A program made the translations under genes and the position numbers. The notes beneath the pieces are model-generated. The model did not search any database, had not been told where the DNA came from, and saw only the letters and a program-made list of their open reading frames with translations. Source: Fimbriimonadia bacterium (GTDB lineage: Bacteria > Armatimonadota > Fimbriimonadia > Fimbriimonadales > JABRVX01). From it: 64,000 nt of DNA. Every line of letters starts with the position of its first letter. Position 1 is the first letter of the stretch. Of the stretch, positions 1 to 64,000 are shown one piece after another. Location of the stretch: the NCBI GenBank assembly GCA_039961735.1, contig JABRVX010000004.1, positions 67,220-131,219 of the forward strand. The letters are read 5' to 3'.

Positions 1-476
1 TGGTAGCGTCCCCCGTGCGAACGTAGCACGCCCAATCCACGCATCTTGCCGCGGGAGCAGTACTCTCCCAGGGGACCGTTGAGACTGCCCTCGATGTGGT
101 GGATCACACCCGACTCCATGTGTTCCACCATGCGCGCGTGGCAGGGGAACGACGCGCTCGGAAACCACATGAGGTCCTTGACACCCATCTCGGCAGCCGT
201 GTCGAACACCGCGCACGCTACCATGTCGCCATCGCGAAAGTGGTGGTGCGTCGAGATGGTCATACCGTCACGCAGCCCGCACGCTCTCAGCGCCTCGTGC
301 AGCGATCCCACCACCTTGTTCCCGTCCGCAGGGTAATCGGCGCAACTGGCAATGGGTGGAGCGGCCTTGCGGCCCGATGGACGGTACTTGCCGACACCCT
401 GATAGGGAATCGCTTCCCTGCCGTTCACTTCGGTCGGAACCCAGCGGCCTATGGCGTTCTGCACCAACTCACTCAT
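1..476 (-). CDS. citF: Citrate lyase alpha subunit CitF (partial, C-terminus outside window)
   Basis: The 158 visible residues are the N-terminus of the alpha chain, which transfers acetyl-ACP to citrate. I read an R/K-Y-P-rich start followed by GLRDGMTISTHHHFRDGD, the His-rich signature of the CitF N-terminus, then DTAAEMGVKDL and SHGGR. The ATG at 476 overlaps the stop of the CitDE gene by 8 nt, so translation is probably coupled. It is the last visible gene of the operon that begins with isocitrate dehydrogenase; the reading frame is open to the window edge. Ligase and maturation genes (citC, citG, citX) are not visible and may lie further left. Confidence 0.88.
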   Translation of the reverse strand, partial: MSELVQNAIGRWVPTEVNGREAIPYQGVGKYRPSGRKAAPPIASCADYPADGNKVVGSLHEALRACGLRDGMTISTHHHFRDGDMVACAVFDTAAEMGVKDLMWFPSASFPCHARMVEHMESGVIHHIEGSLNGPLGEYCSRGKMRGLGVLRSHGGRY

Positions 477-1674
477 TGGCAGTTTCTCTCCAGTTCTCTG
501 GTAACAACCCGCACTCTACGGCCAGCTTCACAGTGCGGAGTGCTCGCTTCACTACTGGTGGGTCGATCATCTTGCTGCCCAGAGCCACCACACCGAGGCC
601 CTTGGCAGCAGCATCTTCATAGGCCGTCACGATGCGCTTGGCCTTCTCGACGCTCTCGGGCGACGGGGCGAACTCCTCGTGAATGGGACGTATCTGGCGT
701 GGGTGGATGCAACCCTTGCCCTCGAAGCCGAGCGCCTTCGCCTCACGTACGCTAGCCCGAAGGCCTTCCTCATCGTCGACATCGGAGAACACTGTGTCTA
801 TAGGCTGCACACCCGCGGCCCTCGCACCATTGACGACCTGGGAGCGTGCCCAGAAACTCTCGCGACCCTCTGGCGTGCGTTCTGCTCCGATGTCGGCCGT
901 ATAGTCCTCCAACCCGATGGCCAGCGAGCATACCGAGCGGCAGGCGGACGCTATTTCATAGGCGCGGAACGCACCTAATGCACTCTCGATAATGGGCATC
1001 AGGTAGGTCTCCGAGGCTCCCGACTCGCGCATAGCTTCGTCTACCTCGCGCACCTGCTCGGCACTTTCGCACTTGGGTATCAGAACTACGTGTACGTTAT
1101 GCGGGGCAATCGCTCGGATGTCCTCGAGGCCGAGCGGAAGCTGGTTGATACGTACCATCCGCTCCGCACTGCCGAAGTCCACTTGCCTGAGTGCGTTTCG
1201 CACTACCAGTCGAGCGGAATCCTTCTCGCTAGGAGGCACGCTGTCTTCGAGGTCCAGGATGTAACCGTCGGCACCGTGCAGGCCAGCGTTGGTGAAGAAC
1301 TTCGGCTCCCCGCCAGGCAGGTATAGTCGCGACCTACGGAATCGTTCCTTCTCGGTCGGGTACTGAGTACATGGCAGAGCCTCAGGTAACCAGGTGTTCG
1401 TATTCAGTGGGTCCGCGCGCTTGACCGCGGCTTCCAGCCGGGCGGCAATCACGTAGGGTAGGGCCCCGTAGTCCTCTATACTCACCTTCGCATGATGCAC
1501 ACCCATCTCGGCCAGCACATCACGGACGAAGGACCGGATCGAATCGCCGTACATCGCTTCGACACGGGTGGTAACATCGAGCTCGAGAGGTCCTCCATCA
1601 CGTAGCTCGATGGAAACCCAGCAGTCCGAACGGACCCTATCACCCTTTCGTCCTGCGGTCCCAAGTCCGCTCAT
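469..1674 (-). CDS. citE: Fused citrate lyase acyl-carrier (CitD) and beta (CitE) subunits
   Basis: 401 residues in two parts. Residues about 1-90 look like CitD: a Gly/Ser-rich start, then VSIELRDGGPLELDV, YGDSIRSFVRDVL and DYGALPYVIAARLEAA, matching the carrier's GDAIR and KGALDCV..R segments. Ser16 in the RSD motif is the best candidate for the prosthetic-group serine. Residues about 105-401 are CitE of the HpcH/HpaI aldolase superfamily: RRSRLYLPGG, ADGYILDLEDSV, IPKCESAEQV, MPIIESALG, AIGLEDYTADIGAERT and IHPRQI. CitD (about 98 aa) and CitE (about 300 aa) are normally separate proteins, so the fusion is unusual. The ATG overlaps the upstream small-subunit stop (ATGA). A role in a related lyase (for example citramalate lyase) cannot be excluded. 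Confidence 0.85.
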   Translation of the reverse strand: MSGLGTAGRKGDRVRSDCWVSIELRDGGPLELDVTTRVEAMYGDSIRSFVRDVLAEMGVHHAKVSIEDYGALPYVIAARLEAAVKRADPLNTNTWLPEALPCTQYPTEKERFRRSRLYLPGGEPKFFTNAGLHGADGYILDLEDSVPPSEKDSARLVVRNALRQVDFGSAERMVRINQLPLGLEDIRAIAPHNVHVVLIPKCESAEQVREVDEAMRESGASETYLMPIIESALGAFRAYEIASACRSVCSLAIGLEDYTADIGAERTPEGRESFWARSQVVNGARAAGVQPIDTVFSDVDDEEGLRASVREAKALGFEGKGCIHPRQIRPIHEEFAPSPESVEKAKRIVTAYEDAAAKGLGVVALGSKMIDPPVVKRALRTVKLAVECGLLPENWRETANE

Positions 1675-2165
1675 GCCATGCCCCTTTCGCGTTCGAGCTT
1701 CTGCAGCGTGTAGTTCAGCAGACCTCCTGCATCACGTATGGCAAGCATCTCGTCCGGCAGGCCCGGGAACCGGTAGCTCGATTCGCCGACCGTGATCACG
1801 CCCTCACGCGCATCGATCTCCACTTTGTCACCTTCGCGATACGCATATACGGCCTCTGAACATTCTACTAACAGCAGGCCCTGATTGATAGCCGCGCGGT
1901 AGAAGATACGCGAGAAGCTACCCGCCACCACCGCTTGTATGCCTACCGCACGCAGTCCCACCACGGGCTGCTCACGCGAGCTACCACACCCGAAGTTCTT
2001 GCCGGCCATGATGATGTCACCCTCTCGGACCCCCCCGGCAAACTCGGGGTCGAGGTCCTCTAGAAGGTGCGGACGGATTTCATCGGGTGTAGCACACGTG
2101 TAGGTGTACTTCCCTGGAAACAGCAGATCGGTATTGATGTCGTCTCCGTACTTCCATACCCTCAT
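1671..2165 (-). CDS. leuD: Aconitase/isopropylmalate isomerase family small subunit
   Basis: 164 residues giving the swivel (small) subunit of a two-subunit hydro-lyase. Visible family features are the start WKYGDDINTD, then AGKNFGCGSSREQPVVGL, the conserved GSSREH-like substrate loop, and FSRIFYRAAINQGL. The start is the ATG at 2165, which overlaps the stop of the large subunit by ATGA; an upstream open extension has no family similarity. In this operon, between isocitrate dehydrogenase and citrate lyase genes, the substrate may be citrate/isocitrate rather than isopropylmalate. Sequence alone does not separate LeuD, homoaconitase and 2,3-dimethylmalate dehydratase types. Confidence 0.88.
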   Translation of the reverse strand: MRVWKYGDDINTDLLFPGKYTYTCATPDEIRPHLLEDLDPEFAGGVREGDIIMAGKNFGCGSSREQPVVGLRAVGIQAVVAGSFSRIFYRAAINQGLLLVECSEAVYAYREGDKVEIDAREGVITVGESSYRFPGLPDEMLAIRDAGGLLNYTLQKLERERGMA

Positions 2166-3421
2166 GCTCTGTACTCCTCGCGCGGATCGGTGATCCTGCC
2201 ATGTATCGCGCTGGCAGCAACCGTAGCAGGACTCGCCAGATAGATATCGGCCTCCACACATCCCATACGTCCACGGAAGTTGCGATTGGCGGTGCTAATG
2301 CAGGCCTCGCCCGGCGCCAGGACACCCTGATGCGCCCCCATACATGGGCCACAGCCCGATGGCAGGATTAGCGAACCAGCCGCGCTAAGTGCTGCAATAG
2401 TACCATCCGCCAATGCTTCGTCCAGTACCTTCTTGCTCGCGGGAACCGTGAGCAAGCGGCAATCGGGCGAGATGCTACGCCCCTTCAGAATCCTCGCAGC
2501 CTCGTGCAAATCGCTGAGCCTTCCGTTAGTGCATGTGCCGAGAAAAGCCTGATGGATCGTGATGTCTCCCAACTCTGCGGCAGGGCGCACATTGTCCACT
2601 CTATGCGGAATCGCCACTAGGGGTACGAGCGAGTCCAGGTCGAAAGAGTACTCCGCTACGTACTTGGCGTCTGCGTCGGCCCATAGGGGCTCACCAGTCG
2701 CCCGATTGACATTCATGTATTCTACGGCAATCTCGTCCACGGGGAATGCGGCGTTCTTAGCACCCATCTCTACGGCCATGTTGCACATGGCGATGCGATC
2801 ATCCATCGTCAGAGCGTCTATTCCGCCGTGAAACTCCACGGAGCAGTAGTTGGCACCGTCCGCACCCAGCTCGCGGATGATTGCCAGCATCAAGTCCTTC
2901 GCGGCTACCGGCGGGCGCAGTCTCCCAGATAAGGTGATCTTGATGGAATGTGGTACGCGCAGCCAGGTCTCACCGGTAAGCAACAAGCACGCCGCTTCCG
3001 TTCGATCGATCCCGGTGCTGAATGCACCGATAGCCCCATAAGTGCAAGAGTGGGAGTCCGACCCCACGATGAGCTTGCCGGGACCTGCAAGGCCCTCTTC
3101 CATCACCAACTGGTGGCATATGCCCATGCCTACGTCATAGAAGTGTCGGATGCCCTGGGACTTTACGAACTCACGAACCGACTTGTGCTGAGCAGCAGCC
3201 TTCTCGTTGGCTGCGGGCGACACGTGGTCGAGCACGATGATGGGCAGCTCCGGATCGCACACGCCGTACTTCAGTAGTTCATTCTCTACCTTCTTGATGA
3301 TCGGAGCGGTGTTGTCATGTGTGAGCAGGTGGTCGGGACGGACGGTGACCACCTGACCCGGCACCACCGATTCGTTGCCCGACGCTTTGGCTAGCACCTT
3401 CTCGGCAAACGTCATTCCCAC
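2162..3421 (-). CDS. leuC: Aconitase/isopropylmalate isomerase family large subunit
   Basis: 419 residues, the length of the archaeal-type LeuC2/homoaconitase large subunit. The three [4Fe-4S] cysteines are in LGTCTNGR and PSGCGPCMGAHQG; substrate and structural motifs include DHVSPA, GSDSHSCTYGAIG and GIDRTEAA. The GTG at 3421 is chosen over the ATG two codons later because AGGAG sits 7 nt before it. It pairs with the overlapping small-subunit gene and catalyses a 2-hydroxyacid dehydration/rehydration. With isocitrate dehydrogenase upstream and citrate lyase downstream, aconitase-like activity is the most economical guess, but the name leuC reflects family only. Confidence 0.88.
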   Translation of the reverse strand: MGMTFAEKVLAKASGNESVVPGQVVTVRPDHLLTHDNTAPIIKKVENELLKYGVCDPELPIIVLDHVSPAANEKAAAQHKSVREFVKSQGIRHFYDVGMGICHQLVMEEGLAGPGKLIVGSDSHSCTYGAIGAFSTGIDRTEAACLLLTGETWLRVPHSIKITLSGRLRPPVAAKDLMLAIIRELGADGANYCSVEFHGGIDALTMDDRIAMCNMAVEMGAKNAAFPVDEIAVEYMNVNRATGEPLWADADAKYVAEYSFDLDSLVPLVAIPHRVDNVRPAAELGDITIHQAFLGTCTNGRLSDLHEAARILKGRSISPDCRLLTVPASKKVLDEALADGTIAALSAAGSLILPSGCGPCMGAHQGVLAPGEACISTANRNFRGRMGCVEADIYLASPATVAASAIHGRITDPREEYRA

Positions 3422-3431
3422 GATACTTCTC

Positions 3432-4007
3432 CTATTCGATCAGCCTGCCCGCCTTGCGGAACACGAAGGGGTCGAAGGCCGCGAAGTCCGCCTGGTGGAT
3501 GAAGATGGTCTCCACCACCTGCGGGCGCCCGTCCCCCTCCTTCGAGTGGCACACGATGATGTTGATGATCTCTTCCGGAAGTCCCACCACCGCTGCCAGC
3601 CATGCGCCGGATATTGGATGACGCGCGCATCGTCCCGTATGACTCATCCTGTACCCGCCTTGTCCGTCTGGCTCGATCTCGAGCAGCTTGCCCACGTCAT
3701 GCACCAGTCCACCTGCGATCAACCGGTCCATGTCTACCTGATACGGCATTTTGTCGTAAGCCTTCTTCTGAGCCTCGGCTAGAGCAGCGGCGCCCTCTGT
3801 AACTGCGATGGTGTGCTGGATAAAGTCGACGCCTTCGGCATCCACTAGCAGCGTAAAGGGCATCTTGCGGACATCTTCGATACTGTTCCAGTTGCCACGT
3901 TTGCACGCGAGCAGCCACGTGTCAACCACCTTACGCCTCAGTTCTTCGTTTTCGATGCGTTGCAACTGTGGTCGGAATAGGTCTTCGATCTCGGTTCTGG
4001 TTATCAT
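3432..4007 (-). CDS. HD-domain protein inside the citrate operon
   Basis: 191 residues with an HD phosphohydrolase fold: FIQHTIAVTE carries the first His, GGLVHDVGKLLE the HD pair and CARHPISG a further His. The predicted activity is metal-dependent phosphohydrolysis; the substrate is unknown. It lies 39 nt after the isocitrate dehydrogenase gene and 10 nt before the large hydro-lyase subunit, so it is cotranscribed with central-carbon enzymes. That placement suggests a metabolic or repair role rather than signalling. The ATG at 4007 has only a weak GGTGGG upstream. Confidence 0.75.
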   Translation of the reverse strand: MITRTEIEDLFRPQLQRIENEELRRKVVDTWLLACKRGNWNSIEDVRKMPFTLLVDAEGVDFIQHTIAVTEGAAALAEAQKKAYDKMPYQVDMDRLIAGGLVHDVGKLLEIEPDGQGGYRMSHTGRCARHPISGAWLAAVVGLPEEIINIIVCHSKEGDGRPQVVETIFIHQADFAAFDPFVFRKAGRLIE

Positions 4008-4046
4008 GTCGTCGGTCCCACCGAGTGTGTTAGTGGCCGAGTGGCC

Positions 4047-5228
4047 CTATAGGTTGGCAATGATGGCATCCGTCATCTCATAGGTGCTGGCGGCTCCCTG
4101 CGCAAGTGCTTCCGGTCCTCCGCGCAGCTTCAACATGTCATAGGTTCGCACTTTGCCTTCCTGAACGACTGCGGCGATGGCCAGCCGAATACGAGCTGCA
4201 CGCGAGTCCTCGCCTATGTGGTCGAGCATCATGCACGCGCTCAGGATCATGGCGATAGGGTTCACGATGGGTGGCTCTAGGTACTCGTACTTCGGCGCGG
4301 AGCCGTGGGTGGGTTCGAAGACTGCAACCTCTTGGCCGAGATTCGCACTGCACGCGAACCCCAGCCCGCCGACCAGTCCTGCAAACGCATCCGACACGAT
4401 GTCGCCGAAAAGGTTGCCGCAGACGATCACACCATAGTCTTCGGGGTTCTTGGTGAGCCACATGAGCTGCGCATCTATGTTCGTATCCCAAAGCTGAATC
4501 TCGGGAAACGCCAACGCGATGCGCTCAGCCTCCGTCATCATCATCCCGCTCGTCTCGCGTAGCACGTTCGGCTTCTCGCACACCGTCACGGACTTGTAGC
4601 GGTGTTTACGCGCATACTCGAACGCCGCAGAGATAATGCGTTGGCTCGCCTTGCGCGTTATGATGCGGCAGGAGATGGCTAGATCCTCGCTCGGCGTATC
4701 TGCAAACGCCTGCATCTTCGGATGCGTCTCGAGGGCTGCGCGGACGCGGTCGGGGGGATTGGTCCACTCCACCCCACAATACTCGCCCTCCGTGTTCTGT
4801 CGGAACACCACGACGTCTATGTGAGGCTCTTCGATGCCGGCAACACCCTTTCGCACGAAGTTGAGAGGGTTGCCCGGGAACGAGCGGCAAGGGCGCACGC
4901 AGATGTCCAGGTTGAACCGCTGGCGCATCGTGACGATGGGGCTGTAGTAAGTGTAACCTTTGTCCTGAAGCTCGGGCGCCAGCTCGGCCTTCGCTGCGGC
5001 CTTCGGCTTCGAGGTGATGGCCCCGAACAGCCCTAGTCGATGCTCCTGAAGAAGCTCGATCGTTCTCTCGGGAAGTGCGTTGCCCTCCTTGCACCAGAAC
5101 TCCCAGCCGATGTCCCCGTGAACGTACTCCGCCTCGAAGCCAGCTGCACGAAGAACCTTGAGAGCGCAAGGCATCACCACCTTGCCGATGCCGTCTCCTG
5201 GCATCGTTACGACCGTCCGATGCGCCAT
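4047..5228 (-). CDS. icd: Isocitrate/isopropylmalate dehydrogenase family, probably NADP isocitrate dehydrogenase
   Basis: 393 residues of the decarboxylating beta-hydroxyacid dehydrogenase family. Visible features: PGDGIGK at the N-terminus, MRQRFNLDICVRPCR with the substrate arginines, FRQNTEGEYCGVEW (the ICDH loop with an unusual Cys where Ser is common), DAFAGLVGGLGF and EPTHGSAPKY. The Lys-Tyr after GSAP and the C-terminal TYDMLK resemble the E. coli NADP-binding residues (Lys344/Tyr345, Tyr391), so NADP use is inferred. The ATG at 5228 follows GGAGGAG by a few bases; the open extension upstream is ignored. First gene of the citrate operon. Homoisocitrate or isopropylmalate specificity remains possible. 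Confidence 0.85.
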   Translation of the reverse strand: MAHRTVVTMPGDGIGKVVMPCALKVLRAAGFEAEYVHGDIGWEFWCKEGNALPERTIELLQEHRLGLFGAITSKPKAAAKAELAPELQDKGYTYYSPIVTMRQRFNLDICVRPCRSFPGNPLNFVRKGVAGIEEPHIDVVVFRQNTEGEYCGVEWTNPPDRVRAALETHPKMQAFADTPSEDLAISCRIITRKASQRIISAAFEYARKHRYKSVTVCEKPNVLRETSGMMMTEAERIALAFPEIQLWDTNIDAQLMWLTKNPEDYGVIVCGNLFGDIVSDAFAGLVGGLGFACSANLGQEVAVFEPTHGSAPKYEYLEPPIVNPIAMILSACMMLDHIGEDSRAARIRLAIAAVVQEGKVRTYDMLKLRGGPEALAQGAASTYEMTDAIIANL

Positions 5229-5389
5229 CACTCCTCCTCCATAGCCGCTGCGGTGCGGTCTCGCGACGCGGAGGGGGAAGGCGCACGAATCCACGCGCGG
5301 GCAGCGCCCGATACGTGCTGTTCCCGGCCTCGCCGTTGAGACCCGTCAGCGTGTCGGGATTCTACCCAGTCGCGCCCGTGCAGAACGAC

Positions 5390-6637
5390 TTAGCGCTTGC
5401 GAGCCGGAATCAGATAGACCTGGTCCAGCCAAAGCGCGTAGTCTATGGCCGCCGGCAGGTTCTCTTGGCAGGTCGGGATGATCTGCTCCTTAGGCAGCAC
5501 GAAGCCGTATTCGCCTGTGTCGCGGAGCTCGATGGTGATTGCCCGGGTGCCTGCGACCGCATAGGACCAGTCGAGGCTGCAGCCCGAGGCGAGGTATAGC
5601 GAACCGCCCACGCTGCCGTAGTCGTACACCTTACCGTGGACCTGGTTGATCAGCGTCGCCATTCGCCCCGTTGCCGAGAGGAAGGCAGCATAGTCCGGGC
5701 ACTGCGCGGAAGTGTAGCCCCACGGAAAAAGGATGAGCTGGCTATAGCTGTGGTAGTCCAGATGACCCTTGACCCGAGGATTGGCCAGTAGGAAATCGCG
5801 CACCGCCTGCGTCTCGGGCTCGGAGAACGGGGACGGGCCGCGGTAGACATCGCTAGAGGTGTTTCCACTCGAGCCATCGCCTCCCCACATGTAGCCCCAG
5901 TTTCGGTTGAGGTCCACGCCGTAGGTGCCGTCACCGTTATTGCGGCGGTTCTTTCGCCACATGCGATTCGTGGTCCAGGTGTATCGGTAGCCATCCGGGT
6001 TCATCACCGGCATGCAGTACACGTCCATATGGTTCAAGATGTCCGTCGCGCGGCGGTCCACGCCGTAGTTGCTCAGGAGATAGTCGGCGATGTAAAGCAC
6101 CACGGGCGGACTGATCCATTCGCGGGCATGCTCCGCGCCGTGATACAGCACACCCAGCTTCTTGCTGCCATAGCTGTCGGTCTGGTTGACACCCGTGGAG
6201 AGACGAAGGACGTAGATGGGCCGGTTTTGCACACTGGTGCCGACCTGGATGCGCTTGGCAAGGGCAGGATACTGCTGCTCCCAGGTCAGGAGCTGCGCGT
6301 TGATCTGGTCGAGCGTCAGATAGTCGTCGAAGATGCCCTGGGCGGTGACGTCCGATTTCTGCGAATCGATCAGCTTCTGCAGGTCTTCGATCAGCACGAT
6401 ATACGGGATGCGCGCCTGCTGAACCCGCCTCAGTTGGTCGGGCGTCACGCGCACGTCTACGGGGCCGAGGTCCGGTCGCTCCGACCAGAAGTCCACGTTC
6501 AGCTTTTCCAGGAAGGCGAGCTGCGAAGGCTTGGTAATGTAGGTTCGGAGCACCTTGTGGCCGTGGAACTCGACCTGCTGCGCAAAGACGACGGCCGCGA
6601 AAACCAGGATCAGCAACGCGACGAATGCTCTCTTCAT
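5390..6637 (-). CDS. Secreted zinc carboxypeptidase (peptidase family M14)
   Basis: 415 residues with a signal peptide (MKRAFVALLILVFAAVVFA), a pro-region, and an M14 catalytic domain. Zinc ligands are His166 and Glu169 in HGAEHAREW and His296 in LDYHSYS; the catalytic Glu370 lies in TIELRDTGEYG. DLNRNW supplies the substrate-carboxylate Asn-Arg pair. This resembles carboxypeptidase A/B (M14A), releasing C-terminal amino acids from extracellular peptides. The ATG at 6637 follows GGAGGT by 7 nt. It stands alone between the citrate operon and the prepilin region and converges with neither. Confidence 0.93.
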   Translation of the reverse strand: MKRAFVALLILVFAAVVFAQQVEFHGHKVLRTYITKPSQLAFLEKLNVDFWSERPDLGPVDVRVTPDQLRRVQQARIPYIVLIEDLQKLIDSQKSDVTAQGIFDDYLTLDQINAQLLTWEQQYPALAKRIQVGTSVQNRPIYVLRLSTGVNQTDSYGSKKLGVLYHGAEHAREWISPPVVLYIADYLLSNYGVDRRATDILNHMDVYCMPVMNPDGYRYTWTTNRMWRKNRRNNGDGTYGVDLNRNWGYMWGGDGSSGNTSSDVYRGPSPFSEPETQAVRDFLLANPRVKGHLDYHSYSQLILFPWGYTSAQCPDYAAFLSATGRMATLINQVHGKVYDYGSVGGSLYLASGCSLDWSYAVAGTRAITIELRDTGEYGFVLPKEQIIPTCQENLPAAIDYALWLDQVYLIPARKR

Positions 6638-6810
6638 CGAATTCACCTCCGGCGGCGGGCGTGCCACACCGCCCGGCCTCTTCACGGGCCATTCACTGAA
6701 ACAAGTCGCGCCCTGCCCCGGTTCCCGGTGCAGCGACGACGATGAGCCCCGTCCGCATCGGAGGGCGCATGGAGAAGCCCGGCACAATACAGGGCGATTT
6801 GCCCCGGCTG

Positions 6811-7455
6811 CTAGTTGCGACCCGATTTGGTAACCAACTCAGGATGCCACTTCACGCTGCCGTCGAGCAATAGGCCGTTGCCCCCGCGGCCGTGCGCCGT
6901 CAGTCCGAAGTCGGAGTCGGCAGTCAGCGCGACCCAGTCGCCGATGTAGTAGGTCTCGCTTGGGCCGGTCTTCAACCTCGCGACGCGAATGGCGAGCGTA
7001 CCGTTGGGGCCCCTATACTTGCGAAGGTACAGAAGAAGATGCGACATCTGATAGCTCGTGTATTGCTGTCGGTGGTCCTCGGGGTGGTCGTACTCCGCAG
7101 TGAACTCGGTGCCGCGGTGGCTGTCCGCGGGGCACCAGAACACCTCGTGTGACCTAGTATAGGTGGTCAGCGAGTCTCTCCACTCCTTGGGACGTCCGAC
7201 AACGGGAGTACTGAGCACTTTCGCGCGCTCACCGAGCTCCTTGACGGACTGAAGCGAGTGACACGGCAGCCAGCCCTGGTGGTCGTCCGCGTACATGATG
7301 ACCGCCTTGCCGATCTGGCCCAGGTTACTGCCGCAGCCGGAGACGAGGCTCCGTGCGCGAACCAAGTTCGAGACCGGCAGTGCGACCGCGATGAGCGCAA
7401 GGATGATCACCAGGACGACCAGTAGCTCGACGAGCGTAATGGCGCCTGCTCTCAT
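6811..7455 (-). CDS. Prepilin-like H-X9-DG protein, copy A
   Basis: 214 residues. The N-terminus is a type IV prepilin signal: short leader, Ala at -1, then ITLVELLVVLVIILALIAVA as hydrophobic helix with Glu at +5. The C-terminus has the H-X9-DG motif (HGRGGNGLLLDGSVKW), so it belongs to the prepilin-type H-X9-DG proteins that are abundant in Planctomycetes, Lentisphaerae and Armatimonadota. The ATG at 7455 follows GAGGT by 5 nt. Copy B at 8582-9229 is about as long and closely similar, and a third C-terminal remnant lies at 8462-8580. Role unknown: a pseudopilin or cell-surface protein. Confidence 0.88.
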   Translation of the reverse strand: MRAGAITLVELLVVLVIILALIAVALPVSNLVRARSLVSGCGSNLGQIGKAVIMYADDHQGWLPCHSLQSVKELGERAKVLSTPVVGRPKEWRDSLTTYTRSHEVFWCPADSHRGTEFTAEYDHPEDHRQQYTSYQMSHLLLYLRKYRGPNGTLAIRVARLKTGPSETYYIGDWVALTADSDFGLTAHGRGGNGLLLDGSVKWHPELVTKSGRN

Positions 7456-7495
7456 ACCGCACCTCACTTGCACTTGACTGGGCGATCCCTAGTCC

Positions 7496-7675
7496 CTAGT
7501 GGTGACAGCACTTGCGCGAATACTGCCCGGCATCCCATGGCCCCTCACAGTCCTTCAGTTCGTACACCCGCGTCGTGCAACTATCCCAGACACAGCCCGG
7601 TCCTTGCTGATCGATGCACCTGCGATGCGAGGCTGCGAACTGCCGATAGTTGCTGGGCGCGGGCTGCGATTTCAC
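7496..7675 (-). CDS. Candidate small cysteine-rich protein (59 aa)
   Basis: A GTG-started frame of 59 codons between the small membrane protein and prepilin copy A, same strand. It has seven Cys: one at residue 20, then GPGCVWDSC, LKDC and a terminal KCCHH. The regular Cys spacing and aromatic content look protein-like rather than random, but there is no clear Shine-Dalgarno before the GTG, and the frame is the one that continues after the TAG of the upstream gene. It could be a small disulphide- or metal-binding peptide, or chance. No family recognised. Confidence 0.35.
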   Translation of the reverse strand: MKSQPAPSNYRQFAASHRRCIDQQGPGCVWDSCTTRVYELKDCEGPWDAGQYSRKCCHH

Positions 7676-7690
7676 GGACGGTCGCCGCGG

Positions 7691-8038
7691 CTACGACACC
7701 AAAGCACGCCCAGACCCCACGCACAAGGGGCAGAGGGCACCGTCGCGGGACATCGCGTCCAGGGCAACCACCCCGACGGGAATCCCCACCAGGACGGCAA
7801 GTCCGGCTATCCGGCGCAATCGGCTTCTATTGACTCCGTTGAGCAACTGAAGCACGAAGAAAGCTGCGCCGGCAATGGGTGGCAAGAACACTGCGAATGT
7901 CGCCCCGACCATCGTCTGCCAAGCGCAATCACAGATTCCCACGCCTCCGGCCTCAGCGACACGAGTGGCTAGGATGGCAGTGGAGAGTACCACCCCTCCC
8001 CAGCACGCTAACGAAGTGAGCTTCTTCACTTCTTCCAC
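7691..8038 (-). CDS. Small membrane protein, full-length member of a duplicated pair
   Basis: 115 residues with three hydrophobic segments (about 8-28, 40-66 and 75-95) and Cys pairs in GICDCAW and LCPLCVGSG. I do not recognise the family. A near-consensus promoter lies upstream (8083-8111). A truncated copy of the N-terminus and the same promoter recur at 9240-9424, each time followed by an H-X9-DG prepilin gene, so the ancestral unit was promoter, membrane protein, prepilin. Start is GTG at 8038; GTG at 8029 is an alternative because the duplicate copy can only start there. Confidence 0.65.
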   Translation of the reverse strand: MEEVKKLTSLACWGGVVLSTAILATRVAEAGGVGICDCAWQTMVGATFAVFLPPIAGAAFFVLQLLNGVNRSRLRRIAGLAVLVGIPVGVVALDAMSRDGALCPLCVGSGRALVS

Positions 8039-8082
8039 AACTCATCTTGGTCTAGAGCGCCTGGCGCGCCGGGTTCGTAATC

Positions 8083-8111
8083 ATTCTATCACTTCCCGCG
8101 GGCCTTATCAA
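8083..8111 (-). promoter_or_regulatory. Sigma70-type promoter of the small membrane protein
   Basis: On the minus strand TTGATA (8111-8106), 17-nt spacer, TAGAAT (8088-8083). It is 44 nt before the GTG start. The whole block is repeated at 9396-9424 with one changed base in each hexamer, which supports function before duplication. Confidence 0.7.
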
Positions 8112-8229
8112 GTCTTCCGTGTATCACTCTGCGAGATTCTTTCGATCTCGATGGCGCCTTCCGCGCAGCGAACCGACGACCCCGGACCCGTCCGACCCGC
8201 CCGCACCCTCCGACTCGTCCTGCACTCCT

Positions 8230-8432
8230 AGTTTGGAATACACTCTCCCCGTGCAAGCGCAACCCGAACCCAAGCGTGCGGTGGTGACCGGAGGGGCCGG
8301 CTTCCCCGGCTCCTACCTCGCCGAACGCTTCATCCGCGAGGGCCGGGCCGTGATGGTGCTTGACAACCTGATCCCCTGCAGCCCACGTAGCATCTAGCAG
8401 CGGCAACCCCGCCTTTCGCTTCATCGGGTGGG
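8230..8432 (+). pseudogene. Remnant of UDP-glucuronate decarboxylase gene (promoter and N-terminus)
   Basis: From TTTGGAATACACT through about 58 codons this segment matches the start of the intact gene at 11064, including the -10 box and GTG start (here 8251), the QAQPEPKR leader and the GGAGF nucleotide-binding motif (here GGAGFPGS instead of GGAGFLGS). After LDNLIPCSPRSI it meets an in-frame TAG, followed by a small deletion, and similarity ends near CGCTTCATC at 8425. The remaining two thirds of the gene are missing. This is a partial duplicate that has lost function. Confidence 0.85.
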
Positions 8433-8461
8433 CAATCCAAGCGTGCCATCGGCCCGCACGG

Positions 8462-8580
8462 CTAATCCGATCGCGTATGCCTCACGCTGCCATCAAGGTA
8501 AAGCGCGTTGGCACCGCGGCCGTGGAACGTGATCCAAGACTTCGACCCCTGTTGCGGCCACCACTGCACGCCCGTTTGCC
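8462..8580 (-). pseudogene. C-terminal remnant of a third H-X9-DG prepilin gene
   Basis: Directly after the stop of prepilin copy B, one frame reads WITFHGRGANALYLDGSVRH and then a TAG at 8462. This preserves the H-X9-DG motif exactly and aligns with the last about 25 residues of copies A and B, but nothing upstream resembles the prepilin body or N-terminus. It marks a third copy reduced to its tail. Confidence 0.75.
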
Positions 8581-8581
8581 G

Positions 8582-9229
8582 TCATAGGGGATGATTCCGT
8601 TTCGCCACTGTCACCATCTTTGCGTACCACCTGACGCTGCCATCAAGGAAAAGCCCGTTGCCTCCGTGCCCGTGCGGGGTAACCCCGACGTCGGCGTCTA
8701 CCGGCAGTACGCTCCAGTCACCGATGTAGCAGGTATTGCTCGCACCGTGTTTGAGCTGCGAGAGACGAACGGCAAGTGAGCCATCGGGACCCCAGTACGA
8801 AGGACTATAGAGATTCAGGGCCATCTGGTAACTCGTGTACAGCTGGCGATGGTCGTCAGGCTCGTCGAGATCCGCGAGGAAGTCTGTACCCCTGTGGCGG
8901 TCGGCTGGGCACCAGAAGACTTCGTACGACCTGGTGTATGGCTTGAGCGACTCCCGCCACTCCTTGGGGCGACCGATTACCCTGTTGTCGGTTTGCCTAT
9001 GTGGGTCCCAGGCCATCGCGGATTGGACTGAATGACACGGCAGCCACCCTTCGTGGTCGTCTGAGTACATGAGAACGGCCTTGCCGATCTGGGATAGGCC
9101 GGCACCGCAACCAGACGCCAAACTTCTGGCCCTCGCGATGTTTACGACGGGTAGGACGATCGCGATGAGCGCGAGGATGATCACCAGGACGACCAGTAGC
9201 TCGACAAGCGTGAAGGCGCCTGCTTTCAT
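8582..9229 (-). CDS. Prepilin-like H-X9-DG protein, copy B
   Basis: 215 residues, close paralogue of copy A. It has KAGAFTLVELLVVLVIIL at the N-terminus with Ala at -1 and Glu at +5, a Cys in ASGCGAGLSQIGKA, VFWCPADRHRG, and the C-terminal HGHGGNGLFLDGSVRW. The ATG at 9229 has a weak GTGAG upstream and begins 10 nt after the stop of a 34-codon frame (9240-9344), so translation may be coupled. Expression probably comes from the promoter at 9396-9424. Predicted to be processed by prepilin peptidase and anchored or assembled at the cell surface. Confidence 0.87.
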   Translation of the reverse strand: MKAGAFTLVELLVVLVIILALIAIVLPVVNIARARSLASGCGAGLSQIGKAVLMYSDDHEGWLPCHSVQSAMAWDPHRQTDNRVIGRPKEWRESLKPYTRSYEVFWCPADRHRGTDFLADLDEPDDHRQLYTSYQMALNLYSPSYWGPDGSLAVRLSQLKHGASNTCYIGDWSVLPVDADVGVTPHGHGGNGLFLDGSVRWYAKMVTVAKRNHPL

Positions 9230-9239
9230 CTCACTTCGG

Positions 9240-9344
9240 CTAGTCTCCGACAGGCGCACGGTATGGCCACATGACACGAGCAGCAAGGGTGGCAGTGGAA
9301 AATACCACCCCTCCCCAGCATCCCAATGAAGTAAACTTCTTCAC
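9240..9344 (-). pseudogene. Truncated copy of the small membrane protein
   Basis: 34 codons from GTG 9344: KKFTSLGCWGGVVFSTATL aligns with KKLTSLACWGGVVLSTAIL of the gene at 7691-8038, then diverges and stops at a TAG just before prepilin B. AGAGGTG lies 8 nt before the GTG, so it could still be translated as a short leader peptide coupled to prepilin B. The loss of both later membrane segments and the Cys pairs suggests loss of original function. Confidence 0.7.
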
Positions 9345-9395
9345 TTCGACTACACCTCTTCTTGGTCTAGCGTCTTCGGCACTGGGTTCGTAGAC

Positions 9396-9424
9396 ATCCT
9401 ATCATTCTGCTCTTTCCCTGTCAA
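9396..9424 (-). promoter_or_regulatory. Sigma70-type promoter, duplicated copy upstream of prepilin B
   Basis: Minus strand TTGACA (9424-9419), 17-nt spacer, TAGGAT (9401-9396). The -35 is a perfect consensus. It is the homologue of the promoter at 8083-8111 and drives the truncated frame plus prepilin B. Confidence 0.72.
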
Positions 9425-9588
9425 GTCTTCCGTGTATCACTCTGCGAGAATTTTTCGATCTCGATGATTCGCACTGTTCAGCGAATCGGAGGCCCGGCTG
9501 AATCGAGCACTTGGGCCGGTAGCAGCTTCCCCGCCCTCGCCCGCTGAGAACTTCGGGTAACCTGAAACGTATCCGACAATAGAGCCAG

Positions 9589-9810
9589 ATGGAACCGCAC
9601 ATGACGATCATCTACGAACTTGGCGAGGACGGCTGGTGGATCGCCACGATCCCCGAGGTCCCCGGCGCCTTCTCGCAGGGTAGGACGAAGAACGAGGCCC
9701 GCGAGAACGTCCTGGACGCTCTTCATGAGCTGATGGAGGCGCGGCGGGAGTTGGCACTTCGCGAACGCCCGGCCGACGCCGAAGTGGAGTCGCTGCCGTT
9801 CGCAGGCTAG
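9589..9810 (+). CDS. hicB: HicB-family antitoxin-like protein
   Basis: 73 residues with the HicB partial RNase-H fold signature: IIYELGEDGWWIATIPEVPG, AFSQGRTKNEARENVLDAL. It lacks the C-terminal DNA-binding domain of longer HicB proteins. Its 3' end overlaps the 3' end of the HicA-like gene on the opposite strand by 4 nt. In known hicAB loci both genes lie in one operon, so the convergent order here is unusual. ATG 9589 is used; ATG 9601 is an alternative closer to the family start. GACAAT 8 nt before 9589 could be a -10 box giving a very short leader. Confidence 0.78.
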   Translation: MEPHMTIIYELGEDGWWIATIPEVPGAFSQGRTKNEARENVLDALHELMEARRELALRERPADAEVESLPFAG

Positions 9811-10001
9811 TCGGTGGCAGGCGGCTGAATCGCGAGTTCCAGGCAGATGCGCCGGACCATTAGTCGGCCGATCTCATGATGCCGCGGAACCGGGGCGGTC
9901 TTGCCCGACACGGGATTACGATAGATTGTGTGCTTTGCACCTTCCCTGACCCTCTCGCAGCCCCGCTCTCGCAGGTACTTCTCAAGCTCTCGCAGCCTCA
10001 T
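9807..10001 (-). CDS. hicA: HicA-family mRNA interferase toxin
   Basis: 64 residues of the double-stranded-RNA-binding-like HicA fold. The catalytic His is His24 in REGAKHTIYRNP, followed by PVPRHHEIG and ICLELAI, all as expected for the family. The ATG at 10001 overlaps the stop of the upstream DUF5343-like gene (ATGA), so the two are cotranscribed and coupled. The antitoxin-like gene lies in the opposite orientation with the two 3' ends overlapping. Longer upstream readings of this frame run into the neighbouring gene and are not used. Confidence 0.82.
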   Translation of the reverse strand: MRLRELEKYLRERGCERVREGAKHTIYRNPVSGKTAPVPRHHEIGRLMVRRICLELAIQPPATD

Positions 10002-10756
10002 TCCACATCCTTTGCGAATCGCTCCTGGACCTGAAGCAGGGCTACGAGCTTGCTCCATTCGCGGGCTGTGATGTCGTCTGGGAATCGTAACGTAGCCGTC
10101 CGACCACGGTCGAGTGGGACGGTCCACACCACTTCAGAGGGAGGGTTGGTCCCCGCATCAGCCAGGACTCGCCGTCCTGCATTCCGGTCAGCATCGTTTG
10201 GGTAGGAACCGGGGTCGTGAGCCGTTCGTCCGGGTCGCCGTCCAGCCTGTCCGACGCGGCCTTTGCTCGCACTACGTAGTCTAGTTGCGGTCGGGTCACG
10301 CCGAGGCACAGCCGTTGCGGAGCCAAGCCGCCGTTGCCCAGGGCCCGTCCTGGCGCTCTTGAGGATCAGGAACAGACGAGTGACGTTGTAGGCGGTTTTC
10401 TCGCCAAGCCCAGCCGCCATGAACAGGCGGCACAGTTGCTCGGTCGAAACTGCCGCACCCTCAGCCGCCTCGATGATCTCGGGGGGGAAGCCTGCGCGCA
10501 ACATCTGCGCGCAGGCTTCCGGGTACTCCTCGTCGCAGCGCCACTTCTGAAGCAGCGGGGTCGGCTTGCCATCAACATCAACCAGCCCCAGTCGGCGGAT
10601 CGCCCCAAGCACCACCTTGGCGCTGCTCTCCTTGTAGCCATTGAGACTCGCCATGAGCCAGGTGGGCGTGACTCTCGAGGGAAGCGAGCGGCGTGCTGCG
10701 TCGCGGAGGCCAAAGTAGGCACTCTCGGCGAGTTGAGGAAAGGCAGCTCTAGCCAT
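9998..10756 (-). CDS. DUF5343-like protein cotranscribed with HicA
   Basis: 252 residues. Residues about 1-130 resemble DUF5343 (winged-helix-like): FPQLAESAYFGLRDAARRSL, LNGYKESSAKVVLGAIRRL, then GLVDVDGKPTPLLQKWR. A basic, low-complexity linker (about 140-205) leads to a C-terminal VVWTVPLDRGRTATLRFPDD segment followed by a helix. Family assignment is from memory of the pattern and is tentative. The gene is directly upstream of hicA with an ATGA overlap and is preceded by a good promoter. Given that HicB here has no DNA-binding domain, this protein is a candidate regulator or third component; that is inference. Confidence 0.6.
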   Translation of the reverse strand: MARAAFPQLAESAYFGLRDAARRSLPSRVTPTWLMASLNGYKESSAKVVLGAIRRLGLVDVDGKPTPLLQKWRCDEEYPEACAQMLRAGFPPEIIEAAEGAAVSTEQLCRLFMAAGLGEKTAYNVTRLFLILKSARTGPGQRRLGSATAVPRRDPTATRLRSASKGRVGQAGRRPGRTAHDPGSYPNDADRNAGRRVLADAGTNPPSEVVWTVPLDRGRTATLRFPDDITAREWSKLVALLQVQERFAKDVE

Positions 10757-10812
10757 TATTGACTCTCTTATATTCTTGCGTCACTCTAATTGTATCCAAG
10801 AGGTTTATGCTG

Positions 10813-10842
10813 AGAGTACCTGGCCTAGAGCAAATTTGTCAA
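10813..10842 (-). promoter_or_regulatory. Sigma70-type promoter for the DUF5343-hicA operon
   Basis: Minus strand TTGACA (10842-10837), 18-nt spacer, TACTCT (10818-10813). About 57 nt precede the ATG at 10756. The 10757-11063 gap otherwise holds only the UXS -10 box near its right end; I see no gene in it. Confidence 0.65.
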
Positions 10843-11051
10843 CGACCAAACCATTAGACCTCGCGTATCGGGGCCTTCTAGGGACGAAAGCTCTTGGCTG
10901 CAGTCCGTAGCCCTCAGCCGAGGAGCGCGGAGAGCCCAGCGGGTGAAGTGCTAGCCTAGCGGGAGTGCGCGTACCTGTCCCGCGCTGCCGCCCAGTTTGC
11001 CCGGGCAGACCCGTCCACCGCTGCGACTCGTCCTGCAGACCCCGTTTGGAA

Positions 11052-11057
11052 TACACT
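11052..11057 (+). promoter_or_regulatory. -10 box implying leaderless transcription of the UXS gene
   Basis: TACACT ends 6 nt before the GTG start at 11064, so transcription should begin at or within a base of the start codon. No Shine-Dalgarno and no -35 are visible. The same box and spacing are kept in the pseudogene copy at 8239-8251. Confidence 0.6.
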
Positions 11058-11063
11058 CTCCCC

Positions 11064-12014
11064 GTGCAAGCACAACCCGAACCCAAGCGTGCGGTGGTGA
11101 CCGGAGGGGCCGGCTTTCTCGGCTCTCACCTCGCTGACCGCCTCATCCGAGAAGGCTGGACCGTGATCGTGCTCGACAACCTGATCACCGGCAGCCTAAG
11201 CAACATCGAGCACCTGTTCGGCAACCCCGCCTTTCGCTTCATCAAGTACGACGTCACCGAATACATCCACGTGGACGGGCCCGTGGATTTCGTGTTCCAC
11301 TTCGCCTCCCCCGCCAGCCCCGTGGACTTCGACCGTCTACCCATTCAGACGCTGAAGGTGGGTGCGCTCGGCACGCACAAGGCGCTGGGTCTGGCCAAGG
11401 CGAAGGGCGCGCGCTTTATGCTCGCTTCCACCTCCGAGGTATACGGCGACCCGCTGGTGCACCCGCAGCCGGAGGAGTATTGGGGCAACGTGAACCCCAT
11501 CGGCCCGCGCGGGGTGTACGACGAGGCCAAACGCTATGCCGAGTCGCTCACCATGGCCTATGCGCGATACCATGGCGTGGACGTGCGCATCGTGCGTCTG
11601 TTCAATACGTATGGCCCGCGAATGCGCATGGACGACGGGCGCGCGGTGCCCAACCTATTGACGCAGGCACTGACGGGCAAACCGCTGACCATCTACGGCG
11701 ACGGCAGTTACACGCGCAGCTTCGGCTATGTGGACGACATCCTGGAAGGCGTGTGGCGGCTGGCGTTCTCCGACTATGCAAGGCCAATGAACATCGGCTC
11801 CCTGCACGAGTTCACGATGCTAGAGCTGGTGGAAGTGATCCGGCGCGTCACCGGAACGAACGTGCCCGTCGAACACCACCCTCCCCTGCCCGACGATCCC
11901 AAGCGCAGGCAACCCGACATCACCAAGGCACGAACCATCCTCGGCTGGGAGCCCACCACTCCGCTGGAGGAGGGCCTGCGCATAACGGCTGAGGACTTCC
12001 GGAAGAGGCTCTAG
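11064..12014 (+). CDS. uxs: UDP-glucuronate decarboxylase (UDP-xylose synthase)
   Basis: 316 residues of the extended SDR family. Visible: GGAGFLGSH nucleotide-binding motif, [44 protein letters not shown] with the catalytic Tyr-x-x-x-Lys, and [14 protein letters not shown]..., [13 protein letters not shown] and YDE.KR are hallmarks of UXS, which converts UDP-glucuronate to UDP-xylose for surface polysaccharides; dTDP-glucose dehydratases differ here. The GTG at 11064 is preferred because the intact and remnant copies both keep QAQPEPKR after it and a -10 box immediately before it; in-frame sequence further upstream looks non-coding. Confidence 0.88.
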
Positions 12015-12068
12015 GGCAATTGAGCGTCTCCGGCCGTAAGGTCGGATTGGTAGACGCCATCATCTCTC

Positions 12069-12084
12069 CACCCCCTTCGGGGTG
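12069..12084. terminator. Possible bidirectional terminator hairpin
   Basis: CACCCC-CTTC-GGGGTG, a 6-bp stem with tetraloop, sits between the convergent UXS and permease genes. There is no T-run, so intrinsic termination is uncertain. Confidence 0.4.
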
Positions 12085-12155
12085 AAGGTAGGAATCCTAG
12101 ACCCTCCTCCACCCGAGGTGGGATGGAGGCATCGCTGGACACCGCCGTGCAGGTG

Positions 12156-13349
12156 CTACCTGGAGAAGACTCCGCCCATCTCGAACCGTCGAGCCGAGGC
12201 CGCCAGGACGGCGCCGACAGCCATCCCAATCACATAGCCATAGGGTAGTCCCACCGCCATCAGCCCTACCATCAGTGCGATGGGGAGAGCATAACGCGGC
12301 ACGTCGGGGGCAGCTTGGTCCCGCACTAACACCATCAGTGCCAGTCCTTCGAACGCCAGGATCACCCCGAGGATCGGCTTCGGGAAAACCTGAATGACCG
12401 AAGCGAAACCCCCGCTGAGAAACAGACCCAGCACCAGGTACATCGCACCGTAGATCACCACCGACCCGCCCGTGCGCGCCCCGAAGGCATAGTGACCGGC
12501 CAGCCCGCCGGAACCGTGGCACGTCGGGACGCCACCGAAGAAGGGGTTGATGAGATTCATCACCGAATAGGTGAAGCCGATCTTACGCAAGCTTATGGGG
12601 CGCTCCGGGAAATAGTCGGCCACGAGCTGCTTAGTAGCCAGCACGGAGTTGCCGAGCGAGAGCGGTATCTGCGGCAGGGCGAGCAACACGAACCCGGTCC
12701 AGACCTCGGCCCACCCGATGGTCCTGACCTCCGGAAGCCGAAGACCCAATCCGTCGAGTGCCCCGGCGACTGGCGCCTTGGCGACGAGCGCATAAAGCAC
12801 TCCCAGTCCGATCACGAACAGGGCTGCGGGGTACTTCCGGTTGCCGAGGAACATGATGGCAAGAACGAAGCCCGCCCCCGCAAGCCAAAAACCCGCGACA
12901 CCTTCGGCCGGGACGAACTCGCGGAGCGCAAGCGTGGAGAGCTGCAACCCGAGCCCGAACTGAATGCCGCGGATCACCAGCTTGGGGATCAGCCGCGCCA
13001 ATAGGTCCAGCCCGCCGGTGACGGTGAGCACCAGCATGACGAGCCCGATGGCCAGTCCGGCGCCGTACACTACGTCTGCCGAAAGTTTTTGGGCGATGAC
13101 GAGCGCGGCGACCGCTTTGAGCGGCTGCACCGGGATCGGCATCCGATACCATAGTGCCGTCAGCACCTGCATCGCGCCGAACAGGATGAGTACGCTCGCG
13201 GCATCCAGCCCTGCAACCAGGATCATGCCCACAATGAGCGGCAGGTCCGTGCCGATGTCGCCGAATGCGCCCGCGAACTCGTTGCGGTCGAAGCGGATTG
13301 GGGGCTTACCAGAAGTCACGCGGCTCGGCTGGGGCTCGACGGCGGCCAT
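12156..13349 (-). CDS. MOT1-type molybdate/sulfate permease
   Basis: 397 residues, 10-12 hydrophobic segments. The family signatures of the MOT1 branch of SulP-like transporters are present: FAGAFGDIGTDLPLIVGM, MPIPVQPLKAVAALVIAQ, and GGVPTCHGSGGLAGHYAFGAR. MOT1 proteins import molybdate; sulfate or selenate transport by relatives is possible. The gene starts 33 nt after the tRNA-Sec 3' end on the same strand, behind selD. This suggests oxyanion supply for a molybdenum- and selenium-dependent enzyme such as formate dehydrogenase, but no such enzyme gene is in the window. Confidence 0.8.
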   Translation of the reverse strand: MAAVEPQPSRVTSGKPPIRFDRNEFAGAFGDIGTDLPLIVGMILVAGLDAASVLILFGAMQVLTALWYRMPIPVQPLKAVAALVIAQKLSADVVYGAGLAIGLVMLVLTVTGGLDLLARLIPKLVIRGIQFGLGLQLSTLALREFVPAEGVAGFWLAGAGFVLAIMFLGNRKYPAALFVIGLGVLYALVAKAPVAGALDGLGLRLPEVRTIGWAEVWTGFVLLALPQIPLSLGNSVLATKQLVADYFPERPISLRKIGFTYSVMNLINPFFGGVPTCHGSGGLAGHYAFGARTGGSVVIYGAMYLVLGLFLSGGFASVIQVFPKPILGVILAFEGLALMVLVRDQAAPDVPRYALPIALMVGLMAVGLPYGYVIGMAVGAVLAASARRFEMGGVFSR

Positions 13350-13382
13350 GGGGCCTATCTTGGCACAGTCACAGGCGCGCGG

Positions 13383-13476
13383 TGGCGGGAGCGTGTGGGA
13401 ATCGAACCCACCTGACCCGTTTCCGAGTCACAACGGTTTTGAAGACCGCGGGGCACACCAGCACCCATTCGCCCCC
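13383..13476 (-). tRNA. selC: tRNA-Sec, anticodon TCA
   Basis: 94 nt with CCA encoded. I can fold: acceptor GGGGGCG/CGCTCCC (7 bp, with an A-A opposition at position 8), a 6-bp D stem GGGTGC/GTGCCC with TGGT loop, anticodon stem GCGGT/ACCGT with loop CTTCAAA (anticodon TCA), a long variable arm TGACTCG-GAAA-CGGGTCA (7 bp), T arm GTGGG-TTCGATT-CCCAC, discriminator G. The long acceptor branch, 6-bp D stem and TCA anticodon identify tRNA-Sec. It begins 16 nt after selD, so the two are probably cotranscribed. Confidence 0.96.
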
Positions 13477-13492
13477 GCGACAGAATACCGGC

Positions 13493-14515
13493 TCAGGCCA
13501 CGAAGATGCGCGGCGGGCCTTCCTCGACGACCCCGATGTCCGCGGCGCCGGGCAACTCGGCGAGCAGCGCGTCCACATGCTCCGGCGCAACGAACAACGC
13601 CAGCCCCCCGGAGGTCTGCGGATCCACCACCAGTTTTCTCATCTCCTCCGGCACGCCCGGCGCGAACTCCAGGAGGTCCTCCAGCCACGAATGGTTGGCA
13701 AAGGCCCCGCCTGGAGAATGCCCCTCAGCAGCCAACCGCCTCGCCTCCGGAAGCAGCGGCAAGCGCTCGGACTGCAACCGCAACTCGACCCCCGAAGCCC
13801 GCGCGACATGTGAAAGGTGCCCGGCGAGTCCGAAACCGGTGATGTCCGTGCCGGTGCGCACGCCGTGCCTCACTGCAGCGTAGGCCGCATCTCGGTTCAG
13901 CCGCGTCATCGAGGCACATGCGGCCTCCAGCGCGTGTGGCGGACACGAATCGAACTTCGCGGCGGTGGTGATCACTCCGGTGCCCAGCGGCTTGGTCAGG
14001 ACGATGCGCTGGCCGGGCCTCGCATCCTTGTTGGTGATGGCCTGGCCAGGGTTGACGATGCCCGTCACGGCCATGCCGAACTTCGGCTCTTTGTCCTCCA
14101 CGCTGTGTCCGCCCACCACGACGGCCCCAGCTTCGATCACCTTCTCGTATCCCCCTAGCAAGATGCGGCTCAGCACCTCGGGTGGCGCTACACCCGCCGG
14201 GAAGCACAGGATGTTCAGCGCGGTGAGCGGCCGGCCACCCATCGCGTACACGTCGCTGAGCGCGTTGGCAGCGGCGATGGCGCCGAACAGATACGGGTCG
14301 TCCACGATAGGCGTGAAAAAGTCCACCGTCTGCACCAACGCGGTACCGTCGGGCAGCAGGTAAACGCCCGCGTCGTCCGCCGTATCCAGGCCGACGAGCA
14401 GATTCGGGTCTGTCGGGATGGGGAGCCCGCGGAGGACCTCCGCGAGTTGGGCGGGGCCCAGCTTACTCGCTCAACCCGCGCAGGCGACCATCTGGGTAAG
14501 CCGTATCTCGCTCAC
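13493..14515 (-). CDS. selD: Selenide, water dikinase SelD, itself a selenoprotein (in-frame TGA)
   Basis: 340 residues when TGA at 14473-14471 is read as selenocysteine (residue 15). The frame reads EIRLTQMVACAG-U-ASKLGPAQL, placing Sec at the position of the catalytic Cys17 of E. coli SelD with the essential Lys three residues later (Sec15-x-x-Lys18). After that come LVGLDTADDAGVYLL, VQTVDFFTPIVDDP, NALSDVYAMGG, GGHSVEDKEPKFG, TKPLGTGV, DITGFGLAGHL and DPQTSGGLALFV, all canonical. SelD makes selenophosphate from selenide and ATP. Conventional calling would start at 14338 and lose the active site. The GTG at 14515 lies 6 nt after a TATACT box; ATG 14539 is an in-frame alternative. Confidence 0.95.
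14442..14470 (-). promoter_or_regulatory. Candidate bacterial SECIS hairpin in selD
   Basis: Immediately 3' of the Sec TGA the minus strand folds as GCGAGT (6 bp with ACTCGC), a 4-nt 5' bulge AAGC, then TGGGC/GCCCA (5 bp) closing a CCC loop. Position directly after UGA fits bacterial SECIS elements read by SelB; the loop does not match the E. coli fdhF consensus, so pairing is seen but recognition is inferred. Confidence 0.6.
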
Positions 14516-14521
14516 GGGGCG

Positions 14522-14527
14522 AGTATA
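14522..14527 (-). promoter_or_regulatory. -10 box implying leaderless selD mRNA
   Basis: TATACT on the minus strand, then six bases CGCCCC, then the GTG start at 14515. Same geometry as at 11052-11064. No Shine-Dalgarno present. Confidence 0.6.
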
Positions 14528-14566
14528 GCCCACTTCCATGGCTCAGGCGCCGCCCGAGAGAGGACA

Positions 14567-15694
14567 CTACCCGTTGTAGATGATGCGCTTCACGACGTCA
14601 ATCGTCTCGGCGGCGTCACCTGTGGATTGTGCACGGCGGAGGTCGTCACGGCGGGCGTAGACCAGCAGCGCCTTCTTCATGGCATTGGCGAAGAACTCCT
14701 TGCTGAGCGCCATCGCCCGCACCTGCTCCGTGCGATACGTAAACTGATCTTCACCGAACCACCCATCGTAGCCAGTATCCACCGCGGCATAGCAGAACTC
14801 CACCAAACGCCAGATGTCATCCGTGCCGGTGATACGATCCTCGTCGTTCGAGTTGTACTTCGCGGCGTTGATGTGGAAGTTGGCGATAGGCACTCCCATG
14901 CGCTTGAGCAGGTACAGGCTGTCCGCGGGCTGATTACCTACCATCTGTTCGTGCCCGTAATCTATCACCACGCCCATCACCGTCTTGCCGAGGTTCTTGT
15001 TGACCTCGAGAGCAACCAATGCGGCTTTGCCCACGGTATTCACGATCATGTTGCCTTCGCGCGGCTCCTTCTGCTTCGCCTCGGTGCCGAACTTCAGGCC
15101 TAACTGCGCCGCCCGCTCAGCGATGGCAGTACAACCCTCGATGAACCAATCGAGCCGCTCGCCGTAATCCACCTCGAAGTGATAGTCCCACCCATCGGAT
15201 CCGGGCCACAATTGACAGGACGCGCACCCCAGCTCCTTGCCAATCTCTACCCCTTGCAGGCAGAGTGCTAGGCAATCCCTTCGCACCCCCGGATCGGGAT
15301 GGGTAACACCACCGAACTTCCACTTAGGATCGGACCACGTGTTCATGTTCATGTTGGTGCAGACGACACCGTGCTCGGCGAGTGCTGCACGCACGCTTTC
15401 GATGCGTCGCTGGTCCTTTGCATAGTGAGCATCTATGAAGCAGCGTTCGTGAAACTCGATGCCTTTGATACCAGCCGCCTTCACCCTTGCGATCTGAGCC
15501 TCTTCGGAGGCGTCGAAATCGGTGTTACTATTGTAGCCATCGGGGCAAAAGCGGTCGCGAAACTCCCCCGCGCACCAGTGCCCAGCGGAGAAGTTGATGC
15601 CGTACTCGTCCAGGAAGCGATTGACCTTGTCGCCTTCCAGATAGCCACCGTACTCGGTCGACAGCTTAGCTAGCTTGTCGGAAGATACGTTCAT
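14567..15694 (-). CDS. Xylose-isomerase-like TIM-barrel protein (sugar isomerase/epimerase)
   Basis: 375 residues. TIM-barrel features of the xylose isomerase-like superfamily are present: GIKGIEFHERCF, SCQLWPGSDGWDYHF, FGTEAKQKEPRE with an acidic metal ligand, GVVIDYGHEQMVG with Asp/His, and WFGEDQFTYR. The substrate is not predictable; a pentose/hexose isomerase or keto-sugar epimerase is likely, in line with other carbohydrate genes here. The ATG at 15694 follows GAGGT by 6 nt; the longer open frame upstream crosses an inverted repeat and is rejected. It lies 51 nt upstream of selD but selD has its own promoter. Confidence 0.78.
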   Translation of the reverse strand: MNVSSDKLAKLSTEYGGYLEGDKVNRFLDEYGINFSAGHWCAGEFRDRFCPDGYNSNTDFDASEEAQIARVKAAGIKGIEFHERCFIDAHYAKDQRRIESVRAALAEHGVVCTNMNMNTWSDPKWKFGGVTHPDPGVRRDCLALCLQGVEIGKELGCASCQLWPGSDGWDYHFEVDYGERLDWFIEGCTAIAERAAQLGLKFGTEAKQKEPREGNMIVNTVGKAALVALEVNKNLGKTVMGVVIDYGHEQMVGNQPADSLYLLKRMGVPIANFHINAAKYNSNDEDRITGTDDIWRLVEFCYAAVDTGYDGWFGEDQFTYRTEQVRAMALSKEFFANAMKKALLVYARRDDLRRAQSTGDAAETIDVVKRIIYNG

Positions 15695-15871
15695 TTCGGA
15701 CCTCGGATGTTCGTGCTGCTCAGCCTCTTCGCCGCTCGCCCGCCCTCTCCCTGCCTCAGCGGGCAAGCTGTCCACCATTCTGGTCGGCGATGCGCCCCGC
15801 GGCGGCGCGTCACACATGCATCCCGTGAAGTCCGATCCCCGCCGCCCGCTATGGCGCAACACCGCAGAACC

Positions 15872-15976
15872 GTCGTGCTGAGCCCGTCGAAGCATGCCCA
15901 CGCTTGCCCCGATCACTGCATCTCTGCGTGGTGGCGTGCGATTTCCGACCGCATGCTTCGACGGGCTCAGCACGAC
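15872..15976. repeat. Inverted repeat, 26-bp perfect arms (dispersed palindromic element)
   Basis: Arms at 15872-15897 and 15951-15976 are exact reverse complements (GTCGTGCTGAGCCCGTCG.. / ..CGACGGGCTCAGCACGAC). Related single or paired arms occur at 43312-43337 and 56347-56450. This fills most of the 356-nt gap between two minus-strand genes; I see no gene in the rest of 15695-16050. Confidence 0.85.
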
Positions 15977-16050
15977 GGGCTACCGCAATGGATAATCACC
16001 TACTGGGTCAGCGGATGTCAGATCACAGGAGTTGTCAGACCTGCGACGTA

Positions 16051-17349
16051 TCAATAGAACAAGAACACGAACCAGTTCTTCATAGGCTTACCGTCGTCGT
16101 CCTTCGAGCGGTTGTCTAGACCCGGCATGTTCTGACGCCAATACACCAGCCACTTGCCCATGCAGTCGGGCGCCAGATCCTTGTAGCGATCTAGCACGGC
16201 CGCGGTCCACGGCTTTGCCACATCCTTTCCGTCCGGACCACTGCCCATGCGCCAGTCCTCGATGGTGGACATCACGGGCTCGGTGTTGGACTGATCATAG
16301 TGACTGCGTCCGTTCGGCGGAAAGTGAACGTTACCACCGGTTGCCACGTAGTTCTTCAGTGTCCACGTCTTCTCCCCGTCCGTCACGACAGCGGTGTTAG
16401 GATCGGGATAGCTGATACCCTTCCCCTCTCCCCAAAGCGGGTAGTAGGAGTTGAACGGAAGCTCGAACCGCTTGTCCAGGTCGAACATCGCATACTCGTA
16501 GAAGTACTTCTTGAAGTAGGGAATGCAGCCGCTGTGCGCCATTCCCTCCATCGAGTGACCCAGGTTCTCCATGGCACACCCGATTCCACGATCCTGATTG
16601 AAGCAGTTGATGCGCACCGATCGCCCTGTCCACTTCTGATCCGGGTCGCCGCCGTTGCCAGCCTGCGCGAACTTGTCCGGAATGCGCTGGAAGTTGTCGT
16701 CATACACCGGCTTCATTTCCACGCACTCCAAGCAGCGGAAGTCACCGGTCGCCGCGGCGGTGAACCACACCTCGTGCACGTAACCCTGATCCACCAGTTC
16801 GTCCAGTCGTAGGTAGCGCTTCGGGTCTTTCGGGTCGCGCACGCCGATGTGCTCAGCGAACTTCTCCGAGAAGAATCCGCCGTAGTCGCAGTTCCAGCGG
16901 TTCTCCGGCACGTTGGGTTTGATGGGGCTCTTGCGGCTGTTCTTCTCCTTGCGGTCTTCGTCCCGCAGGTCCACATAGCGCCACACGCTGTATTCCAAGA
17001 AAGCAGGTGCCGAGGGGTTCTTGTATCCGTGATACCGGCTACTCTCGCGCAAGGCCGCGATCAGGTCGTTGGCGAGCCGCATCGGCTTGGCGGGGTCCAC
17101 TTCGTTCGAGAAGTTGATCATCAAGATGCGCGGGTGCATCTGACGGATGCGGTCGTGGTTCTTCACGAGCCACTCGTCGGAGTTCGCGCGACTCCACTTG
17201 TTCGGCCACATCGTGTTATCGGCCGGGTCGTCGAGCGGCTTCGGGGTCCCGTCGGATCGGAAGTTGGCCTGCCAATCGCTGGGGCTCTGGGCGGGGACGC
17301 AAGCCGGAATACACGCGAGTAGGAACAGGAAGAGCCCAATCAACACCAT
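16051..17349 (-). CDS. Secreted protein of unknown function (possible lipoprotein)
   Basis: 432 residues. The N-terminus MVLIGLFLFLLACIPACVPA is a signal peptide with a plausible lipobox (LLAC or IPAC). The rest is hydrophilic and rich in Trp, Tyr and Asp, with motifs such as RWNCDYGGFFSEKF, GCAMENLGHSMEGMAHSG and PMKNWFVFLFY at the end. His-Glu-rich GHSMEGMAH could bind metal, but I recognise no family. ATG 17349 is chosen for the signal peptide; a TATACT box about 30 nt upstream is a candidate -10. It is divergent from a padR gene 118 nt away, which may regulate it. Confidence 0.65.
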   Translation of the reverse strand: MVLIGLFLFLLACIPACVPAQSPSDWQANFRSDGTPKPLDDPADNTMWPNKWSRANSDEWLVKNHDRIRQMHPRILMINFSNEVDPAKPMRLANDLIAALRESSRYHGYKNPSAPAFLEYSVWRYVDLRDEDRKEKNSRKSPIKPNVPENRWNCDYGGFFSEKFAEHIGVRDPKDPKRYLRLDELVDQGYVHEVWFTAAATGDFRCLECVEMKPVYDDNFQRIPDKFAQAGNGGDPDQKWTGRSVRINCFNQDRGIGCAMENLGHSMEGMAHSGCIPYFKKYFYEYAMFDLDKRFELPFNSYYPLWGEGKGISYPDPNTAVVTDGEKTWTLKNYVATGGNVHFPPNGRSHYDQSNTEPVMSTIEDWRMGSGPDGKDVAKPWTAAVLDRYKDLAPDCMGKWLVYWRQNMPGLDNRSKDDDGKPMKNWFVFLFY

Positions 17350-17456
17350 ATTCGGAGGTCCTTTCGAATGTTCTACCAAGTATAGACTGTACGGCCTCTC
17401 GAACGGTCCAAACGGGAACTTCCGCTTCGCCGATCTGAGTTGTGTGAGCGACATGA

Positions 17457-17462
17457 TACAAT
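17457..17462 (+). promoter_or_regulatory. Extended -10 (TGaTACAAT) implying leaderless padR mRNA
   Basis: TG-A-TACAAT ends 5 nt before ATG 17468 (AGGCC between). The TG extension can replace a -35, which is not visible. A PadR dimer bound here could autoregulate and also affect the divergent gene. Confidence 0.6.
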
Positions 17463-17467
17463 AGGCC

Positions 17468-18028
17468 ATGCCTTCCCGGCAGCAACTCGCCGAGTTCGAT
17501 TACGTTCTGTTGGGCGCCGTGTACCGCGGCTACCCAACCGGCTACTCCATCCGGAACCTCATTCTGCGAACGAAAGGCTCACGATGGAGCGGCAGCACTG
17601 GAGCTGTGTACCCCGCGCTGCGCCGGCTCGAGGCATCCGGCTACCTTGCCGCAGAGACAGCTGGCAAAGCCTCGCGAGCAAGGACCTCTTACTCGCTGAC
17701 GCCCAAGGGCACCGAGGCGCTCCGCCGATGGATGATGGGGCCGGTCTCGGAAGAAGACCTCGGGATGATGTCCGATCCGCTTCGCTCCCGGTGCCTGAAT
17801 CTTCGGCTGCTCAAGCCACGGGAGAGGGTGACAGCGGTTCGGCAGTGGATCGAGCAGAACGAGGCATACATCGCCTACTTCACACAACGGCTGGGCGAGT
17901 TGCCGGGCAAAGACCGCTTCGTGGACTTGGCGTTTCTCAATCTCGCGCACCTGCTCGAGGGCCGCCGCCGCTGGCTGCTGTTGCTGGCGGACGAGGTAGG
18001 CCTTAAGCTGGAGCAGACCGACAGCTAG
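17468..18028 (+). CDS. PadR-family transcriptional regulator
   Basis: 186 residues. N-terminal winged helix with the PadR signature: LLGAVYRGYPTGYSIRNLI, then GSTGAVYPALRRLEASGYL and SYSLTPKGTEALRRW; the C-terminal half is a Vir-like dimerisation helix region (LRLLKPRERVTAVRQWIEQNEAY). PadR proteins are usually ligand-responsive repressors. The adjacent divergent secreted-protein gene is the likely target along with padR itself. The start is fixed by the leaderless -10 box. Confidence 0.9.
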   Translation: MPSRQQLAEFDYVLLGAVYRGYPTGYSIRNLILRTKGSRWSGSTGAVYPALRRLEASGYLAAETAGKASRARTSYSLTPKGTEALRRWMMGPVSEEDLGMMSDPLRSRCLNLRLLKPRERVTAVRQWIEQNEAYIAYFTQRLGELPGKDRFVDLAFLNLAHLLEGRRRWLLLLADEVGLKLEQTDS

Positions 18029-18040
18029 CAGGCCAGCCTC

Positions 18041-18128
18041 GTTAGGAACTGCGCGAGCCTTCTCGCGCCTTGGATCTTCCCGGGAGTGCCACGACAGAAA
18101 GCGCGAGCAGGCTCGCGCAGTTCCTAAC
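18041..18128. repeat. 28-bp near-perfect inverted repeat
   Basis: Arms 18041-18068 and 18101-18128 (GTTAGGAACTGCGCGAGCCT... and its complement) match at 27 of 28 positions. Each arm also holds a small self-complementary GCGCGAG/CTCGCGC hairpin. It lies between convergent padR and alpha-2-macroglobulin genes. Confidence 0.8.
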
Positions 18129-18197
18129 GCGCGTTCACCTTACCGTATTCCCCATACCCCCTCACTGCATCGTACTACCACGCAGGGCCGGCGGAAC

Positions 18198-18232
18198 GGG
18201 ACGGGGCGCCGCCTCCGGCGGCGCCCCGTCCC
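18198..18232. terminator. 16-bp GC-rich perfect hairpin, probable bidirectional terminator
   Basis: GGGACGGGGCGCCGCC, loop TCC, then its exact complement. It sits 18 nt beyond the alpha-2-macroglobulin stop on one side and 170 nt beyond padR on the other. No U-tract. Confidence 0.6.
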
Positions 18233-18249
18233 CTACATGATATGCAAAG

Positions 18250-21200
18250 CTACCTGTCTGCAGACACAGTCAGCGTTTGGGGGGGCGAGTAGGTCACCTC
18301 GTCCGGGTTGTAATACTGATACACCCGGCTGGATGGAGTGCGGGCCCGCAGCGGGTATTTGGCGATCAGCCGATACGAAAACTCCACCGCCCTACCTTTC
18401 TCCAGCTTGTCGAAGTACAGGATCGCCTGTCGGCCGGTGAGGCTGAACTTCTGGATCACCTTGCTGCCTACCATCTCTTGCAGATCGCCGGTCATCACCT
18501 CGAACCCGGGAGGAATGCCCAGGTCCACGATGACCATATTGGCCGCCTGTCCTGGCCCCCGATATTCCAACGAAACCCTGCACGTCACCATGTCGTTGGC
18601 GGCGAGGTCGCGCTTGTCGTAGCGGACCTCGATGTCCATCTCGCGCTGTTCGCGGTTGCGCACCTTGTCCCAGGGAGCATAGTAGATCCCGACGATCTGG
18701 TACATCGGGCCGCTCTTACCTGAGTACTCGATGCGGACATCGTTGGAGCCTACCGTCACCACATCGCGTGCGTCGAACTGGCGCACTACCTCGTAGTCCT
18801 CGGGGGTTAGCACGAACGTACCGATCACCTTTCCGTTCACTAACACACGACCCTCGCCGTTCATCCCTTCGGCAGTAGCCTCCGAAGCGCGAATGAGCGC
18901 TTTCAGTGCGAACACGGTGGCTTGAGTGGAATACCACGTGCCGTTCGGGTCCTTCGCCGCGATCAGGTAGGCGATCACCTTCTGGAGCGTCTCTGCCCTG
19001 TCACCGGCCTCCGTAAGTGCGAGGGCCACGATCGCGGTGGTCTCCACGTCGCCGCCACGCCCGGAGCCGTATACCAGCGTGCGATCGGACGCCGCGAAGT
19101 AGATGTGATCGCCGTCGCGCTTGGCCTGAGCGAGCACGGCATCGAGAGCCTGCCGGCCCGCCGCCCTGTCACCAGATAGGTAGAACGCGTTGGCTGCCAG
19201 TGCTAGGCCGTATGGATCGTTTTCGGCCGCAAACCGCTGCTTCAGCCATCCCGTCGCCTTCTGCAACGCTGCGCTCTTCTCGCTTGTGTGCGCAAGCGCC
19301 CATGCGATGTAGGCGGTCGTCTTGAACACGTCGCTCTGGCGGTTGATGGCGCCTTCCGCGATGCCGCCCTTGTCCGGCGTCCAGGTGCCGTCGGCGGCCT
19401 GTTTGGACTCCAGCCATGCGCGCGTTCTCGTCAGCAGATTGGGGTCTACGGCGTATACGCGGGCCATGTCTGCGAACTCCATCAGGCCGTACGCAGTCAG
19501 CACTTGGTGCGCGGGAGGATTGCCGAACCACTCGAACCCTCCTCCGGGCACCTCGAAGCTCAGCAGTCGCTGGTAGCCGAGGTTGATGTACTGTTCGGCC
19601 TTCATCTGGATCGCAGGCGTAATCTGCTTGCTTCGCTTCATGTAGTCCAGCACCAACACGTTCGGATACGTGACGGAGCTGGTCTGCTCGAAGCATCCGA
19701 ACGGCATGCGTAGCAGGTTGTCCAACCCGTCTATGGCCGTCGCCATCACCCCGGGGTAGATGCGAACCAGCACATTCGATGCACCGTCGATCGCATAGCC
19801 CGGAATGTCCACTGTGAATTGCTCGGTGCCATTCAATTGGCCGCTCTTGCCTATGGTCTCTCTACGTCCATCCGGCAACACATCGATCTCGCGAGTCATC
19901 GCGTCCGACAGTCTATCACCATACGCCTTCACCACCAGCTTCTGCCTGCCCAGACCCTTCACCCGAAACTTGAAGTAGGCCGCGCGAACCTCGCTAGGTC
20001 CCATTTCCACGGTCTGCTCGCGCCCACTCAGGAACTCGATGCCGTCGCTGGATTCCATCACGAGACGGACCTTCTGACGACCGGGCAGGTAGTTGTAGAT
20101 GGCAATGGGTATGTTCAGCTCGTCGTTCTGCGTGAGGGCGACGGGCAGGTCAATGTCTACGAAGAAGTCCTGAAACACCTTCAAACCGATAGTAGACGAG
20201 CCGAGGTTGCCGGATCCGTTGACCGCCGATGCGCTAACACGCCAGGTGGTGATGGAATCCGCTAGTGGTATCTCGATACTCGCACGTCCGTTCTCGTCGG
20301 TTAGCACTTCGGGGTTCCAGTACACAGTTTCGGGGAAGTACTGCCTCATGCGTGGCTCGGCTGCACCTTCCGGCTTCATCCCACCAATCGGCTGAGATGC
20401 TGGGAGTTCTGTCGCACCCGCCTTGAACATCATGGCATCCGCTAGAAGCGCCTTGTCCACCGCCATCTCGCTTTCCCGTCCGAGTCGGAACACGCCACCT
20501 CCGCCTCGCCCACCAATGCCCCACACTACATCTCCTCTGCCAAGCTGCTGTCCGATGAACTCGCCGTTCTCGAAGAAGCCGAGACCGAACACCGTTCCCT
20601 GGCCGCCGTGGACACTCACGTACGCCGTGATGTCGTCGAAGGTGTCGAACACCCCATCGAGCCCTGCGCTGACAACTAGCAGCGTATGCGCGAACTGCTG
20701 GCCACCTCGCCCCCGCCAAGTTGCCTGAGCCCAGGCGTCCTCCCAGTTGCGCACTCGCAGACGTCGGCCCCATTCGTCGCGTATGTCATTTGCACTCAGC
20801 CACCCGCGCGCAACCAGCATGTTCCAGTCGGCTTCCGTCGCGGGCATGCCGATGCGATCGTTAGGGGCGCCGGCACGCTCGTCCTGCCACCGTTTTACCA
20901 CCGCGGCGATGCGCGTGGCTCGCGCTTCGATGTCCTTCGACCACCGCTCGAGGAAGGGCTCGAGCTTCTTCGTGTAGCTGTTAGCGTCAACGGCCACTCC
21001 AGTGATAGGCTCTGCCTGTGCGAAGAGCGCCTGAGCGGCTCGCTGAGTTGCCGGGGAGTAGTCGGCGGGCTCGAACAACCTGCCAGGGGTGATCGAGTGG
21101 ATCTCATAGCGCGGGTGTAGAAGTTCTTGCTCCAACATGAAATACACGCGCTCCATGCCCGGCTGCATGTCTTGCAGCGCGAACACGCTCTCGTCCACGA

Positions 21201-22953
21201 TGCTCAACCCTACGCTGGAGACGCCCTTGCGCCCCACTTGCAGCAGCAGCGTGGCCTTCTCGCCAGGGCGATAGGTCTCGCGATCGAGTGTCAGCTTCAC
21301 CGCTAGGTCCGACGAAGGTGACACGAACACCACGCGCGAGTCCCGCACGATGTTGCCCGAGTGCGTGAGACGATAGGCCAGCACGCGAATGGTGCCTGCC
21401 ATGTCATCGGTAGGTGCAAGCGTCAGCCTCGCCACGCCGTTCACGGCATCCACAGACCGGGTAAGCACCGCTCGCCCATTCTTAATCACGTCGAAGAACA
21501 CGGTTGCCGTCGGTCCGCCCCCGACGAGGTAAGCGTCGCATACCAGATCCGACCCGACACGCACTAGAGACGTGTGTGGCCTCAAGAGAATGCCCGCGTC
21601 CGATGCATCGGCAGCCAGGTCCAGACTCCCCATAGCTTCGTTGCCGGCCGAGTCACGCGCCGACACTACCAACCTCGCAGGGCCCGATGCACCCGCCGAC
21701 GCGAACATCGCCTTGGGCACGCTCAGGATGGCGATCCCTGCCTCGTCTGCAATTGCGGCGCGCGTCGGTTCCGACGTGTCATCACCCACCCAAACACTGG
21801 CGCCCCCGACCGGCCGCCCGTCAGGAGTCGAGCACACGGCGAAGACGTTCATGTCCAGCCCTCGCACTGCCGTCGGGCGCTCGGGTATCAGGTTCACGAT
21901 CATGCCGCTCTGTGCCACCGTGACCGAGCGACTCGCCTCCTGCGTGTGGTCTGCGGTGTCGGTCACTTTGGCATGGACGCTCATCAGTGCGGCGCCTTGC
22001 TGCAACGGCTGTCCGACGAAGTGGCTCGGGAGGCGCTGTTCGAAGCGAAAGCGCCCTTCTGAATCGGTGCGCCCGGTTAACTTCGCGAACTCGCTGAAGC
22101 CCACATCGTATTTGCTGAACATGAGCTCCACTGCGGCGCCCGAGACAGGCTTACCGAAGACGTAATCCGCGCGAACCCAGCCGGTCGCGACTTCGCCCGG
22201 CACGTAGAACGGCTTGTCCGTTTCCACGGTCACCTTGAACTTTGGGAGCACGTAGCGGTCCACGGTAACGGTCTTCTGCTCGTCGCTCCCAGCAATCAGC
22301 GCGCGAATCGTGTACGGACCCATATTGATCTCGTCCGCCAACTGGAAGTCCGCCGAGACGACGCCGAACTGCGAGGTGCGAAGAGCCTTCTTGAACACCT
22401 TGTTGCCCTTGGAATCCTCCACCTCCAGCACGGCGTCCTGCGCAGCCACCGGCTTGCGATTCGCAGTCCACAGTGCGAGTGCCCGAATGTGGATGATTTG
22501 GCCCGGCTGGTAGAGGGGTTTATCGGTGGTTAGCAGGATGCCGACCGGCCGCTCCACCCTCACGTCGCTTTCCAGCACGTCCCGCTCGCCGAGGCCCTCG
22601 GTCTCGACGACCAGCTTGTACGAGCCTGCTTGGAGATTGGGCACGCGGAAGTTGGCATCCACACTGCCATTCGGCCCGGTCTTGCCCGAAAAGAGATCGT
22701 ACTCCTTGCCGCCTTCCGCCCGCAGTCTCACCGACACTTCGGCACCGCCAACACTCTTGGAAGCGATATGGTCGCGGCAGACGATTCGAACGCTGCCCGC
22801 GCTATCGGCGAGCATCTTGCTGCTGGACAAGAGCCGGGTCTCCAGCCTCGGGTACCCCTTGGCCTGCTGACCAGAGATGAACAGAGCCGCGATGCCGATC
22901 AGGGCCAGGCTGGCCCATCTCCGCACTCGCGGCTCCATGACGTGATTTCGCAT
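18250..22953 (-). CDS. Bacterial alpha-2-macroglobulin (thioester protease inhibitor)
   Basis: 1567 residues. A signal peptide (WASLALIGIAALFISG) is followed by repeated macroglobulin-like beta domains (TTDKPLYQPGQIIHIRALAL, ETDKPFYVPGEVATGWV), a bait region, WNPEVLTDENGRASIEIPLADS, and a thioester domain with GCFEQ: Cys1087 and Gln1090 form the thioester. A C-terminal receptor-like beta domain ends the protein. Such proteins trap proteases in the periplasm. The intact CxEQ suggests an active, covalent trap. ATG 22953 follows GAGGAGGTT by 6-7 nt. No pbpC-like gene, the common partner, is adjacent; the upstream neighbour is glutamate dehydrogenase. Confidence 0.93.
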   Translation of the reverse strand: MRNHVMEPRVRRWASLALIGIAALFISGQQAKGYPRLETRLLSSSKMLADSAGSVRIVCRDHIASKSVGGAEVSVRLRAEGGKEYDLFSGKTGPNGSVDANFRVPNLQAGSYKLVVETEGLGERDVLESDVRVERPVGILLTTDKPLYQPGQIIHIRALALWTANRKPVAAQDAVLEVEDSKGNKVFKKALRTSQFGVVSADFQLADEINMGPYTIRALIAGSDEQKTVTVDRYVLPKFKVTVETDKPFYVPGEVATGWVRADYVFGKPVSGAAVELMFSKYDVGFSEFAKLTGRTDSEGRFRFEQRLPSHFVGQPLQQGAALMSVHAKVTDTADHTQEASRSVTVAQSGMIVNLIPERPTAVRGLDMNVFAVCSTPDGRPVGGASVWVGDDTSEPTRAAIADEAGIAILSVPKAMFASAGASGPARLVVSARDSAGNEAMGSLDLAADASDAGILLRPHTSLVRVGSDLVCDAYLVGGGPTATVFFDVIKNGRAVLTRSVDAVNGVARLTLAPTDDMAGTIRVLAYRLTHSGNIVRDSRVVFVSPSSDLAVKLTLDRETYRPGEKATLLLQVGRKGVSSVGLSIVDESVFALQDMQPGMERVYFMLEQELLHPRYEIHSITPGRLFEPADYSPATQRAAQALFAQAEPITGVAVDANSYTKKLEPFLERWSKDIEARATRIAAVVKRWQDERAGAPNDRIGMPATEADWNMLVARGWLSANDIRDEWGRRLRVRNWEDAWAQATWRGRGGQQFAHTLLVVSAGLDGVFDTFDDITAYVSVHGGQGTVFGLGFFENGEFIGQQLGRGDVVWGIGGRGGGGVFRLGRESEMAVDKALLADAMMFKAGATELPASQPIGGMKPEGAAEPRMRQYFPETVYWNPEVLTDENGRASIEIPLADSITTWRVSASAVNGSGNLGSSTIGLKVFQDFFVDIDLPVALTQNDELNIPIAIYNYLPGRQKVRLVMESSDGIEFLSGREQTVEMGPSEVRAAYFKFRVKGLGRQKLVVKAYGDRLSDAMTREIDVLPDGRRETIGKSGQLNGTEQFTVDIPGYAIDGASNVLVRIYPGVMATAIDGLDNLLRMPFGCFEQTSSVTYPNVLVLDYMKRSKQITPAIQMKAEQYINLGYQRLLSFEVPGGGFEWFGNPPAHQVLTAYGLMEFADMARVYAVDPNLLTRTRAWLESKQAADGTWTPDKGGIAEGAINRQSDVFKTTAYIAWALAHTSEKSAALQKATGWLKQRFAAENDPYGLALAANAFYLSGDRAAGRQALDAVLAQAKRDGDHIYFAASDRTLVYGSGRGGDVETTAIVALALTEAGDRAETLQKVIAYLIAAKDPNGTWYSTQATVFALKALIRASEATAEGMNGEGRVLVNGKVIGTFVLTPEDYEVVRQFDARDVVTVGSNDVRIEYSGKSGPMYQIVGIYYAPWDKVRNREQREMDIEVRYDKRDLAANDMVTCRVSLEYRGPGQAANMVIVDLGIPPGFEVMTGDLQEMVGSKVIQKFSLTGRQAILYFDKLEKGRAVEFSYRLIAKYPLRARTPSSRVYQYYNPDEVTYSPPQTLTVSADR

Positions 22954-23031
22954 TCCGTAACCTCCTCGTCGGACAGGCACCCTAAGACGCTTCGTCCTCT
23001 TAGAGGCACGGCGGCCCCGATCGGTTACAGC

Positions 23032-24336
23032 CTACGGGAAGATGCCGCGGGTTACCGTCGCGTCGGCCACGCGCTTCACCCCGATGATGTACGCCCCGAT
23101 ACGCATGTTGGTCTTGTGCTGTTGCGAGGTGTTCCACACGGCGTCGAAGCTATCCAGCATAATGCGCTCCAGGCGCTCGTTTACCTCGAGCTCGTGCCAG
23201 AAGAAGGCCTGCAGGTCCTGGACCCACTCGAAGTACGAGCAGACTACTCCGCCCGCATTCGCGAGTACGTCGGGCACCACCAGCACACCCTTGTCGGAAA
23301 GAATGTCGTCCGCTTCGGGCGTGGTAGGCCCGTTGGCGCCCTCGGCAACTAGCTTGGCTTTGATCTGGTCCGCGTTCTCAGCGGTGATCTGACCTGCCGT
23401 TGCCGCCGGGACCAAGATGTCGCACTCCTGCAGCAGAAGCTCTGAGTTCGACAGGTGCTCGCCCTCCTTGAAGTCCTGGAAGATACCGTCGCGCCCGGCA
23501 TGAGGCAGGAACTGCTCGATAGGCAGGCCCTTGGGGTTGTAGACCGCGCCGACCGCATCGCTCAGACCGACGATCGTAGCGCCCTTCTCTGCAAGAAGTT
23601 TCGCGGACACGCTTCCGACGTTACCGAAACCCTGCACGATTACTTTGGCCCCGTTCACGTTCAGGTTCAGCTTCCTTGCCGCTGCAAGAGTGGTTACCAT
23701 CACTCCTCGTCCGGTAGCCTCCACCCGACCTTCCGTGCCGCCGAGAGGTATCGGCTTCCCGGTAACGACGCCGGGAATGGCGTATCCGGCTTGCATGCTA
23801 AAGGTATCCATGATCCACGCCATGACTTGCGGGTTGGTGCCAATGTCGGGCGCGGGAATGTCCCGCTCGGGACCGATGATCATGTTGATCTCGGTTACGT
23901 ATCGCCGCGTCATCTTTTCCAGTTCGCGCATGCTGAGCGTATGTGGGTCCACACATACCGAACCCTTCGCACCACCGTAGGGGATGTTGACGATGGCACA
24001 CTTCCACGTCATCCACATGGCCAGAGCGCGTGTCTCGTCAATGTCCACGTCGGGCGCGTAGCGGATACCTCCCTTCGTCGGTCCGCGTGCGCTGTTGTGC
24101 CGTACACGGTATCCGGTGAACACCTTGATGCTTTGGTCATCCATTACCACGGGGAAGTTCACCGTGATCTCGGTGCGAGGCATCGAGAGAGTCTCGTGCA
24201 GCCCGGCATCGAGGTCGAGATACTTGGCGGCTGTGGCAAGCTGTGCCTGGGCCATTCGGAAAAGCTTGCCCTCGCCATGCATTCCGGTGGGATTCGGGGT
24301 CGCGTGAGGCTCCTGGGGAGCAGCGATACCTGACAT
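23032..24336 (-). CDS. gdhA: Glutamate dehydrogenase
   Basis: 434 residues of the Glu/Leu/Phe/Val dehydrogenase family. Visible: GYRVRHNSARGPTKGGIRY with the substrate lysines, KCAIVNIPYGGAKG with catalytic Lys, PAPDIGTN with the catalytic Asp, and the Rossmann motif VQGFGNVGS. Length and sequence fit hexameric GDH rather than leucine dehydrogenase. It interconverts 2-oxoglutarate plus ammonia with glutamate. The ATG at 24336 follows GGAGGT by 6 nt. It lies 24 nt after mreD and is probably transcribed with mreBCD. Confidence 0.93.
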   Translation of the reverse strand: MSGIAAPQEPHATPNPTGMHGEGKLFRMAQAQLATAAKYLDLDAGLHETLSMPRTEITVNFPVVMDDQSIKVFTGYRVRHNSARGPTKGGIRYAPDVDIDETRALAMWMTWKCAIVNIPYGGAKGSVCVDPHTLSMRELEKMTRRYVTEINMIIGPERDIPAPDIGTNPQVMAWIMDTFSMQAGYAIPGVVTGKPIPLGGTEGRVEATGRGVMVTTLAAARKLNLNVNGAKVIVQGFGNVGSVSAKLLAEKGATIVGLSDAVGAVYNPKGLPIEQFLPHAGRDGIFQDFKEGEHLSNSELLLQECDILVPAATAGQITAENADQIKAKLVAEGANGPTTPEADDILSDKGVLVVPDVLANAGGVVCSYFEWVQDLQAFFWHELEVNERLERIMLDSFDAVWNTSQQHKTNMRIGAYIIGVKRVADATVTRGIFP

Positions 24337-24360
24337 TGAAGTACCTCCACTTCTTTGTGA

Positions 24361-24846
24361 TTAGTGCTCTTGCGCGGCCTTCGTTGCCCGTACAAGGAGC
24401 CGGTACATCGGTAGCGATAGGACAGCGTTGTATGCGCTGCCCACCACCGTTAGTTGTACCCAATTGCCCAAGTCGGGCTGAGGGTTAAGGAGCAGGAACA
24501 GGCCCTTCGCCAGCACAGAGCACACGAACACGACGGATGAGCCGACCGCCCAGTGTTGTGGGCTCACAAACCTTGGGGCCCAGCCAGCCGCGAAGCCGGA
24601 GACGGCCCCACTCACCAAAAACGCCGCACCAGCTCCGCCAGCTATCGCAGTATGACCCAGCCCGACGGCGAATCCCAGTACCGCACCCCAGGCTCTCCCC
24701 GCAAACAGAGCGGTGCAGAACACGCAGATGAGCAGCAGCGAAGGCGGAGCACCCAAGATAGCCATCCGGTGCGCGAGTGGGCCTTCGATCACGGCCGCTA
24801 ACACAAAAAAGAATAGGGCCGTGAGAGCCGGGGCAAGGCGTCTCAT
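24361..24846 (-). CDS. mreD: Rod shape-determining protein MreD
   Basis: 161 residues, five or six hydrophobic helices with little polar sequence (LTALFFFVLAAVIEG, LLLICVFCTALFAGRAWG). Assignment rests on size, topology and the mreB-mreC-mreD order; primary sequence of MreD is poorly conserved. The ATG overlaps the mreC stop (ATGA). MreD is a membrane partner of MreC in the elongasome. Confidence 0.85.
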   Translation of the reverse strand: MRRLAPALTALFFFVLAAVIEGPLAHRMAILGAPPSLLLICVFCTALFAGRAWGAVLGFAVGLGHTAIAGGAGAAFLVSGAVSGFAAGWAPRFVSPQHWAVGSSVVFVCSVLAKGLFLLLNPQPDLGNWVQLTVVGSAYNAVLSLPMYRLLVRATKAAQEH

Positions 24847-25646
24847 CGGAGAATGATCGCCTCCTCGACGGTGTCTGGGCGGACGGCAGGCGCCACCCAG
24901 GCACGCACGAAACCGTACGCTGGGTCTCGCCACACGCGCACGACCGTCCCAATCAGGATCCCCTTCGGATAACGCTGCCCGATTCCCGATGTGACCACGC
25001 GCTCCCCCATCCTCACGATCGCCGCCTCCGAAAGGTGGTCGAGGAGCAGATTCGGCCCGCCGGTGCCACGAGCAACACCCGCGGCCCGCGAATCCGTGCC
25101 TGCAAGCCGAGCACCCACAGCAAAACGATCCGAGGTATTGAGCAGCACGCGACAGGTGCTTGCATCCACCTGCTCGACGACACCCACCAAGCCCTTCGGC
25201 GCCACGACTGCGGCACCGACTCTGACACCATGGCGCGACCCAACGGAAAGCGTGGCAGTCGACTCGAGGGGATAGTAGCCGATCACGGAGGCCGCCACGC
25301 TCCCCGGCGATAGGCTCGGCAGAGTCTCGACGATCGAGCGAAGGCGCTCGTTCTCCAGTTCGAGCTCGCGAAGTCTGAGGCGAAGCGCCTCTGCCTCTTC
25401 CGCCTTGGCCCGAAGCTCTCGGACTTCGGCTCGAAGGGTCGAGCCCTGCCTGAGTCCCAGCAGTGCATCCGTCGCGGCAAGATAGGTGGAGTTCACCACC
25501 GCATGCACCGGGAGGAGGACGGATCGAACCACCCGGCTCATGGGCTCCGAAACGATTCCGCGATCGTTCGCAAGCATGAAGCTCACCAGCACGAGCAGGA
25601 CGAGAAGCGCCCAATCTCCGGGACGGTCTTGGCGTGTGGGCCTCAT
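24843..25646 (-). CDS. mreC: Rod shape-determining protein MreC
   Basis: 267 residues: cytoplasmic start, one membrane helix ([14 protein letters not shown]), a coiled coil (about 60-105, [20 protein letters not shown]), then the two-lobed beta domain with [20 protein letters not shown] and [21 protein letters not shown] 25646 overlaps the mreB stop by ATGA. MreC links MreB filaments to the periplasmic peptidoglycan machinery. Confidence 0.92.
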
Positions 25647-26686
25647 GAGCCGGAATGCTTGAGCACTTTGCTGAGCTGAGGGTGACGCTCGATCTCTTCC
25701 AGCACACGGCCGGTGCCGAGGACCACGCAGTTCAGCGGCTCGTCGGCGACGAAGACCGGCATCTCGGTCTCCTTCATGATAAGGCGGTCGAGGCCACGAA
25801 GTAGCGCGCCGCCCCCTGCAAGGCAGATGCCGCGGTTCATGATGTCGGCGGCGAGCTCGGGTGGCGTCGCCTCCAGCGCCTGCTTGACGGCATCCACGAT
25901 CTGGTTCAGCGGCTCGGCGATTGCCGTGCGCAACTCCTCGGAGGTGATGCATGCGCTACGCGGAAGGCCCGTGATCAGATCGCGTCCGCGCACTTCCGTC
26001 CGAAGCTCCTGCTCGAGCGGGTATGCGGACCCGATCTCGATCTTGACGTTCTCCGTGGTTCGGTCGCCGATAAGCAGATTGTACGCTCGCTTTACATACG
26101 CGCCGATGGCTTCGTCCACCTCGTCGCCGGCAGTACGGATGGACACGGAGTAAACAATGCCAGCCAGCGAGATGACCGCTACTTCGGTGGTACCGCCGCC
26201 GATGTCCACGATCATCGAGCCGGTAGGCTCCTCGACGGGAAGACCTGCACCGATGGCCGCCGCCATGGGCTCCTCGATGAGATACGCCTCGTGCGCGCCG
26301 GCCCGGCGCGTCGCCTCATACACCGCACGTCGCTCGACTTCCGTCACGCCACTCGGGATGCCTACCACTACGCGATACCAGGCGAAGCGCCGACGAGCCG
26401 ACTTCCGAATGAAGTCACGAAGCATCCGCTCTGTCTGGTCGTAGTCTGCGATGACGCCGTCACGAAGGGGACGAATGGCGACGATGGACGAAGGTGTTCG
26501 GCCCACCATCCGCTTGGCCTCCAGACCGACCGCCAGAATCTGCTTGCTATCCGAGTCGATCGCGACGACGGAGGGCTCGTGAAGAAGGATGCCCTTGCCC
26601 TGCGCGTACACCAACGTGTTCGCGGTGCCTAGGTCCACCCCCATGTCGCAATACACACGCGACAGCAGGGACCGCATCAGACGCAT
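25643..26686 (-). CDS. mreB: Rod shape-determining protein MreB
   Basis: 347 residues, actin fold. Phosphate-1 motif [13 protein letters not shown], phosphate-2 motif [29 protein letters not shown], and adenosine motif [12 protein letters not shown] are all present. MreB polymerises under the membrane and guides elongation. The ATG at 26686 follows AGAGGG. First of three overlapping genes; remA lies 48 nt upstream on the same strand. Confidence 0.96.
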
Positions 26687-26734
26687 CGAGCTACCCTCTT
26701 TCCGTCCTCACAGCGTTTCAGAACCGGTCCTTTC

Positions 26735-26998
26735 TTACTCCTCTTCACCGATATCGCCGCTGCAGAGCCGCTTGGCGAGGGTTTCCTGAGAGATTGCGGA
26801 GAGTACCACGGAGCCGCACGATGTGAAGATCACGCTCTTGGTGCGCCGTCCCTGGGTGGCATCAATCAGGTTTCCTGTCTTGCGCAGTTGCTGGATGAGA
26901 CGTCGCATGGGGGCGGACTCGCTGCTCACCATCGCAATGATCTTGTCTGCAACAACGAAATTATAAAAGCCCACATTGAGTACTGGTGGGACGGTCAT
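26735..26998 (-). CDS. remA: RemA/DUF370 family regulatory protein
   Basis: 87 residues matching the whole DUF370 domain: LNVGFYNFVVADKIIAMVSS, ESAPMRRLIQQLRKTGNLIDAT, GRRTKSVIFTSCGSVVLSAI and SQETLAKRL. RemA of Bacillus is a DNA-binding activator of matrix genes that forms oligomeric rings. ATG 26998 is preferred over 27031 because the family begins there. Gene order remA-mreB-mreC-mreD suggests a link with envelope or shape control; that link is inference. Confidence 0.88.
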   Translation of the reverse strand: MTVPPVLNVGFYNFVVADKIIAMVSSESAPMRRLIQQLRKTGNLIDATQGRRTKSVIFTSCGSVVLSAISQETLAKRLCSGDIGEEE

Positions 26999-27090
26999 TT
27001 CCTTTGCTCCACTCCTGCTGCAGATGACCAAGAAGCCGAATGACGCCCGGCTATGGCGGATGGGGGGCTTCCCAGCCGGAATAAGTCAAT

Positions 27091-27115
27091 CAAACGCCGT
27101 TTTACCCCGCGTTTG
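27091..27115 (-). terminator. Weak hairpin after the small membrane protein gene
   Basis: CAAACGC and GCGTTTG arms (7 bp) with an 11-nt loop, 35 nt beyond the stop at 27150 and before remA. Possible terminator or processing site. Confidence 0.3.
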
Positions 27116-27149
27116 GAAGCGGGTGCAAGCGATTACGTGCTGAGGCAGA

Positions 27150-27464
27150 CTAGAGGGATACGCCGCCGGTCGCCGTGGGCGCGCCACCTGGGCCTGCAGG
27201 GCCGGGACCCATTGGGCCTACAGTCGGACCCATAGGCATCCCGCCGCCCATGCCCATCATGTCCTGCTGCTCGCCGGAACCCCACATAGAGGCATTCCCC
27301 GACATCAGTGCGGACTGTGGCTTTGTCAGGTTCGGTCGGTCCGGCTCCGGCAGCGGGGTGATCTCCTGATTAGTGGAGAGAAAGTAGATGACTCCCACGC
27401 CGACGACGCCCAGCGCGATAATGCCTATGAGGATCGGGTCTACGGTCTTTCCGGAACTGGCCAT
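27150..27464 (-). CDS. Small single-pass membrane protein with Gly/Met/Pro-rich tail
   Basis: 104 residues: a short basic start, one membrane helix (PILIGIIALGVVGVGVIYFL), a Pro-rich stretch and a low-complexity tail of repeated Met-Gly-Pro units (GMGGGMPMGPTVGPMGPGPA). No family recognised. TACAAT ends 9 nt before the ATG, so the mRNA leader would be about 2-3 nt. It is downstream of purH by 42 nt on the same strand but probably has its own promoter. Confidence 0.65.
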   Translation of the reverse strand: MASSGKTVDPILIGIIALGVVGVGVIYFLSTNQEITPLPEPDRPNLTKPQSALMSGNASMWGSGEQQDMMGMGGGMPMGPTVGPMGPGPAGPGGAPTATGGVSL

Positions 27465-27473
27465 TCTGTTCTT

Positions 27474-27479
27474 ATTGTA
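27474..27479 (-). promoter_or_regulatory. -10 box TACAAT close to the start of the 27464 gene
   Basis: Nine bases separate TACAAT from the ATG at 27464, giving a nearly leaderless mRNA. No Shine-Dalgarno in between. Confidence 0.45.
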
Positions 27480-27506
27480 GCCCTTCTCGACTCGAAGATC
27501 AAGGCG

Positions 27507-29033
27507 TCAATGCCGAAATTGCCGGCAGTCTGTGAACACCATCGCAAGTCCGAGAGCGTCTGCGGTTCGGATCACGTCCTCGTCTCGCTTCGAACCGCCA
27601 GGTTGCACAACCGCTACGATGCCGGCAGCAGCGGCGAGTTCGATACTATCGGGAAACGGAAAGAACCCGTCGCTGGCGAGAACGGCTCCTCGGGCAGCTT
27701 CGCCCGCCTGCTCCAGGGCGATGCGGACAGAAGCCACGCGGCTCGTCTGTCCGCTGCCGACCCCACGGGTGCAGCGATCGGATGTCACCACGATGCCGTT
27801 CGACTTCATGTAGCGCACGACACGCCACGCGAACTCCATCTCGGCCATCTCGGCATCCGTCGGCTGCCGCCGCGTCATCGTGCGGGGCGCGAATGGTGCA
27901 AGCGGTTGGGCACTCTGGCGAAGCACTCCGCCCGCAACGCTGCGAAGCGACCAGCCGGGCATGAGCGGCCGGTCCCCGAACTCCAGCAATCTGACCGAGC
28001 CACCCCAGCCGGACCTTGCGGAGATCGTCCCTGCCGCCCCATCCTCGAAGTGCGGGGCCGCGATGACCTCCAGAAACTGGTTCTTCGCAGTCAGCTCGGC
28101 TGCCGCTTGCTCGTCCACAGAGCGGTTGATCGCCACGACCCCGCCGAATGCCGAGGCGGGGTCGGCATCCACAGCTCTTCTGACTGCTGTGGCCGGGGTA
28201 TCGGCTAGCGCCACTCCGCACGGCGTCAAGTGCTTCACCACGACTGCGGCGGGCTCGGCGAACGTGAGTGCCGCCTCGATGGCCGCATCTGCATCGAGAA
28301 TGTTGTTGTACGACAGCTCCTTGCCGCCGAGCACTCGTGCACTAAGCGCCGATGCACCGGCAAAGTCCGGGTCGAGGTAGGCCGCAGCTTGCTGGTCCGG
28401 GTTCTCGCCGTAGCGAAGCAAGCGGCAGCGCGGCATCACCAGGGCGAGCGTATCGCTCGCTCCCTCACCCAGATACTCGGCGATGGCGGCATCATAGCGC
28501 GCGGTTAGAGAGAACGCCTTGAGCGCAAGTCCCGCCCGAGTCTCGGGCATCACCTGGCCCTCGCGCCGCAGCTCACCGAGCACGCGGGGGTAATCGGCCG
28601 GGTCGCACACGGCGGCGACCGCAGCGTGATTCTTGGCCGCAGCACGCAGCATGGCCGGTCCGCCTATGTCAATCATCTCGATGGCTTCTGCTCGTGTGGC
28701 ACCCTTCGCGATGGTCTCCCTGAACGGATACAGGTTGACCACTAGCACCTCGATCCGGCCGATCGCAAGCCGCTCCAAAGCATCCAGATGGTCCGGCACA
28801 GACGGGTCGGCGAGGAGGCCGGCGTGGATAGCAGGATGAAGCGTCTTGACCCGCCCGTCCATGATCTCGGGGAAACCGGTGACCTTGGAGACTTCGTTGA
28901 CGGTTAGGCCCGCCTCTCGCAGCTTCGCCGCGGTGCCTCCGGTGGAGATCAGTTCGAACCCCAGATCGGCCAAGCCTCTGGCAAACTCCTCGATTCCTGT
29001 CTTATCCCACACACTGAGCAGCGCTCTTCTCAT
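27507..29033 (-). CDS. purH: Bifunctional AICAR formyltransferase/IMP cyclohydrolase PurH
   Basis: 508 residues, usual length about 510-530. N-terminal IMP cyclohydrolase domain: ALLSVWDKTGIEEFARGL, ELISTGGTAAKL, GFPEIMDGRVKTLHP, VVNLYPF and IDIGGPAMLRAAAKN. C-terminal transformylase: RYGENPDQQAA, GKELSYNNILD, VKHLTPCGVA with the Lys-His pair, and SDGFFPFPDSIE. It carries out the last two steps of purine synthesis to IMP. Start ATG 29033 overlaps the stop of the peptidase gene (ATGA). Confidence 0.96.
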   Translation of the reverse strand: MRRALLSVWDKTGIEEFARGLADLGFELISTGGTAAKLREAGLTVNEVSKVTGFPEIMDGRVKTLHPAIHAGLLADPSVPDHLDALERLAIGRIEVLVVNLYPFRETIAKGATRAEAIEMIDIGGPAMLRAAAKNHAAVAAVCDPADYPRVLGELRREGQVMPETRAGLALKAFSLTARYDAAIAEYLGEGASDTLALVMPRCRLLRYGENPDQQAAAYLDPDFAGASALSARVLGGKELSYNNILDADAAIEAALTFAEPAAVVVKHLTPCGVALADTPATAVRRAVDADPASAFGGVVAINRSVDEQAAAELTAKNQFLEVIAAPHFEDGAAGTISARSGWGGSVRLLEFGDRPLMPGWSLRSVAGGVLRQSAQPLAPFAPRTMTRRQPTDAEMAEMEFAWRVVRYMKSNGIVVTSDRCTRGVGSGQTSRVASVRIALEQAGEAARGAVLASDGFFPFPDSIELAAAAGIVAVVQPGGSKRDEDVIRTADALGLAMVFTDCRQFRH

Positions 29034-29629
29034 CCCATCTTCCTTTCGTGTCCAGCGAGTGGTGGCGCGAGCGAGATCAGGATCGTTCTAAGCAGACGCT
29101 CTTGCTCGTCGAGGGGCATGTGTGTGCCTTGCGGCTTGCTCTCCTCAGAATGTGGCACATGCACGAAGCCGCAAGGCGGCGCGCCCGGTGTGACCAGAGC
29201 CAGGTAGTACCATGCGTTGCACAGGTACCCGCCTGCCGAGTACGACCAGGTCACCCGTGAATCCCCTAGCCCTTGCATGAGAGGCGGACCGAACAGCTTG
29301 CTGCCGATGCGCTCCGGCCCGGGCGGAAACCAGTCTGGACCGACCGTCTCACCTGCCATGTCCGGAGTCGCGCCCACTTCCCTACGCCCGAACAGCTCGA
29401 GATAAATGCGTGTGTCGCGGTTGTGAACACCCAAGAGCAGGGCGACATCGTAGCTGCGCCGCGTGAGCAACCGAACAGCCTCGGCAGCCGCCCTATACTC
29501 GACCGCCAGCACCTCACAGTCCACTTCCCACCCGTCGGGTGGTCGCGCCGCAAGACGTCTCGCTAACTCGGCCGAGGGATTGCTCGCGAGGGAACCAAAA
29601 GAGCCAAAGCCGGTGACGAGGGCTATCAA
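29030..29629 (-). CDS. pcp: Pyroglutamyl-peptidase I-like cysteine peptidase (C15)
   Basis: 199 residues. TGFGSFGSLASNPSA at the N-terminus, LLGVHNRDTRIYLELF near the catalytic Glu, SAGGYLCNAWYYLAL with the nucleophile Cys and GFVHVPH with the His give the C15 triad. It removes N-terminal pyroglutamate from peptides. The TTG at 29629 lies 4 nt after the stop of the upstream gene without a Shine-Dalgarno, so initiation probably depends on coupling; the family N-terminus begins exactly there. ATGA overlap with purH downstream. Confidence 0.85.
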   Translation of the reverse strand: MIALVTGFGSFGSLASNPSAELARRLAARPPDGWEVDCEVLAVEYRAAAEAVRLLTRRSYDVALLLGVHNRDTRIYLELFGRREVGATPDMAGETVGPDWFPPGPERIGSKLFGPPLMQGLGDSRVTWSYSAGGYLCNAWYYLALVTPGAPPCGFVHVPHSEESKPQGTHMPLDEQERLLRTILISLAPPLAGHERKMG

Positions 29630-29633
29630 GGGA

Positions 29634-31136
29634 TCACTGCGGAGTTTCCGGGGCAGGCGACTCCACGGTGACCTTCACGGTCTGTGATGCAGACTTGCCT
29701 GCGCTGTCTTTTGCCGTCAGCGTGAAGACCGTGGTCTTCTGCACGGGCACATCGAGTGTGCCGCTAGACACGTCGATTGGACCGATGTCGTTGTCTATGC
29801 TCGCTTCGACCGCACCACGCAGTTCCCATCGCAGCCGCACAGTGTCGCCGGGATGTTTCACGACTGCTGGCTGCACCGAGAAACTGATGTCGACATCGGC
29901 CTCTACCACGGTGACAGAGAACTTCCGACTGACCGTCTTGTTCTCGGCGTTGACAGCCACGAACTCGTACTGCCCAGAGCGTTCGAACCGGACCTCTGCC
30001 GAACCTAAATACGGTTGGAGCTGAATGTTAGGAGGAGTGATGAAGATACGATCGGTGTTCCTCACCTTGTACGTGATGGTCACCGGCTCTCCCTTTCGAA
30101 TGGTCTTCGGGTTGACACTCAGTTCCAAGATTTCCGGCGGCGGCAGCGCCTCGGGAAGCTGAATAGTGATCAGCTCCTCACGGCTGGGCGTTTCGCCCAT
30201 ATTGCCTTGGGCCACGAGTACCAGCCTCCCGCTCTCCTCGGGAGTGAACTTCATTGAGCCTTGCGTCTCGAGATTCGAGCCTATGACCCGTCCGTTGAAC
30301 TCGAGCCGAACGGAGTTGCTATGGAGGGTGCGCCAGGAAACCGTCACCGACTCTCCCTTCATCACTGCGTTGCGGTCCACTGCAAAGTGGGCCACGACAG
30401 CGGCTCGCGGCCAGAGAAGCCAGACGACGGTCGAGATCGCGAGCAGTACGAGAACGGTCACCAGCACGGACGGGCTGATCACCCCGCGTCTTTCGACCTG
30501 CCCCTGGGTGGATGCCGAAACGTGAGAGTTTTCGACCGAACGCGCGGACACAGTGAAGCCGTAGAGCCGTGCCGTGCTGATGAACGGCGAGCTCGTCGCC
30601 TGCACTGCCAGGTCAACCTCTTGCCTTCCTCCCGGCGGCAAGGTGATGCGCTCTTCGTCGAACTGATAGGTGCAGCCGTCCTCGGGGTCCGAGGCAAAGA
30701 GCTGGAGATGCTGCTCGGTGTTTCCTAAGTTGCCGACACCGACTTGGAAGTAGCAGGTCCGTCCGAGTGGAGAGACGACTCCACGTTTGGGCATCAGTTC
30801 GATGGTGAGCAGGTTGAACGCTCGGATGTTGACGCTACCCTGCCGCGACACTCGCTCGCCACTCTCCAGAGAGCAGACCGACACGACGAATGGGTAGACA
30901 CCGGCTCGGCTCTCACTGCTGCGGGGCGGCTTCACGAGGATACGTTCGCTCGCCTGCTGACCTGGTTCGAGCGTGAAGCTGGAAACGGGTATCGCGCACC
31001 ACTCGGGATCTAGGCCCTCAATCTCAAGCCCGAAGCGACCGGCGGCTTCTCCGTTATTGGTGACCGTGACCTGGATCTTTGCGGTGCCGCCCGGTTCAAC
31101 GACCAACTCGTCTTGTTCGAGAGCGACGGTTATCAT
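29634..31136 (-). CDS. Single-pass membrane protein with Ig-like (CARDB/NPCBM-associated type) domains
   Basis: 500 residues. Residues 1-225 hold two beta-sandwich repeats (VEPGGTAKIQVTVTNNGEAAG, GNLGNTEQHLQLFASDP) of the COG1470 type; one membrane helix spans about 231-250 (SPSVLVTVLVLLAISTVVWLL), and two more beta domains follow (KGESVTVSWRTLHSN, GDTVRLRWELRG). There is no signal peptide, so topology is unclear: either side could be outside. Probably a protein-protein interaction scaffold. A consensus promoter lies just upstream. Confidence 0.7.
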   Translation of the reverse strand: MITVALEQDELVVEPGGTAKIQVTVTNNGEAAGRFGLEIEGLDPEWCAIPVSSFTLEPGQQASERILVKPPRSSESRAGVYPFVVSVCSLESGERVSRQGSVNIRAFNLLTIELMPKRGVVSPLGRTCYFQVGVGNLGNTEQHLQLFASDPEDGCTYQFDEERITLPPGGRQEVDLAVQATSSPFISTARLYGFTVSARSVENSHVSASTQGQVERRGVISPSVLVTVLVLLAISTVVWLLWPRAAVVAHFAVDRNAVMKGESVTVSWRTLHSNSVRLEFNGRVIGSNLETQGSMKFTPEESGRLVLVAQGNMGETPSREELITIQLPEALPPPEILELSVNPKTIRKGEPVTITYKVRNTDRIFITPPNIQLQPYLGSAEVRFERSGQYEFVAVNAENKTVSRKFSVTVVEADVDISFSVQPAVVKHPGDTVRLRWELRGAVEASIDNDIGPIDVSSGTLDVPVQKTTVFTLTAKDSAGKSASQTVKVTVESPAPETPQ

Positions 31137-31158
31137 GGGTGGGAAGCGGTCCGTGTGG

Positions 31159-31188
31159 ATTATACGGACTGCTTCGTCGGGCTGTCAA
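31159..31188 (-). promoter_or_regulatory. Consensus sigma70 promoter
   Basis: Minus strand TTGACA (31188-31183), 18-nt spacer, TATAAT (31164-31159): both hexamers perfect. Leader to the ATG at 31136 would be about 16 nt and has no Shine-Dalgarno. Confidence 0.85.
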
Positions 31189-31206
31189 CTTGGCCGGGTC
31201 GTCGCT

Positions 31207-31851
31207 TCACTCGTCGTCTGAATGACCCTCGCCCATCGTTCGGCGGTAGCCTGCGAGTTCCGCCCGAACCAGTCCCAGACGTGGGGCGAACCAAAACAGC
31301 ATCTCCTCAGCCGGCTTTCGCCGACCACCGAGGTACATCATCACGGACACTTTGACGGACTGCACCGAGCCACCAGGAAGGCGTAACATGTCCTCGGACG
31401 TCCGGATGCTTGCGCTTGCCGGTATCGCCGGTTCTCCCTCTGTAATGTTGATGCCGGCCCACTGCCACTCGTCGCCAATCTGCCGCCCGTACTGGAGCAA
31501 CGGGATCGGCGGTTCGAAACGGTCGACACCTGACCCTATGAATGCGACGCCCTCGCGGTCGGCGGCATAATACTCCACGATCTCCTGCCCTTCGGCACTC
31601 AGTCGCAACACGAAGCAGTCTGGTTCTGTGTCAGGCGCCGGGGTTACGGCGCACATCACTGGGATGGACTCGGTTCCGAGATGGAGCACGCAAGGCGTCG
31701 GCTGCTCAGGCATCAGCCAATAAACGTCTTCAGCTCGGACCAGCGCACCGTCGAGCGGCTGCTGCACCTGCGAACCCTCACGGTCGTGGCAACCGAAGCC
31801 CAGACAGAGAAGGAGTAGCGAGAGGGCGACCGGTCGGTTCGCGCGTATCAT
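31207..31851 (-). CDS. Lipoprotein, first-from-end of three tandem paralogues
   Basis: 214 residues. Signal peptide with lipobox LGFGC (lipid-attached Cys21). Body features shared with the next two genes: PIPLLQYGRQIGDEWQWAG, a central beta segment, and WFAPRLGLVRAELAGYRR near the C-terminus. No known family recognised. It starts 10 nt after the stop of the middle paralogue. Probably an outer-surface or periplasmic beta-sandwich protein. Confidence 0.68.
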   Translation of the reverse strand: MIRANRPVALSLLLLCLGFGCHDREGSQVQQPLDGALVRAEDVYWLMPEQPTPCVLHLGTESIPVMCAVTPAPDTEPDCFVLRLSAEGQEIVEYYAADREGVAFIGSGVDRFEPPIPLLQYGRQIGDEWQWAGINITEGEPAIPASASIRTSEDMLRLPGGSVQSVKVSVMMYLGGRRKPAEEMLFWFAPRLGLVRAELAGYRRTMGEGHSDDE

Positions 31852-31861
31852 ACGACTCGTA

Positions 31862-32488
31862 TTACGACTTCGAGTACCTCGTCAGCACGACGGTTTCTGT
31901 CAGCCTGTCCTTCCCATCACGGTACTCAGTCTGCTCTTTGACGAGGCCGATACCGGGGGCGTACCACGAAGTGCGGACGACCGAGATGGTTGCCTTCCCC
32001 GAACCGAGCTGCGACTTGGTTTCGACCTTGACACAATCCTCCTGCTTGCCAAGAACCAGCAGGCGTTCGGTGCCCTGCACGCGCGCCTCCATTTTGCAGG
32101 CGATGGAACCTTGGGAAAGCGGCATCTCACCGCTCCAAGACCACTTGGTGCCCGCCTTGACCGGTCCAATGAGTAGCGGCATCGGAGGGCTCAGGAGCGT
32201 AGGCGGACTGCCTACTGCGACCAGGTACACGCCCTTTGCGTCGGCACGGTAGAGCGACCTGCCGCCCTTATCGGCATCGGTCGTGACGACTTCCCAGGCG
32301 GGTTTGCCATCTAGCTCGGTCTGCCCGACAACCTCGAGACCGTAGCCGACAACGGTCGACGCAATATTCGACCGCTTCTCGTAGAGCCAGCTCGTGCCCG
32401 TCGTCAGTGGAAAGAGATCCGCAGGCGATGGGGAAGCACCTGCTTGAAGTGCCGCCGCGGTTACGAGCATCGCGAGCAGTTGAGTCAC
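31862..32488 (-). CDS. Secreted protein, middle member of three tandem paralogues
   Basis: 208 residues. Short signal peptide (QLLAMLVTAAALQAGA) without lipobox. Begins LFPLTTGTSWLYEKRSN, then PPMPLLIGPVKAGTKWSWSG and SWYAPGIGLVKEQTEYRDG, which align with its neighbours (KPMLKFPPKQDEVWEWKG; LYAPGYGSIKTTHTAYRKDG). The GTG at 32488 follows a GGAGGAGG about 10 nt upstream. Function unknown. Confidence 0.68.
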   Translation of the reverse strand: MTQLLAMLVTAAALQAGASPSPADLFPLTTGTSWLYEKRSNIASTVVGYGLEVVGQTELDGKPAWEVVTTDADKGGRSLYRADAKGVYLVAVGSPPTLLSPPMPLLIGPVKAGTKWSWSGEMPLSQGSIACKMEARVQGTERLLVLGKQEDCVKVETKSQLGSGKATISVVRTSWYAPGIGLVKEQTEYRDGKDRLTETVVLTRYSKS

Positions 32489-32509
32489 GAGGGGGAACCT
32501 CCTCCTTGA

Positions 32510-33241
32510 TCAGGTCTTCTGGCCAGGGGTGGGGATCAGCGAGCACTTCTTCAACTCGACCACGGCCGAGAACGAAAGCCCGTCTTTGCGGTATGCGGTG
32601 TGAGTGGTCTTGATCGAGCCATAGCCCGGAGCGTAAAGGATCACCGTCTTGATCTTCACCCCTTTGTATTGACCTTCCAGGATCTCGGCCTCTTCGGTAA
32701 CCGCAACGACTTCAAACTGCCCGGCCAAGGTCGTCGCCGTCAATCCGGTGTCCACCCTGAACCTGGATTTGTGAGGGGCGATCCCGGCGATGGTCGGTCC
32801 CGTGCCCTTCCACTCCCATACTTCATCCTGCTTCGGAGGGAACTTGAGCATCGGCTTCGGCGGGTTGATCACTTGGTCCGCTCCGGTCGAGTCTCCGATG
32901 CGCGTCAGGTACAACGTGGAGGCGTCGAACTTGTACACTTCGTACATTCGCCGGTTCGTGCCGGGAACCTCCGAGTCGTAACGGACGGTGTTCGGCGCCT
33001 GAGGTGTCTTGCTGACCCTCTGCAGTGTCCTTTTCGTCGCCGTGGGACGCTCGTTGACGCCGTTGTAGAACTCCCACTCGGTGCCCGGTTTGCTCGGAAC
33101 GAAGTCTGCAATGGACTTCGCCTCGATAGGAGGCACCTCCGGGACACTCTTCACCTGAAACGAGGCTTCCTTCGACTTGCCCCCACACCCGACGAGAAGC
33201 GTGCAGACCGCGATCAAAACGAGAAGACAGAATCGTGCCAT
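32510..33241 (-). CDS. Lipoprotein, first transcribed of three tandem paralogues
   Basis: 243 residues. Signal peptide CLLVLIAVCTLLVGC gives lipid-attached Cys17. Shared features: FVPSKPGTEWEFYNG, PPKPMLKFPPKQDEVWEWKG and LYAPGYGSIKTTHTAYRKDG. The frame is open further upstream, but ATG 33241 is chosen for the signal peptide. It lies 13 nt after the membrane protein gene, so it belongs to the long minus-strand operon that starts at the nuclease. Confidence 0.68.
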   Translation of the reverse strand: MARFCLLVLIAVCTLLVGCGGKSKEASFQVKSVPEVPPIEAKSIADFVPSKPGTEWEFYNGVNERPTATKRTLQRVSKTPQAPNTVRYDSEVPGTNRRMYEVYKFDASTLYLTRIGDSTGADQVINPPKPMLKFPPKQDEVWEWKGTGPTIAGIAPHKSRFRVDTGLTATTLAGQFEVVAVTEEAEILEGQYKGVKIKTVILYAPGYGSIKTTHTAYRKDGLSFSAVVELKKCSLIPTPGQKT

Positions 33242-33254
33242 ATGTCGACAGAGT

Positions 33255-34385
33255 TTACCTAGCGGGCGGGCGCGAAGTTCCTGGCTCGTTACTAGAAGCT
33301 CGAGCCCGGGAGCCGTTGAGGTAGTCCACCAGCTTCGCGAGCCTGCGCCCATCTCGAATGCGCGAGATGCTGAACTTGGGCACATTCAGGCCCTTCGTGA
33401 GCTGAGAACCCTCGAGCGCAACTCCATCGAACACAACCAGCACCCTTCTCCCCCCGTACACCGAGCTGAAACGATACAAGCGAGCTCGCCCTTCGGGCGT
33501 CAGACCAAGGTGGAGGTCGTAGGTCGGCTGGGTGTGCATGGGAGCGGGCGGAACCTCGACGCTGCTCGCAGAGGTGATGAACTTCTCGGTAAGGACGATG
33601 AACGTTGCGTCCAAGAGGTCCTCAGCGGACTCGGCCAGCTTGCGCACCTTCGTGGGCGCGAAGAGGGCCTTCAGCGAGTCGGCTGCATTTTCCTTGGATG
33701 CTATCGCCAAAGTGCGGTAGAGGGCTATCGAAGCCTCCGCACCGAGTGCCTTCGTTGCTACCCGCTCGGCCAATCGGTTGGCGGCCGTGGGACGGTAATA
33801 GAAAGGAACTTGGGCGATCACACTCCGCCTGCCGCCTGGCTGTTCATACGTGACCGGTACTTCGACGAGTACGATGATGCCGTTGTCTATCGCCGAGATG
33901 CTGAGATCGGGAAGCGGCCGCCCAGGCGAAAGCGGGTAGGCGATGTCTACCTCGAGCCGGTTTGCCAACTCGACGTCGCCATCTAGAGCTTTGCGCACAT
34001 CCGCCTCTGTCCAAGTCACCGGCGACTGCGGAGGGTCCTCCGGCGTCAACTTGTTCAGCCGCACGATGAGGTGCGCAAGCGCTTCCGCATCGCCGCCCTT
34101 GGCTTTGAGAAGGTCGTCGGTCGGCACGCGAGTCCCCGCTGCGCTACCTTCACCCCTGCCGAATGTCTCTTGTCCGGCGCCGATGGCTATGAAAGCGGTC
34201 TGGTTGGCAATCAGGATGGAATAGTGGTCCGACGGCTTGAGACCGAGCATCGTGAAGCGGCCCGGCGGGATAGGGGGGGTCGGGATTGTCTTGATCACTT
34301 GTGCCACCCGTAACTGGTTCCCGAACCATAGGCCCGCAATCACCAAGGCTCCTATGAGGATCTTCGTAGAAGGTCTCAGTCTCAT
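33255..34385 (-). CDS. Membrane-anchored protein with SecD-P1-like C-terminal domain
   Basis: 376 residues, one N-terminal membrane helix (TKILIGALVIAGLWFG) and an extracytoplasmic body. The C-terminal about 90 residues (LHLGLTPEGRARLYRFSS, GRRVLVVFDGVALEGSQL, LAKLVDYLNG) resemble the head subdomain of the SecD P1 domain: F-x-L-T-x-E-G, then a VLDG-V strand and an A-x-x-L-A-x-x-L helix. The helical middle shows no recognised family. SecD membrane helices are absent. ATG 34385 overlaps the upstream aminotransferase stop. Confidence 0.6.
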   Translation of the reverse strand: MRLRPSTKILIGALVIAGLWFGNQLRVAQVIKTIPTPPIPPGRFTMLGLKPSDHYSILIANQTAFIAIGAGQETFGRGEGSAAGTRVPTDDLLKAKGGDAEALAHLIVRLNKLTPEDPPQSPVTWTEADVRKALDGDVELANRLEVDIAYPLSPGRPLPDLSISAIDNGIIVLVEVPVTYEQPGGRRSVIAQVPFYYRPTAANRLAERVATKALGAEASIALYRTLAIASKENAADSLKALFAPTKVRKLAESAEDLLDATFIVLTEKFITSASSVEVPPAPMHTQPTYDLHLGLTPEGRARLYRFSSVYGGRRVLVVFDGVALEGSQLTKGLNVPKFSISRIRDGRRLAKLVDYLNGSRARASSNEPGTSRPPAR

Positions 34386-35524
34386 GCCAATGCTGCCCGC
34401 AACGCCTCCGTAACCTTTCGTACGTTCTCGGAGGATGCCGCATATCCCATCGTGCCGATGCGGATGTGCTGCGTCGCCATCTCACCTAGGGCTGCGCCGA
34501 CCTCGATGTGGTACTCGCTCCGGAGCTTCGTGATTACCGACTTCGGCTCGACGCCTTCCGGAAGCCGTACGACCGTCAGCATCGGGAGAGCAACCCCCGG
34601 ATCGGGTAGGGCCTGCAGGCCGATGTCACGCAGAGCCGCGCGTAGCTCGTTGCCGATCTGCACGTGCCGAGCGTACCGCGCTTCCAAACCCTCCTCCTGG
34701 ACGATGGCGAGCGCTTCTCGCAGTGCGAAGATCAGTGGCGAGGAAGGCGTTTGGTGATACGGCTTGCCTTCGAGCCAGTATGCAGCCACCAGATTGACGT
34801 CCAGGTAGAAGCTCGGGCAGCCGGATCTCCTCGCGGAGATCGCCTCGAGCGCCCTGTCGGAAAGCGTGATGGGCGCGAGTCCCGGCGGAGAACCGATGCA
34901 CTTCTGCGAGCCCGCGTAGCAGTAGTCTACGCCTTGGATATCCACCTCCACCGGCATGCCACCGAGGGCCGTTACCGCATCCACCATGAGCAAAGCACCG
35001 AGCCGATGAGCCACATCACCCAAGCCGCCGATCTCGTTGCGCCCCCCGGTCGAGGTCTCCGCCAGCACGATTGCCAGCAGCTTGGGGGAAGCACCCTGCT
35101 TGCAGGCGTCCTCGATCCTCTCGACCTCGAAAGGCGTCCCCCAGGGAGCTTCGACCCGCGTCACCTCAGCGCCATATCGCTCCGCAATGTGCGCGATCCG
35201 CTCGCTGAAGAAGCCGTTGACACAGACGACGACGCGATCGCCGGGCTCGACCAAGTTAGCGATGCCGGCCTCCATTGCGCTCATTCCCGAGGCGGGGAGG
35301 CAAAGCGTGTAGCGGTTGCTGGTACCGAACAAGGTGCGTAGGCCGTCGCTGATCTCACGCATGGCGGCGAGCAAGTCCGGGTCGAAGATCCCTCGCATGG
35401 GCGACGCGAGAGCCTCCATTACGCGAGGATGCATGGCGCTCGGCCCGGGGCCGAGAAGAAGCACGGGTTCAAGGTTCAAGTGGGTGGTCTCCTTGGCTGC
35501 TACAGAGTGTGGCAATCGGCTCAT
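34382..35524 (-). CDS. Class V aminotransferase (alanine-glyoxylate/serine-pyruvate type)
   Basis: 380 residues, PLP fold type I. LLLGPGPSAMHPRV at the start, LPASGMSAMEAGIANLV, ETSTGGRNEI, LLMVDAVTALGG with the pyridine-ring Asp, and YAGSQKCIGSPPGLAP with the PLP lysine. This pattern is typical of alanine-glyoxylate or serine-pyruvate aminotransferases (photorespiration-like or serine metabolism). It could pair metabolically with the glycolate oxidase subunits at 40.9-43.2 kb by handling glyoxylate. Confidence 0.88.
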   Translation of the reverse strand: MSRLPHSVAAKETTHLNLEPVLLLGPGPSAMHPRVMEALASPMRGIFDPDLLAAMREISDGLRTLFGTSNRYTLCLPASGMSAMEAGIANLVEPGDRVVVCVNGFFSERIAHIAERYGAEVTRVEAPWGTPFEVERIEDACKQGASPKLLAIVLAETSTGGRNEIGGLGDVAHRLGALLMVDAVTALGGMPVEVDIQGVDYCYAGSQKCIGSPPGLAPITLSDRALEAISARRSGCPSFYLDVNLVAAYWLEGKPYHQTPSSPLIFALREALAIVQEEGLEARYARHVQIGNELRAALRDIGLQALPDPGVALPMLTVVRLPEGVEPKSVITKLRSEYHIEVGAALGEMATQHIRIGTMGYAASSENVRKVTEALRAALA

Positions 35525-35545
35525 TCTACCGCCTGGTGGCGCAGG

Positions 35546-37219
35546 TTACTCGCTCGGATTGAAACCGGTGTATAGCTCGGCAGCCACCAGGAGCAGCAAC
35601 GCCGCGACGCCGACGTTTACGAAACTCGCGACCACAGCGGCCAGCAAAACCTGACCATCCAGCAGCGCGAACAACCCGGCTGCCACGGCTCCTGCGGGCA
35701 GTAGCGCAACGAGCATGGTGAGCATCGTCAGAAACTCTCGAATCATGCGTTGAGAGGAGTCCTCGACATCCGGGAAGAGCAGCAAGTGCACGAGTACGCT
35801 GCTGGATACGACGTAGGCGAAAGGCACCACGGCAACTGCGAAAGCGATCGCGCCGAGAAACACGCGGGGGTCAATCAACACCGCGATGACATAGAATAGC
35901 CAAGCCCAGAAGCATGCCGACAGATTGCGCACCAGCGACTGCGCGAACAGCGAGCGCATCATGGTGAATGGTAGCGCCTTGTTCGCATCCACCTTGCGGA
36001 GAAGGTCGATGAATCCGGCCCGCGACGACGTCCAGGTGGCTATGAACGCGATCATGCCCGCGAACATGAACTGCATCTCTACTAAGCCCCATCCCGGCGA
36101 GGAGGAGGCTATATACCGAAGGAACGCGGCATAGATCCCCATCCCTACCAGCCCGAGCACGTACCAGTGCCCCGCGACTCGAAGGCTGACAACTGCGTCG
36201 CGCCAGATGACAGCATTGGGTCCCTGCCAACGCAGCCCGCTCAACCACCGGAATCTGCCCGCCTTCAGCTTCCCCTGCCGTGCCAGGTTGGAATAGTACT
36301 GCATGAAGTCGCCCGAGCGCGCGGCCGTTTCCGAAGGCTGTGAGGATGCGACTGCCAGCGCTGCCTGCTCATACAATGCGGGGGAGTACCGAAGTGCAAG
36401 GTGGAGAACGACGGCGAGTGCCAGAGCATAGCCGAGAACGGACAGCCCTGCAGCAAGGTAGTGACCTGTCAGCGGCATCAAAGCGATCTCTGCTGCTGCG
36501 GCGGCTGGAAAGTACAAATAACGCAAGGGCTCCGATGTGAAGGCCTCGATGAATGCCTTACCCGACCAGCCGTGCAGCCCGACCACTTCGCGCACGAATA
36601 CGACGAGAACTGCTAGAGCCAACACCGCGATGATGGCGGGAGTTCGCTTGACCCACACAGAAACTCGGTCGTTCGCAGTACCCAGGCTGAAGGCGTGGCC
36701 CGCCGCAAGCCATGTGGATTGAACCAGCAGCCATGACAGAGCTGCCGTGTAGGGCAACCACGTCAGTGCCTCGCGGTTCGGGACCTCGCGCAGCCACGCC
36801 TTCGCCAGACTCGCGAGTGCCGCACCTCCCAGTATCACGAAGATCAGTGGGTAGATGAGCGCGACGAAGTTCTCGCGGATGATCCGAAACATCACTACCG
36901 CTCGCGGACTAATCGGAGTCGGGAACAGCATGTCCACGTCAGCCGGACGAAAGCCGGATCGTTGCACGCCTACCAGTGAGAGAAAGAACAGGTTGACGAG
37001 GATGGCCAGCCCGAACACGACGGCCGATGCAACCTCGATAGGGTACTGCACCGAGGGCATTGGGGGTAGGTCTATGTCACGACGCAGGAGCATGCGTGCG
37101 ATGAACCAGTAGTAGTACGCTCCTGCCACCAGCAGCGCAATCAACCTGCGGACCGACGTGAGCGACCGCCGGATGCTGTTGCGCATCTGGCTAAACGTCA
37201 AGAACAGCAGCGGTCTCAT
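35546..37219 (-). CDS. ABC exporter membrane subunit
   Basis: 557 residues with about 12 hydrophobic segments, in two halves. Contains DVDMLFPTPISPRAVVMFRI, a motif of the putative ABC exporter family (TPISP), and WSGKAFIEAF. Its start overlaps the 3' end of the ATPase gene by 29 nt. Substrate unknown; such two-gene transporters often export peptides, antibiotics or lipids. Confidence 0.78.
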   Translation of the reverse strand: MRPLLFLTFSQMRNSIRRSLTSVRRLIALLVAGAYYYWFIARMLLRRDIDLPPMPSVQYPIEVASAVVFGLAILVNLFFLSLVGVQRSGFRPADVDMLFPTPISPRAVVMFRIIRENFVALIYPLIFVILGGAALASLAKAWLREVPNREALTWLPYTAALSWLLVQSTWLAAGHAFSLGTANDRVSVWVKRTPAIIAVLALAVLVVFVREVVGLHGWSGKAFIEAFTSEPLRYLYFPAAAAAEIALMPLTGHYLAAGLSVLGYALALAVVLHLALRYSPALYEQAALAVASSQPSETAARSGDFMQYYSNLARQGKLKAGRFRWLSGLRWQGPNAVIWRDAVVSLRVAGHWYVLGLVGMGIYAAFLRYIASSSPGWGLVEMQFMFAGMIAFIATWTSSRAGFIDLLRKVDANKALPFTMMRSLFAQSLVRNLSACFWAWLFYVIAVLIDPRVFLGAIAFAVAVVPFAYVVSSSVLVHLLLFPDVEDSSQRMIREFLTMLTMLVALLPAGAVAAGLFALLDGQVLLAAVVASFVNVGVAALLLLVAAELYTGFNPSE

Positions 37220-37943
37220 CGGCCTCTCGTGTTAGCTTGAGGAATAGCTCTTCGAGCGTCGCATCCCCCGAGCTGGCGGATCGTTCGCGCAACTCGGAGA
37301 GGGTTCCATCCTCGATCTTCTGCCCATGCGCCATGATAATCACACGGTCGCACAGTCGTTCGGCGGTATCCAACAGGTGGGTGCTGACCAAAACCGCCGC
37401 GCCGGCATCCGCCGCCTCGGAGAACTGATGCTTGAGCTGCGCCGCACCCCTCGGGTCGATCCCTATCAATGGCTCATCGAGGAGGAACACCTTTGCATTG
37501 TGAACGAGCGCACACGTGACAGCGAGCTTCTGCTTCATGCCCTTGGAGAGCGTAGCCACCAGCTCGTCCTGCTTCTCGATGAGGTCATATCGCTCCAGCA
37601 GGTCGGTCCCCACCTGGTCGTATCGGTCCAGCGCCTCGAAACACATAGCAATGAATCGTAGGTGCTCGCGCACTGTCAGCAGCTCGTAGAGGCTGGGCAC
37701 TTCCGGCACGAAAGCGAGGTTCATCTTCGCTGCTTTGGTGTCCGTTTCTGCGTCAATGCCTGCGATGCGCACGGTGCCGGAGGTCTTGCGGAGGATTCCC
37801 GCGATGCAGCGCAGCGCAGTGGTCTTTCCTGCTCCGTTCGGCCCGAGCAGGCCCACGATCTCGCCGGGATTGACCACGAACGACAGGTTGTCCACTGCGC
37901 AGAATCGCTTGTAGTACTTGGTTAGTCCCTCTACTTCCAGCAT
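37191..37943 (-). CDS. ABC transporter ATP-binding protein
   Basis: 250 residues. Walker A GLLGPNGAGKTT, Q-loop region NLAFVPEVPSLYELLTVREH, signature-like LSKGMKQKL (the common LSGGQ replaced as in many CcmA/NatA-type ATPases), Walker B VFLLDEPLIGIDPRG and the switch His in VLVSTHLLDTAERLCDR. It drives the exporter encoded next. AGGG lies 4 nt before the ATG and 5 nt separate it from the nuclease gene. Confidence 0.93.
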   Translation of the reverse strand: MLEVEGLTKYYKRFCAVDNLSFVVNPGEIVGLLGPNGAGKTTALRCIAGILRKTSGTVRIAGIDAETDTKAAKMNLAFVPEVPSLYELLTVREHLRFIAMCFEALDRYDQVGTDLLERYDLIEKQDELVATLSKGMKQKLAVTCALVHNAKVFLLDEPLIGIDPRGAAQLKHQFSEAADAGAAVLVSTHLLDTAERLCDRVIIMAHGQKIEDGTLSELRERSASSGDATLEELFLKLTREADETAAVLDV

Positions 37944-37948
37944 CTTCC

Positions 37949-38758
37949 CTACCGATCACGCCCCCTGGCTACGATACGTTGCGGTCCCCCGACTTCCGCC
38001 CCATCCCCACCCATGGCAGACAGGCAAGCCTGCGACAGGTTGCGGTAGGCGAAGTGCATGAGTCGCTCGAGGTTCACACAGTCCTCGCGGTTGTACTCGA
38101 TGAGCAGCCGCAATGCCTCGTCATCTCCGCGCAGGTAGCGCCTCCAAAGGTGCACCGCATCCCACCCGCTCAGCCCCTCCGTCTCATCCGACCGGGCGAT
38201 CCCTAGCTGTCGCTCGATGCTCTTCAGTCCACCCCGCAGCCCCAACCGGCGAAGCGTCGGGCACAGGTCTACATGAATCTGGTCGAAGGGTAGCATCGGA
38301 AAGGCACGTTGGAGCATGGGGATGTCGAAGCCTGTGCCATAGAACGTCACCAGCATCGAACATCGCTCCACCGCGTCCGCGAAGCTGCCGATGTCCTCCC
38401 CCTTGACGAATGCCCGGAACTCCCCAAAGGCATACAGGCCTACCATCGTCACCGAATCGGCCTCCATGCCACCGTCCGTTTCGATATCCAGATAGCCGAC
38501 TCCATGTTCGAACTCCGAGAACGCGCGCCAAAGCTCGGCTGCGGGCAGGGCGCGCGCGAAGTACTGGAACCGTCCGGCATCGAGAGCGTGCAGGGAGCGA
38601 TCCACTTCAATCTCCAGACTGGCCCTCCGAGTTGCGGTAAGGTCCCAACGCCCTGGGTCTCGCATAAAGTCGTTCCACGTGCGGGCGCCCTGGCGCCAGA
38701 GTCCAATCTCAGTCTTCTGCCCAACCCCGGGCGCGTGGAGGAACGTAGAAGTCAGCAC
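37949..38758 (-). CDS. YprB-type RNase H-like 3'-5' exonuclease
   Basis: 269 residues. The N-terminus VLTSTFLHAPGVGQKTE with a short helix-hairpin is typical of the family; the exonuclease core has YLDIETDGG (DxE), VTFYGTGFDIPML, HVDLCPTLRRLG and EYNREDCVNLERL with the third Asp. The GTG at 38758 is chosen because homologues begin with this motif and GGAAGGGAAG lies about 7 nt before; the open frame upstream is unrelated. It starts the minus-strand block that runs to 31.2 kb. I see no convincing promoter in the 303-nt gap to its right (38759-39061). Confidence 0.82.
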   Translation of the reverse strand: MLTSTFLHAPGVGQKTEIGLWRQGARTWNDFMRDPGRWDLTATRRASLEIEVDRSLHALDAGRFQYFARALPAAELWRAFSEFEHGVGYLDIETDGGMEADSVTMVGLYAFGEFRAFVKGEDIGSFADAVERCSMLVTFYGTGFDIPMLQRAFPMLPFDQIHVDLCPTLRRLGLRGGLKSIERQLGIARSDETEGLSGWDAVHLWRRYLRGDDEALRLLIEYNREDCVNLERLMHFAYRNLSQACLSAMGGDGAEVGGPQRIVARGRDR

Positions 38759-39061
38759 TCCCCAAGCTTCCCTTCCGATACTCCCGGGTCCTGCACGAAC
38801 CCATCCCTCGGCGTATCCAGCACTCGAGACCGGATGCGAGGGCATTCCTCATTCATACCTACGCTGCTCCTGCAGCGGAGGTACTCCTCTGCAACTAAAC
38901 GCGCCAGTGATGGCGAGCCTCCACCGTGGGAGCGGCGGAGGTATGGAACAACAGCCCTCGATGTCTCCGATCTGTACCAAATCGAGAGGGAGGATGGACT
39001 GTACCGGCGGCGTAATCGCCTTCTGATGAACCTATCCTTGCTTTTGTGTGCGGTGGTAATA

Positions 39062-40915
39062 ATGGCCGAATCAAGCGGGCTACCCATCGGTTTGGGGCGC
39101 CTCGAGCGACTGGTCGAAACATGGCCGATGATGGAACCGGGCGTGCTGGCGCGCTACTTCTCCAGCTTCGACCGGACGGGAGGAAACGACGACGGGTTCA
39201 ATGGCACCTACTCAGCGCTGTACGTTGACGCGAAGGGTGAGCACGTCATCTTCGACGTGGAGCAGCCCGGGTGCCTGTATACGCTGTGGTTCACCAGCGA
39301 CCAGGGCGGACACGGCAGGCTGAACTGGGGACGCATCCGTTTCTACTTCGATCACGAGGTCGAGCCGCGGATTGATCTGGAGGCGAACGAACTGTTCGAC
39401 GGCAAACATGCGCCCTTCCTCAAGCCGCTGGTAGCAGGCAATCGCGAGAGCACTGGAGGCTACGTCTCCTACGTCCCTCTGCCGTTCTCACAATCCCTTC
39501 GCATTACCACCGAGCGCCGGGCCGGGTTTTACAATGTGTTCTATCACCTATATCCACACGGCACTCCCCTGCGGACGTGGCGGGCGGACGACGATTCGGC
39601 CAAGGTGCGGAAGCTGTGGGAGAAGGTGCTAGCAGGAGCGCCGCAGGGGATACCTGGCAGGCGACGGCAAGTGCCCGGTAGTGAGTGGTCGCACGAGGGC
39701 TCTGGGGTCGTCACCCGCCTGGCGGTACGATCCGCATCCGGATTTACCGAGAAGGCTCTACGCGAGGGGCGCGTGGTATGCGAGTGGGACGGGCGCACGG
39801 GGGTGGACGTGCCGCTGGGGACATTCTTCGGTATCGGGTTGGCACCCACCAACGTGCGAGCCGTGGCATGGTTCACCGACAAAACCAAGCTGGTGAGCGT
39901 TATGCCGATGCCCTTCTGGCAGTCAGCGATAATACGTGTCACCTGCCCAGAACCCGTCACCCTGGAGGTGGACCTGGCGCCCCAGCGCTATGAGCATGCG
40001 ACGTCGGGCTATCTGCGAGCGCAGTATCGCGAAGAGCGCCCCACGCGGCTGGGAGAGGACTTCGAGCACGCGGACATCCACGCAGCGGGCAAGGTGGTAG
40101 CCGTCGTGCAGGCGATCGAACCAGGCGACCCACACAACAAGCAGTGGTGGGAGGGCGACCTTCGCGTGTACGTAGACGCGGAACGTAGCCCCGCTCTGCA
40201 TGGCACGGGACACGAAGACGACTTCCTCGGTGGCTGGTCGAACGAGTTCCTCGACACCCCGTTCACCCTGCCGATGCACGGCGAGCCATACGTGAAGATG
40301 GTGGACCGCACAGGCCAATACAACGGCGACTGCTCGCTGTACCGCCTCTTCGTCAGTGTGCCGTTCACCTCGCGCATTCGGTGGAGCACCGAACACGGCA
40401 CCGAGAACCATCGCAACTTCGACTACTCCGGAGCACTGTTCTGGTATGAAGGTGGTCCGAGGGCGATCGAGACGGATCGATTCGTCGTGTGCGATCCGGC
40501 ATCTCGTGACATGCACGATGCAAGGATGCAGAATATCAGCGACCCAGAAGCGCTAACTTCGCGCTTCGAGGGCCGAGACCATGGAGAGCACACCCAGATG
40601 GTCGCGGCCTCGCTCGGGAGATCGGAGTTCACACTGAAGATAAAGCCGGACAATCGGGGAGTGTTCTTGCTGCGGCTCTTCGACCAGTTCCACGGGCGGC
40701 AGCGGGCGCGTGTTCTGGTGGACGGCCAACTCGTCGGAACATGGTATGTTGCCGAGGAAAATCGCGTTCGCAGGTGGTCGGAGCGTTCCTTCTTCTTACC
40801 CGCTCTCTATACTGCGGGCAAGAGCAGCATACGCATCACCATCGATCCCCCTGCCTCGTCACCGCTATGGAGCCACTCGAGCTACACCGCCTACTGCCTG
40901 TGTGATGGCGAGTAG
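39062..40915 (+). CDS. DUF2961 protein, probable GH172 glycosidase
   Basis: 617 residues. FSSFDRTGGNDDGFNGTYS near the start and HGTGHEDDFLGGWSNEFL followed by YRLFVSVPFTSRIRWSTEHG match DUF2961, now glycoside hydrolase family 172 (alpha-fructo/arabinofuranosidases). The two acidic catalytic residues are expected in the EDDF and STEHG regions. A further C-terminal beta domain follows. The frame is open far upstream, overlapping the nuclease gene; ATG 39062 with GGTGG upstream is chosen, ATG 39026 is possible and would add a hydrophobic start. It overlaps the GlcE-like gene by 11 nt. Confidence 0.8.
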   Translation: MAESSGLPIGLGRLERLVETWPMMEPGVLARYFSSFDRTGGNDDGFNGTYSALYVDAKGEHVIFDVEQPGCLYTLWFTSDQGGHGRLNWGRIRFYFDHEVEPRIDLEANELFDGKHAPFLKPLVAGNRESTGGYVSYVPLPFSQSLRITTERRAGFYNVFYHLYPHGTPLRTWRADDDSAKVRKLWEKVLAGAPQGIPGRRRQVPGSEWSHEGSGVVTRLAVRSASGFTEKALREGRVVCEWDGRTGVDVPLGTFFGIGLAPTNVRAVAWFTDKTKLVSVMPMPFWQSAIIRVTCPEPVTLEVDLAPQRYEHATSGYLRAQYREERPTRLGEDFEHADIHAAGKVVAVVQAIEPGDPHNKQWWEGDLRVYVDAERSPALHGTGHEDDFLGGWSNEFLDTPFTLPMHGEPYVKMVDRTGQYNGDCSLYRLFVSVPFTSRIRWSTEHGTENHRNFDYSGALFWYEGGPRAIETDRFVVCDPASRDMHDARMQNISDPEALTSRFEGRDHGEHTQMVAASLGRSEFTLKIKPDNRGVFLLRLFDQFHGRQRARVLVDGQLVGTWYVAEENRVRRWSERSFFLPALYTAGKSSIRITIDPPASSPLWSHSSYTAYCLCDGE

Positions 40916-42065
40916 CAGTCTGCAGGTACTGGCTGGCATCGTGGGCTCAGACGGGCAGCGAGACGCTGCGCGATACCCAGTAGGGGGAACATCGCCGGCG
41001 ATAGCAGTGGCTCCGGCGTCTGCCGAGGAAGTGGCAGAGATCCTTCGTGCGTGTAGCGCGGATAGCCTCGGGTGCCTCGTCGTCGGTGGGATGTCACGCA
41101 TGTCGTCCTGTCCTCCTTTCAAACGATATGACGTGGCGCTCGTGACGGACAGGCTGCAAGAATTCGGGCATTACACCGCCGACATGATGTGCACCGTCGG
41201 GGCGGGAGCACAACTCACTGCCGTCAACGAGAGGCTTCGTGCCGCCGAGCAATGGTTGCCTTGGGAAGCCGAAGTCACGGGCCCTACCACGATCGGCGGC
41301 GCAATCGCGACCAGCTGTGCGGGGGCATGCGAAGACGGCTTCGGCTCGCCGCGACGCCGAGTGTTGGAGCTCGTGGCGGTCACCGGTCTGGGCGAGATCA
41401 TCCGGGTAGGTGCTAAGGTGACCAAGCACTCCGCAGGCTATGGCATTCACCGACTGCTGTGTGGCTCATGGGGTTCTCTTGCGGTTATCGTAGAGGCGAC
41501 GCTGATGCTCGCGCCCATGCCAGGGCGCAAACAATACCGGATAGGATCGAGTGGCTGGAAAGATTTGGTAGACAGGGACACTATAGCAGAGGGGCTCTCG
41601 CCCCACTTGGTGTCTTTCACGCTGACTGCAGATGCGAACTCACTCTGCGCGGAGTACGACGTGGTTGGAGAGGAATCGGTACTGACCTGGGCAGAAACGA
41701 TGGTCGGGGCTATCACTAATCAGTCGAGCAGCAGTAAAGAGTGGGAGTCTGCGATTCGCTTCGAGGTGGATCGTAGCAAGATACATGATCTAGCACGGTC
41801 GTTGCACGATGCGTACCCAGGTTCTTCCATTCGCTGGCGACCGCTTAGTGGCGCGGTGTGGCTCCTGCACTCGGCACGCGCGGAAGACTACTCGACGGCG
41901 ATTGCTCTCGCCCGGAAGAGTGATGCTACGTGGCGGGCGGAGCTTGGACCGAGCATCGAGCGGTGGAAGGTCTCCGATGGTCCGCGAAGCGTGCGGAAGC
42001 GAGTGATTGACGCCTTCGACCCACACCTAGTCCTGATCGGCGAGGCACTCCGTGGACACGCATAG
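40905..42065 (+). CDS. glcE: GlcE-like FAD-binding glycolate oxidase subunit
   Basis: 386 residues with one FAD-binding PCMH domain: LVVGGMSRMSSC, MMCTVGAGAQLTAVNERL, TIGGAIATSCAG, and YGIHRLLCGSWGSLAVIVEAT, as in GlcE. The ATG lies inside the 3' end of the GH172-like gene and the 3' end overlaps the GlcF-like gene by 14 nt, so the three are one operon. In E. coli glycolate oxidase is GlcD-GlcE-GlcF; the larger GlcD flavoprotein is not in this window. Confidence 0.82.
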   Translation: MASSSLQVLAGIVGSDGQRDAARYPVGGTSPAIAVAPASAEEVAEILRACSADSLGCLVVGGMSRMSSCPPFKRYDVALVTDRLQEFGHYTADMMCTVGAGAQLTAVNERLRAAEQWLPWEAEVTGPTTIGGAIATSCAGACEDGFGSPRRRVLELVAVTGLGEIIRVGAKVTKHSAGYGIHRLLCGSWGSLAVIVEATLMLAPMPGRKQYRIGSSGWKDLVDRDTIAEGLSPHLVSFTLTADANSLCAEYDVVGEESVLTWAETMVGAITNQSSSSKEWESAIRFEVDRSKIHDLARSLHDAYPGSSIRWRPLSGAVWLLHSARAEDYSTAIALARKSDATWRAELGPSIERWKVSDGPRSVRKRVIDAFDPHLVLIGEALRGHA

Positions 42066-43245
42066 CGCCGAAACACTAGCACCCTTCGACACGAGGGCCT
42101 GCATTCACTGCGGCATGTGCCTGCAAGCATGTCCCACGTATGTAGAGACTGGAAACGAGGCACACAGCCCGCGTGGTCGCATCTACTCCTTGCGCGCAGT
42201 GGCAGAAGGACGTTTGAGCTGGGCCGAAGTGCAGGAGCAGATGGATGCATGCCTAGGTTGCCTGGCATGCGAGACGGCGTGTCCGTCGCCAGTCCCGTAT
42301 GAAAAGATACTGATGACCGCGCGCTCGGAGATCGATCGGCGGCGACCACCGTGGCATTGGTTCGCGAGACACATGCTGGTATCCATCGCTCAGTCACCCA
42401 AGCGATTCGCGCAGACAGCTCCGCTCGCGGCACATCCACTCTCGGGCCGTATCCTCGGTCTTGCTCTAGGGGGTGGCACTCGCTTGCCCCTCATACCCAT
42501 TGCCGATGAAGAGGCTTCCCTTCCCGAGATGCTTCCTGCTGTGGGTGAGCAACGCGGCACGGTGGCACTACTGGTCGGGTGCGTGCAACGAGTCACCCTG
42601 CCGGCAACTACCAGGGCCGCCGCTCGGTGTCTGTCGGCCAACGGCTACGAGGTGCTAACCATTTCGCATCCCGAGTGCTGCGGCGCACTGGCTGCTCACT
42701 ATGGGGACCCAGCAGTTGCCCAACGACTGGCCGACGACCTCGCATCGGCTTGTCCAGCACACACGCCACTCATCGTCACAGCGGCAGGCTGTGGTGCGTT
42801 CCTGAAGCAGGCACTTCGCGACCGGGACATGGAGGTGTTCGACTTTTCGGAGTTCCTCTGGAGTAGCGGATGGACAGCGCCTCTCGACTCGGTTCCCCGT
42901 CTTCGCGTGGCTCTGCACGATCCCTGTCACCTAGAGCACGGGCAAGGTATCAAAGCGCAGCCGCGCGAGTTGCTATCGCTGATCCCTGGCATAGAACCAC
43001 TCGAGTTGGACGAGAGCTACTGCTGTGGCAGCGCAGGGCTGTACAATGTATACCAGCCCGTCATGGCCCGTAAACTGCTCGAACGCAAACTGGATGCCAT
43101 CATTCGTACGGGAGCCGACATCGTCCTGAGCAGCAATCCAGGCTGTACGCTGTGGCTGCACCAAGGCATCGAAGAACGCGGCCTCCGGTTGCAGGTGCTC
43201 CACATTGCCGAAGTCATGGCCTCGGCACTAACCGATGCTACCTAG
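42052..43245 (+). CDS. glcF: GlcF-like iron-sulfur subunit of glycolate oxidase
   Basis: 397 residues. Two [4Fe-4S] ferredoxin motifs, CIHCGMCLQACP (Cys17-Cys27) and CLGCLACETACP, then two CCG domains with PECCGALAAHYG and ESYCCGSAGLYN, and DPCHLEHGQGI. Such proteins pass electrons from the flavoprotein to the quinone pool. Start is GTG 42052 inside the glcE-like gene. Relatives include lactate oxidation subunit LldE/LutA and GlpC; adjacency to GlcE favours GlcF. Confidence 0.88.
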   Translation: MDTHSAETLAPFDTRACIHCGMCLQACPTYVETGNEAHSPRGRIYSLRAVAEGRLSWAEVQEQMDACLGCLACETACPSPVPYEKILMTARSEIDRRRPPWHWFARHMLVSIAQSPKRFAQTAPLAAHPLSGRILGLALGGGTRLPLIPIADEEASLPEMLPAVGEQRGTVALLVGCVQRVTLPATTRAAARCLSANGYEVLTISHPECCGALAAHYGDPAVAQRLADDLASACPAHTPLIVTAAGCGAFLKQALRDRDMEVFDFSEFLWSSGWTAPLDSVPRLRVALHDPCHLEHGQGIKAQPRELLSLIPGIEPLELDESYCCGSAGLYNVYQPVMARKLLERKLDAIIRTGADIVLSSNPGCTLWLHQGIEERGLRLQVLHIAEVMASALTDAT

Positions 43246-43311
43246 CCCTGCCACCACGCCACCCTGATGCTATGAGGAGTTCAGGTCGCTACCAGACTAC
43301 GCACGGCGATC

Positions 43312-43337
43312 CGTCATGCGGAGACTGTCGAAGCATG
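43312..43337 (+). repeat. Single copy of dispersed palindromic element
   Basis: CGTCATGCGGAGACTGTCGA... differs at two of 26 positions from the arm at 56347-56372. Its ends (CGTCATGC/GCATGACG) also pair with each other. It lies in the 143-nt gap between convergent genes and may act as a terminator. Confidence 0.65.
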
Positions 43338-43388
43338 ACGATCCATCTACGCAATCTAAAGGTGCGCCCAGACTCGATGCACTGGGTA

Positions 43389-44750
43389 CTAACCCTTCCG
43401 CTCCTTCCACCGCCCACGCGTGAAGTCCGGGAACTTCACCGGCATGCCACCCTTGCGATTCGACTCTTCGCTCAAAGGTCCGGGGACGCTCCATGCTGCG
43501 GCATCGTACACGTCCATATCGGGCACCAGTCCCTCCTTCATGCACTCGATCAGGCGGAAGCTCATGATGTAGTCCATACCGCCGTGACCACCCAGCTTGC
43601 GTGCCATTTCACCTTCCTTCTTCCACAGCGGGTGCTCGTATCGCTCGCGAAAGGGATCGAGTGACTGCCAGTCGTGGTCGGGTTGGCCGTCAATGAAGAT
43701 ACGATCCGGGAACCCACGGAAAGTACCCTTCGTTCCGGAGATTAGGTTGATACGATCATAGGGTCGCGGGCTGACGGTGTCGTGCTGAAGCATAATCGTG
43801 CGTCCCAACGCCGTGCGAATGATGCTGGTGTTCATGTCGCCGCAGACGTACTTCTCCTTGCGACGTGGGTCGTCTGATGCCAGACGGGTCTGCTGCCAGA
43901 GTGTGAACCCTTTCTCCGGCGAGCTCAGAGATACCAACACATCGAACTTATCACCTCGGTTGACACCCATGTACTGCGCCACGGGACCGAGACCGTGAGT
44001 CGGGTAGAGGTTTCCGTTGCGCTTGGTATGTGCCTCTCTACGCCAAAGCGCCTCTCCTCCACCGCTGAAGAGCAGACCGCGCAGGTCATGAATATAGGCC
44101 GCTTCACCATGTGTCAACTCGCCGAACAGGCCCGCGCGAACCATGTTCAGCACCATCATCTCGCTGTATCCGTAACAGACGTTTTCCAGCATCACGCAGT
44201 GCTTTCGCGTCTTCTCCGAGGTGTCCACCAGCTTCCAGCAGTCCTTTACCGTGGTGGCAGCCGGGACTTCCACGCCCACGTGCTTGCCGCACAGCATACC
44301 ACTCACCGCCATCGGCACATGCCAGTCCCAAGGCGTGGCGATGTAGATCAGATCGAGGTCGTCGCGCTTGCACAGGTTCTCGTAGTCCGTTTCGCTCGCC
44401 CAGTAGCCTTCCGGGATCGGCTGCCCGGCGCGAACTACCATTCGCTGCGCGTTGAGCACCTTGTCGCGCACGATGTCGCAGATGGCCTTCACTTGCACGT
44501 CGGGAATCGCTAACAGGTCTCCCAGCAATCCAGTACCGCGCCCACCGACTCCGATTATCCCGACTCGCACCGTGCGGAAGCCCTCGTACGGCACGCCTAT
44601 CATGCTAGGTCCTACGGCTGGGGGCGTGGCCTCCACACCCGCCGACGAGCCCGCACCTGCGATACGCACGAGGCCCACCCCGGCCCCGGCCGCTACCGCA
44701 GTGCGCAAGAAGTCTCTTCGTGTCAATCCCCTCTCTCGCTTGCTTGCCAT
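43389..44750 (-). CDS. Tat-exported Gfo/Idh/MocA family protein, GH109-like
   Basis: 453 residues. Tat signal LTRRDFLRTAVAAGAGVGL, then Rossmann motif VGIIGVGGRGTGLLG, DWHVPMAVSGMLCGKHVGVE and EVPAATTVKDCWKLVDTSEK (EVP in place of the usual EKP), and MLENVCYGYSEMMVLNMV. The EVPAA/MLENVCY pattern is that of GH109 NAD-dependent glycosidases (alpha-N-acetylgalactosaminidase type), though substrate is not certain. AAGGAGG lies 8 nt before the ATG, and 14 nt separate it from the upstream gene, so the two form an operon. Confidence 0.85.
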   Translation of the reverse strand: MASKRERGLTRRDFLRTAVAAGAGVGLVRIAGAGSSAGVEATPPAVGPSMIGVPYEGFRTVRVGIIGVGGRGTGLLGDLLAIPDVQVKAICDIVRDKVLNAQRMVVRAGQPIPEGYWASETDYENLCKRDDLDLIYIATPWDWHVPMAVSGMLCGKHVGVEVPAATTVKDCWKLVDTSEKTRKHCVMLENVCYGYSEMMVLNMVRAGLFGELTHGEAAYIHDLRGLLFSGGGEALWRREAHTKRNGNLYPTHGLGPVAQYMGVNRGDKFDVLVSLSSPEKGFTLWQQTRLASDDPRRKEKYVCGDMNTSIIRTALGRTIMLQHDTVSPRPYDRINLISGTKGTFRGFPDRIFIDGQPDHDWQSLDPFRERYEHPLWKKEGEMARKLGGHGGMDYIMSFRLIECMKEGLVPDMDVYDAAAWSVPGPLSEESNRKGGMPVKFPDFTRGRWKERKG

Positions 44751-44764
44751 GCTCGATTCCTCCT

Positions 44765-47287
44765 TCAGTCCATCACCTTCGTCACTTCGAGACTCAGCTT
44801 CTTGCCATCCACATAGAGCAGCACGCCGCGTCGGGAGTCGTATGCGATGCCGCGCAGGTCCTCGATAGTCGGCTTGCCCTCAGCGGGGTAGCTCCAGCCG
44901 GTCCTGGTCCAAGTCTCCGTACTCACCGAGTACACGCGGCCCAGCTTTCGGTCCGCAACCCAGACGGTCGCCCCGGAGTCGGCACACAGATAGGTCGGCT
45001 CTTCGAAGCCCTCTATCACTTTCTCCTCACGCCACGTATCACCCTCTCTCGCGAAAAGGACGACGCGTCCCGCACCGGTATCACACACTATCAGTTTTCC
45101 GGCAGCCAGCATCGCTTTCCAGGGCTTATTCAGTCCGGTAACGACACCTTGCAGCTTGCCACCGTCGTCGAAGATCTGCACTCGGTCGTTACCCGTATCA
45201 GCTACCACAATCGTGCCGTCTTGCGGAGACACCCAGATACCACGTGGCTCGCGGAAGTGCCCCGGATCGGTGTTTTCCCAGGGCCCCCACACCAGGTCCT
45301 CACGACCATACTCCATGCCATTACCACGCGGATCGATTCGGCGGATTCGCGCGTTCTTCGGGTCATAGCCGTCCGGCCACTTTGCCACGTAGAGCATGCC
45401 CTTTGCGTCCGTGGCGTGATCCACCGAGCCCTCGAAGTGCCAGTGCACGCTTCCCAAATAGCCAACAGCGCTTCCGTCGGGCAGTATCATAAGGGTCTGA
45501 CCGTTAGCCTTGTCACGTATGTAAGCAGAGCCATCGGGTGCGAGTGCTATGCCCCACGGATCGGTCATGCTCGCCACGCCGACCGGCTCGGATCGCGCAC
45601 CGACCTTGCCACCCGACTTGGCAGCAACAGCGTAACGGTACAAGCCCGTACCAGGCAATGTGTCAGTGTAGGTGGCTGCCGCGGTCTCACCGATCACCTT
45701 CCAACGATACTCCACTGGATCTGCACGCATCACCACCCATGGTCCGGCCCCCTGCAGCGCGAGTGTTACTTCCCTACCGGACTTGCGTATACTCGGCGCC
45801 TTAGGTGGCGCCGGTGTGCCGGCTTCCGGAAGCTGCGTGGTCAAGGCGAGCGTGGCTTCCTTTAGGCCCTGCCGCGCGCACTGCACGTTCAACTCCGTGA
45901 TGTCGAAGGTGACGTAGTCCGTCTGTCCGCGCGCTACCACCTCCACAAAGAACACACCGTTGCCGCCTACCACATTGATGAGGTCGAAGGGGTTAGCCTT
46001 CAGCCGGTAACCACCACCCCCCACCGGATACGTGATCACTTCGGGAGCGGGACGATTGGGTAGCAGGAAGCGTCCGTCCTTGCCCGTCGTACCGGCGAAG
46101 CTGGGGCTGCCGCCGAACCCGTGGACATCCGCTTGGCTCTGCCAGAAACGAAGCTTCGCGCCTTGCACCGGCTTGCCCACGGAGTCCAGCACCTCGACGT
46201 AGTTGTTATCGGCCAGCTGGTAGTAGTAATCGCCGTAGTACCCTCGGCGCCGCCACATCTGGTGGTTGAGCGCAATCGCCTGATCTTCGCTGAACACCCA
46301 CGGGCCGTGGTTGTGCATCATGGTGTTCTGCGCGATGTTGTGCCTGCCGATGAGCAAAGGCACACCCTTCGCGTCCAGAATCTGGTTGTTCTCGGGCCCT
46401 ATGTTCAGGGCATACAGGTCGGTGAGACCCATCTGGTGGCCCCATTCGTGGATGAGACCCCAGTCCCAGTACGCAGCCCACTGTGAGCAGTCGGGGTTGC
46501 GGCCGATCCACCATCCGCCGTCGTAGCCTTCGGAAAGCGGAGGACCTTTCGACCATCTCTGGTGGTGTGCCCTTTCGTCCTCCATCACACCTATGAAGTC
46601 CACTGCCATACGGTCGCGCACTCCCTCTGGCACGGTCTCGGGGTAGACGGACTGTGAGTATAGGTGGTTCATCCAGTCGGCGTGCACCTGCAGCCAGTCC
46701 TCGCAGCTATAGGTGCCGAGGAAGTTGCGGTTCTTCGCGAACGACTCGTAGGTAACGCGATCAACATAGCAGACTAACAACTTGGCATGTGTCCACACGG
46801 TGCGCTTGTCGTTGACATAGGAGTATTGGCGCACGCGGCCCATCGGGTCCACCCAAAAGGCGATCTCGTGCTGCTCCTTCTTCCACGGCCACACGTAGGT
46901 GAACTCTGTGCGCTCTCCGGGCTTCAGACCCTTTTCGGTCTTCCCCTCCAAGACCTTCTTGCCGTCCACGTACCACGCCCAGTCGAAGGGCTGCGAATCG
47001 GCGGTGCCTTTGTTCTCCACCACGGCGGTGTAGGTGACGCGCTCGCCCTCCTTCGGCCACATCTGGCGCGCGGCGATCTCCTCTCGTGTCATCGGCTCGG
47101 AGGTGCCGGGGCGGACCAGAATCGGCTGACCCTCCTTGCCCTTCAGGTCGTATTTGGGCAGGTAACCGGGGTACTTGGGGGTGCGGGAGATGTACAGCGT
47201 GTCCAAATCGGCCACGGGCGGTCCCGGCTGCTGGGCGCCCGCTCCGACGCTCGCCAACGCGACGACTGCGAACCAGATGCTCCTCAT
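44765..47287 (-). CDS. Large secreted protein with HEWGH zinc site and NHL-type propeller
   Basis: 840 residues. Signal peptide MRSIWFAVVALASVGAGAQ. A CARDB-like region (VTYTAVVENKGTADSQPFDW) is followed by a zinc-protease-like site LIHEWGHQMGLTDLY, a carboxypeptidase-regulatory-like beta domain, a fibronectin-like domain (about 560-620), and a C-terminal beta-propeller with NHL repeats (PRGIWVSPQDGTIVVADTGN, GIALAPDGSAYIRDK). HExxH suggests metallopeptidase activity on extracellular substrate, but I do not recognise the protease family. The open frame extends upstream into the divergent methylase region; ATG 47287 is set by the signal peptide. Confidence 0.75.
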   Translation of the reverse strand: MRSIWFAVVALASVGAGAQQPGPPVADLDTLYISRTPKYPGYLPKYDLKGKEGQPILVRPGTSEPMTREEIAARQMWPKEGERVTYTAVVENKGTADSQPFDWAWYVDGKKVLEGKTEKGLKPGERTEFTYVWPWKKEQHEIAFWVDPMGRVRQYSYVNDKRTVWTHAKLLVCYVDRVTYESFAKNRNFLGTYSCEDWLQVHADWMNHLYSQSVYPETVPEGVRDRMAVDFIGVMEDERAHHQRWSKGPPLSEGYDGGWWIGRNPDCSQWAAYWDWGLIHEWGHQMGLTDLYALNIGPENNQILDAKGVPLLIGRHNIAQNTMMHNHGPWVFSEDQAIALNHQMWRRRGYYGDYYYQLADNNYVEVLDSVGKPVQGAKLRFWQSQADVHGFGGSPSFAGTTGKDGRFLLPNRPAPEVITYPVGGGGYRLKANPFDLINVVGGNGVFFVEVVARGQTDYVTFDITELNVQCARQGLKEATLALTTQLPEAGTPAPPKAPSIRKSGREVTLALQGAGPWVVMRADPVEYRWKVIGETAAATYTDTLPGTGLYRYAVAAKSGGKVGARSEPVGVASMTDPWGIALAPDGSAYIRDKANGQTLMILPDGSAVGYLGSVHWHFEGSVDHATDAKGMLYVAKWPDGYDPKNARIRRIDPRGNGMEYGREDLVWGPWENTDPGHFREPRGIWVSPQDGTIVVADTGNDRVQIFDDGGKLQGVVTGLNKPWKAMLAAGKLIVCDTGAGRVVLFAREGDTWREEKVIEGFEEPTYLCADSGATVWVADRKLGRVYSVSTETWTRTGWSYPAEGKPTIEDLRGIAYDSRRGVLLYVDGKKLSLEVTKVMD

Positions 47288-47387
47288 GCAGCAGGGATTC
47301 GAAGCGAGATTGCGGCTCCCTGCCCGGGGAGGGCATGGAGCCCGAGCGGCGGGCAGGACCAATGACTGGGCTTGCGAAAACCGAGGC

Positions 47388-49436
47388 ATGGCGAGTGACC
47401 CGATGAAGCCGTGGGGACCGGACAACCCGCATCCGCTCTTCACGATGAAAACCGAGCTGGTGTGGGAAGGCAAGTACGACGAGTACGGCAACCGTCGGCC
47501 CGTGAGCCTCCCAGACTTCCCACTGGTGCTACAGAAGGTCGAGACGGTGGATGCACCCAGGGACGCGGCGCGCGCAGAGCAGCCGGGGCTGTTCGACGAG
47601 GCGGAGTTCTGCAGGTCCGCGCACCGAGACGACTTTCGGAACATGCTGATCTGGGGCGACAACAAACTGGTGTGCACGGCGCTGCTGAAGGAGCTTCGCG
47701 AGAAGGTTGGTCTGGTCTACATAGATCCACCATTCGATGTGGGCGCGGATTTCACGGCGGAGGTGGTTCTTGACGAAGACACGCACCCCGGAGCATTCAA
47801 GAACCATTCCGTGCTCGAGGAAGTCGCTTTCCGAGACTTGTGGGGTCAGCAGCAGAACTCGTATCTGAGCTATATGTCGCATCGGTTAGCATTGCTGCAT
47901 GAACTCCTTTCAGAAGAGGGTGTCCTCGTATTTCACTGTGACTGGCGAGTGAACAGCGCGATGCGACTGCTGCTGGATGAATTGTTCGGCAGCGAGTGCT
48001 ATCGAAATGAGGTGGTCTGGAGGCGTGCACCAGGTCTGGGTCGCACCGTCGCAGCCAACCAGCTCGGTCGGAACGTAGACAGCCTACTGGTGTACTCAAA
48101 GTCCCCGGGAACGAAGATGTGTGGAGAGGCGCCCGAGATGCTGGTCCCGATCGAGACCACTTCGACAGGGACTCCCAAGGGAGCCCAGTGGGACGAAGAG
48201 CGCAAGTGCTACTTCACGCTGGCTCCCCGCGGCGACTACACAGATGAGAGCGTCGCGCGCCTGGAAACGGAAGGCCGGGTGTACCGCTCGGGTGGCGGAC
48301 AGGTGTATATCAAGTACTTCCTAGAACGAGCCGCTAACGGAGGCTGGGCGAAGCGCCAGAAGGTAGACGTGCTGTGGGCCGATAGCGATGTCCGGCCTCT
48401 GCGACACTGTAGCCAGGACGAGCTAGGAATCGGGTTCCCGACGCAAAAGCCGGAGGGTCTCCTGGCCCGCGTGATTAGCTGGGCTACCCGCGAGGGCGAC
48501 CTCGTCGCGGACTTCTTCTGCGGCTCCGGCACAACGATGGCGGTGGCGGAGAAGCTAGGCCGACGGTGGATCGGATGCGACCTAGGGAGATACGCCATCC
48601 ACACGACCCGCAAGCGGCTGATCGGAGTGCAGAGGGAGTTGCACGCGGCGGGAAAGCCCTACCGCTCCTTCGACGTGTACAACCTGGGCCGCTACGAGCG
48701 GCAGTGGTGGCAGATGGAGCGTCTGCAGGGCGCGGACGAGCAGCACCGCGCCACCGTGCTCAAGTTCTTCCGCGCCGCCCCGCTAGACAGCTCTCCCTCG
48801 CCCCTTCTCCACGGCACCAAAGGCGGCGCTTACGTGTACGTGGACAGCATAGACAGCATCATGACCGCAGACAAAGTGCGCGCGGTGGCGGAAGCCGCGA
48901 AGTTCGCGGGCGGTAGGCGCGTGGTGTGCCTGGCATGGGAGTTCGAGATGAACCTTCGTCTGCGCATCGCCGGAGTAGTGAAGGATTCGGGGGTAGACAT
49001 ATCACTGAAATACATCCCGCGCGAGATCATGGAAGCCAACCGAAATGAAGTGCAGTTCTTCGATGCCGGCGCGGTGGAGGCGGAAGCGCTCGTTCACAAA
49101 CACCCGAAGAGCGGCAAACACGCGGTAGACGTTCGCCTGACCAACTTCATTCCATCACTGGCAGAGGTGCCGGAGAGGGAGCTGGAGGTGCTGCGAGAAC
49201 GGGCGGTGCGCTCACCTTTCGACTTCATAGACTTTTGGGCGGTGGACTTCGAGCACCGGGACGACAAACCGTTCGAGCACCACTGGCAGGACTACCGCAC
49301 CCGCAAGGACCGCTCGCTAAAGACCGAGAGCGACTGCTACTACACCTACCCCAACAGAGGCAGGAAACGGATCTGCGTGAAGGTGATAGACGTGTTCGGA
49401 GTGGACACGACGACGGTGATCGAGGTGGACGCATGA
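47388..49436 (+). CDS. mod: Type III restriction-modification methyltransferase (Mod)
   Basis: 682 residues. Motif IV VYIDPPFD (Asp113) precedes motif I DFFCGSGTTMAVAE (about 375-388), the beta-class order of type III N6-adenine methyltransferases. ELGIGFPTQKPEGLLARVI matches the conserved TQKP.LL segment before motif I. A C-terminal region of about 250 residues includes beta-rich sequence. ATG 47388 is used although GAGG is too close to be ideal; the frame is open upstream. Its stop overlaps the Res start (ATGA). It recognises and methylates the site that Res needs. Confidence 0.9.
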   Translation: MASDPMKPWGPDNPHPLFTMKTELVWEGKYDEYGNRRPVSLPDFPLVLQKVETVDAPRDAARAEQPGLFDEAEFCRSAHRDDFRNMLIWGDNKLVCTALLKELREKVGLVYIDPPFDVGADFTAEVVLDEDTHPGAFKNHSVLEEVAFRDLWGQQQNSYLSYMSHRLALLHELLSEEGVLVFHCDWRVNSAMRLLLDELFGSECYRNEVVWRRAPGLGRTVAANQLGRNVDSLLVYSKSPGTKMCGEAPEMLVPIETTSTGTPKGAQWDEERKCYFTLAPRGDYTDESVARLETEGRVYRSGGGQVYIKYFLERAANGGWAKRQKVDVLWADSDVRPLRHCSQDELGIGFPTQKPEGLLARVISWATREGDLVADFFCGSGTTMAVAEKLGRRWIGCDLGRYAIHTTRKRLIGVQRELHAAGKPYRSFDVYNLGRYERQWWQMERLQGADEQHRATVLKFFRAAPLDSSPSPLLHGTKGGAYVYVDSIDSIMTADKVRAVAEAAKFAGGRRVVCLAWEFEMNLRLRIAGVVKDSGVDISLKYIPREIMEANRNEVQFFDAGAVEAEALVHKHPKSGKHAVDVRLTNFIPSLAEVPERELEVLRERAVRSPFDFIDFWAVDFEHRDDKPFEHHWQDYRTRKDRSLKTESDCYYTYPNRGRKRICVKVIDVFGVDTTTVIEVDA

Positions 49437-52400
49437 CCGAGATGTTCAATCCCGATGCGCTACGACCGCTGTTCGAGCCGTGGGAGCCACCTACGAAGCA
49501 TCGTGTTCCGAATCAGGTAGAGGGTGGGCCCGCAATCGTGCAGGTCGGCCGGCGACCCAGCAAGTGTCTGCTCGTCCCACGCCTTCGCCACGAGCTCGAC
49601 ATGTGGCGGCACAACGGTTACGTGGGTGCCAGCGACACGACGAAGACGCTTCTGTACCACTGGTTCGACACGGCCCACCCGGGCAACTTTCGCTATCACT
49701 GGTGCCAGCGCGAAGGAATCGAAGCAATCATCTGGTTGTACGAGGTGGCGCAGTACCGGTGCCTCTCGGACATGATATCGTCACTATTGGAAGAAGACGA
49801 TGCCTTGCTCACCGACTCGGTGCTGCCGGAACAAGACCAATGGGCGCGCTACTGTTGCAAGATCGCGACGGGCGGAGGCAAGACCAAGGTGATGAGCCTC
49901 GCCATAGTGTGGAGTTACTTTCATAGTCTATTTGAAACTGGTTCGACCATGCCGCGGCACTTCGTCGCGATTGCGCCGAACCTGATCGTGTTCGAGCGGC
50001 TCAAAGAGGATTTCGAGTCCGCACGCATCTTTTACGACGACCCGCTGCTTCCACCCGAGTGGAAGGACGATTTCGACCTGGAGGTGGTACTGCAGGATGC
50101 GCCTGGCGGCTCCGCGTGCAGAGGAGCGTTGTACTTGACGAACATCCACCGCTTATACGAAAGGGAGAACGGAACCGCAGCAGACGACTCGCCATCGTGG
50201 GCAGGTCCATCGGTCAGGCGTGCTCAGGCTCTCCGAGTGGGCGAGGGACTCCGCAAGCGCATCTCGAGCCACCCAGCGATCATGGTGCTCAACGACGAGG
50301 CACATCACCTTCACGACCCCGAATCGGCGTGGAACGAAGCGGTACTGACTTTGCATCGTCAGAGCCGCGATCGTGGTAACGCAGGCATCTGTATGCAACT
50401 CGACTTCACGGCCACGCCGAAACACAACGACGGCACGTTGTTTCGACACATCGTTTGCGACTTCCCACTCGGAGAAGCGGTGGATGCCGGTATCGTGAAA
50501 GCCCCCGTGATCGGGAAGTCCGATGCCATTAGAGAGGTAACTGGGCAGAGTGCGGCGCAACGCTACCACACACACTTGAGACTGGGGTATGCGCAATACG
50601 AAAGGGCATACATGGAGTGGGAGAAGACGCGAAAGCCTATTCTGTTCGTTATGACCGAGGACACGCGGGCGGCAGACGAAGTCGCCACTGCCCTAAACTC
50701 GGACGAATACCCGCTTCTAAAGAACAGAGTGATCAACCTACACACGAATCTGAAGGGAACGATCAAGACGCGAGGCCGCGGTAGGAATGCAGTCAGGGAG
50801 TTCGTGCCGAACGAGAGGCAGATTTCGGACGAGGACCTTAGGCTGCTGCGACAGTTATCGCGCGACTTGGACAAAGAGGACAGTCCGTATCGCTGCGTGG
50901 TGTCGGTCATGATGCTGCGCGAGGGCTGGGACGTTCGCAACGTGACCACCATCGTGCCGCTCCGTCCCTACTCCGCCGAGTCCAACATCCTGGCAGAGCA
51001 GACGCTCGGCAGGGGCCTTCGCCGAATGACCTTCCCTGGAACGACGGCGCCGGTGGAACGTGTGACGGTGGTCGAGCACAAGGCCTTCACGAAGCTGTAC
51101 CAGGACGAGTTGGAATCGGAAGGTTTGTTCCCGGACGTCGTGGATCTGGGTCAGATTCAGCCCACGACGGTATCGATCTTTGTTGACCCGAAGAAGCCGG
51201 TACAAGACCTCGAGATCGAGATCCCACTAGTATCAGACGCCATTCAGACGACCGCTGTACTGCAAGACTTGACGATCGGAGATGTGGAGGCGCAGTTCCG
51301 CGCGCAAGGGTTTCAGCCTTTGCCGGTCGGAACTGCCACCTCGGGCACCGTGACTTTCGAGGAGAGGGCGCTCTTCACGGATGAACTCGTTGCATCGTTT
51401 GAGGTTGATCGCGGTCTGCTCGCCTCGGGCTACACGGCGATCAGCGTGTTCGTGAAGGAACTGGAACGAGTTTGCGGGCTTCAATGCGCACACGGTGTAC
51501 TGGCGCCGCTAGTGCAGAAGTTCATCGAGAAGGTGCTGTTCGAGCGCGAGGTGTCGGTGTACGACGGTTCCATTGACCACCGGATGTCGGACACGGACGT
51601 GCACGAGTATATTCGAGCGACGTTCGTTCCGCTCATCCTGAAACACACGGTTCGAAAGAACGAACGCAAGCGGGGGCAGACGCTACTCCGGATGTCGAAC
51701 TGGCGGCCCTACCAAGCCTCTCACACTCCCACACGCCCATGCGTCACGGGTGAAAAGACGATGTTCAACCTTGTGCCGTGCGATACGGCCCTGGAGGCTC
51801 ACTTCGCGAATTTCTGCGACAACTCAGCCGACGTTGCTGCCTTCGCACGAAACGCCGGGCCGCAGAAACTGACGCTCGATTACCTTGCCCCATCGGGCCG
51901 GCCGAGGCTGTACTGGCCCGATTTTATCGTGCGCGGCCAATCCGGCGATTACTACCTAGTAGAGACGAAGGGTCAGGAGGACAGCGCCGTTCCGTTCAAG
52001 GCCGCGGCTGCCATAGAGTGGTGCCGGGCGGCCTCCACCAAGAACCACAAATGGCACTACCTGTTCGTGCCGATGGCGCTGTTGGAGGCTCAAACCGAGT
52101 TGTCGATCGAGGGGCTCGCTCGAACTTGTGCTCCACGGCTGAAATCGTTGCTAGAATCGGTGAATACCAGACAGGCGGAGTTGCCGCTAGAGCTAACGCC
52201 CAATGAGGTGAAGGAGCAGCGGGCCGCGAAGATGGTAACGGCTGCCGGTCTGATCGAGTTGCCGGATTCGCTCCGGGCTTACGTGGTTCAGGCTGTTAGT
52301 CAACTGGAATACGACCGCACCAAGAACTACCCTCAATTCGGAAGCGCATTCCAGCCTCTCCTTTATCCCCTGGAACAGCTTTGCGGTGAAATCTTAGTCC

Positions 52401-52813
52401 GGTATCTCGGACCCCGCGTTCCGCAGTCTTCTGCTGACCAGCACTGCTACTTCGACCCGTATGTGCAGGGCCTGCCGAGTGCTCTGACGGCGGTTCTCCA
52501 GAAAAATCAGCGAAACCTACAGCGCATCGTCGTCCATAGGGCCAACTGCAACCGTATAGGCACACTATTGTTCTGCCTTGAGTTCGCAGCGCGAGACGCC
52601 CTCCGCATTGCCGGGGTATGGGCCGACGTGTGCCGGGTATTTTCCGATGCCCGGTTTGCCGGCCTATATGAGCAACTGGGAGCCGTCAACACATTTCGTG
52701 GAAGGCACGTCGCCCACGTGGACGAACCGCTGACCGATCCCGAAGTGGCAGAGAAGACTATGCGGGAGTGGATCGTGTGCATCGGCCGCCTGTGGGACAT
52801 TGCCACGGGCTAA
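49433..52813 (+). CDS. res: Type III restriction endonuclease subunit (Res)
   Basis: 1126 residues. SF2 helicase: Walker A KIATGGGKT (Lys150), DEAH box LNDEAHH (Asp288-His291), DFTATP motif III, and C-terminal motif LAEQTLGRGLRR. A PD-(D/E)xK nuclease follows: YWPDFIVRG (Asp830) and YYLVETKG (Glu844, Lys846). About 230 more residues extend beyond the nuclease, longer than classic 970-residue Res proteins. CGAGGTGG lies just before the ATG. With Mod it cleaves DNA between two head-to-head unmodified sites; the 3' end overlaps a convergent gene by 4 nt. Confidence 0.9.
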   Translation: MTEMFNPDALRPLFEPWEPPTKHRVPNQVEGGPAIVQVGRRPSKCLLVPRLRHELDMWRHNGYVGASDTTKTLLYHWFDTAHPGNFRYHWCQREGIEAIIWLYEVAQYRCLSDMISSLLEEDDALLTDSVLPEQDQWARYCCKIATGGGKTKVMSLAIVWSYFHSLFETGSTMPRHFVAIAPNLIVFERLKEDFESARIFYDDPLLPPEWKDDFDLEVVLQDAPGGSACRGALYLTNIHRLYERENGTAADDSPSWAGPSVRRAQALRVGEGLRKRISSHPAIMVLNDEAHHLHDPESAWNEAVLTLHRQSRDRGNAGICMQLDFTATPKHNDGTLFRHIVCDFPLGEAVDAGIVKAPVIGKSDAIREVTGQSAAQRYHTHLRLGYAQYERAYMEWEKTRKPILFVMTEDTRAADEVATALNSDEYPLLKNRVINLHTNLKGTIKTRGRGRNAVREFVPNERQISDEDLRLLRQLSRDLDKEDSPYRCVVSVMMLREGWDVRNVTTIVPLRPYSAESNILAEQTLGRGLRRMTFPGTTAPVERVTVVEHKAFTKLYQDELESEGLFPDVVDLGQIQPTTVSIFVDPKKPVQDLEIEIPLVSDAIQTTAVLQDLTIGDVEAQFRAQGFQPLPVGTATSGTVTFEERALFTDELVASFEVDRGLLASGYTAISVFVKELERVCGLQCAHGVLAPLVQKFIEKVLFEREVSVYDGSIDHRMSDTDVHEYIRATFVPLILKHTVRKNERKRGQTLLRMSNWRPYQASHTPTRPCVTGEKTMFNLVPCDTALEAHFANFCDNSADVAAFARNAGPQKLTLDYLAPSGRPRLYWPDFIVRGQSGDYYLVETKGQEDSAVPFKAAAAIEWCRAASTKNHKWHYLFVPMALLEAQTELSIEGLARTCAPRLKSLLESVNTRQAELPLELTPNEVKEQRAAKMVTAAGLIELPDSLRAYVVQAVSQLEYDRTKNYPQFGSAFQPLLYPLEQLCGEILVRYLGPRVPQSSADQHCYFDPYVQGLPSALTAVLQKNQRNLQRIVVHRANCNRIGTLLFCLEFAARDALRIAGVWADVCRVFSDARFAGLYEQLGAVNTFRGRHVAHVDEPLTDPEVAEKTMREWIVCIGRLWDIATG

Positions 52814-54669
52814 CCCGGCAGCTCCGACCAGTCGGGCAAGCGGCGGAGGGTGCACAGGCGGAAGGCGGTGGGCCAAGAGACCAGCCAGTCACACACGTCA
52901 CCGAACTCCAGCCAGCGGGTGTGGAAGAAACCTTCGTCCTGGCTACCTACCGGCCGCAGCTTGCCCCGGATCACGAGGTCGCCGTCCGAGATACCGATGG
53001 TGCCGTTCGCCCAAGCGGACCTCGCGCGTTGGCGCCACCGCTCATAGTCGGTGAGGCGCGCCAGTTCCAACCACGACGGCACGAAGGACAACGCGAACGG
53101 GTCCTGATGGTGGTGCTGCGCAGACACCGAGGTGCCACCGAACGTGTCGTACCCTAACTTGCCGAGTGTCGTGTCTTCGCCGAATGGAACGGTATGATGC
53201 CACTGCCAGGATGCCAGGTAGTACGCCGCATCCTCCGCCCACTCGAGATAGGTGGCCTTTCCTGTCAGGCGATGCAGCCACACGCCCGCATCCATCAGTG
53301 GGAGTGCGGATTCCTTGTCTATGCAATCGGTGTCCAAAGCTCCGGCAGTGGTGAAACCGTGCTGAAGCAAGCCGCCGATATAATACTCGTATGCCCTCTG
53401 TCCCGCATCGAGATAGCGCGACTCGCCTGTTAGCTCATACGCGCGAAGGAGCGGAGGGATACAGAATGCACCAATGGTGCCATCGGCATGAGTGAGTGTG
53501 CCGTCCTGTGCCCACGACCTTCCGATCCTACCAGAAGGCGCCATCTGTCGCAGGATGAACTCGCATATATCCAGACCCACTTGCCGATAGGTGGGCCGAG
53601 CGATGTCACACCTCTCGCACAGTGCAGAAGCCTCGAGGAACTCCAGCGCGGCATCGCCCAGGTTGCAGGCGTCCACTTCCGGCGGGCTCTTACACCCACC
53701 CAACACGAAGTCGAAGAGATGCAAGAACAACCCACCGCCGAGCCTACCGTGCTCCGCCCAGGCATCCAGGCACGACAGCGCTTTGTCCCGCGAGCCTTCG
53801 TCACCATTCTGCAGGTAGTCCCACAGGAGCGAGTTGGCCAGCGAGCCGTTCTGCCCCGCCCAACCGATTTCGTACTTGCGCGTCGCGCGTTGGCGCCAGC
53901 CATCCTCTGTCCAGACGAGCCCGATGCTGAATCCACGAAACGGGTCTTCCTCGGCCCACAGGCTCTCTTTGGCAAACTGAACGCCCAATCGCCATAGATC
54001 CGAAGGCGGGAACCACGGTGCGACCTCGTGATGGTTCAGGTCCCATGCAATGTCGAGTGCGGTCCTCCAAGCCGTCTTCGGTTTCGAGGCGTCGGCGAAC
54101 ACTAGGTAGGCCGAGGCGGTAACGGTCTGACCTTCCGTCAGTACGAGCGTGTCCCGGTACGGCGGTCCATAGGTATCGCGAGCGGTATAGGTTTGCGGCG
54201 TCTCTTCCTCCGGCCACACCAAGCGATGGATGGTCCGGTCGGCCTCCGGAATGAGGGAGCATGAAAAACCGCCCTTCGTGCCCGCTCCAAAAAGCGCGAC
54301 GGAGCGACCCGGGCCCTCTGAGTACGTGCATCCCGGCACCGAGGTGCGGTGGCAAGCGAAAGCCCACGGTTCTCCGTCCAGTTTGAAGCCCTTGGGCTCC
54401 TTGCCACTGCCCCAGAGATTGCCGCCATACGAGACGCCCGGTATCATCGAGTACTCGGCGTGATAGCCGGCGTGGAAGTCCATCGTCAACCGTGCCGGAC
54501 CGGAGTATTTCATTCGCCAGGTGCGTGTCCAGTGAAAGATTCCGGGCTGAACTTGATCAAATCGGTCCTCGGATTTCAGCCCCGACGGAGCTGCAGGCAC
54601 ATCGCCCCACGCCTCACCGGCTCGACTGAAGACCCAGCGATCACCCTCACGCCTGCACGCAATGTCCAT
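52810..54669 (-). CDS. Glycosidase-like (alpha/alpha) barrel protein, cytoplasmic
   Basis: 619 residues without signal peptide. The N-terminal 200 residues are beta-rich; the rest looks like an (alpha/alpha)6 barrel: helical repeats [49 protein letters not shown] and [20 protein letters not shown], as in glycoside hydrolases and uronyl hydrolases. No family assigned. ATG 54669 is chosen because AAGGAG lies 6 nt before it; GTG 54675 overlaps that site. It diverges from trpB2 182 nt away. Confidence 0.65.
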
Positions 54670-54850
54670 GTTCACTCCTTCCGAAGTGCCTACTCTTCGT
54701 CAATACGACTGCGCGCCGTCCCGGCCCTTCCCCGATCCTGGACCGCCTTCGGGGCCCGACGGTGGTCCTGCGTGTGCAAGAATCACCGACAATATCGTCT
54801 GTGGGTCCGAGACGGGCCGCGCGAGAACCAGAACCGAGGACAGCCGAACG

Positions 54851-56161
54851 ATGACCGACACCAAGATCACGCTTCCAGAATCCGAGATCCCTTCGCACTT
54901 CTACAACATCTTGCCCGACCTACCGACTCCGATGCCGCCGCCGCTGCATCCGGGCACCAAACAACCCATCGGGCCGCAGGACCTGGCTGCGATCTTCCCG
55001 ATGGCACTCATCCAACAGGAGATGTCGCCGGAAAGATGGATCGAGATCCCGGACGAGGTGCGGGACATCTATCGGCTGTACCGTCCCACTCCGCTGTTTC
55101 GCGCGCGTGCTTTGGAAGAGGCGCTCGACACCCCCGCGCACATCTACTACAAGTCGGAACATCACAGCCCCGTGGGGAGCCACAAGCTGAACACCGCGTT
55201 GGTGCAGGCATACTACAACCGCGAAGCCGGCATCAAGAGACTGGCAACCGAAACGGGAGCGGGCCAGTGGGGCTCCGCGCTATCATGTGCCTGCCGCCTG
55301 ATGGGGCTCGAGTGCATGGTGTACATGGTACGTGTCAGCTATGATCAGAAGCCATATCGTCGTATCATGATGAAGACGTACGGCGCGGAGATAGTAGCCA
55401 GTCCGTCCGAACTGACGAACGCCGGTCGCAGCATTCTCGCCGAGCATCCGGACTCACCGGGCTCACTGGGCATCGCGATTTCGGAAGCCGTAGAAGATGC
55501 AGCAAAGCGCGATGACACGAACTACTCGCTAGGAAGCGTTCTCAACCATGTGCTTCTGCACCAGACGGTGATAGGCTTAGAAGCGAAGAAGCAGATGGAG
55601 ATCGCGGGCGAATACCCAGATTACGTGATAGCGTGTCATGGTGGAGGCAGCAACTTCGGCGGCTTCGCGATCCCGTTTGCTCACGACAAGATCAAGTCGA
55701 ACAGAACCAGGACGCGCATCATTGCCGTGGAGCCTTCCGCATGCCCCACACTAACAGGGGGAAGGCGGGAGTACGACTTTGGGGACACCGCCGAGACCAC
55801 GCCGCTGATCATGATGCACACGCTCGGACACAAGTTCATACCACCTCCGGTTCACGCGGGAGGCCTGCGCTACCACGGTTCCGCACCACTAGTCAGCCAT
55901 CTGCTAGCGGAGGGCGTGATCGAGGCGGAGGCTTACCACCAGGGCGAGGTGTTCCAGAGCGCTATCACCTTCGCGCGGTGCGAGGGGACCATCCCGGCAC
56001 CAGAATCTGCGCACGCGGTGCATTCCGCCATCCTTCACGCGCTGCGCGCGAAGGAAGCGGGCGAGCCGTGGGTGATCGCGTTCAACCTTTCGGGCCACGG
56101 TCACTTCGACCTCGCGGCGTACGAGTCTTACCTCGCGGGAACGATGGACCTACAGGCGTAG
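54851..56161 (+). CDS. trpB2: Tryptophan synthase beta chain-like protein TrpB2
   Basis: 436 residues, PLP fold type [14 protein letters not shown] carries the PLP Lys112; [26 protein letters not shown] (phosphate-binding GGGSN) and [10 protein letters not shown] are family features. The N-terminal [18 protein letters not shown] is specific to the TrpB2 branch, which condenses indole with serine, often without a TrpA partner; none is nearby. ATG 54851 follows GAGGA by about 10 nt. Upstream in-frame sequence looks non-coding and overlaps the divergent promoter region. Confidence 0.9.
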
Positions 56162-56167
56162 GTCAGA

Positions 56168-56317
56168 CCCGGCAGCGACACCGCCCTCACCACTACGAGT
56201 GGTCAGGGATAGGAGGAAACCCGGCAGCGACACCGCCCTCACCAATACGAGTGGTCAGGGATAGGAGGAACCTGGCAGCGACACCGCCCTCACCACTACG
56301 AGTGGTCAGGGATAGGG
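56168..56317 (+). repeat. Three tandem copies of a 51-52-nt unit
   Basis: Units start at 56168, 56220 and 56271 with CCCGGCAGCGACACCGCCCT (third unit CCTGG...). Each contains a small hairpin ACCACT-ACG-AGTGGT (one arm base changed in unit 2) and ends GGGATAGG. No spacers, so not CRISPR. It follows the trpB2 stop by 6 nt and occupies the first half of the 354-nt gap to the convergent mdh gene. Confidence 0.85.
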
Positions 56318-56346
56318 CGTGTACTATCGGTAACACCTAAGTCTCT

Positions 56347-56450
56347 CGTCATGCTGAGCCTGTCGAAGCATGTGACCGGTGGCCGCTGGGTAGTACCTAC
56401 GTGTGAAACAGGTGGGACAGGCCATGGCATGCTTCCACAAGCTCAGCATG
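56347..56450. repeat. Inverted repeat of the dispersed palindromic element
   Basis: Arm 56347-56372 (CGTCATGCTGAGCCTGTCGA...) and the complementary arm 56428-56450 match at 21 of 23 positions. Same family as 15872-15976. It lies between convergent trpB2 and mdh and could terminate both. Confidence 0.75.
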
Positions 56451-56515
56451 AGGAGGTTGCGCAGCCGGGGAGTAGTGCCAGTAACCGGGTATCCCTACGG
56501 TGGAGATCCCGAGAG

Positions 56516-57439
56516 CTACAGCACCTTGTCCAGCACGTCGCGCAGGGACTCCGCGGATTTCAGCAACAGCTCGCGCTCGCTGTCGCTCACCGAAGGCTCG
56601 ATGACCGACGCCGCACCACTGCAGTCCACAATCGTGGGAAGCGACAGGCAGACGTCTCGGATCCCCAGTGCGCCTTCTTGATACACCGAGATAGGCAGCA
56701 GCGCGCGCTTGTCCAGAGCTACCGCCTCCACCACCTCACGGATGGACACACCCACGGCCCAGCCCGCGCCGCCCTTCTGACGGATCACCTCGGCACCGCT
56801 GGTCTTCGTCATCTCGAAGATATCGTTCATCTTCTCCGGCGAGTAGCCCGGAAAGCTGCTCAGTGCGACGCCGTTGATTGTCGCGCTGCTCCAAATCGGC
56901 ACCATGGAGTCGCCGTGCTCGCCCAGGATCAGCGCCTTCACGTCCGTTGCAGCAACGTTGAAGAACTCTCCGAGGAAAGACCGAAACCTGCATGTGTCCA
57001 GCACCGTTCCCAGTCCGAACACCTTCGATCGCCCCATTTTGGTCTTCGCGAATGCGAGCTGCGTAAGGATGTCAACCGGGTTTGACACGACCAGAATGCA
57101 CGCCCCCTGAGCCAACTTCACCGACATCAAACTGTCCAAGATTCCGTTGAAAAGTTCTACATTTCGGCTAATCAGATCGAGCCGAGTTTCGTCGGGCTTG
57201 CGTCGCAACCCCGCAGTGATCACCACGCAATCAGAGCCTGCCACCGCGTCGTATCCCCCAGCCCGAATTATCTGCGGTGCAGAAAGCGATGCGCCGTGAC
57301 GCAGATCGAGAGCCTCGCCCTCCGCCATGTCCTGCGCTGCATCCACAATCACGATCTCGCGGACGATGCCCCCCTGCTGCAGTGCGAAGGCGGCATTCGA
57401 ACCCACGCGCCCACCACCGCCGATAATGGAAACCTTCAT
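56516..57439 (-). CDS. mdh: Malate dehydrogenase of the LDH-like family
   Basis: 307 residues. NAD-binding IIGGGGRVGSNAAFAL, GLRRKPDETRLDLISRN, VSNPVDILTQLAF, FGLGTVLDTCRFR and LGEHGDSMVPIWS with the catalytic His. Arg80 before Lys-Pro corresponds to position 102 of LDH, where Arg gives malate and Gln lactate specificity, so malate/oxaloacetate is predicted. The loop keeps LDH-like ETRLDL. AAGGAGGGTG lies 6-8 nt before ATG 57439. It could use the oxaloacetate released by citrate lyase. Confidence 0.88.
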   Translation of the reverse strand: MKVSIIGGGGRVGSNAAFALQQGGIVREIVIVDAAQDMAEGEALDLRHGASLSAPQIIRAGGYDAVAGSDCVVITAGLRRKPDETRLDLISRNVELFNGILDSLMSVKLAQGACILVVSNPVDILTQLAFAKTKMGRSKVFGLGTVLDTCRFRSFLGEFFNVAATDVKALILGEHGDSMVPIWSSATINGVALSSFPGYSPEKMNDIFEMTKTSGAEVIRQKGGAGWAVGVSIREVVEAVALDKRALLPISVYQEGALGIRDVCLSLPTIVDCSGAASVIEPSVSDSERELLLKSAESLRDVLDKVL

Positions 57440-57527
57440 GCTCACCCTCCTTGTTCTGTGGGCAGCCGCGCACGGAGCCCGACCGATTCTGGCACAACCC
57501 CGCGGCGACAACAGGTCCAAAGGCATC

Positions 57528-57551
57528 GGCCCCGGCCGAATGGCCGGGGCC
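57528..57551 (-). terminator. 10-bp perfect hairpin after the PEP-CTERM gene
   Basis: GGCCCCGGCC and its exact complement with a 4-nt loop, 41 nt beyond the stop at 57592. No T-run, but position suggests transcript 3'-end function. Confidence 0.5.
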
Positions 57552-57591
57552 GTGAGCAGCAAGGACGTGGATGCTGCAAGCTTGGAGAACC

Positions 57592-58293
57592 CTATTCTCG
57601 CTTTCGTCTACCTAGCGCAGCGACGGCCCATACGCCGATGAACAAGCCGATGACAGCTGCAGGCTCCGGCACGATGATGATGCGATTGAACTGAAGACCA
57701 TCACGACGATTCACCGAGTCGATGATCCGAGACGAGACATCGTTCGTGCCCAGCAAGTTTCGGCGGCCGAACTCCAGCGTCTCTCCCACTTGCGCGTCGA
57801 GAGGCACCGTGAACTCGGCAATCCGGTTGAATCCGTGCTTCGCCTGGAACTCGTTCGGGTCAATATTCATCCGCCAGTAGAGCCCTGCGGATGTGATAAA
57901 CGTGGCACTCTGCCGCCCTGGATCGTTCTTGTCATTTCGTACCTCGCCCGGCCCATACACGAACGTCGAGTAGGGCAGGCTCGGAATGTCGTGAAAGTCA
58001 CGGATATACTGGACGATCTGCTGCGCGACCGCCCAGGTCACCACACTGGACCCCTGGAAGTTGATGAACCCGGATAGCTCCGTCCATGCCAGGTTCTCGT
58101 CCGGGGAGGTGGAGAAATCGAAGCTGATTGCGACCCGGTCTCCTGGCCGGACCGGCGTCACGAAGCTGCGAACGCCCGTCTCGAGATTCCGGAAGTACAG
58201 GTCAGCCAAATAGGCGTGCGCGCTGACTGGAATCAGCACGGCGAGCCCACCCAGGCACAAGCCAACCAAACGGTTCAACGGTTTACCACCCAT
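57592..58293 (-). CDS. PEP-CTERM sorting-signal protein
   Basis: 233 residues. Signal peptide LVGLCLGGLAVLIPVSAHA, a beta-rich middle, and a C-terminus VPEPAAVIGLFIGVWAVAAL followed by GRRKRE: the PEP motif, membrane helix and basic tail recognised by exosortase. It implies an exosortase elsewhere in the genome and export to the cell surface or matrix. The function of the mature part is unknown. GGAGGG is about 18 nt before the ATG, and the leader is about 108 nt from the promoter at 58407. Confidence 0.87.
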   Translation of the reverse strand: MGGKPLNRLVGLCLGGLAVLIPVSAHAYLADLYFRNLETGVRSFVTPVRPGDRVAISFDFSTSPDENLAWTELSGFINFQGSSVVTWAVAQQIVQYIRDFHDIPSLPYSTFVYGPGEVRNDKNDPGRQSATFITSAGLYWRMNIDPNEFQAKHGFNRIAEFTVPLDAQVGETLEFGRRNLLGTNDVSSRIIDSVNRRDGLQFNRIIIVPEPAAVIGLFIGVWAVAALGRRKRE

Positions 58294-58406
58294 TTCATTC
58301 CGGCCCCCTCCGACGCTCCTTCATGGAGCCTCTTCGAGTGGCGGACCGGTCAATCCAAACACGAATCCGTCACAAATACGGTCCGACGCCGATAGACGTC
58401 AACTCT

Positions 58407-58435
58407 AGTATACACCGAAACCGACCGCGCGGCAA
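58407..58435 (-). promoter_or_regulatory. Sigma70-type promoter for the PEP-CTERM gene
   Basis: Minus strand TTGCCG (58435-58430), 17-nt spacer, TATACT (58412-58407). A second TTGACG lies just downstream without a good -10. The 58294-58652 gap holds only this and the divergent promoter. Confidence 0.65.
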
Positions 58436-58576
58436 CAGGTAATTCGCGAAGGTCTCAGGACTTGTCCCGTCCAACGGAACGTCGAGTCGATTCCGCGCAG
58501 GTCGCCCGCTCTAGTGACACCGAAAATGAACGACGAGGTGGCGGGCAACCGTATTTGGAAAGAGCCCGCTCGTGTT

Positions 58577-58606
58577 TTGACACGCGGTCGGACGAGCATC
58601 TATACT
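58577..58606 (+). promoter_or_regulatory. Near-consensus promoter for the PQQ-like propeller gene
   Basis: TTGACA (58577-58582), 18-nt spacer, TATACT (58601-58606). Leader of about 40 nt with GAGAGG before ATG 58653. Confidence 0.82.
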
Positions 58607-58652
58607 TACTGGCCCGACGCGGCACAGGAGTTCAAAGAGAGGTCGGCTGAAC

Positions 58653-60245
58653 ATGAGAACAAAGACGCTCGCAATCGCTGCACTCCCCATTCTCTTCACT
58701 GTCTTTGCGGCTGCCGAGTCGCCCATGCACCGAGGCGGGCCGGAGCACTCGGGGGCGGCAGACGCCTTAACCGTGCCGGCGGCGCTCAAGTGGCAATGGC
58801 TCGGCGAATCGGGGGCCAAGTCGCTCTCCTCGCCTGCCGTAGCCGGAGGTATCGTCTACGTCGGGCTCGGGGGTCAGGTGACTGCGCTGCGACTCGCGGA
58901 CGGGGCAGTCGTGTGGGGATACCCTGCCGGGCAGAAGATCCCCGCCAGCTTCCGGCTCTCGCCCGCCGTCGGTGATGGATTGGTGTTCTGTGCGGCGTCG
59001 GACGCTTCTCTTTACGTCCTCTCCGTGGAGACTGGGCGGCTGGTGTGGCAGTTCAACGCGCGCGTGTCCATCACGACACCACCCACCTACGCGAACGGCG
59101 TCGTATACATCGGCACGAGTGACGGGCGAGTGTTCGCATTAGACGGCAAGTCGGGCAGCCCAGTGTGGACCGAGCCCTACAAAGCAGGAGGTGCAGTCCA
59201 AGGGCCAGTGTGCGTGGCCGAGGGTAACGTGATCGCACTCTCGGAAGACGGCGTAATCCACGGGATCACGCCTCCGACCGGAAAGGTGCGATATCGCCAG
59301 CGACTCACCGGCCTATCACGTGGAGCCCACCTCGCAGTCTCGGGCGAATACATGTTCGTGAACTCCGGCAATTCGCTCGTCGCGCTGAACCCTGCCAATG
59401 GTCGGTCGAGGTGGGCCAAACAGCTTGGTAGCCCTGCAGCGTTGTCGCCGGCATCCGACGGGCGGCACGTGTACTCCGCGACCGAGGAAGGCAAGGTCTT
59501 CGCATTCGACATGAGCGGCAGACAGACATGGCAGAAGCCGGTGACCATGCCCTATCCGCTCGAGGCATCCCCCACCATTGCGGGTGATACACTCGTACTG
59601 CCGCTTCGTCGGGGTCTAGTATACGGCCTCGATAGCGGCTCCGGAGAGACGCTGTGGACCTATCTGTTGAAGCCGCCGCCTGGGCTGCGCGTGTCTAGCG
59701 GTGGCACTACCCGCACGCCCACCTGGTCCAGCATCTCCTCGGAGCCCACGGTTGCGAGCGATACCCTCTTGGTACTAACAGAGTACGGGCAGCTATTCGC
59801 CTTCAGCGCAAAGGACGCTGTAGACCTGACTCCGCCGGCAGTGCTTCATCTCATACCGGCCCCTGGAGACATGATCTCGGGTCGGCCTCCGCTTTATGTC
59901 CAGGTCGGCTTGGAAGATCTGGGTTCCGGCATCGTGGAAGGCAGTGTGGAGTTGCTGCTCGACGGAGAGGCGCTGAAGCCCAGTGGTGACACCCCACTCT
60001 TCGACCCCCTCAAGGGTATCGTGCTTTATCAAATGAAATCCGAAGAGTTGGTTCGTCCACTGGCAGATGGCAGACACACCTTCGAGATCAGAGCACGGGA
60101 CTGGATGGGCAACGTGCTATCGAGAACGTGGGACGTGACGATTGACAACTCTCTCCAGCCCGGCATCCCCAAATCCCGCGGCACGGACGACCTAGGTGGC
60201 GGAGGGGGCCGTGGCGGGCGCTCACACGAGGGTGGCGGCGGCTAA
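58653..60245 (+). CDS. Secreted PQQ-like beta-propeller protein
   Basis: 530 residues. Signal peptide TLAIAALPILFTVFAAAE, then repeated propeller blades with the PQQ-type pattern G-x-V-Y/F-A-L-D-x-x-T/S-G-x-x-x-W (RVFALDGKSGSPVWT, LYVLSVETGRLVWQ, LVYGLDSGSGETLWT). A C-terminal Ig-like domain (about 385-500) and a Gly/Arg-rich end follow. PQQ dehydrogenase active-site residues are not evident, so it is more like BamB-type scaffolds. The DprA-like gene starts inside its 3' end. Confidence 0.8.
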   Translation: MRTKTLAIAALPILFTVFAAAESPMHRGGPEHSGAADALTVPAALKWQWLGESGAKSLSSPAVAGGIVYVGLGGQVTALRLADGAVVWGYPAGQKIPASFRLSPAVGDGLVFCAASDASLYVLSVETGRLVWQFNARVSITTPPTYANGVVYIGTSDGRVFALDGKSGSPVWTEPYKAGGAVQGPVCVAEGNVIALSEDGVIHGITPPTGKVRYRQRLTGLSRGAHLAVSGEYMFVNSGNSLVALNPANGRSRWAKQLGSPAALSPASDGRHVYSATEEGKVFAFDMSGRQTWQKPVTMPYPLEASPTIAGDTLVLPLRRGLVYGLDSGSGETLWTYLLKPPPGLRVSSGGTTRTPTWSSISSEPTVASDTLLVLTEYGQLFAFSAKDAVDLTPPAVLHLIPAPGDMISGRPPLYVQVGLEDLGSGIVEGSVELLLDGEALKPSGDTPLFDPLKGIVLYQMKSEELVRPLADGRHTFEIRARDWMGNVLSRTWDVTIDNSLQPGIPKSRGTDDLGGGGGRGGRSHEGGGG

Positions 60246-61338
60246 CCTCTTCGATCTGCGACGGGCTCCAACCGAAGCCGACCTGGAGTGGCATCGCTGG
60301 ATCCGGGCGGACATCGCGCTGCTGCGCGCACGGTCCTTACTAGACACTCATGGCTCGCCGAGCGCTGTCTTTGCGGCAGGCGAGCGAGCTTGGGAGCAAG
60401 CAGGGTGCTCGGAGGGCGAAAAGCGACGGTTGCGCTCGTGGGACTCTCTGGATGACCGAGAGCGGGATCTGCTGGCCGACCCCGATGTGAGTGTGTGTCG
60501 CGAGGTGCAGGCAGATTATCCGGAGTTGCTGCGACACGCGAAGGGTGTGCCCACAGCATTCTATGTACGCGGCGTCCTACCCGAGCCGGAGGCACTCACG
60601 GTTGCCATCATCGGCACCCGAAGTGCGACGCCCTATGGCCTTTCCGCGGCCGAGTTCTTCGCGCGGGAGCTGGGACGCATGGGAGTAGTCATTGTCACAG
60701 GTGGGAGCTATGGCATCGAGGCTATGTCCATACGTGCCGCTCTGGACGCCGGGGGCCGCTGCATGGTCGTTCTGCCATGCGGCCTAGATATGTGCTATCC
60801 GGAGGACCATGCGCGCATGTACCGAGCCGTGGTGGAGAGGGGCGCGATCCTGTCGCAGTTCCCCTTCGGCACACGTCCAATGGCAGGCACCTACCCCAGG
60901 CGCAATCGCTTCATCGCTGCGCTCTGCGAAGCGGTCGTGGTCATCGAGTGCCCCCGCGATAGCCATGCCCTCGCGACGGCCAACTTCGCCAACGAGGACT
61001 CGCGTCAGGTCCTCGTGGTACCCGGCCCCTACCACGCTCCGTCCTTCGCAGGCAATCATGATCTGCTGCGACTAGGGGCAACCCTTGTCACGTCGCCCAT
61101 GCACGTCGTCGAAGACCTTGGTCGAGAGGTGATCCCCTCAGAAGAAGATGCAGTGCCCGCTGTCTCGGCAGAGCAGGAGCGGCTTCTTACGCTGCTGGAG
61201 ACGGTGCCGAAGAAGCTGGACGAGATAGCACGCATCGTGGGCAGGCCGCTACCAGACGTTGCAGCCGATTTGACGCTACTGGAGCTTTCCGGCAAACTCA
61301 CAAGGGCGGCTGGAGGTGCGTTTTGCCTGAGAGCATAG
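60196..61338 (+). CDS. dprA: Divergent DprA-like DNA-processing protein
   Basis: Up to 380 residues. N-terminal helical region, Rossmann-like DprA core (about 130-310) with GTRSATPYGLSAAEFFAREL, VIVTGGSYGIEAMSIRAAL, AGGRCMVVLPCGLDMCYPED, GAILSQFPFGTRP, YPRRNRFIAAL and VPGPYHAPSFAGNHDLLRLG, then a winged helix (LTLLETVPKKLDEIARIVG). The usual SGxAxGID..AH motif is TGG-S-YGIE..S here. DprA loads RecA onto incoming single-stranded DNA during transformation; this may be a specialised paralogue. Start uncertain: GTG 60196, 60211 or 60231, all inside the upstream gene. Confidence 0.78.
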   Translation: MAEGAVAGAHTRVAAANLFDLRRAPTEADLEWHRWIRADIALLRARSLLDTHGSPSAVFAAGERAWEQAGCSEGEKRRLRSWDSLDDRERDLLADPDVSVCREVQADYPELLRHAKGVPTAFYVRGVLPEPEALTVAIIGTRSATPYGLSAAEFFARELGRMGVVIVTGGSYGIEAMSIRAALDAGGRCMVVLPCGLDMCYPEDHARMYRAVVERGAILSQFPFGTRPMAGTYPRRNRFIAALCEAVVVIECPRDSHALATANFANEDSRQVLVVPGPYHAPSFAGNHDLLRLGATLVTSPMHVVEDLGREVIPSEEDAVPAVSAEQERLLTLLETVPKKLDEIARIVGRPLPDVAADLTLLELSGKLTRAAGGAFCLRA

Positions 61339-62495
61339 ACCCATACCGCGTGTTCGCGAGCCGCTTGCTGGGAAGTGTGATGGACGCATCGGCAACGGTA
61401 CTCGAGATACGAGAAGGCCGAATCGCTTCCGTGCGCGCCCCCAAACCCGGAGAGGTGCCTGGACCACTGGACGTGGACGCCCGCGACCTTCTCGTTGCGC
61501 CGGGCCTGGTGGACACGCACGTACACGGCGGGTTCGGTCTCGATCAGATGGACGGGAATGAAGAGACCATTCGCCGTCACGCCGCGCTCCTGCCCTCTCG
61601 GGGTGTAACGGCTTTTCTGGTGACACCACTGACCGCGCCATGGCCGTCTATCACAGCCGCAGTACGGGCGGCCGCTACCGTTCGCAAGAGGCCCAGCGAA
61701 GGAGCTTTGGTCCTCGGTTGCCACCTGGAGGGGCCGTTCCTGAACCCCCAGTACAAAGGCGCTCAGAACGCCGATCACCTCTGTGCACCGAACTTCGTCG
61801 AGATGGAAGCCGCGCTCGGGGAGTTGATGGGTGAACTGAGGATCGTGACCTTGGCACCCGAACTCCCAGGAGCTTTGGACACGTGTCGCAGGCTCGTTGA
61901 TGCTGGCATACGCGTCTCCGTGGGGCACAGCGCGGCGACCTACGATCAAGTCAGCGCCGCCATCGATGCTGGGGCGAGCCGCGCCACGCACTGCTTCAAT
62001 GCGATGCGCGGGCTTCACCACCGGGAGCCTGGAGTAGCCGGAGCGGCACTCACTCGATCGGAGCTAGCGGCAGAACTGATCTGGGACGATATCCATGTCC
62101 ACCCTGTAGCATGCCGTCTCCTGTGCGAGGCGAAAGGCTCCCGTGGGGTGATTGCCGTATCGGATGGAACGACGGGCGTTGGAATGCAAGACGGATATCG
62201 GTTCGACCTATGGGGCCTACCTGCCACAGTGGCGAGTGGCGCGGCCAGGCTGTCTGATGGTACGCTCGCAGGCTCCACCATAGCGCTGGACGACGCACTT
62301 CGCAATGCCGCGCGAGAGGTGGGGCTGGAGCGGGCGGTGAATCTGTGTTGCACTGCTCCTGCCGCATCGTTGGGATTGGAGGAAGAGATGGGTGTCTTGG
62401 CCCCCGGCCGAAGGGCAGACTTCGTGCTGCTGAAACCGGACCTAAGCGTGAAGGCCACCTACACTGCAGGCCTCGGGGTGTTTGCTTCATCCTAG
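61323..62495 (+). CDS. nagA: N-acetylglucosamine-6-phosphate deacetylase
   Basis: 390 residues, amidohydrolase fold. GLVDTHVHGGFG with metal His66/His68, CHLEGPFLNP with the metal Glu, RVSVGHSAAT and ATHCFNAMRGL with His ligands, and AVSDGTTGVG with the catalytic Asp. It deacetylates GlcNAc-6-P in amino-sugar and cell-wall recycling. The TTG at 61323 is supported by GGAGGT 5-6 nt upstream and overlaps the dprA stop by 16 nt. No nagB nearby. Confidence 0.92.
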   Translation: MPESIDPYRVFASRLLGSVMDASATVLEIREGRIASVRAPKPGEVPGPLDVDARDLLVAPGLVDTHVHGGFGLDQMDGNEETIRRHAALLPSRGVTAFLVTPLTAPWPSITAAVRAAATVRKRPSEGALVLGCHLEGPFLNPQYKGAQNADHLCAPNFVEMEAALGELMGELRIVTLAPELPGALDTCRRLVDAGIRVSVGHSAATYDQVSAAIDAGASRATHCFNAMRGLHHREPGVAGAALTRSELAAELIWDDIHVHPVACRLLCEAKGSRGVIAVSDGTTGVGMQDGYRFDLWGLPATVASGAARLSDGTLAGSTIALDDALRNAAREVGLERAVNLCCTAPAASLGLEEEMGVLAPGRRADFVLLKPDLSVKATYTAGLGVFASS

Positions 62496-62526
62496 GTAGG
62501 GCGGTAACACCCGATGCGATCAGCAT

Positions 62527-64000
62527 ATGCCTAATCTCATTCGCGGCCTGGTTCGCCTTGTTCAGGGCCCGCCGATTCCGTCGAAGCGAGCTAGGCATGA
62601 GCGCCTAAGTGTCATATTCGCTCTGCCGACGTTCGCCGCCGACGCGCTCTCGTCTGTCGCGTACGCGACCGAGGCGATCATGCTGGTCCTGCTTGCTGCC
62701 TCGATCAATCATCTTCCGCTGGTGGTTCCCATCTCCTTCGGTATCGCGGTTCTGCTAGCGGTGGTGGCTGCTTCGTACACGCAGACGGTGCTCGCCTATC
62801 CCAATGGAGGCGGGTCCTACATCGTGGCGTCGGAAAACCTCGGGTCGGGTGCGGGCAGAGTCGCCGGTGCCGCGCTGCTAATCGGCTACGTGTTGACCGT
62901 TTCCGTATCGGAAGCTGCTGCGGTCGCCGCCATGATCTCGGCATTCCCGGAGCTCCAGCCCCTGCGTTCTCACCTTGCCAGCGCTATGATTCTAGGGATT
63001 GCCATCGTGAACCTCCGAGGCCTTCGGGAGAGCGGCGTATTCTTTGCCATTCCGACCTACCTTTTCGTCCTAAGCATGCTCTCGCTGGTAGGTCTCGGCA
63101 TATGGAGAGTCGTGACTGGCAGCATCCAGCCGATGAACACGGTCGAAACGCAGCACGTGGCCGCTACTACCATAGTTCCTATTGGGTTCTTCATGCTCTT
63201 GAAGGCGTACTCAGCGGGATGTACCGCCCTTACGGGCGTAGAGGCCATCGCGAACGGTGTTCCCGCGTTCCGTCCCCCGGAGCCGATCAACGCCGCAAGG
63301 ACCCTGCGGATGCTCGCGGTGATCTCCATCACCCTCTTCGTTGGAACCAGCTTCCTCGCGAACAAGCTACATGTGATCCCGCTCCACGAGGGCACACCGG
63401 GATACGAAACAGTCCTCTCGATGATTGCTCGGGGCCTCGTAGGTAAAACGTGGTTCTACTATGTCATCCAGGCCGCAACTGTGGTGATTTTGATTCTTGC
63501 TGCGAACACCGCTTTCGCCGACTTTCCACGGCTGTGCAGTTTCATTGCCAGAGACGACTTTCTGCCCCGCCAACTGATGAACGTGGGCGACAGGCTGGTC
63601 TTCCACTGGGGAATCGTGCTGCTGACAGCGGTCTCGATCGGCCTGATCTATGCTTTCGGCGGTGAGACCATCCGCTTGCTCCCCCTGTATGCCGGAGGCG
63701 TGTTCATCACGTTCTCCCTTTCGCAATTCGGCATGGTCGCACACTGGCGGAAGCTCGGCGGCAACCTGCCCAAGATGACGATGAACCTGCTAGGAGCCGT
63801 CGCGACAACGGTAGTGGGAATTGTGTTCATCGTGAGCAAGTTCACCGAAGGCGCGTGGATGATTCCTGTTATCGGCGCGGGCATGATGTGGGTGTTCATT
63901 CGAATCCACCGCCACTACGAGAGGCATACGCAGCAACTCCAACTCCAAGACTTCGCCGTCCCGTCGCAGAGATTGACCACGGCCATCGTGCTCGTTCCGA
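62527..64000 (+). CDS. KimA-like APC-family permease (C-terminus outside window)
   Basis: 491 codons visible, open to the window edge. LPTFAADALSSVAYATEAIM, SYTQTVLAYPNGGGSYIVA, ENLGSGAGRVAGAALLIGYV and NLRGLRESGVFFAIPTY are the conserved motifs of the KimA/YdaO group, high-affinity potassium importers inhibited by c-di-AMP in Bacillus; annotation as amino-acid permease is common. About 12 membrane helices expected. The last visible residues begin the cytoplasmic C-terminal domain. ATG 62527 has no clear Shine-Dalgarno. Not part of the nagA coding overlap; 31 nt separate them. Confidence 0.8.
   Translation, partial: MPNLIRGLVRLVQGPPIPSKRARHERLSVIFALPTFAADALSSVAYATEAIMLVLLAASINHLPLVVPISFGIAVLLAVVAASYTQTVLAYPNGGGSYIVASENLGSGAGRVAGAALLIGYVLTVSVSEAAAVAAMISAFPELQPLRSHLASAMILGIAIVNLRGLRESGVFFAIPTYLFVLSMLSLVGLGIWRVVTGSIQPMNTVETQHVAATTIVPIGFFMLLKAYSAGCTALTGVEAIANGVPAFRPPEPINAARTLRMLAVISITLFVGTSFLANKLHVIPLHEGTPGYETVLSMIARGLVGKTWFYYVIQAATVVILILAANTAFADFPRLCSFIARDDFLPRQLMNVGDRLVFHWGIVLLTAVSIGLIYAFGGETIRLLPLYAGGVFITFSLSQFGMVAHWRKLGGNLPKMTMNLLGAVATTVVGIVFIVSKFTEGAWMIPVIGAGMMWVFIRIHRHYERHTQQLQLQDFAVPSQRLTTAIVLVP

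Follow-up and report, generated by a model that had tools for sequence, protein, structure and literature searches.

Clusters of sel genes have precedents in bacteria. One is the selDABC cluster of Eubacterium acidaminophilum (Gursinsky et al. 2000, cited in PMC4517662), and another is provided by selABC operons (PMC5330540). Judged by these precedents, a tRNA-Sec made with the genes of its own pathway is not new. Bacterial PF16983 proteins are treated as molybdate transporters in sulfate reducers (PMC5840216). No dedicated high-affinity importer of selenium is known so far from prokaryotes (PMC13188914); hence, a permease gene lying next to selenium genes deserved to be checked.

We analyzed a locus of this kind in a 64,000-nt window, the whole stretch of DNA considered here, which is positions 67220-131219 of contig C4 of a Fimbriimonadia genome (G000, the host genome). 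The assembly comprises 3.2 Mb in 77 contigs, and the host is the sole representative of its own family among the genomes compared. The features of the locus, in window coordinates, are as follows.

15870..15978, no strand: perfect inverted repeat with 28-nt arms and 53 nt between the arms, CCGTCGTGCTGAGCCCGTCGAAGCATGC
14567..15697, minus strand: TIM-barrel protein resembling xylose isomerase (PF01261); selD starts about 50 nt downstream
13493..14515, minus strand: selD, encoding selenophosphate synthetase (340 aa, residue 15 being Sec), start codon GTG
14471..14473, minus strand: in-frame TGA, codon 15 of selD, read as Sec in the context VACAG-U-ASKLG
14427..14445, minus strand: probable bacterial SECIS hairpin, 7 pairs and a 5-nt loop with GU; the distance from the Sec codon's first base to the hairpin start is 28 nt
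13477..13492, minus strand: 16-nt gap between the end of selD (13493, stop codon included) and tRNA-Sec
13383..13476, minus strand: tRNA-Sec, anticodon TCA, identified by ARAGORN, Rfam RF01852, and its fold
13350..13382, minus strand: 33-nt gap between the tRNA-Sec end (13383) and the permease ATG (13349)
12156..13349, minus strand: MOT1-family permease (P0002), 397 aa, PF16983

The initial annotation described selD, tRNA-Sec, and the permease as three successive genes on one strand with gaps of 16 and 33 nt, and the coordinates bear this out to the base. Our overall reading is that the locus is quite probably a small sel cluster of a recurring type with a functionally separate MOT1 molybdate importer directly behind it, the latter arrangement being lineage-specific.

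The 16-nt gap contained no terminator-like site in the scan, and the 33-nt gap showed neither a promoter-like nor a terminator-like site in a scan outside of which the promoters of the host phylum lie. Inspection of the 33-nt gap revealed no Shine-Dalgarno-like GGAG, GAGG, or AGGA ahead of the permease ATG. Leaderless starts of the TANNNT type were considered as a rule of the host genome and rejected as unconvincing (4 of 65 genes vs. 1.7 expected). A TATACT box is located 6 nt ahead of the selD start; given this box, selD at least may own a promoter. Because the PF01261 gene lies on the same strand just upstream, selD is perhaps not the first gene of the transcript; the PF01261 gene, whose start codon is a provisional call, is a possible first gene. 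The inverted repeat beyond it may be the upstream boundary of the transcription unit. This repeat looks like a dispersed palindromic repeat: a similar copy of the 28-nt repeat occurs at 43319, and a second, imperfect pair with equal spacing occurs at 56354 and 56446. Elsewhere in the window, 8208-8399 and 11021-11212 are 86% identical over 192 nt, which represents a truncated second copy of the start of an epimerase gene (10965-12014). The prepilin-like genes 6811-7473 and 8582-9286, near the truncated copy, also appear duplicated.

The recurrence of the gene order was surveyed in 291 genomes of the phylum, with tRNA-Sec counted at 57 bits or more. Among the matches listed, tRNA-Sec was present in at least 148 genomes, selD in 144, and both in at least 137. 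In 28 of the 137 genomes having both, selD preceded tRNA-Sec on the same strand at a distance of no more than 600 nt, and no other orientation within 600 nt was found in any of the 137 (again among the matches listed); pairs with weaker tRNA matches (below 57 bits) are possibly absent from this count, and 28 is to be read as at least 28. The remaining 27 pair-bearing genomes all fall outside the host's order, in which the host is alone among the matches listed; for the host pair, inheritance and re-formation are thus indistinguishable. Among the pair loci opened, three relatives (G003, G031, and G038) have the order selA-selD-tRNA-Sec. What follows tRNA-Sec varies: tRNA-Ala in G031 and G038, and short proteins with no assigned function in G003. 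In loci L129 and L130, a tRNA-Ala gene comes after selA-selD-tRNA-Sec in the same direction, and the next gene in L129 encodes a BioY-like protein.

selD and tRNA-Sec are therefore adjacent, on the same strand, and recurrent in relatives, and the pair is a genuine sel cluster that recurs and belongs to a known type. The initial annotation had proposed a tRNA processed from an mRNA of its own pathway. That part stands for selD and tRNA-Sec, whose co-expression is likely, as they form a tight unit with an order that recurs in relatives; the permease, which the proposal had included, is not supported as a member of the unit. Alternatively, selD, tRNA-Sec, and the permease could each have their own signals and be neighbors by chance, with no common transcript. 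The TATACT box before selD and the position of host-phylum promoters beyond the coverage of the scan would agree with this. However, 28 recurrences of selD-tRNA-Sec in a single orientation (among the matches listed) are not chance, and gaps of 16 and 33 nt scarcely accommodate a promoter, which makes separate transcription improbable.

The SelD protein scored 370.9 bits against TIGR00476 (cut-off, 125). The in-frame TGA at codon 15, on which the initial annotation was silent, is found at an identical position and in an identical context in 16 distinct selD sequences from the host and its relatives, and the majority of SelD matches in the phylum also have one in-frame TGA. selD is itself a selenoprotein gene. 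The hairpin behind the TGA was paired in 99.1% of cells across the 16 distinct sequences, with two-sided changes in 16 cells. Its covariation was 0.542 compared with 0.012-0.087 in slid controls (16 sequences), a comparison biased in its favor because its pairs were picked on the same 16 sequences as were scored. Despite this selection bias, the two-sided changes are hard to account for otherwise. When the SECIS region of the host was folded alone, its stability was not unusual (z = -1.14); the conserved hairpin emerged solely through the comparison of relatives. The hairpin has the expected form of a bacterial SECIS, and it is probably the SECIS of selD.

The tRNA-Sec gene scored 79.1 bits against Rfam RF01852 (gathering score, 47), and its CCA is genomically encoded at 13385-13383. 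selA is located on contig 60 and selB on contig 20, and the locus is accordingly not a selABC or selDABC cluster in the strict sense. The host genome thus contains SelA, SelB, SelD, and tRNA-Sec, together with a UGA-containing gene with a covarying hairpin (selD), the combination that marks Sec decoding. Searches of the host genome for YbbB/MnmH (TIGR03167), the selenouridine trait, for YedE (TIGR04112), and for YqeB (TIGR03309), a marker of selenium-dependent molybdenum hydroxylases, found none of the three. SelD as the sole selenoprotein has been reported from other bacteria, together with YbbB there (PMC1794560).

A more elaborate possibility, to which we give little credence, is that codon 15 of selD, the UGA, acts as a gate by which selenium controls the entire transcript. 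With little Sec-tRNA, ribosomes would stop at codon 15, transcription of the part left untranslated would terminate early (polarity), and tRNA-Sec and permease expression would fall; when selenium is present, the UGA would be read through and more tRNA-Sec would be made, a positive feedback. If this doubtful scheme held, the recurring order of selD before tRNA-Sec would be its signature.

The permease contains two PF16983 (MFS_MOT1) stretches with a score of 182.5 bits (cut-off, 30), which places it in the MOT1 family. It had no match in NCBIfam, including YedE TIGR04112, and no match by sequence among solved structures. Its start is supported by a relative in G068, a genome of the host's order, which begins with the identical residues MAAV. 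In G068, the permease is 54-61% identical and adjoins a TetR-like gene, and selD and tRNA-Sec lie on other contigs. Relatives of the permease occur in 12 of the 291 phylum genomes, and only in the host genome is one beside selD or tRNA-Sec. Twenty-one named loci with relatives of 45-62% identity, from Acidobacteriota, Verrucomicrobiota, Planctomycetota, Bacteroidota, Chloroflexota, and others, had no SelD within up to 8 kb on each side. Near the G174 permease, ARAGORN predicted a tRNA-Pyl; it was rejected because it falls within an open reading frame and matches nothing in Rfam. The position of the permease among several phyla was not settled in the tree, so neither inheritance nor transfer is demonstrated.

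The lone sign in favor of a link between the permease and selenium is co-occurrence: selD is present in 10 of 12 genomes with the permease and in 134 of 279 without it (Fisher p = 0.019, uncorrected for relatedness). This may mirror a shared redox lifestyle. As for the position of the permease, any single gene behind tRNA-Sec could have seemed meaningful, and, given several oxyanion or redox genes in each genome, such an apparent link would not be rare by chance.

The neighborhoods of the relatives point to molybdenum. Ten of the 21 named loci carry molybdenum genes, and as these ten come from four lineages, they count as four observations. ModE is found at L035, L036, L037, L044, and L045; FdhD, MoaA, MoeB, and MobA at L041; FdhD and MoaA at L047; and a ModA-type solute-binding protein at L049-L051. 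The host genome encodes three molybdopterin oxidoreductases and a MobA-like protein, and no ModA (PF13531) was found in it, while all 14 control genomes gave matches. A molybdate importer is therefore expected in the host, and the permease is the candidate. Judging from the neighbors of its relatives, it most likely imports molybdate. No strong ModA-like match occurs in the seven genomes whose permease is at least 52% identical, and genomes with strong ModA matches have no such permease, bar one divergent case; the numbers are too few for significance, and mutual exclusion of MOT1 and ModA was not retained as a result.

The initial annotation also raised the option that the permease carries selenate or selenite; in that case, it could supply SelD. 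Its adjacency to the sel genes fits this idea, as does the absence from the host genome of YedE, the known selenium-associated permease. The idea found no support among the relatives of the permease, which adjoin molybdenum genes and not SelD or SelA. Moreover, 134 of the 144 selD-bearing genomes of the phylum lack the permease, which is therefore dispensable for Sec use. We regard selenium import as very unlikely, and the host permease is probably not a dedicated selenium importer.

A further proposal was that the whole locus forms one functional unit, in which the selenium genes and a molybdate importer together feed a Mo/Se enzyme, such as a Sec-containing formate dehydrogenase. The tight co-orientation of the three genes, the lack of promoter- or terminator-like sites between them in the scan, and the mild co-occurrence of permease and selD would suit such a unit. 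PF00384 gave four matches in the host genome: one DMSO-reductase-II-like, two PhsA-like, and one NuoG-like by its N-terminus. When these proteins were read out and classified, none of the four had an in-frame TGA or other in-frame stop (assembly completeness, 98.9%), and the three molybdopterin oxidoreductases all fell below the formate dehydrogenase cut-offs. Hence, no PF00384 protein with an in-frame TGA at the active site, as in a Sec-dependent formate dehydrogenase, was found, nor, in the absence of YqeB, the mark of a selenium-dependent molybdenum hydroxylase. The three-gene order also did not recur in the phylum genomes or the 21 named loci, an outcome that counts against the permease by the initial annotation's own test. 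Molybdate supply to a Mo/Se enzyme and membership of the permease in a selenium unit were both abandoned on these grounds, and a single functional unit appears unlikely. In the host genome, locus L110 (797-7000) encodes a molybdopterin oxidoreductase of DMSO-reductase type II and an iron-sulfur subunit near genes resembling MobA and NarK; from its gene content, it is likely a nitrate or other anaerobic respiration locus.

Under the preferred reading, a recurring sel pair followed by a separate molybdate importer, selD and tRNA-Sec would be transcribed jointly, and RNase P and 3' processing would free tRNA-Sec from the selD transcript. Once loaded with Ser, the tRNA would be converted by SelA, whose gene lies elsewhere, with the selenophosphate made by SelD. 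SelB, aided by the hairpin, would then read the UGA at selD codon 15 with the resulting Sec-tRNA. Owing to its position, the permease would perhaps be transcribed by read-through, and it would serve molybdopterin enzymes rather than selenium use.

The signal of this eye-catching locus thus resides in its selD-tRNA-Sec half. selD needs tRNA-Sec for its own decoding and the order is widespread in the phylum, which allows a simple feedback hypothesis to be put to the test. The permease half warns that one neighbor is a poor guide to function.

Compared with known systems, the locus resembles selDABC (cited in PMC4517662) and selABC (PMC5330540) in that tRNA-Sec and genes for Sec synthesis are clustered and share one orientation. 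It differs from both in that selA and selB are on other contigs, and tRNA-Sec directly follows selD and is itself followed by a MOT1 permease. Like bacterial MOT1 (PF16983) transporters (PMC5840216), the permease has two PF16983 domains, and its close relatives adjoin Mo-cofactor and ModE genes. Unlike other MOT1 proteins, it sits behind tRNA-Sec and its transport function is predicted, and its relatives in the phylum are few and located elsewhere. Like YedE (TIGR04112; PMC5322559), it is a multi-spanning membrane protein adjoining selenium genes; in contrast to YedE, which the host lacks in our search, it belongs to a different family and is without YedE's recurring link to selD.

Follow-up and report, generated by a model that had tools for sequence, protein, structure and literature searches.

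The selD gene of Fimbriimonadia bacterium, a member of the Fimbriimonadales, almost certainly encodes a Sec-containing selenophosphate synthetase (SelD) whose in-frame UGA would be decoded via a SECIS element. The gene lies in a 64,000-nucleotide stretch of contig JABRVX010000004.1 (hereafter, the window), and feature coordinates are collected in Table 1. UGA conservation, homology, RNA structure with covariation, and the presence of selA, selB, selC and selD were all computed here. The attributes of a Sec-containing SelD were found together: a family match running across the UGA, the position of the catalytic Cys accompanied by the Lys, the Sec machinery, and a UGA that is conserved or swapped for Cys only. 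Of the two UGA codons in this gene, one is read as Sec and the other (TGA 13495-13493, minus strand) ends the gene, acting as a real stop.

Table 1. Features of the selD locus and of a second selenoprotein gene in the same genome
Feature	Position	Strand	Description
selD CDS	13493..14515	-	GTG start, 340 residues, Sec at residue 15
Sec UGA codon	14471..14473	-	residue 15, position of E. coli SelD Cys17
H1, conserved hairpin between UGA and H2	14445..14463	-	loop without the G that the bSECIS model needs
H2, predicted SECIS (SelB-binding) hairpin	14428..14444	-	CGCGGAG-GUC-CUCCGCG, 7 bp, loop 33 nt after UGA
TATACT, -10-like box	14522..14527	-	6 nt before GTG 14515, position conserved in order
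tRNA-Sec gene (selC)	13383..13476	-	anticodon TCA, CCA end encoded
TlpA/ResA-like selenoprotein	L151:1423-2517 = contig C13 22200-23291	-	in-frame UGA and hairpin

The readthrough product was matched by the TIGR00476 selD profile at 370.9 bits over residues 5-312 (profile cut-off 125). This match spans the UGA, and the residues on either side of it therefore belong to the SelD family. By phmmer, the protein aligned nearly end to end with E. coli SelD (3u0o), the same enzyme, with residue 15 placed on the Cys of the AGCGCK motif (Cys17 there, Sec15 here) and Lys18 on the Lys of that motif; the N-terminus also aligned with both Sec- and Cys-type SelD proteins. The longest table-11 ORF begins at TTG 14338, 59 residues late. 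The original prediction, made from the letters of the window, had held that standard calling drops these 59 residues and that reading through the TGA restores a full-length selenoprotein with Sec at the catalytic Cys position and Lys three residues on, and all of this was borne out by family match, TGA conservation and Sec machinery. Sec-type SelD is itself long known and textbook material, with Sec present in 19% of SelD genes, always at this position, in a 2015 reference set (PMC4561486), and the present SelD is a correct but ordinary example. Like prokaryotic Sec-containing SelD/SPS2, it belongs to the same family, has Sec at the same position and carries its SECIS inside the coding region; here the SECIS hairpin comes late, at 33 nt, and is preceded by a probable spacer hairpin, and nothing essential differs.

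The host genome (3.24 Mb, 77 contigs, 98.9% complete) is the sole member of its family in the genome set compared. The closest named relatives of its SelD are from Armatimonadota, including Fimbriimonadaceae, and in a quick version of the SelD tree it was sister to most of its order. Across the 113 genomes of the class, TGA occupied the equivalent of codon 15 in roughly 50 SelD genes, which excludes an assembly error and disposes of the concern that the TGA might be a sequencing error. A Cys codon was found at the Sec position in four genomes (G008, G044, G063 and G093), and no replacement other than Cys was seen in the order. The corresponding Cys-type loci (L110 in G008, L126 in G093, L127 in G063 and L128 in G044) lie in genomes that retain selA. 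Because the SECIS stems have decayed in the three Cys-type genes of the order that were aligned, these genes are consistent with Sec-to-Cys conversions. Outside the phylum, Sec-type SelD was frequent among best matches from Acidobacteriota, Bacillota, Chloroflexota and Thermodesulfobacteriota.

SelA and SelD occurred together in 58 of the 113 genomes searched. SelA was found without SelD in two incomplete genomes (70% and 77%), and a SelD fragment without SelA in G011 (74% complete). The one further case, a divergent homologue in G026 (C105:68104-69075, minus strand; 41% identity, no TGA), sits in a genome without SelA and is either an orphan SelD or a SelD-like protein with a different function. 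In one genus (loci L144 and L145, genomes G061 and G062) the SelD match is split near residue 58 into two adjoining pieces, and additional residues follow DDAGVFLVPSGA, reflecting either an insertion or a frameshift.

For each SelD gene, the 45 nt following the codon were folded and their energy was compared with that of synonymous resamplings using the gene's own codon usage. Sec-type genes gave a mean z of -2.25 in the order (n=44) and of -1.37 elsewhere (n=52), whereas Cys-type genes gave +0.5 (n=3) and +0.15 (n=21), respectively; Cys-type SelD genes in general thus have no excess structure after the Cys codon. At other positions within the next 300 nt of the Sec-type genes, z ranged from -0.7 to +0.8, with one value of -1.3 in this order. 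Selection for structure therefore acts here only where the codon is UGA, and its location right after the UGA in Sec-type genes alone identifies a genuine SECIS-driven Sec codon.

Numbered from the UGA, two hairpins are conserved in the order: H1, pairing +8..+14 with +20..+26, and H2, pairing +27..+33 with +37..+43. Together they were 91.6% paired and showed 31 double-sided changes; shuffles gave 11.2 +/- 2.6 (0/500 as high), a control that related sequences inflate. In a slide control no shifted version approached the real pairing, although this control favours a structure derived, as here, from the very sequences on which it is tested. The bSECIS model (PMC13188914) requires that one of the two leading loop nucleotides be G and that the loop lie 16-37 nt from the UGA. 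H2 folds in the form listed in Table 1 and agrees with the model in loop size (GUC), stem length, G followed by U, and spacing, although at 33 nt it is close to the far limit of the range; the loop of H1 (CCCCG, 14 nt) does not agree. On this basis H2 is predicted to be the SelB-binding element and H1 is probably a spacer. The additional conserved hairpin between UGA and H2 sets this arrangement apart from the bSECIS model, and the two-hairpin SECIS is mildly new.

It is improbable that the SECIS is instead H1, or a hairpin directly after the UGA, with H2 having another role or none. H1 is conserved and nearer the UGA, but neither of its two leading loop nucleotides is G and its loop begins less than 16 nt after the UGA, both at odds with the bSECIS model; H2 shows stronger covariation and an invariant loop GU. 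The hairpin originally proposed as the signal, an outer stem (GCGAG/CUCGC) starting immediately after the UGA and pairing +1..+5 with +25..+29, was not conserved: it was 67% paired, and its central pair +3/+27 failed in 28 of 35 relatives. That proposal was confined to 14442-14515, and the predicted SECIS hairpin H2 lies almost entirely outside this span.

Sec-type SelD genes were also sorted by their minimum-energy folds into 58 of the late type, 34 of the early type (loop near +16..+24) and four unclear; the Armatimonadaceae locus L013, for example, is early, with loop GUC at +18..+20. Mapped onto the quick SelD tree, the late type requires 14 changes, and well-supported branches force no fewer than four of these; the SECIS has likely relocated repeatedly among SelD genes. 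A more tentative view is that SelD genes have two SECIS architectures, one with its loop at about +16..+24 and one with its loop at about +34 behind a G-less spacer hairpin; the element may have moved repeatedly while the UGA stayed fixed, with the spacer perhaps offsetting the distance such that SelB reaches the ribosome.

The machinery for Sec insertion was sought in the same genome. Both selA (contig C60, PF03841, 451 bits) and selB (contig C20, TIGR00475, 376.7 bits, above cut-off) were present, and the tRNA-Sec gene that had been noticed downstream scored 79.1 bits against RF01852 (cut-off 47), beginning 16 nt past the selD stop on the same strand. This closeness is not a general feature, since among the relatives scanned, many of whose loci extend just 1.5 kb beyond selD, L018, from Chthonomonadaceae, was the single locus with a nearby tRNA-Sec gene, 500-odd bases downstream. 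In the window, the tRNA-Sec gene is followed in the same orientation by an MFS_MOT1 molybdate transporter gene (PF16983, 12156-13349, minus strand).

With these components, SelA would convert Ser-tRNA-Sec to Sec-tRNA-Sec using selenophosphate supplied by SelD, and SelB with GTP and Sec-tRNA-Sec would bind the GU-loop of H2 and hand Sec to the UGA at codon 15. H1 folds the 19 nt that separate H2 from the UGA region and probably holds SelB near the ribosome, and Sec15 and Lys18 would form the catalytic pair. Decoding of the UGA by a near-cognate tRNA that inserts another residue, SelB not being involved, would likewise yield a full-length protein, and SPS1-UGA genes without Sec are known in Hymenoptera (PMC4561486); the complete Sec machinery, Cys as the sole replacement in the order and the SECIS covariation make this very unlikely here. 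That the TGA is a true stop, marks a pseudogene or is a sequencing error, with any working protein made from TTG 14338, is the result of standard ORF calling and is scarcely credible, given the TGA at the same codon in those many genomes, a short form that would have neither the catalytic Sec/Cys nor the Lys, and post-UGA structure selected in TGA-type genes only.

Sec insertion also appears to serve a second protein. The same genome encodes a 364-residue TlpA/ResA-like selenoprotein (L151) with the UxxC motif FWFYGUGAC, and its UGA is followed by a hairpin (GUGCGGA-GUU-UCCGCAC) with the loop at +18..+20. Seven other genomes of the class hold relatives with one TGA in the matched stretch; all four relatives that were inspected carry it within this motif and have a hairpin like that of L151, and in one of them (L159) a C-G to A-U change preserves the stem. 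The inventory is a family-by-family genome search and is incomplete, giving at least one Sec protein besides SelD. In this search no Sec formate dehydrogenase scored above cut-off and the relatives found had no TGA, SelW was not found, and HesB and AhpD relatives had no TGA. Formate dehydrogenase, hinted at by the molybdate transporter beside the tRNA-Sec gene, was considered as the reason for Sec and set aside, no such enzyme being above cut-off.

Those absences, together with ybbB (selenouridine) above cut-off in 0 of 113 genomes of the class, are what would speak for SelD as the only selenoprotein, with a Sec machinery serving just its own synthesis. The TlpA/ResA-like UxxC protein, with its SECIS-like hairpin and its relatives, leaves that reading with a negligible probability. 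Genomes with SelD as the sole selenoprotein and YbbB as the beneficiary have been described by Zhang et al. 2006 (PMC1794560), and the host genome is not such a case. The earlier remark that SelD depends on its own product for its Sec is correct and long known, but SelD is not the sole user of Sec. Since no ybbB was found, selenophosphate in this class appears to serve Sec rather than selenouridine.

Of 45 SelD genes in the order, 41 have an upstream TA...T box (GGTANNCT) whose first position falls at -16..-10, against about three expected, and a Shine-Dalgarno-like site was present in one of the 45. The conserved -10-like box directly ahead and the near absence of Shine-Dalgarno sites support GTG 14515 as the start and suggest that the selD mRNA is leaderless. 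A conserved leaderless-type promoter right before a SelD start codon is mildly new. A few other window genes look alike, e.g. with TACACT ahead of GTG 11064. Comparison of the window DNA with plasmids gave no match.

Reading the UGA as Sec mends a gene call that drops the active site of the central selenium enzyme. Nearly all Sec-decoding members of this little-studied order carry a Sec-type SelD, and their two-hairpin SECIS offers a testable case for the distance allowed between the UGA and a SelB-binding hairpin.
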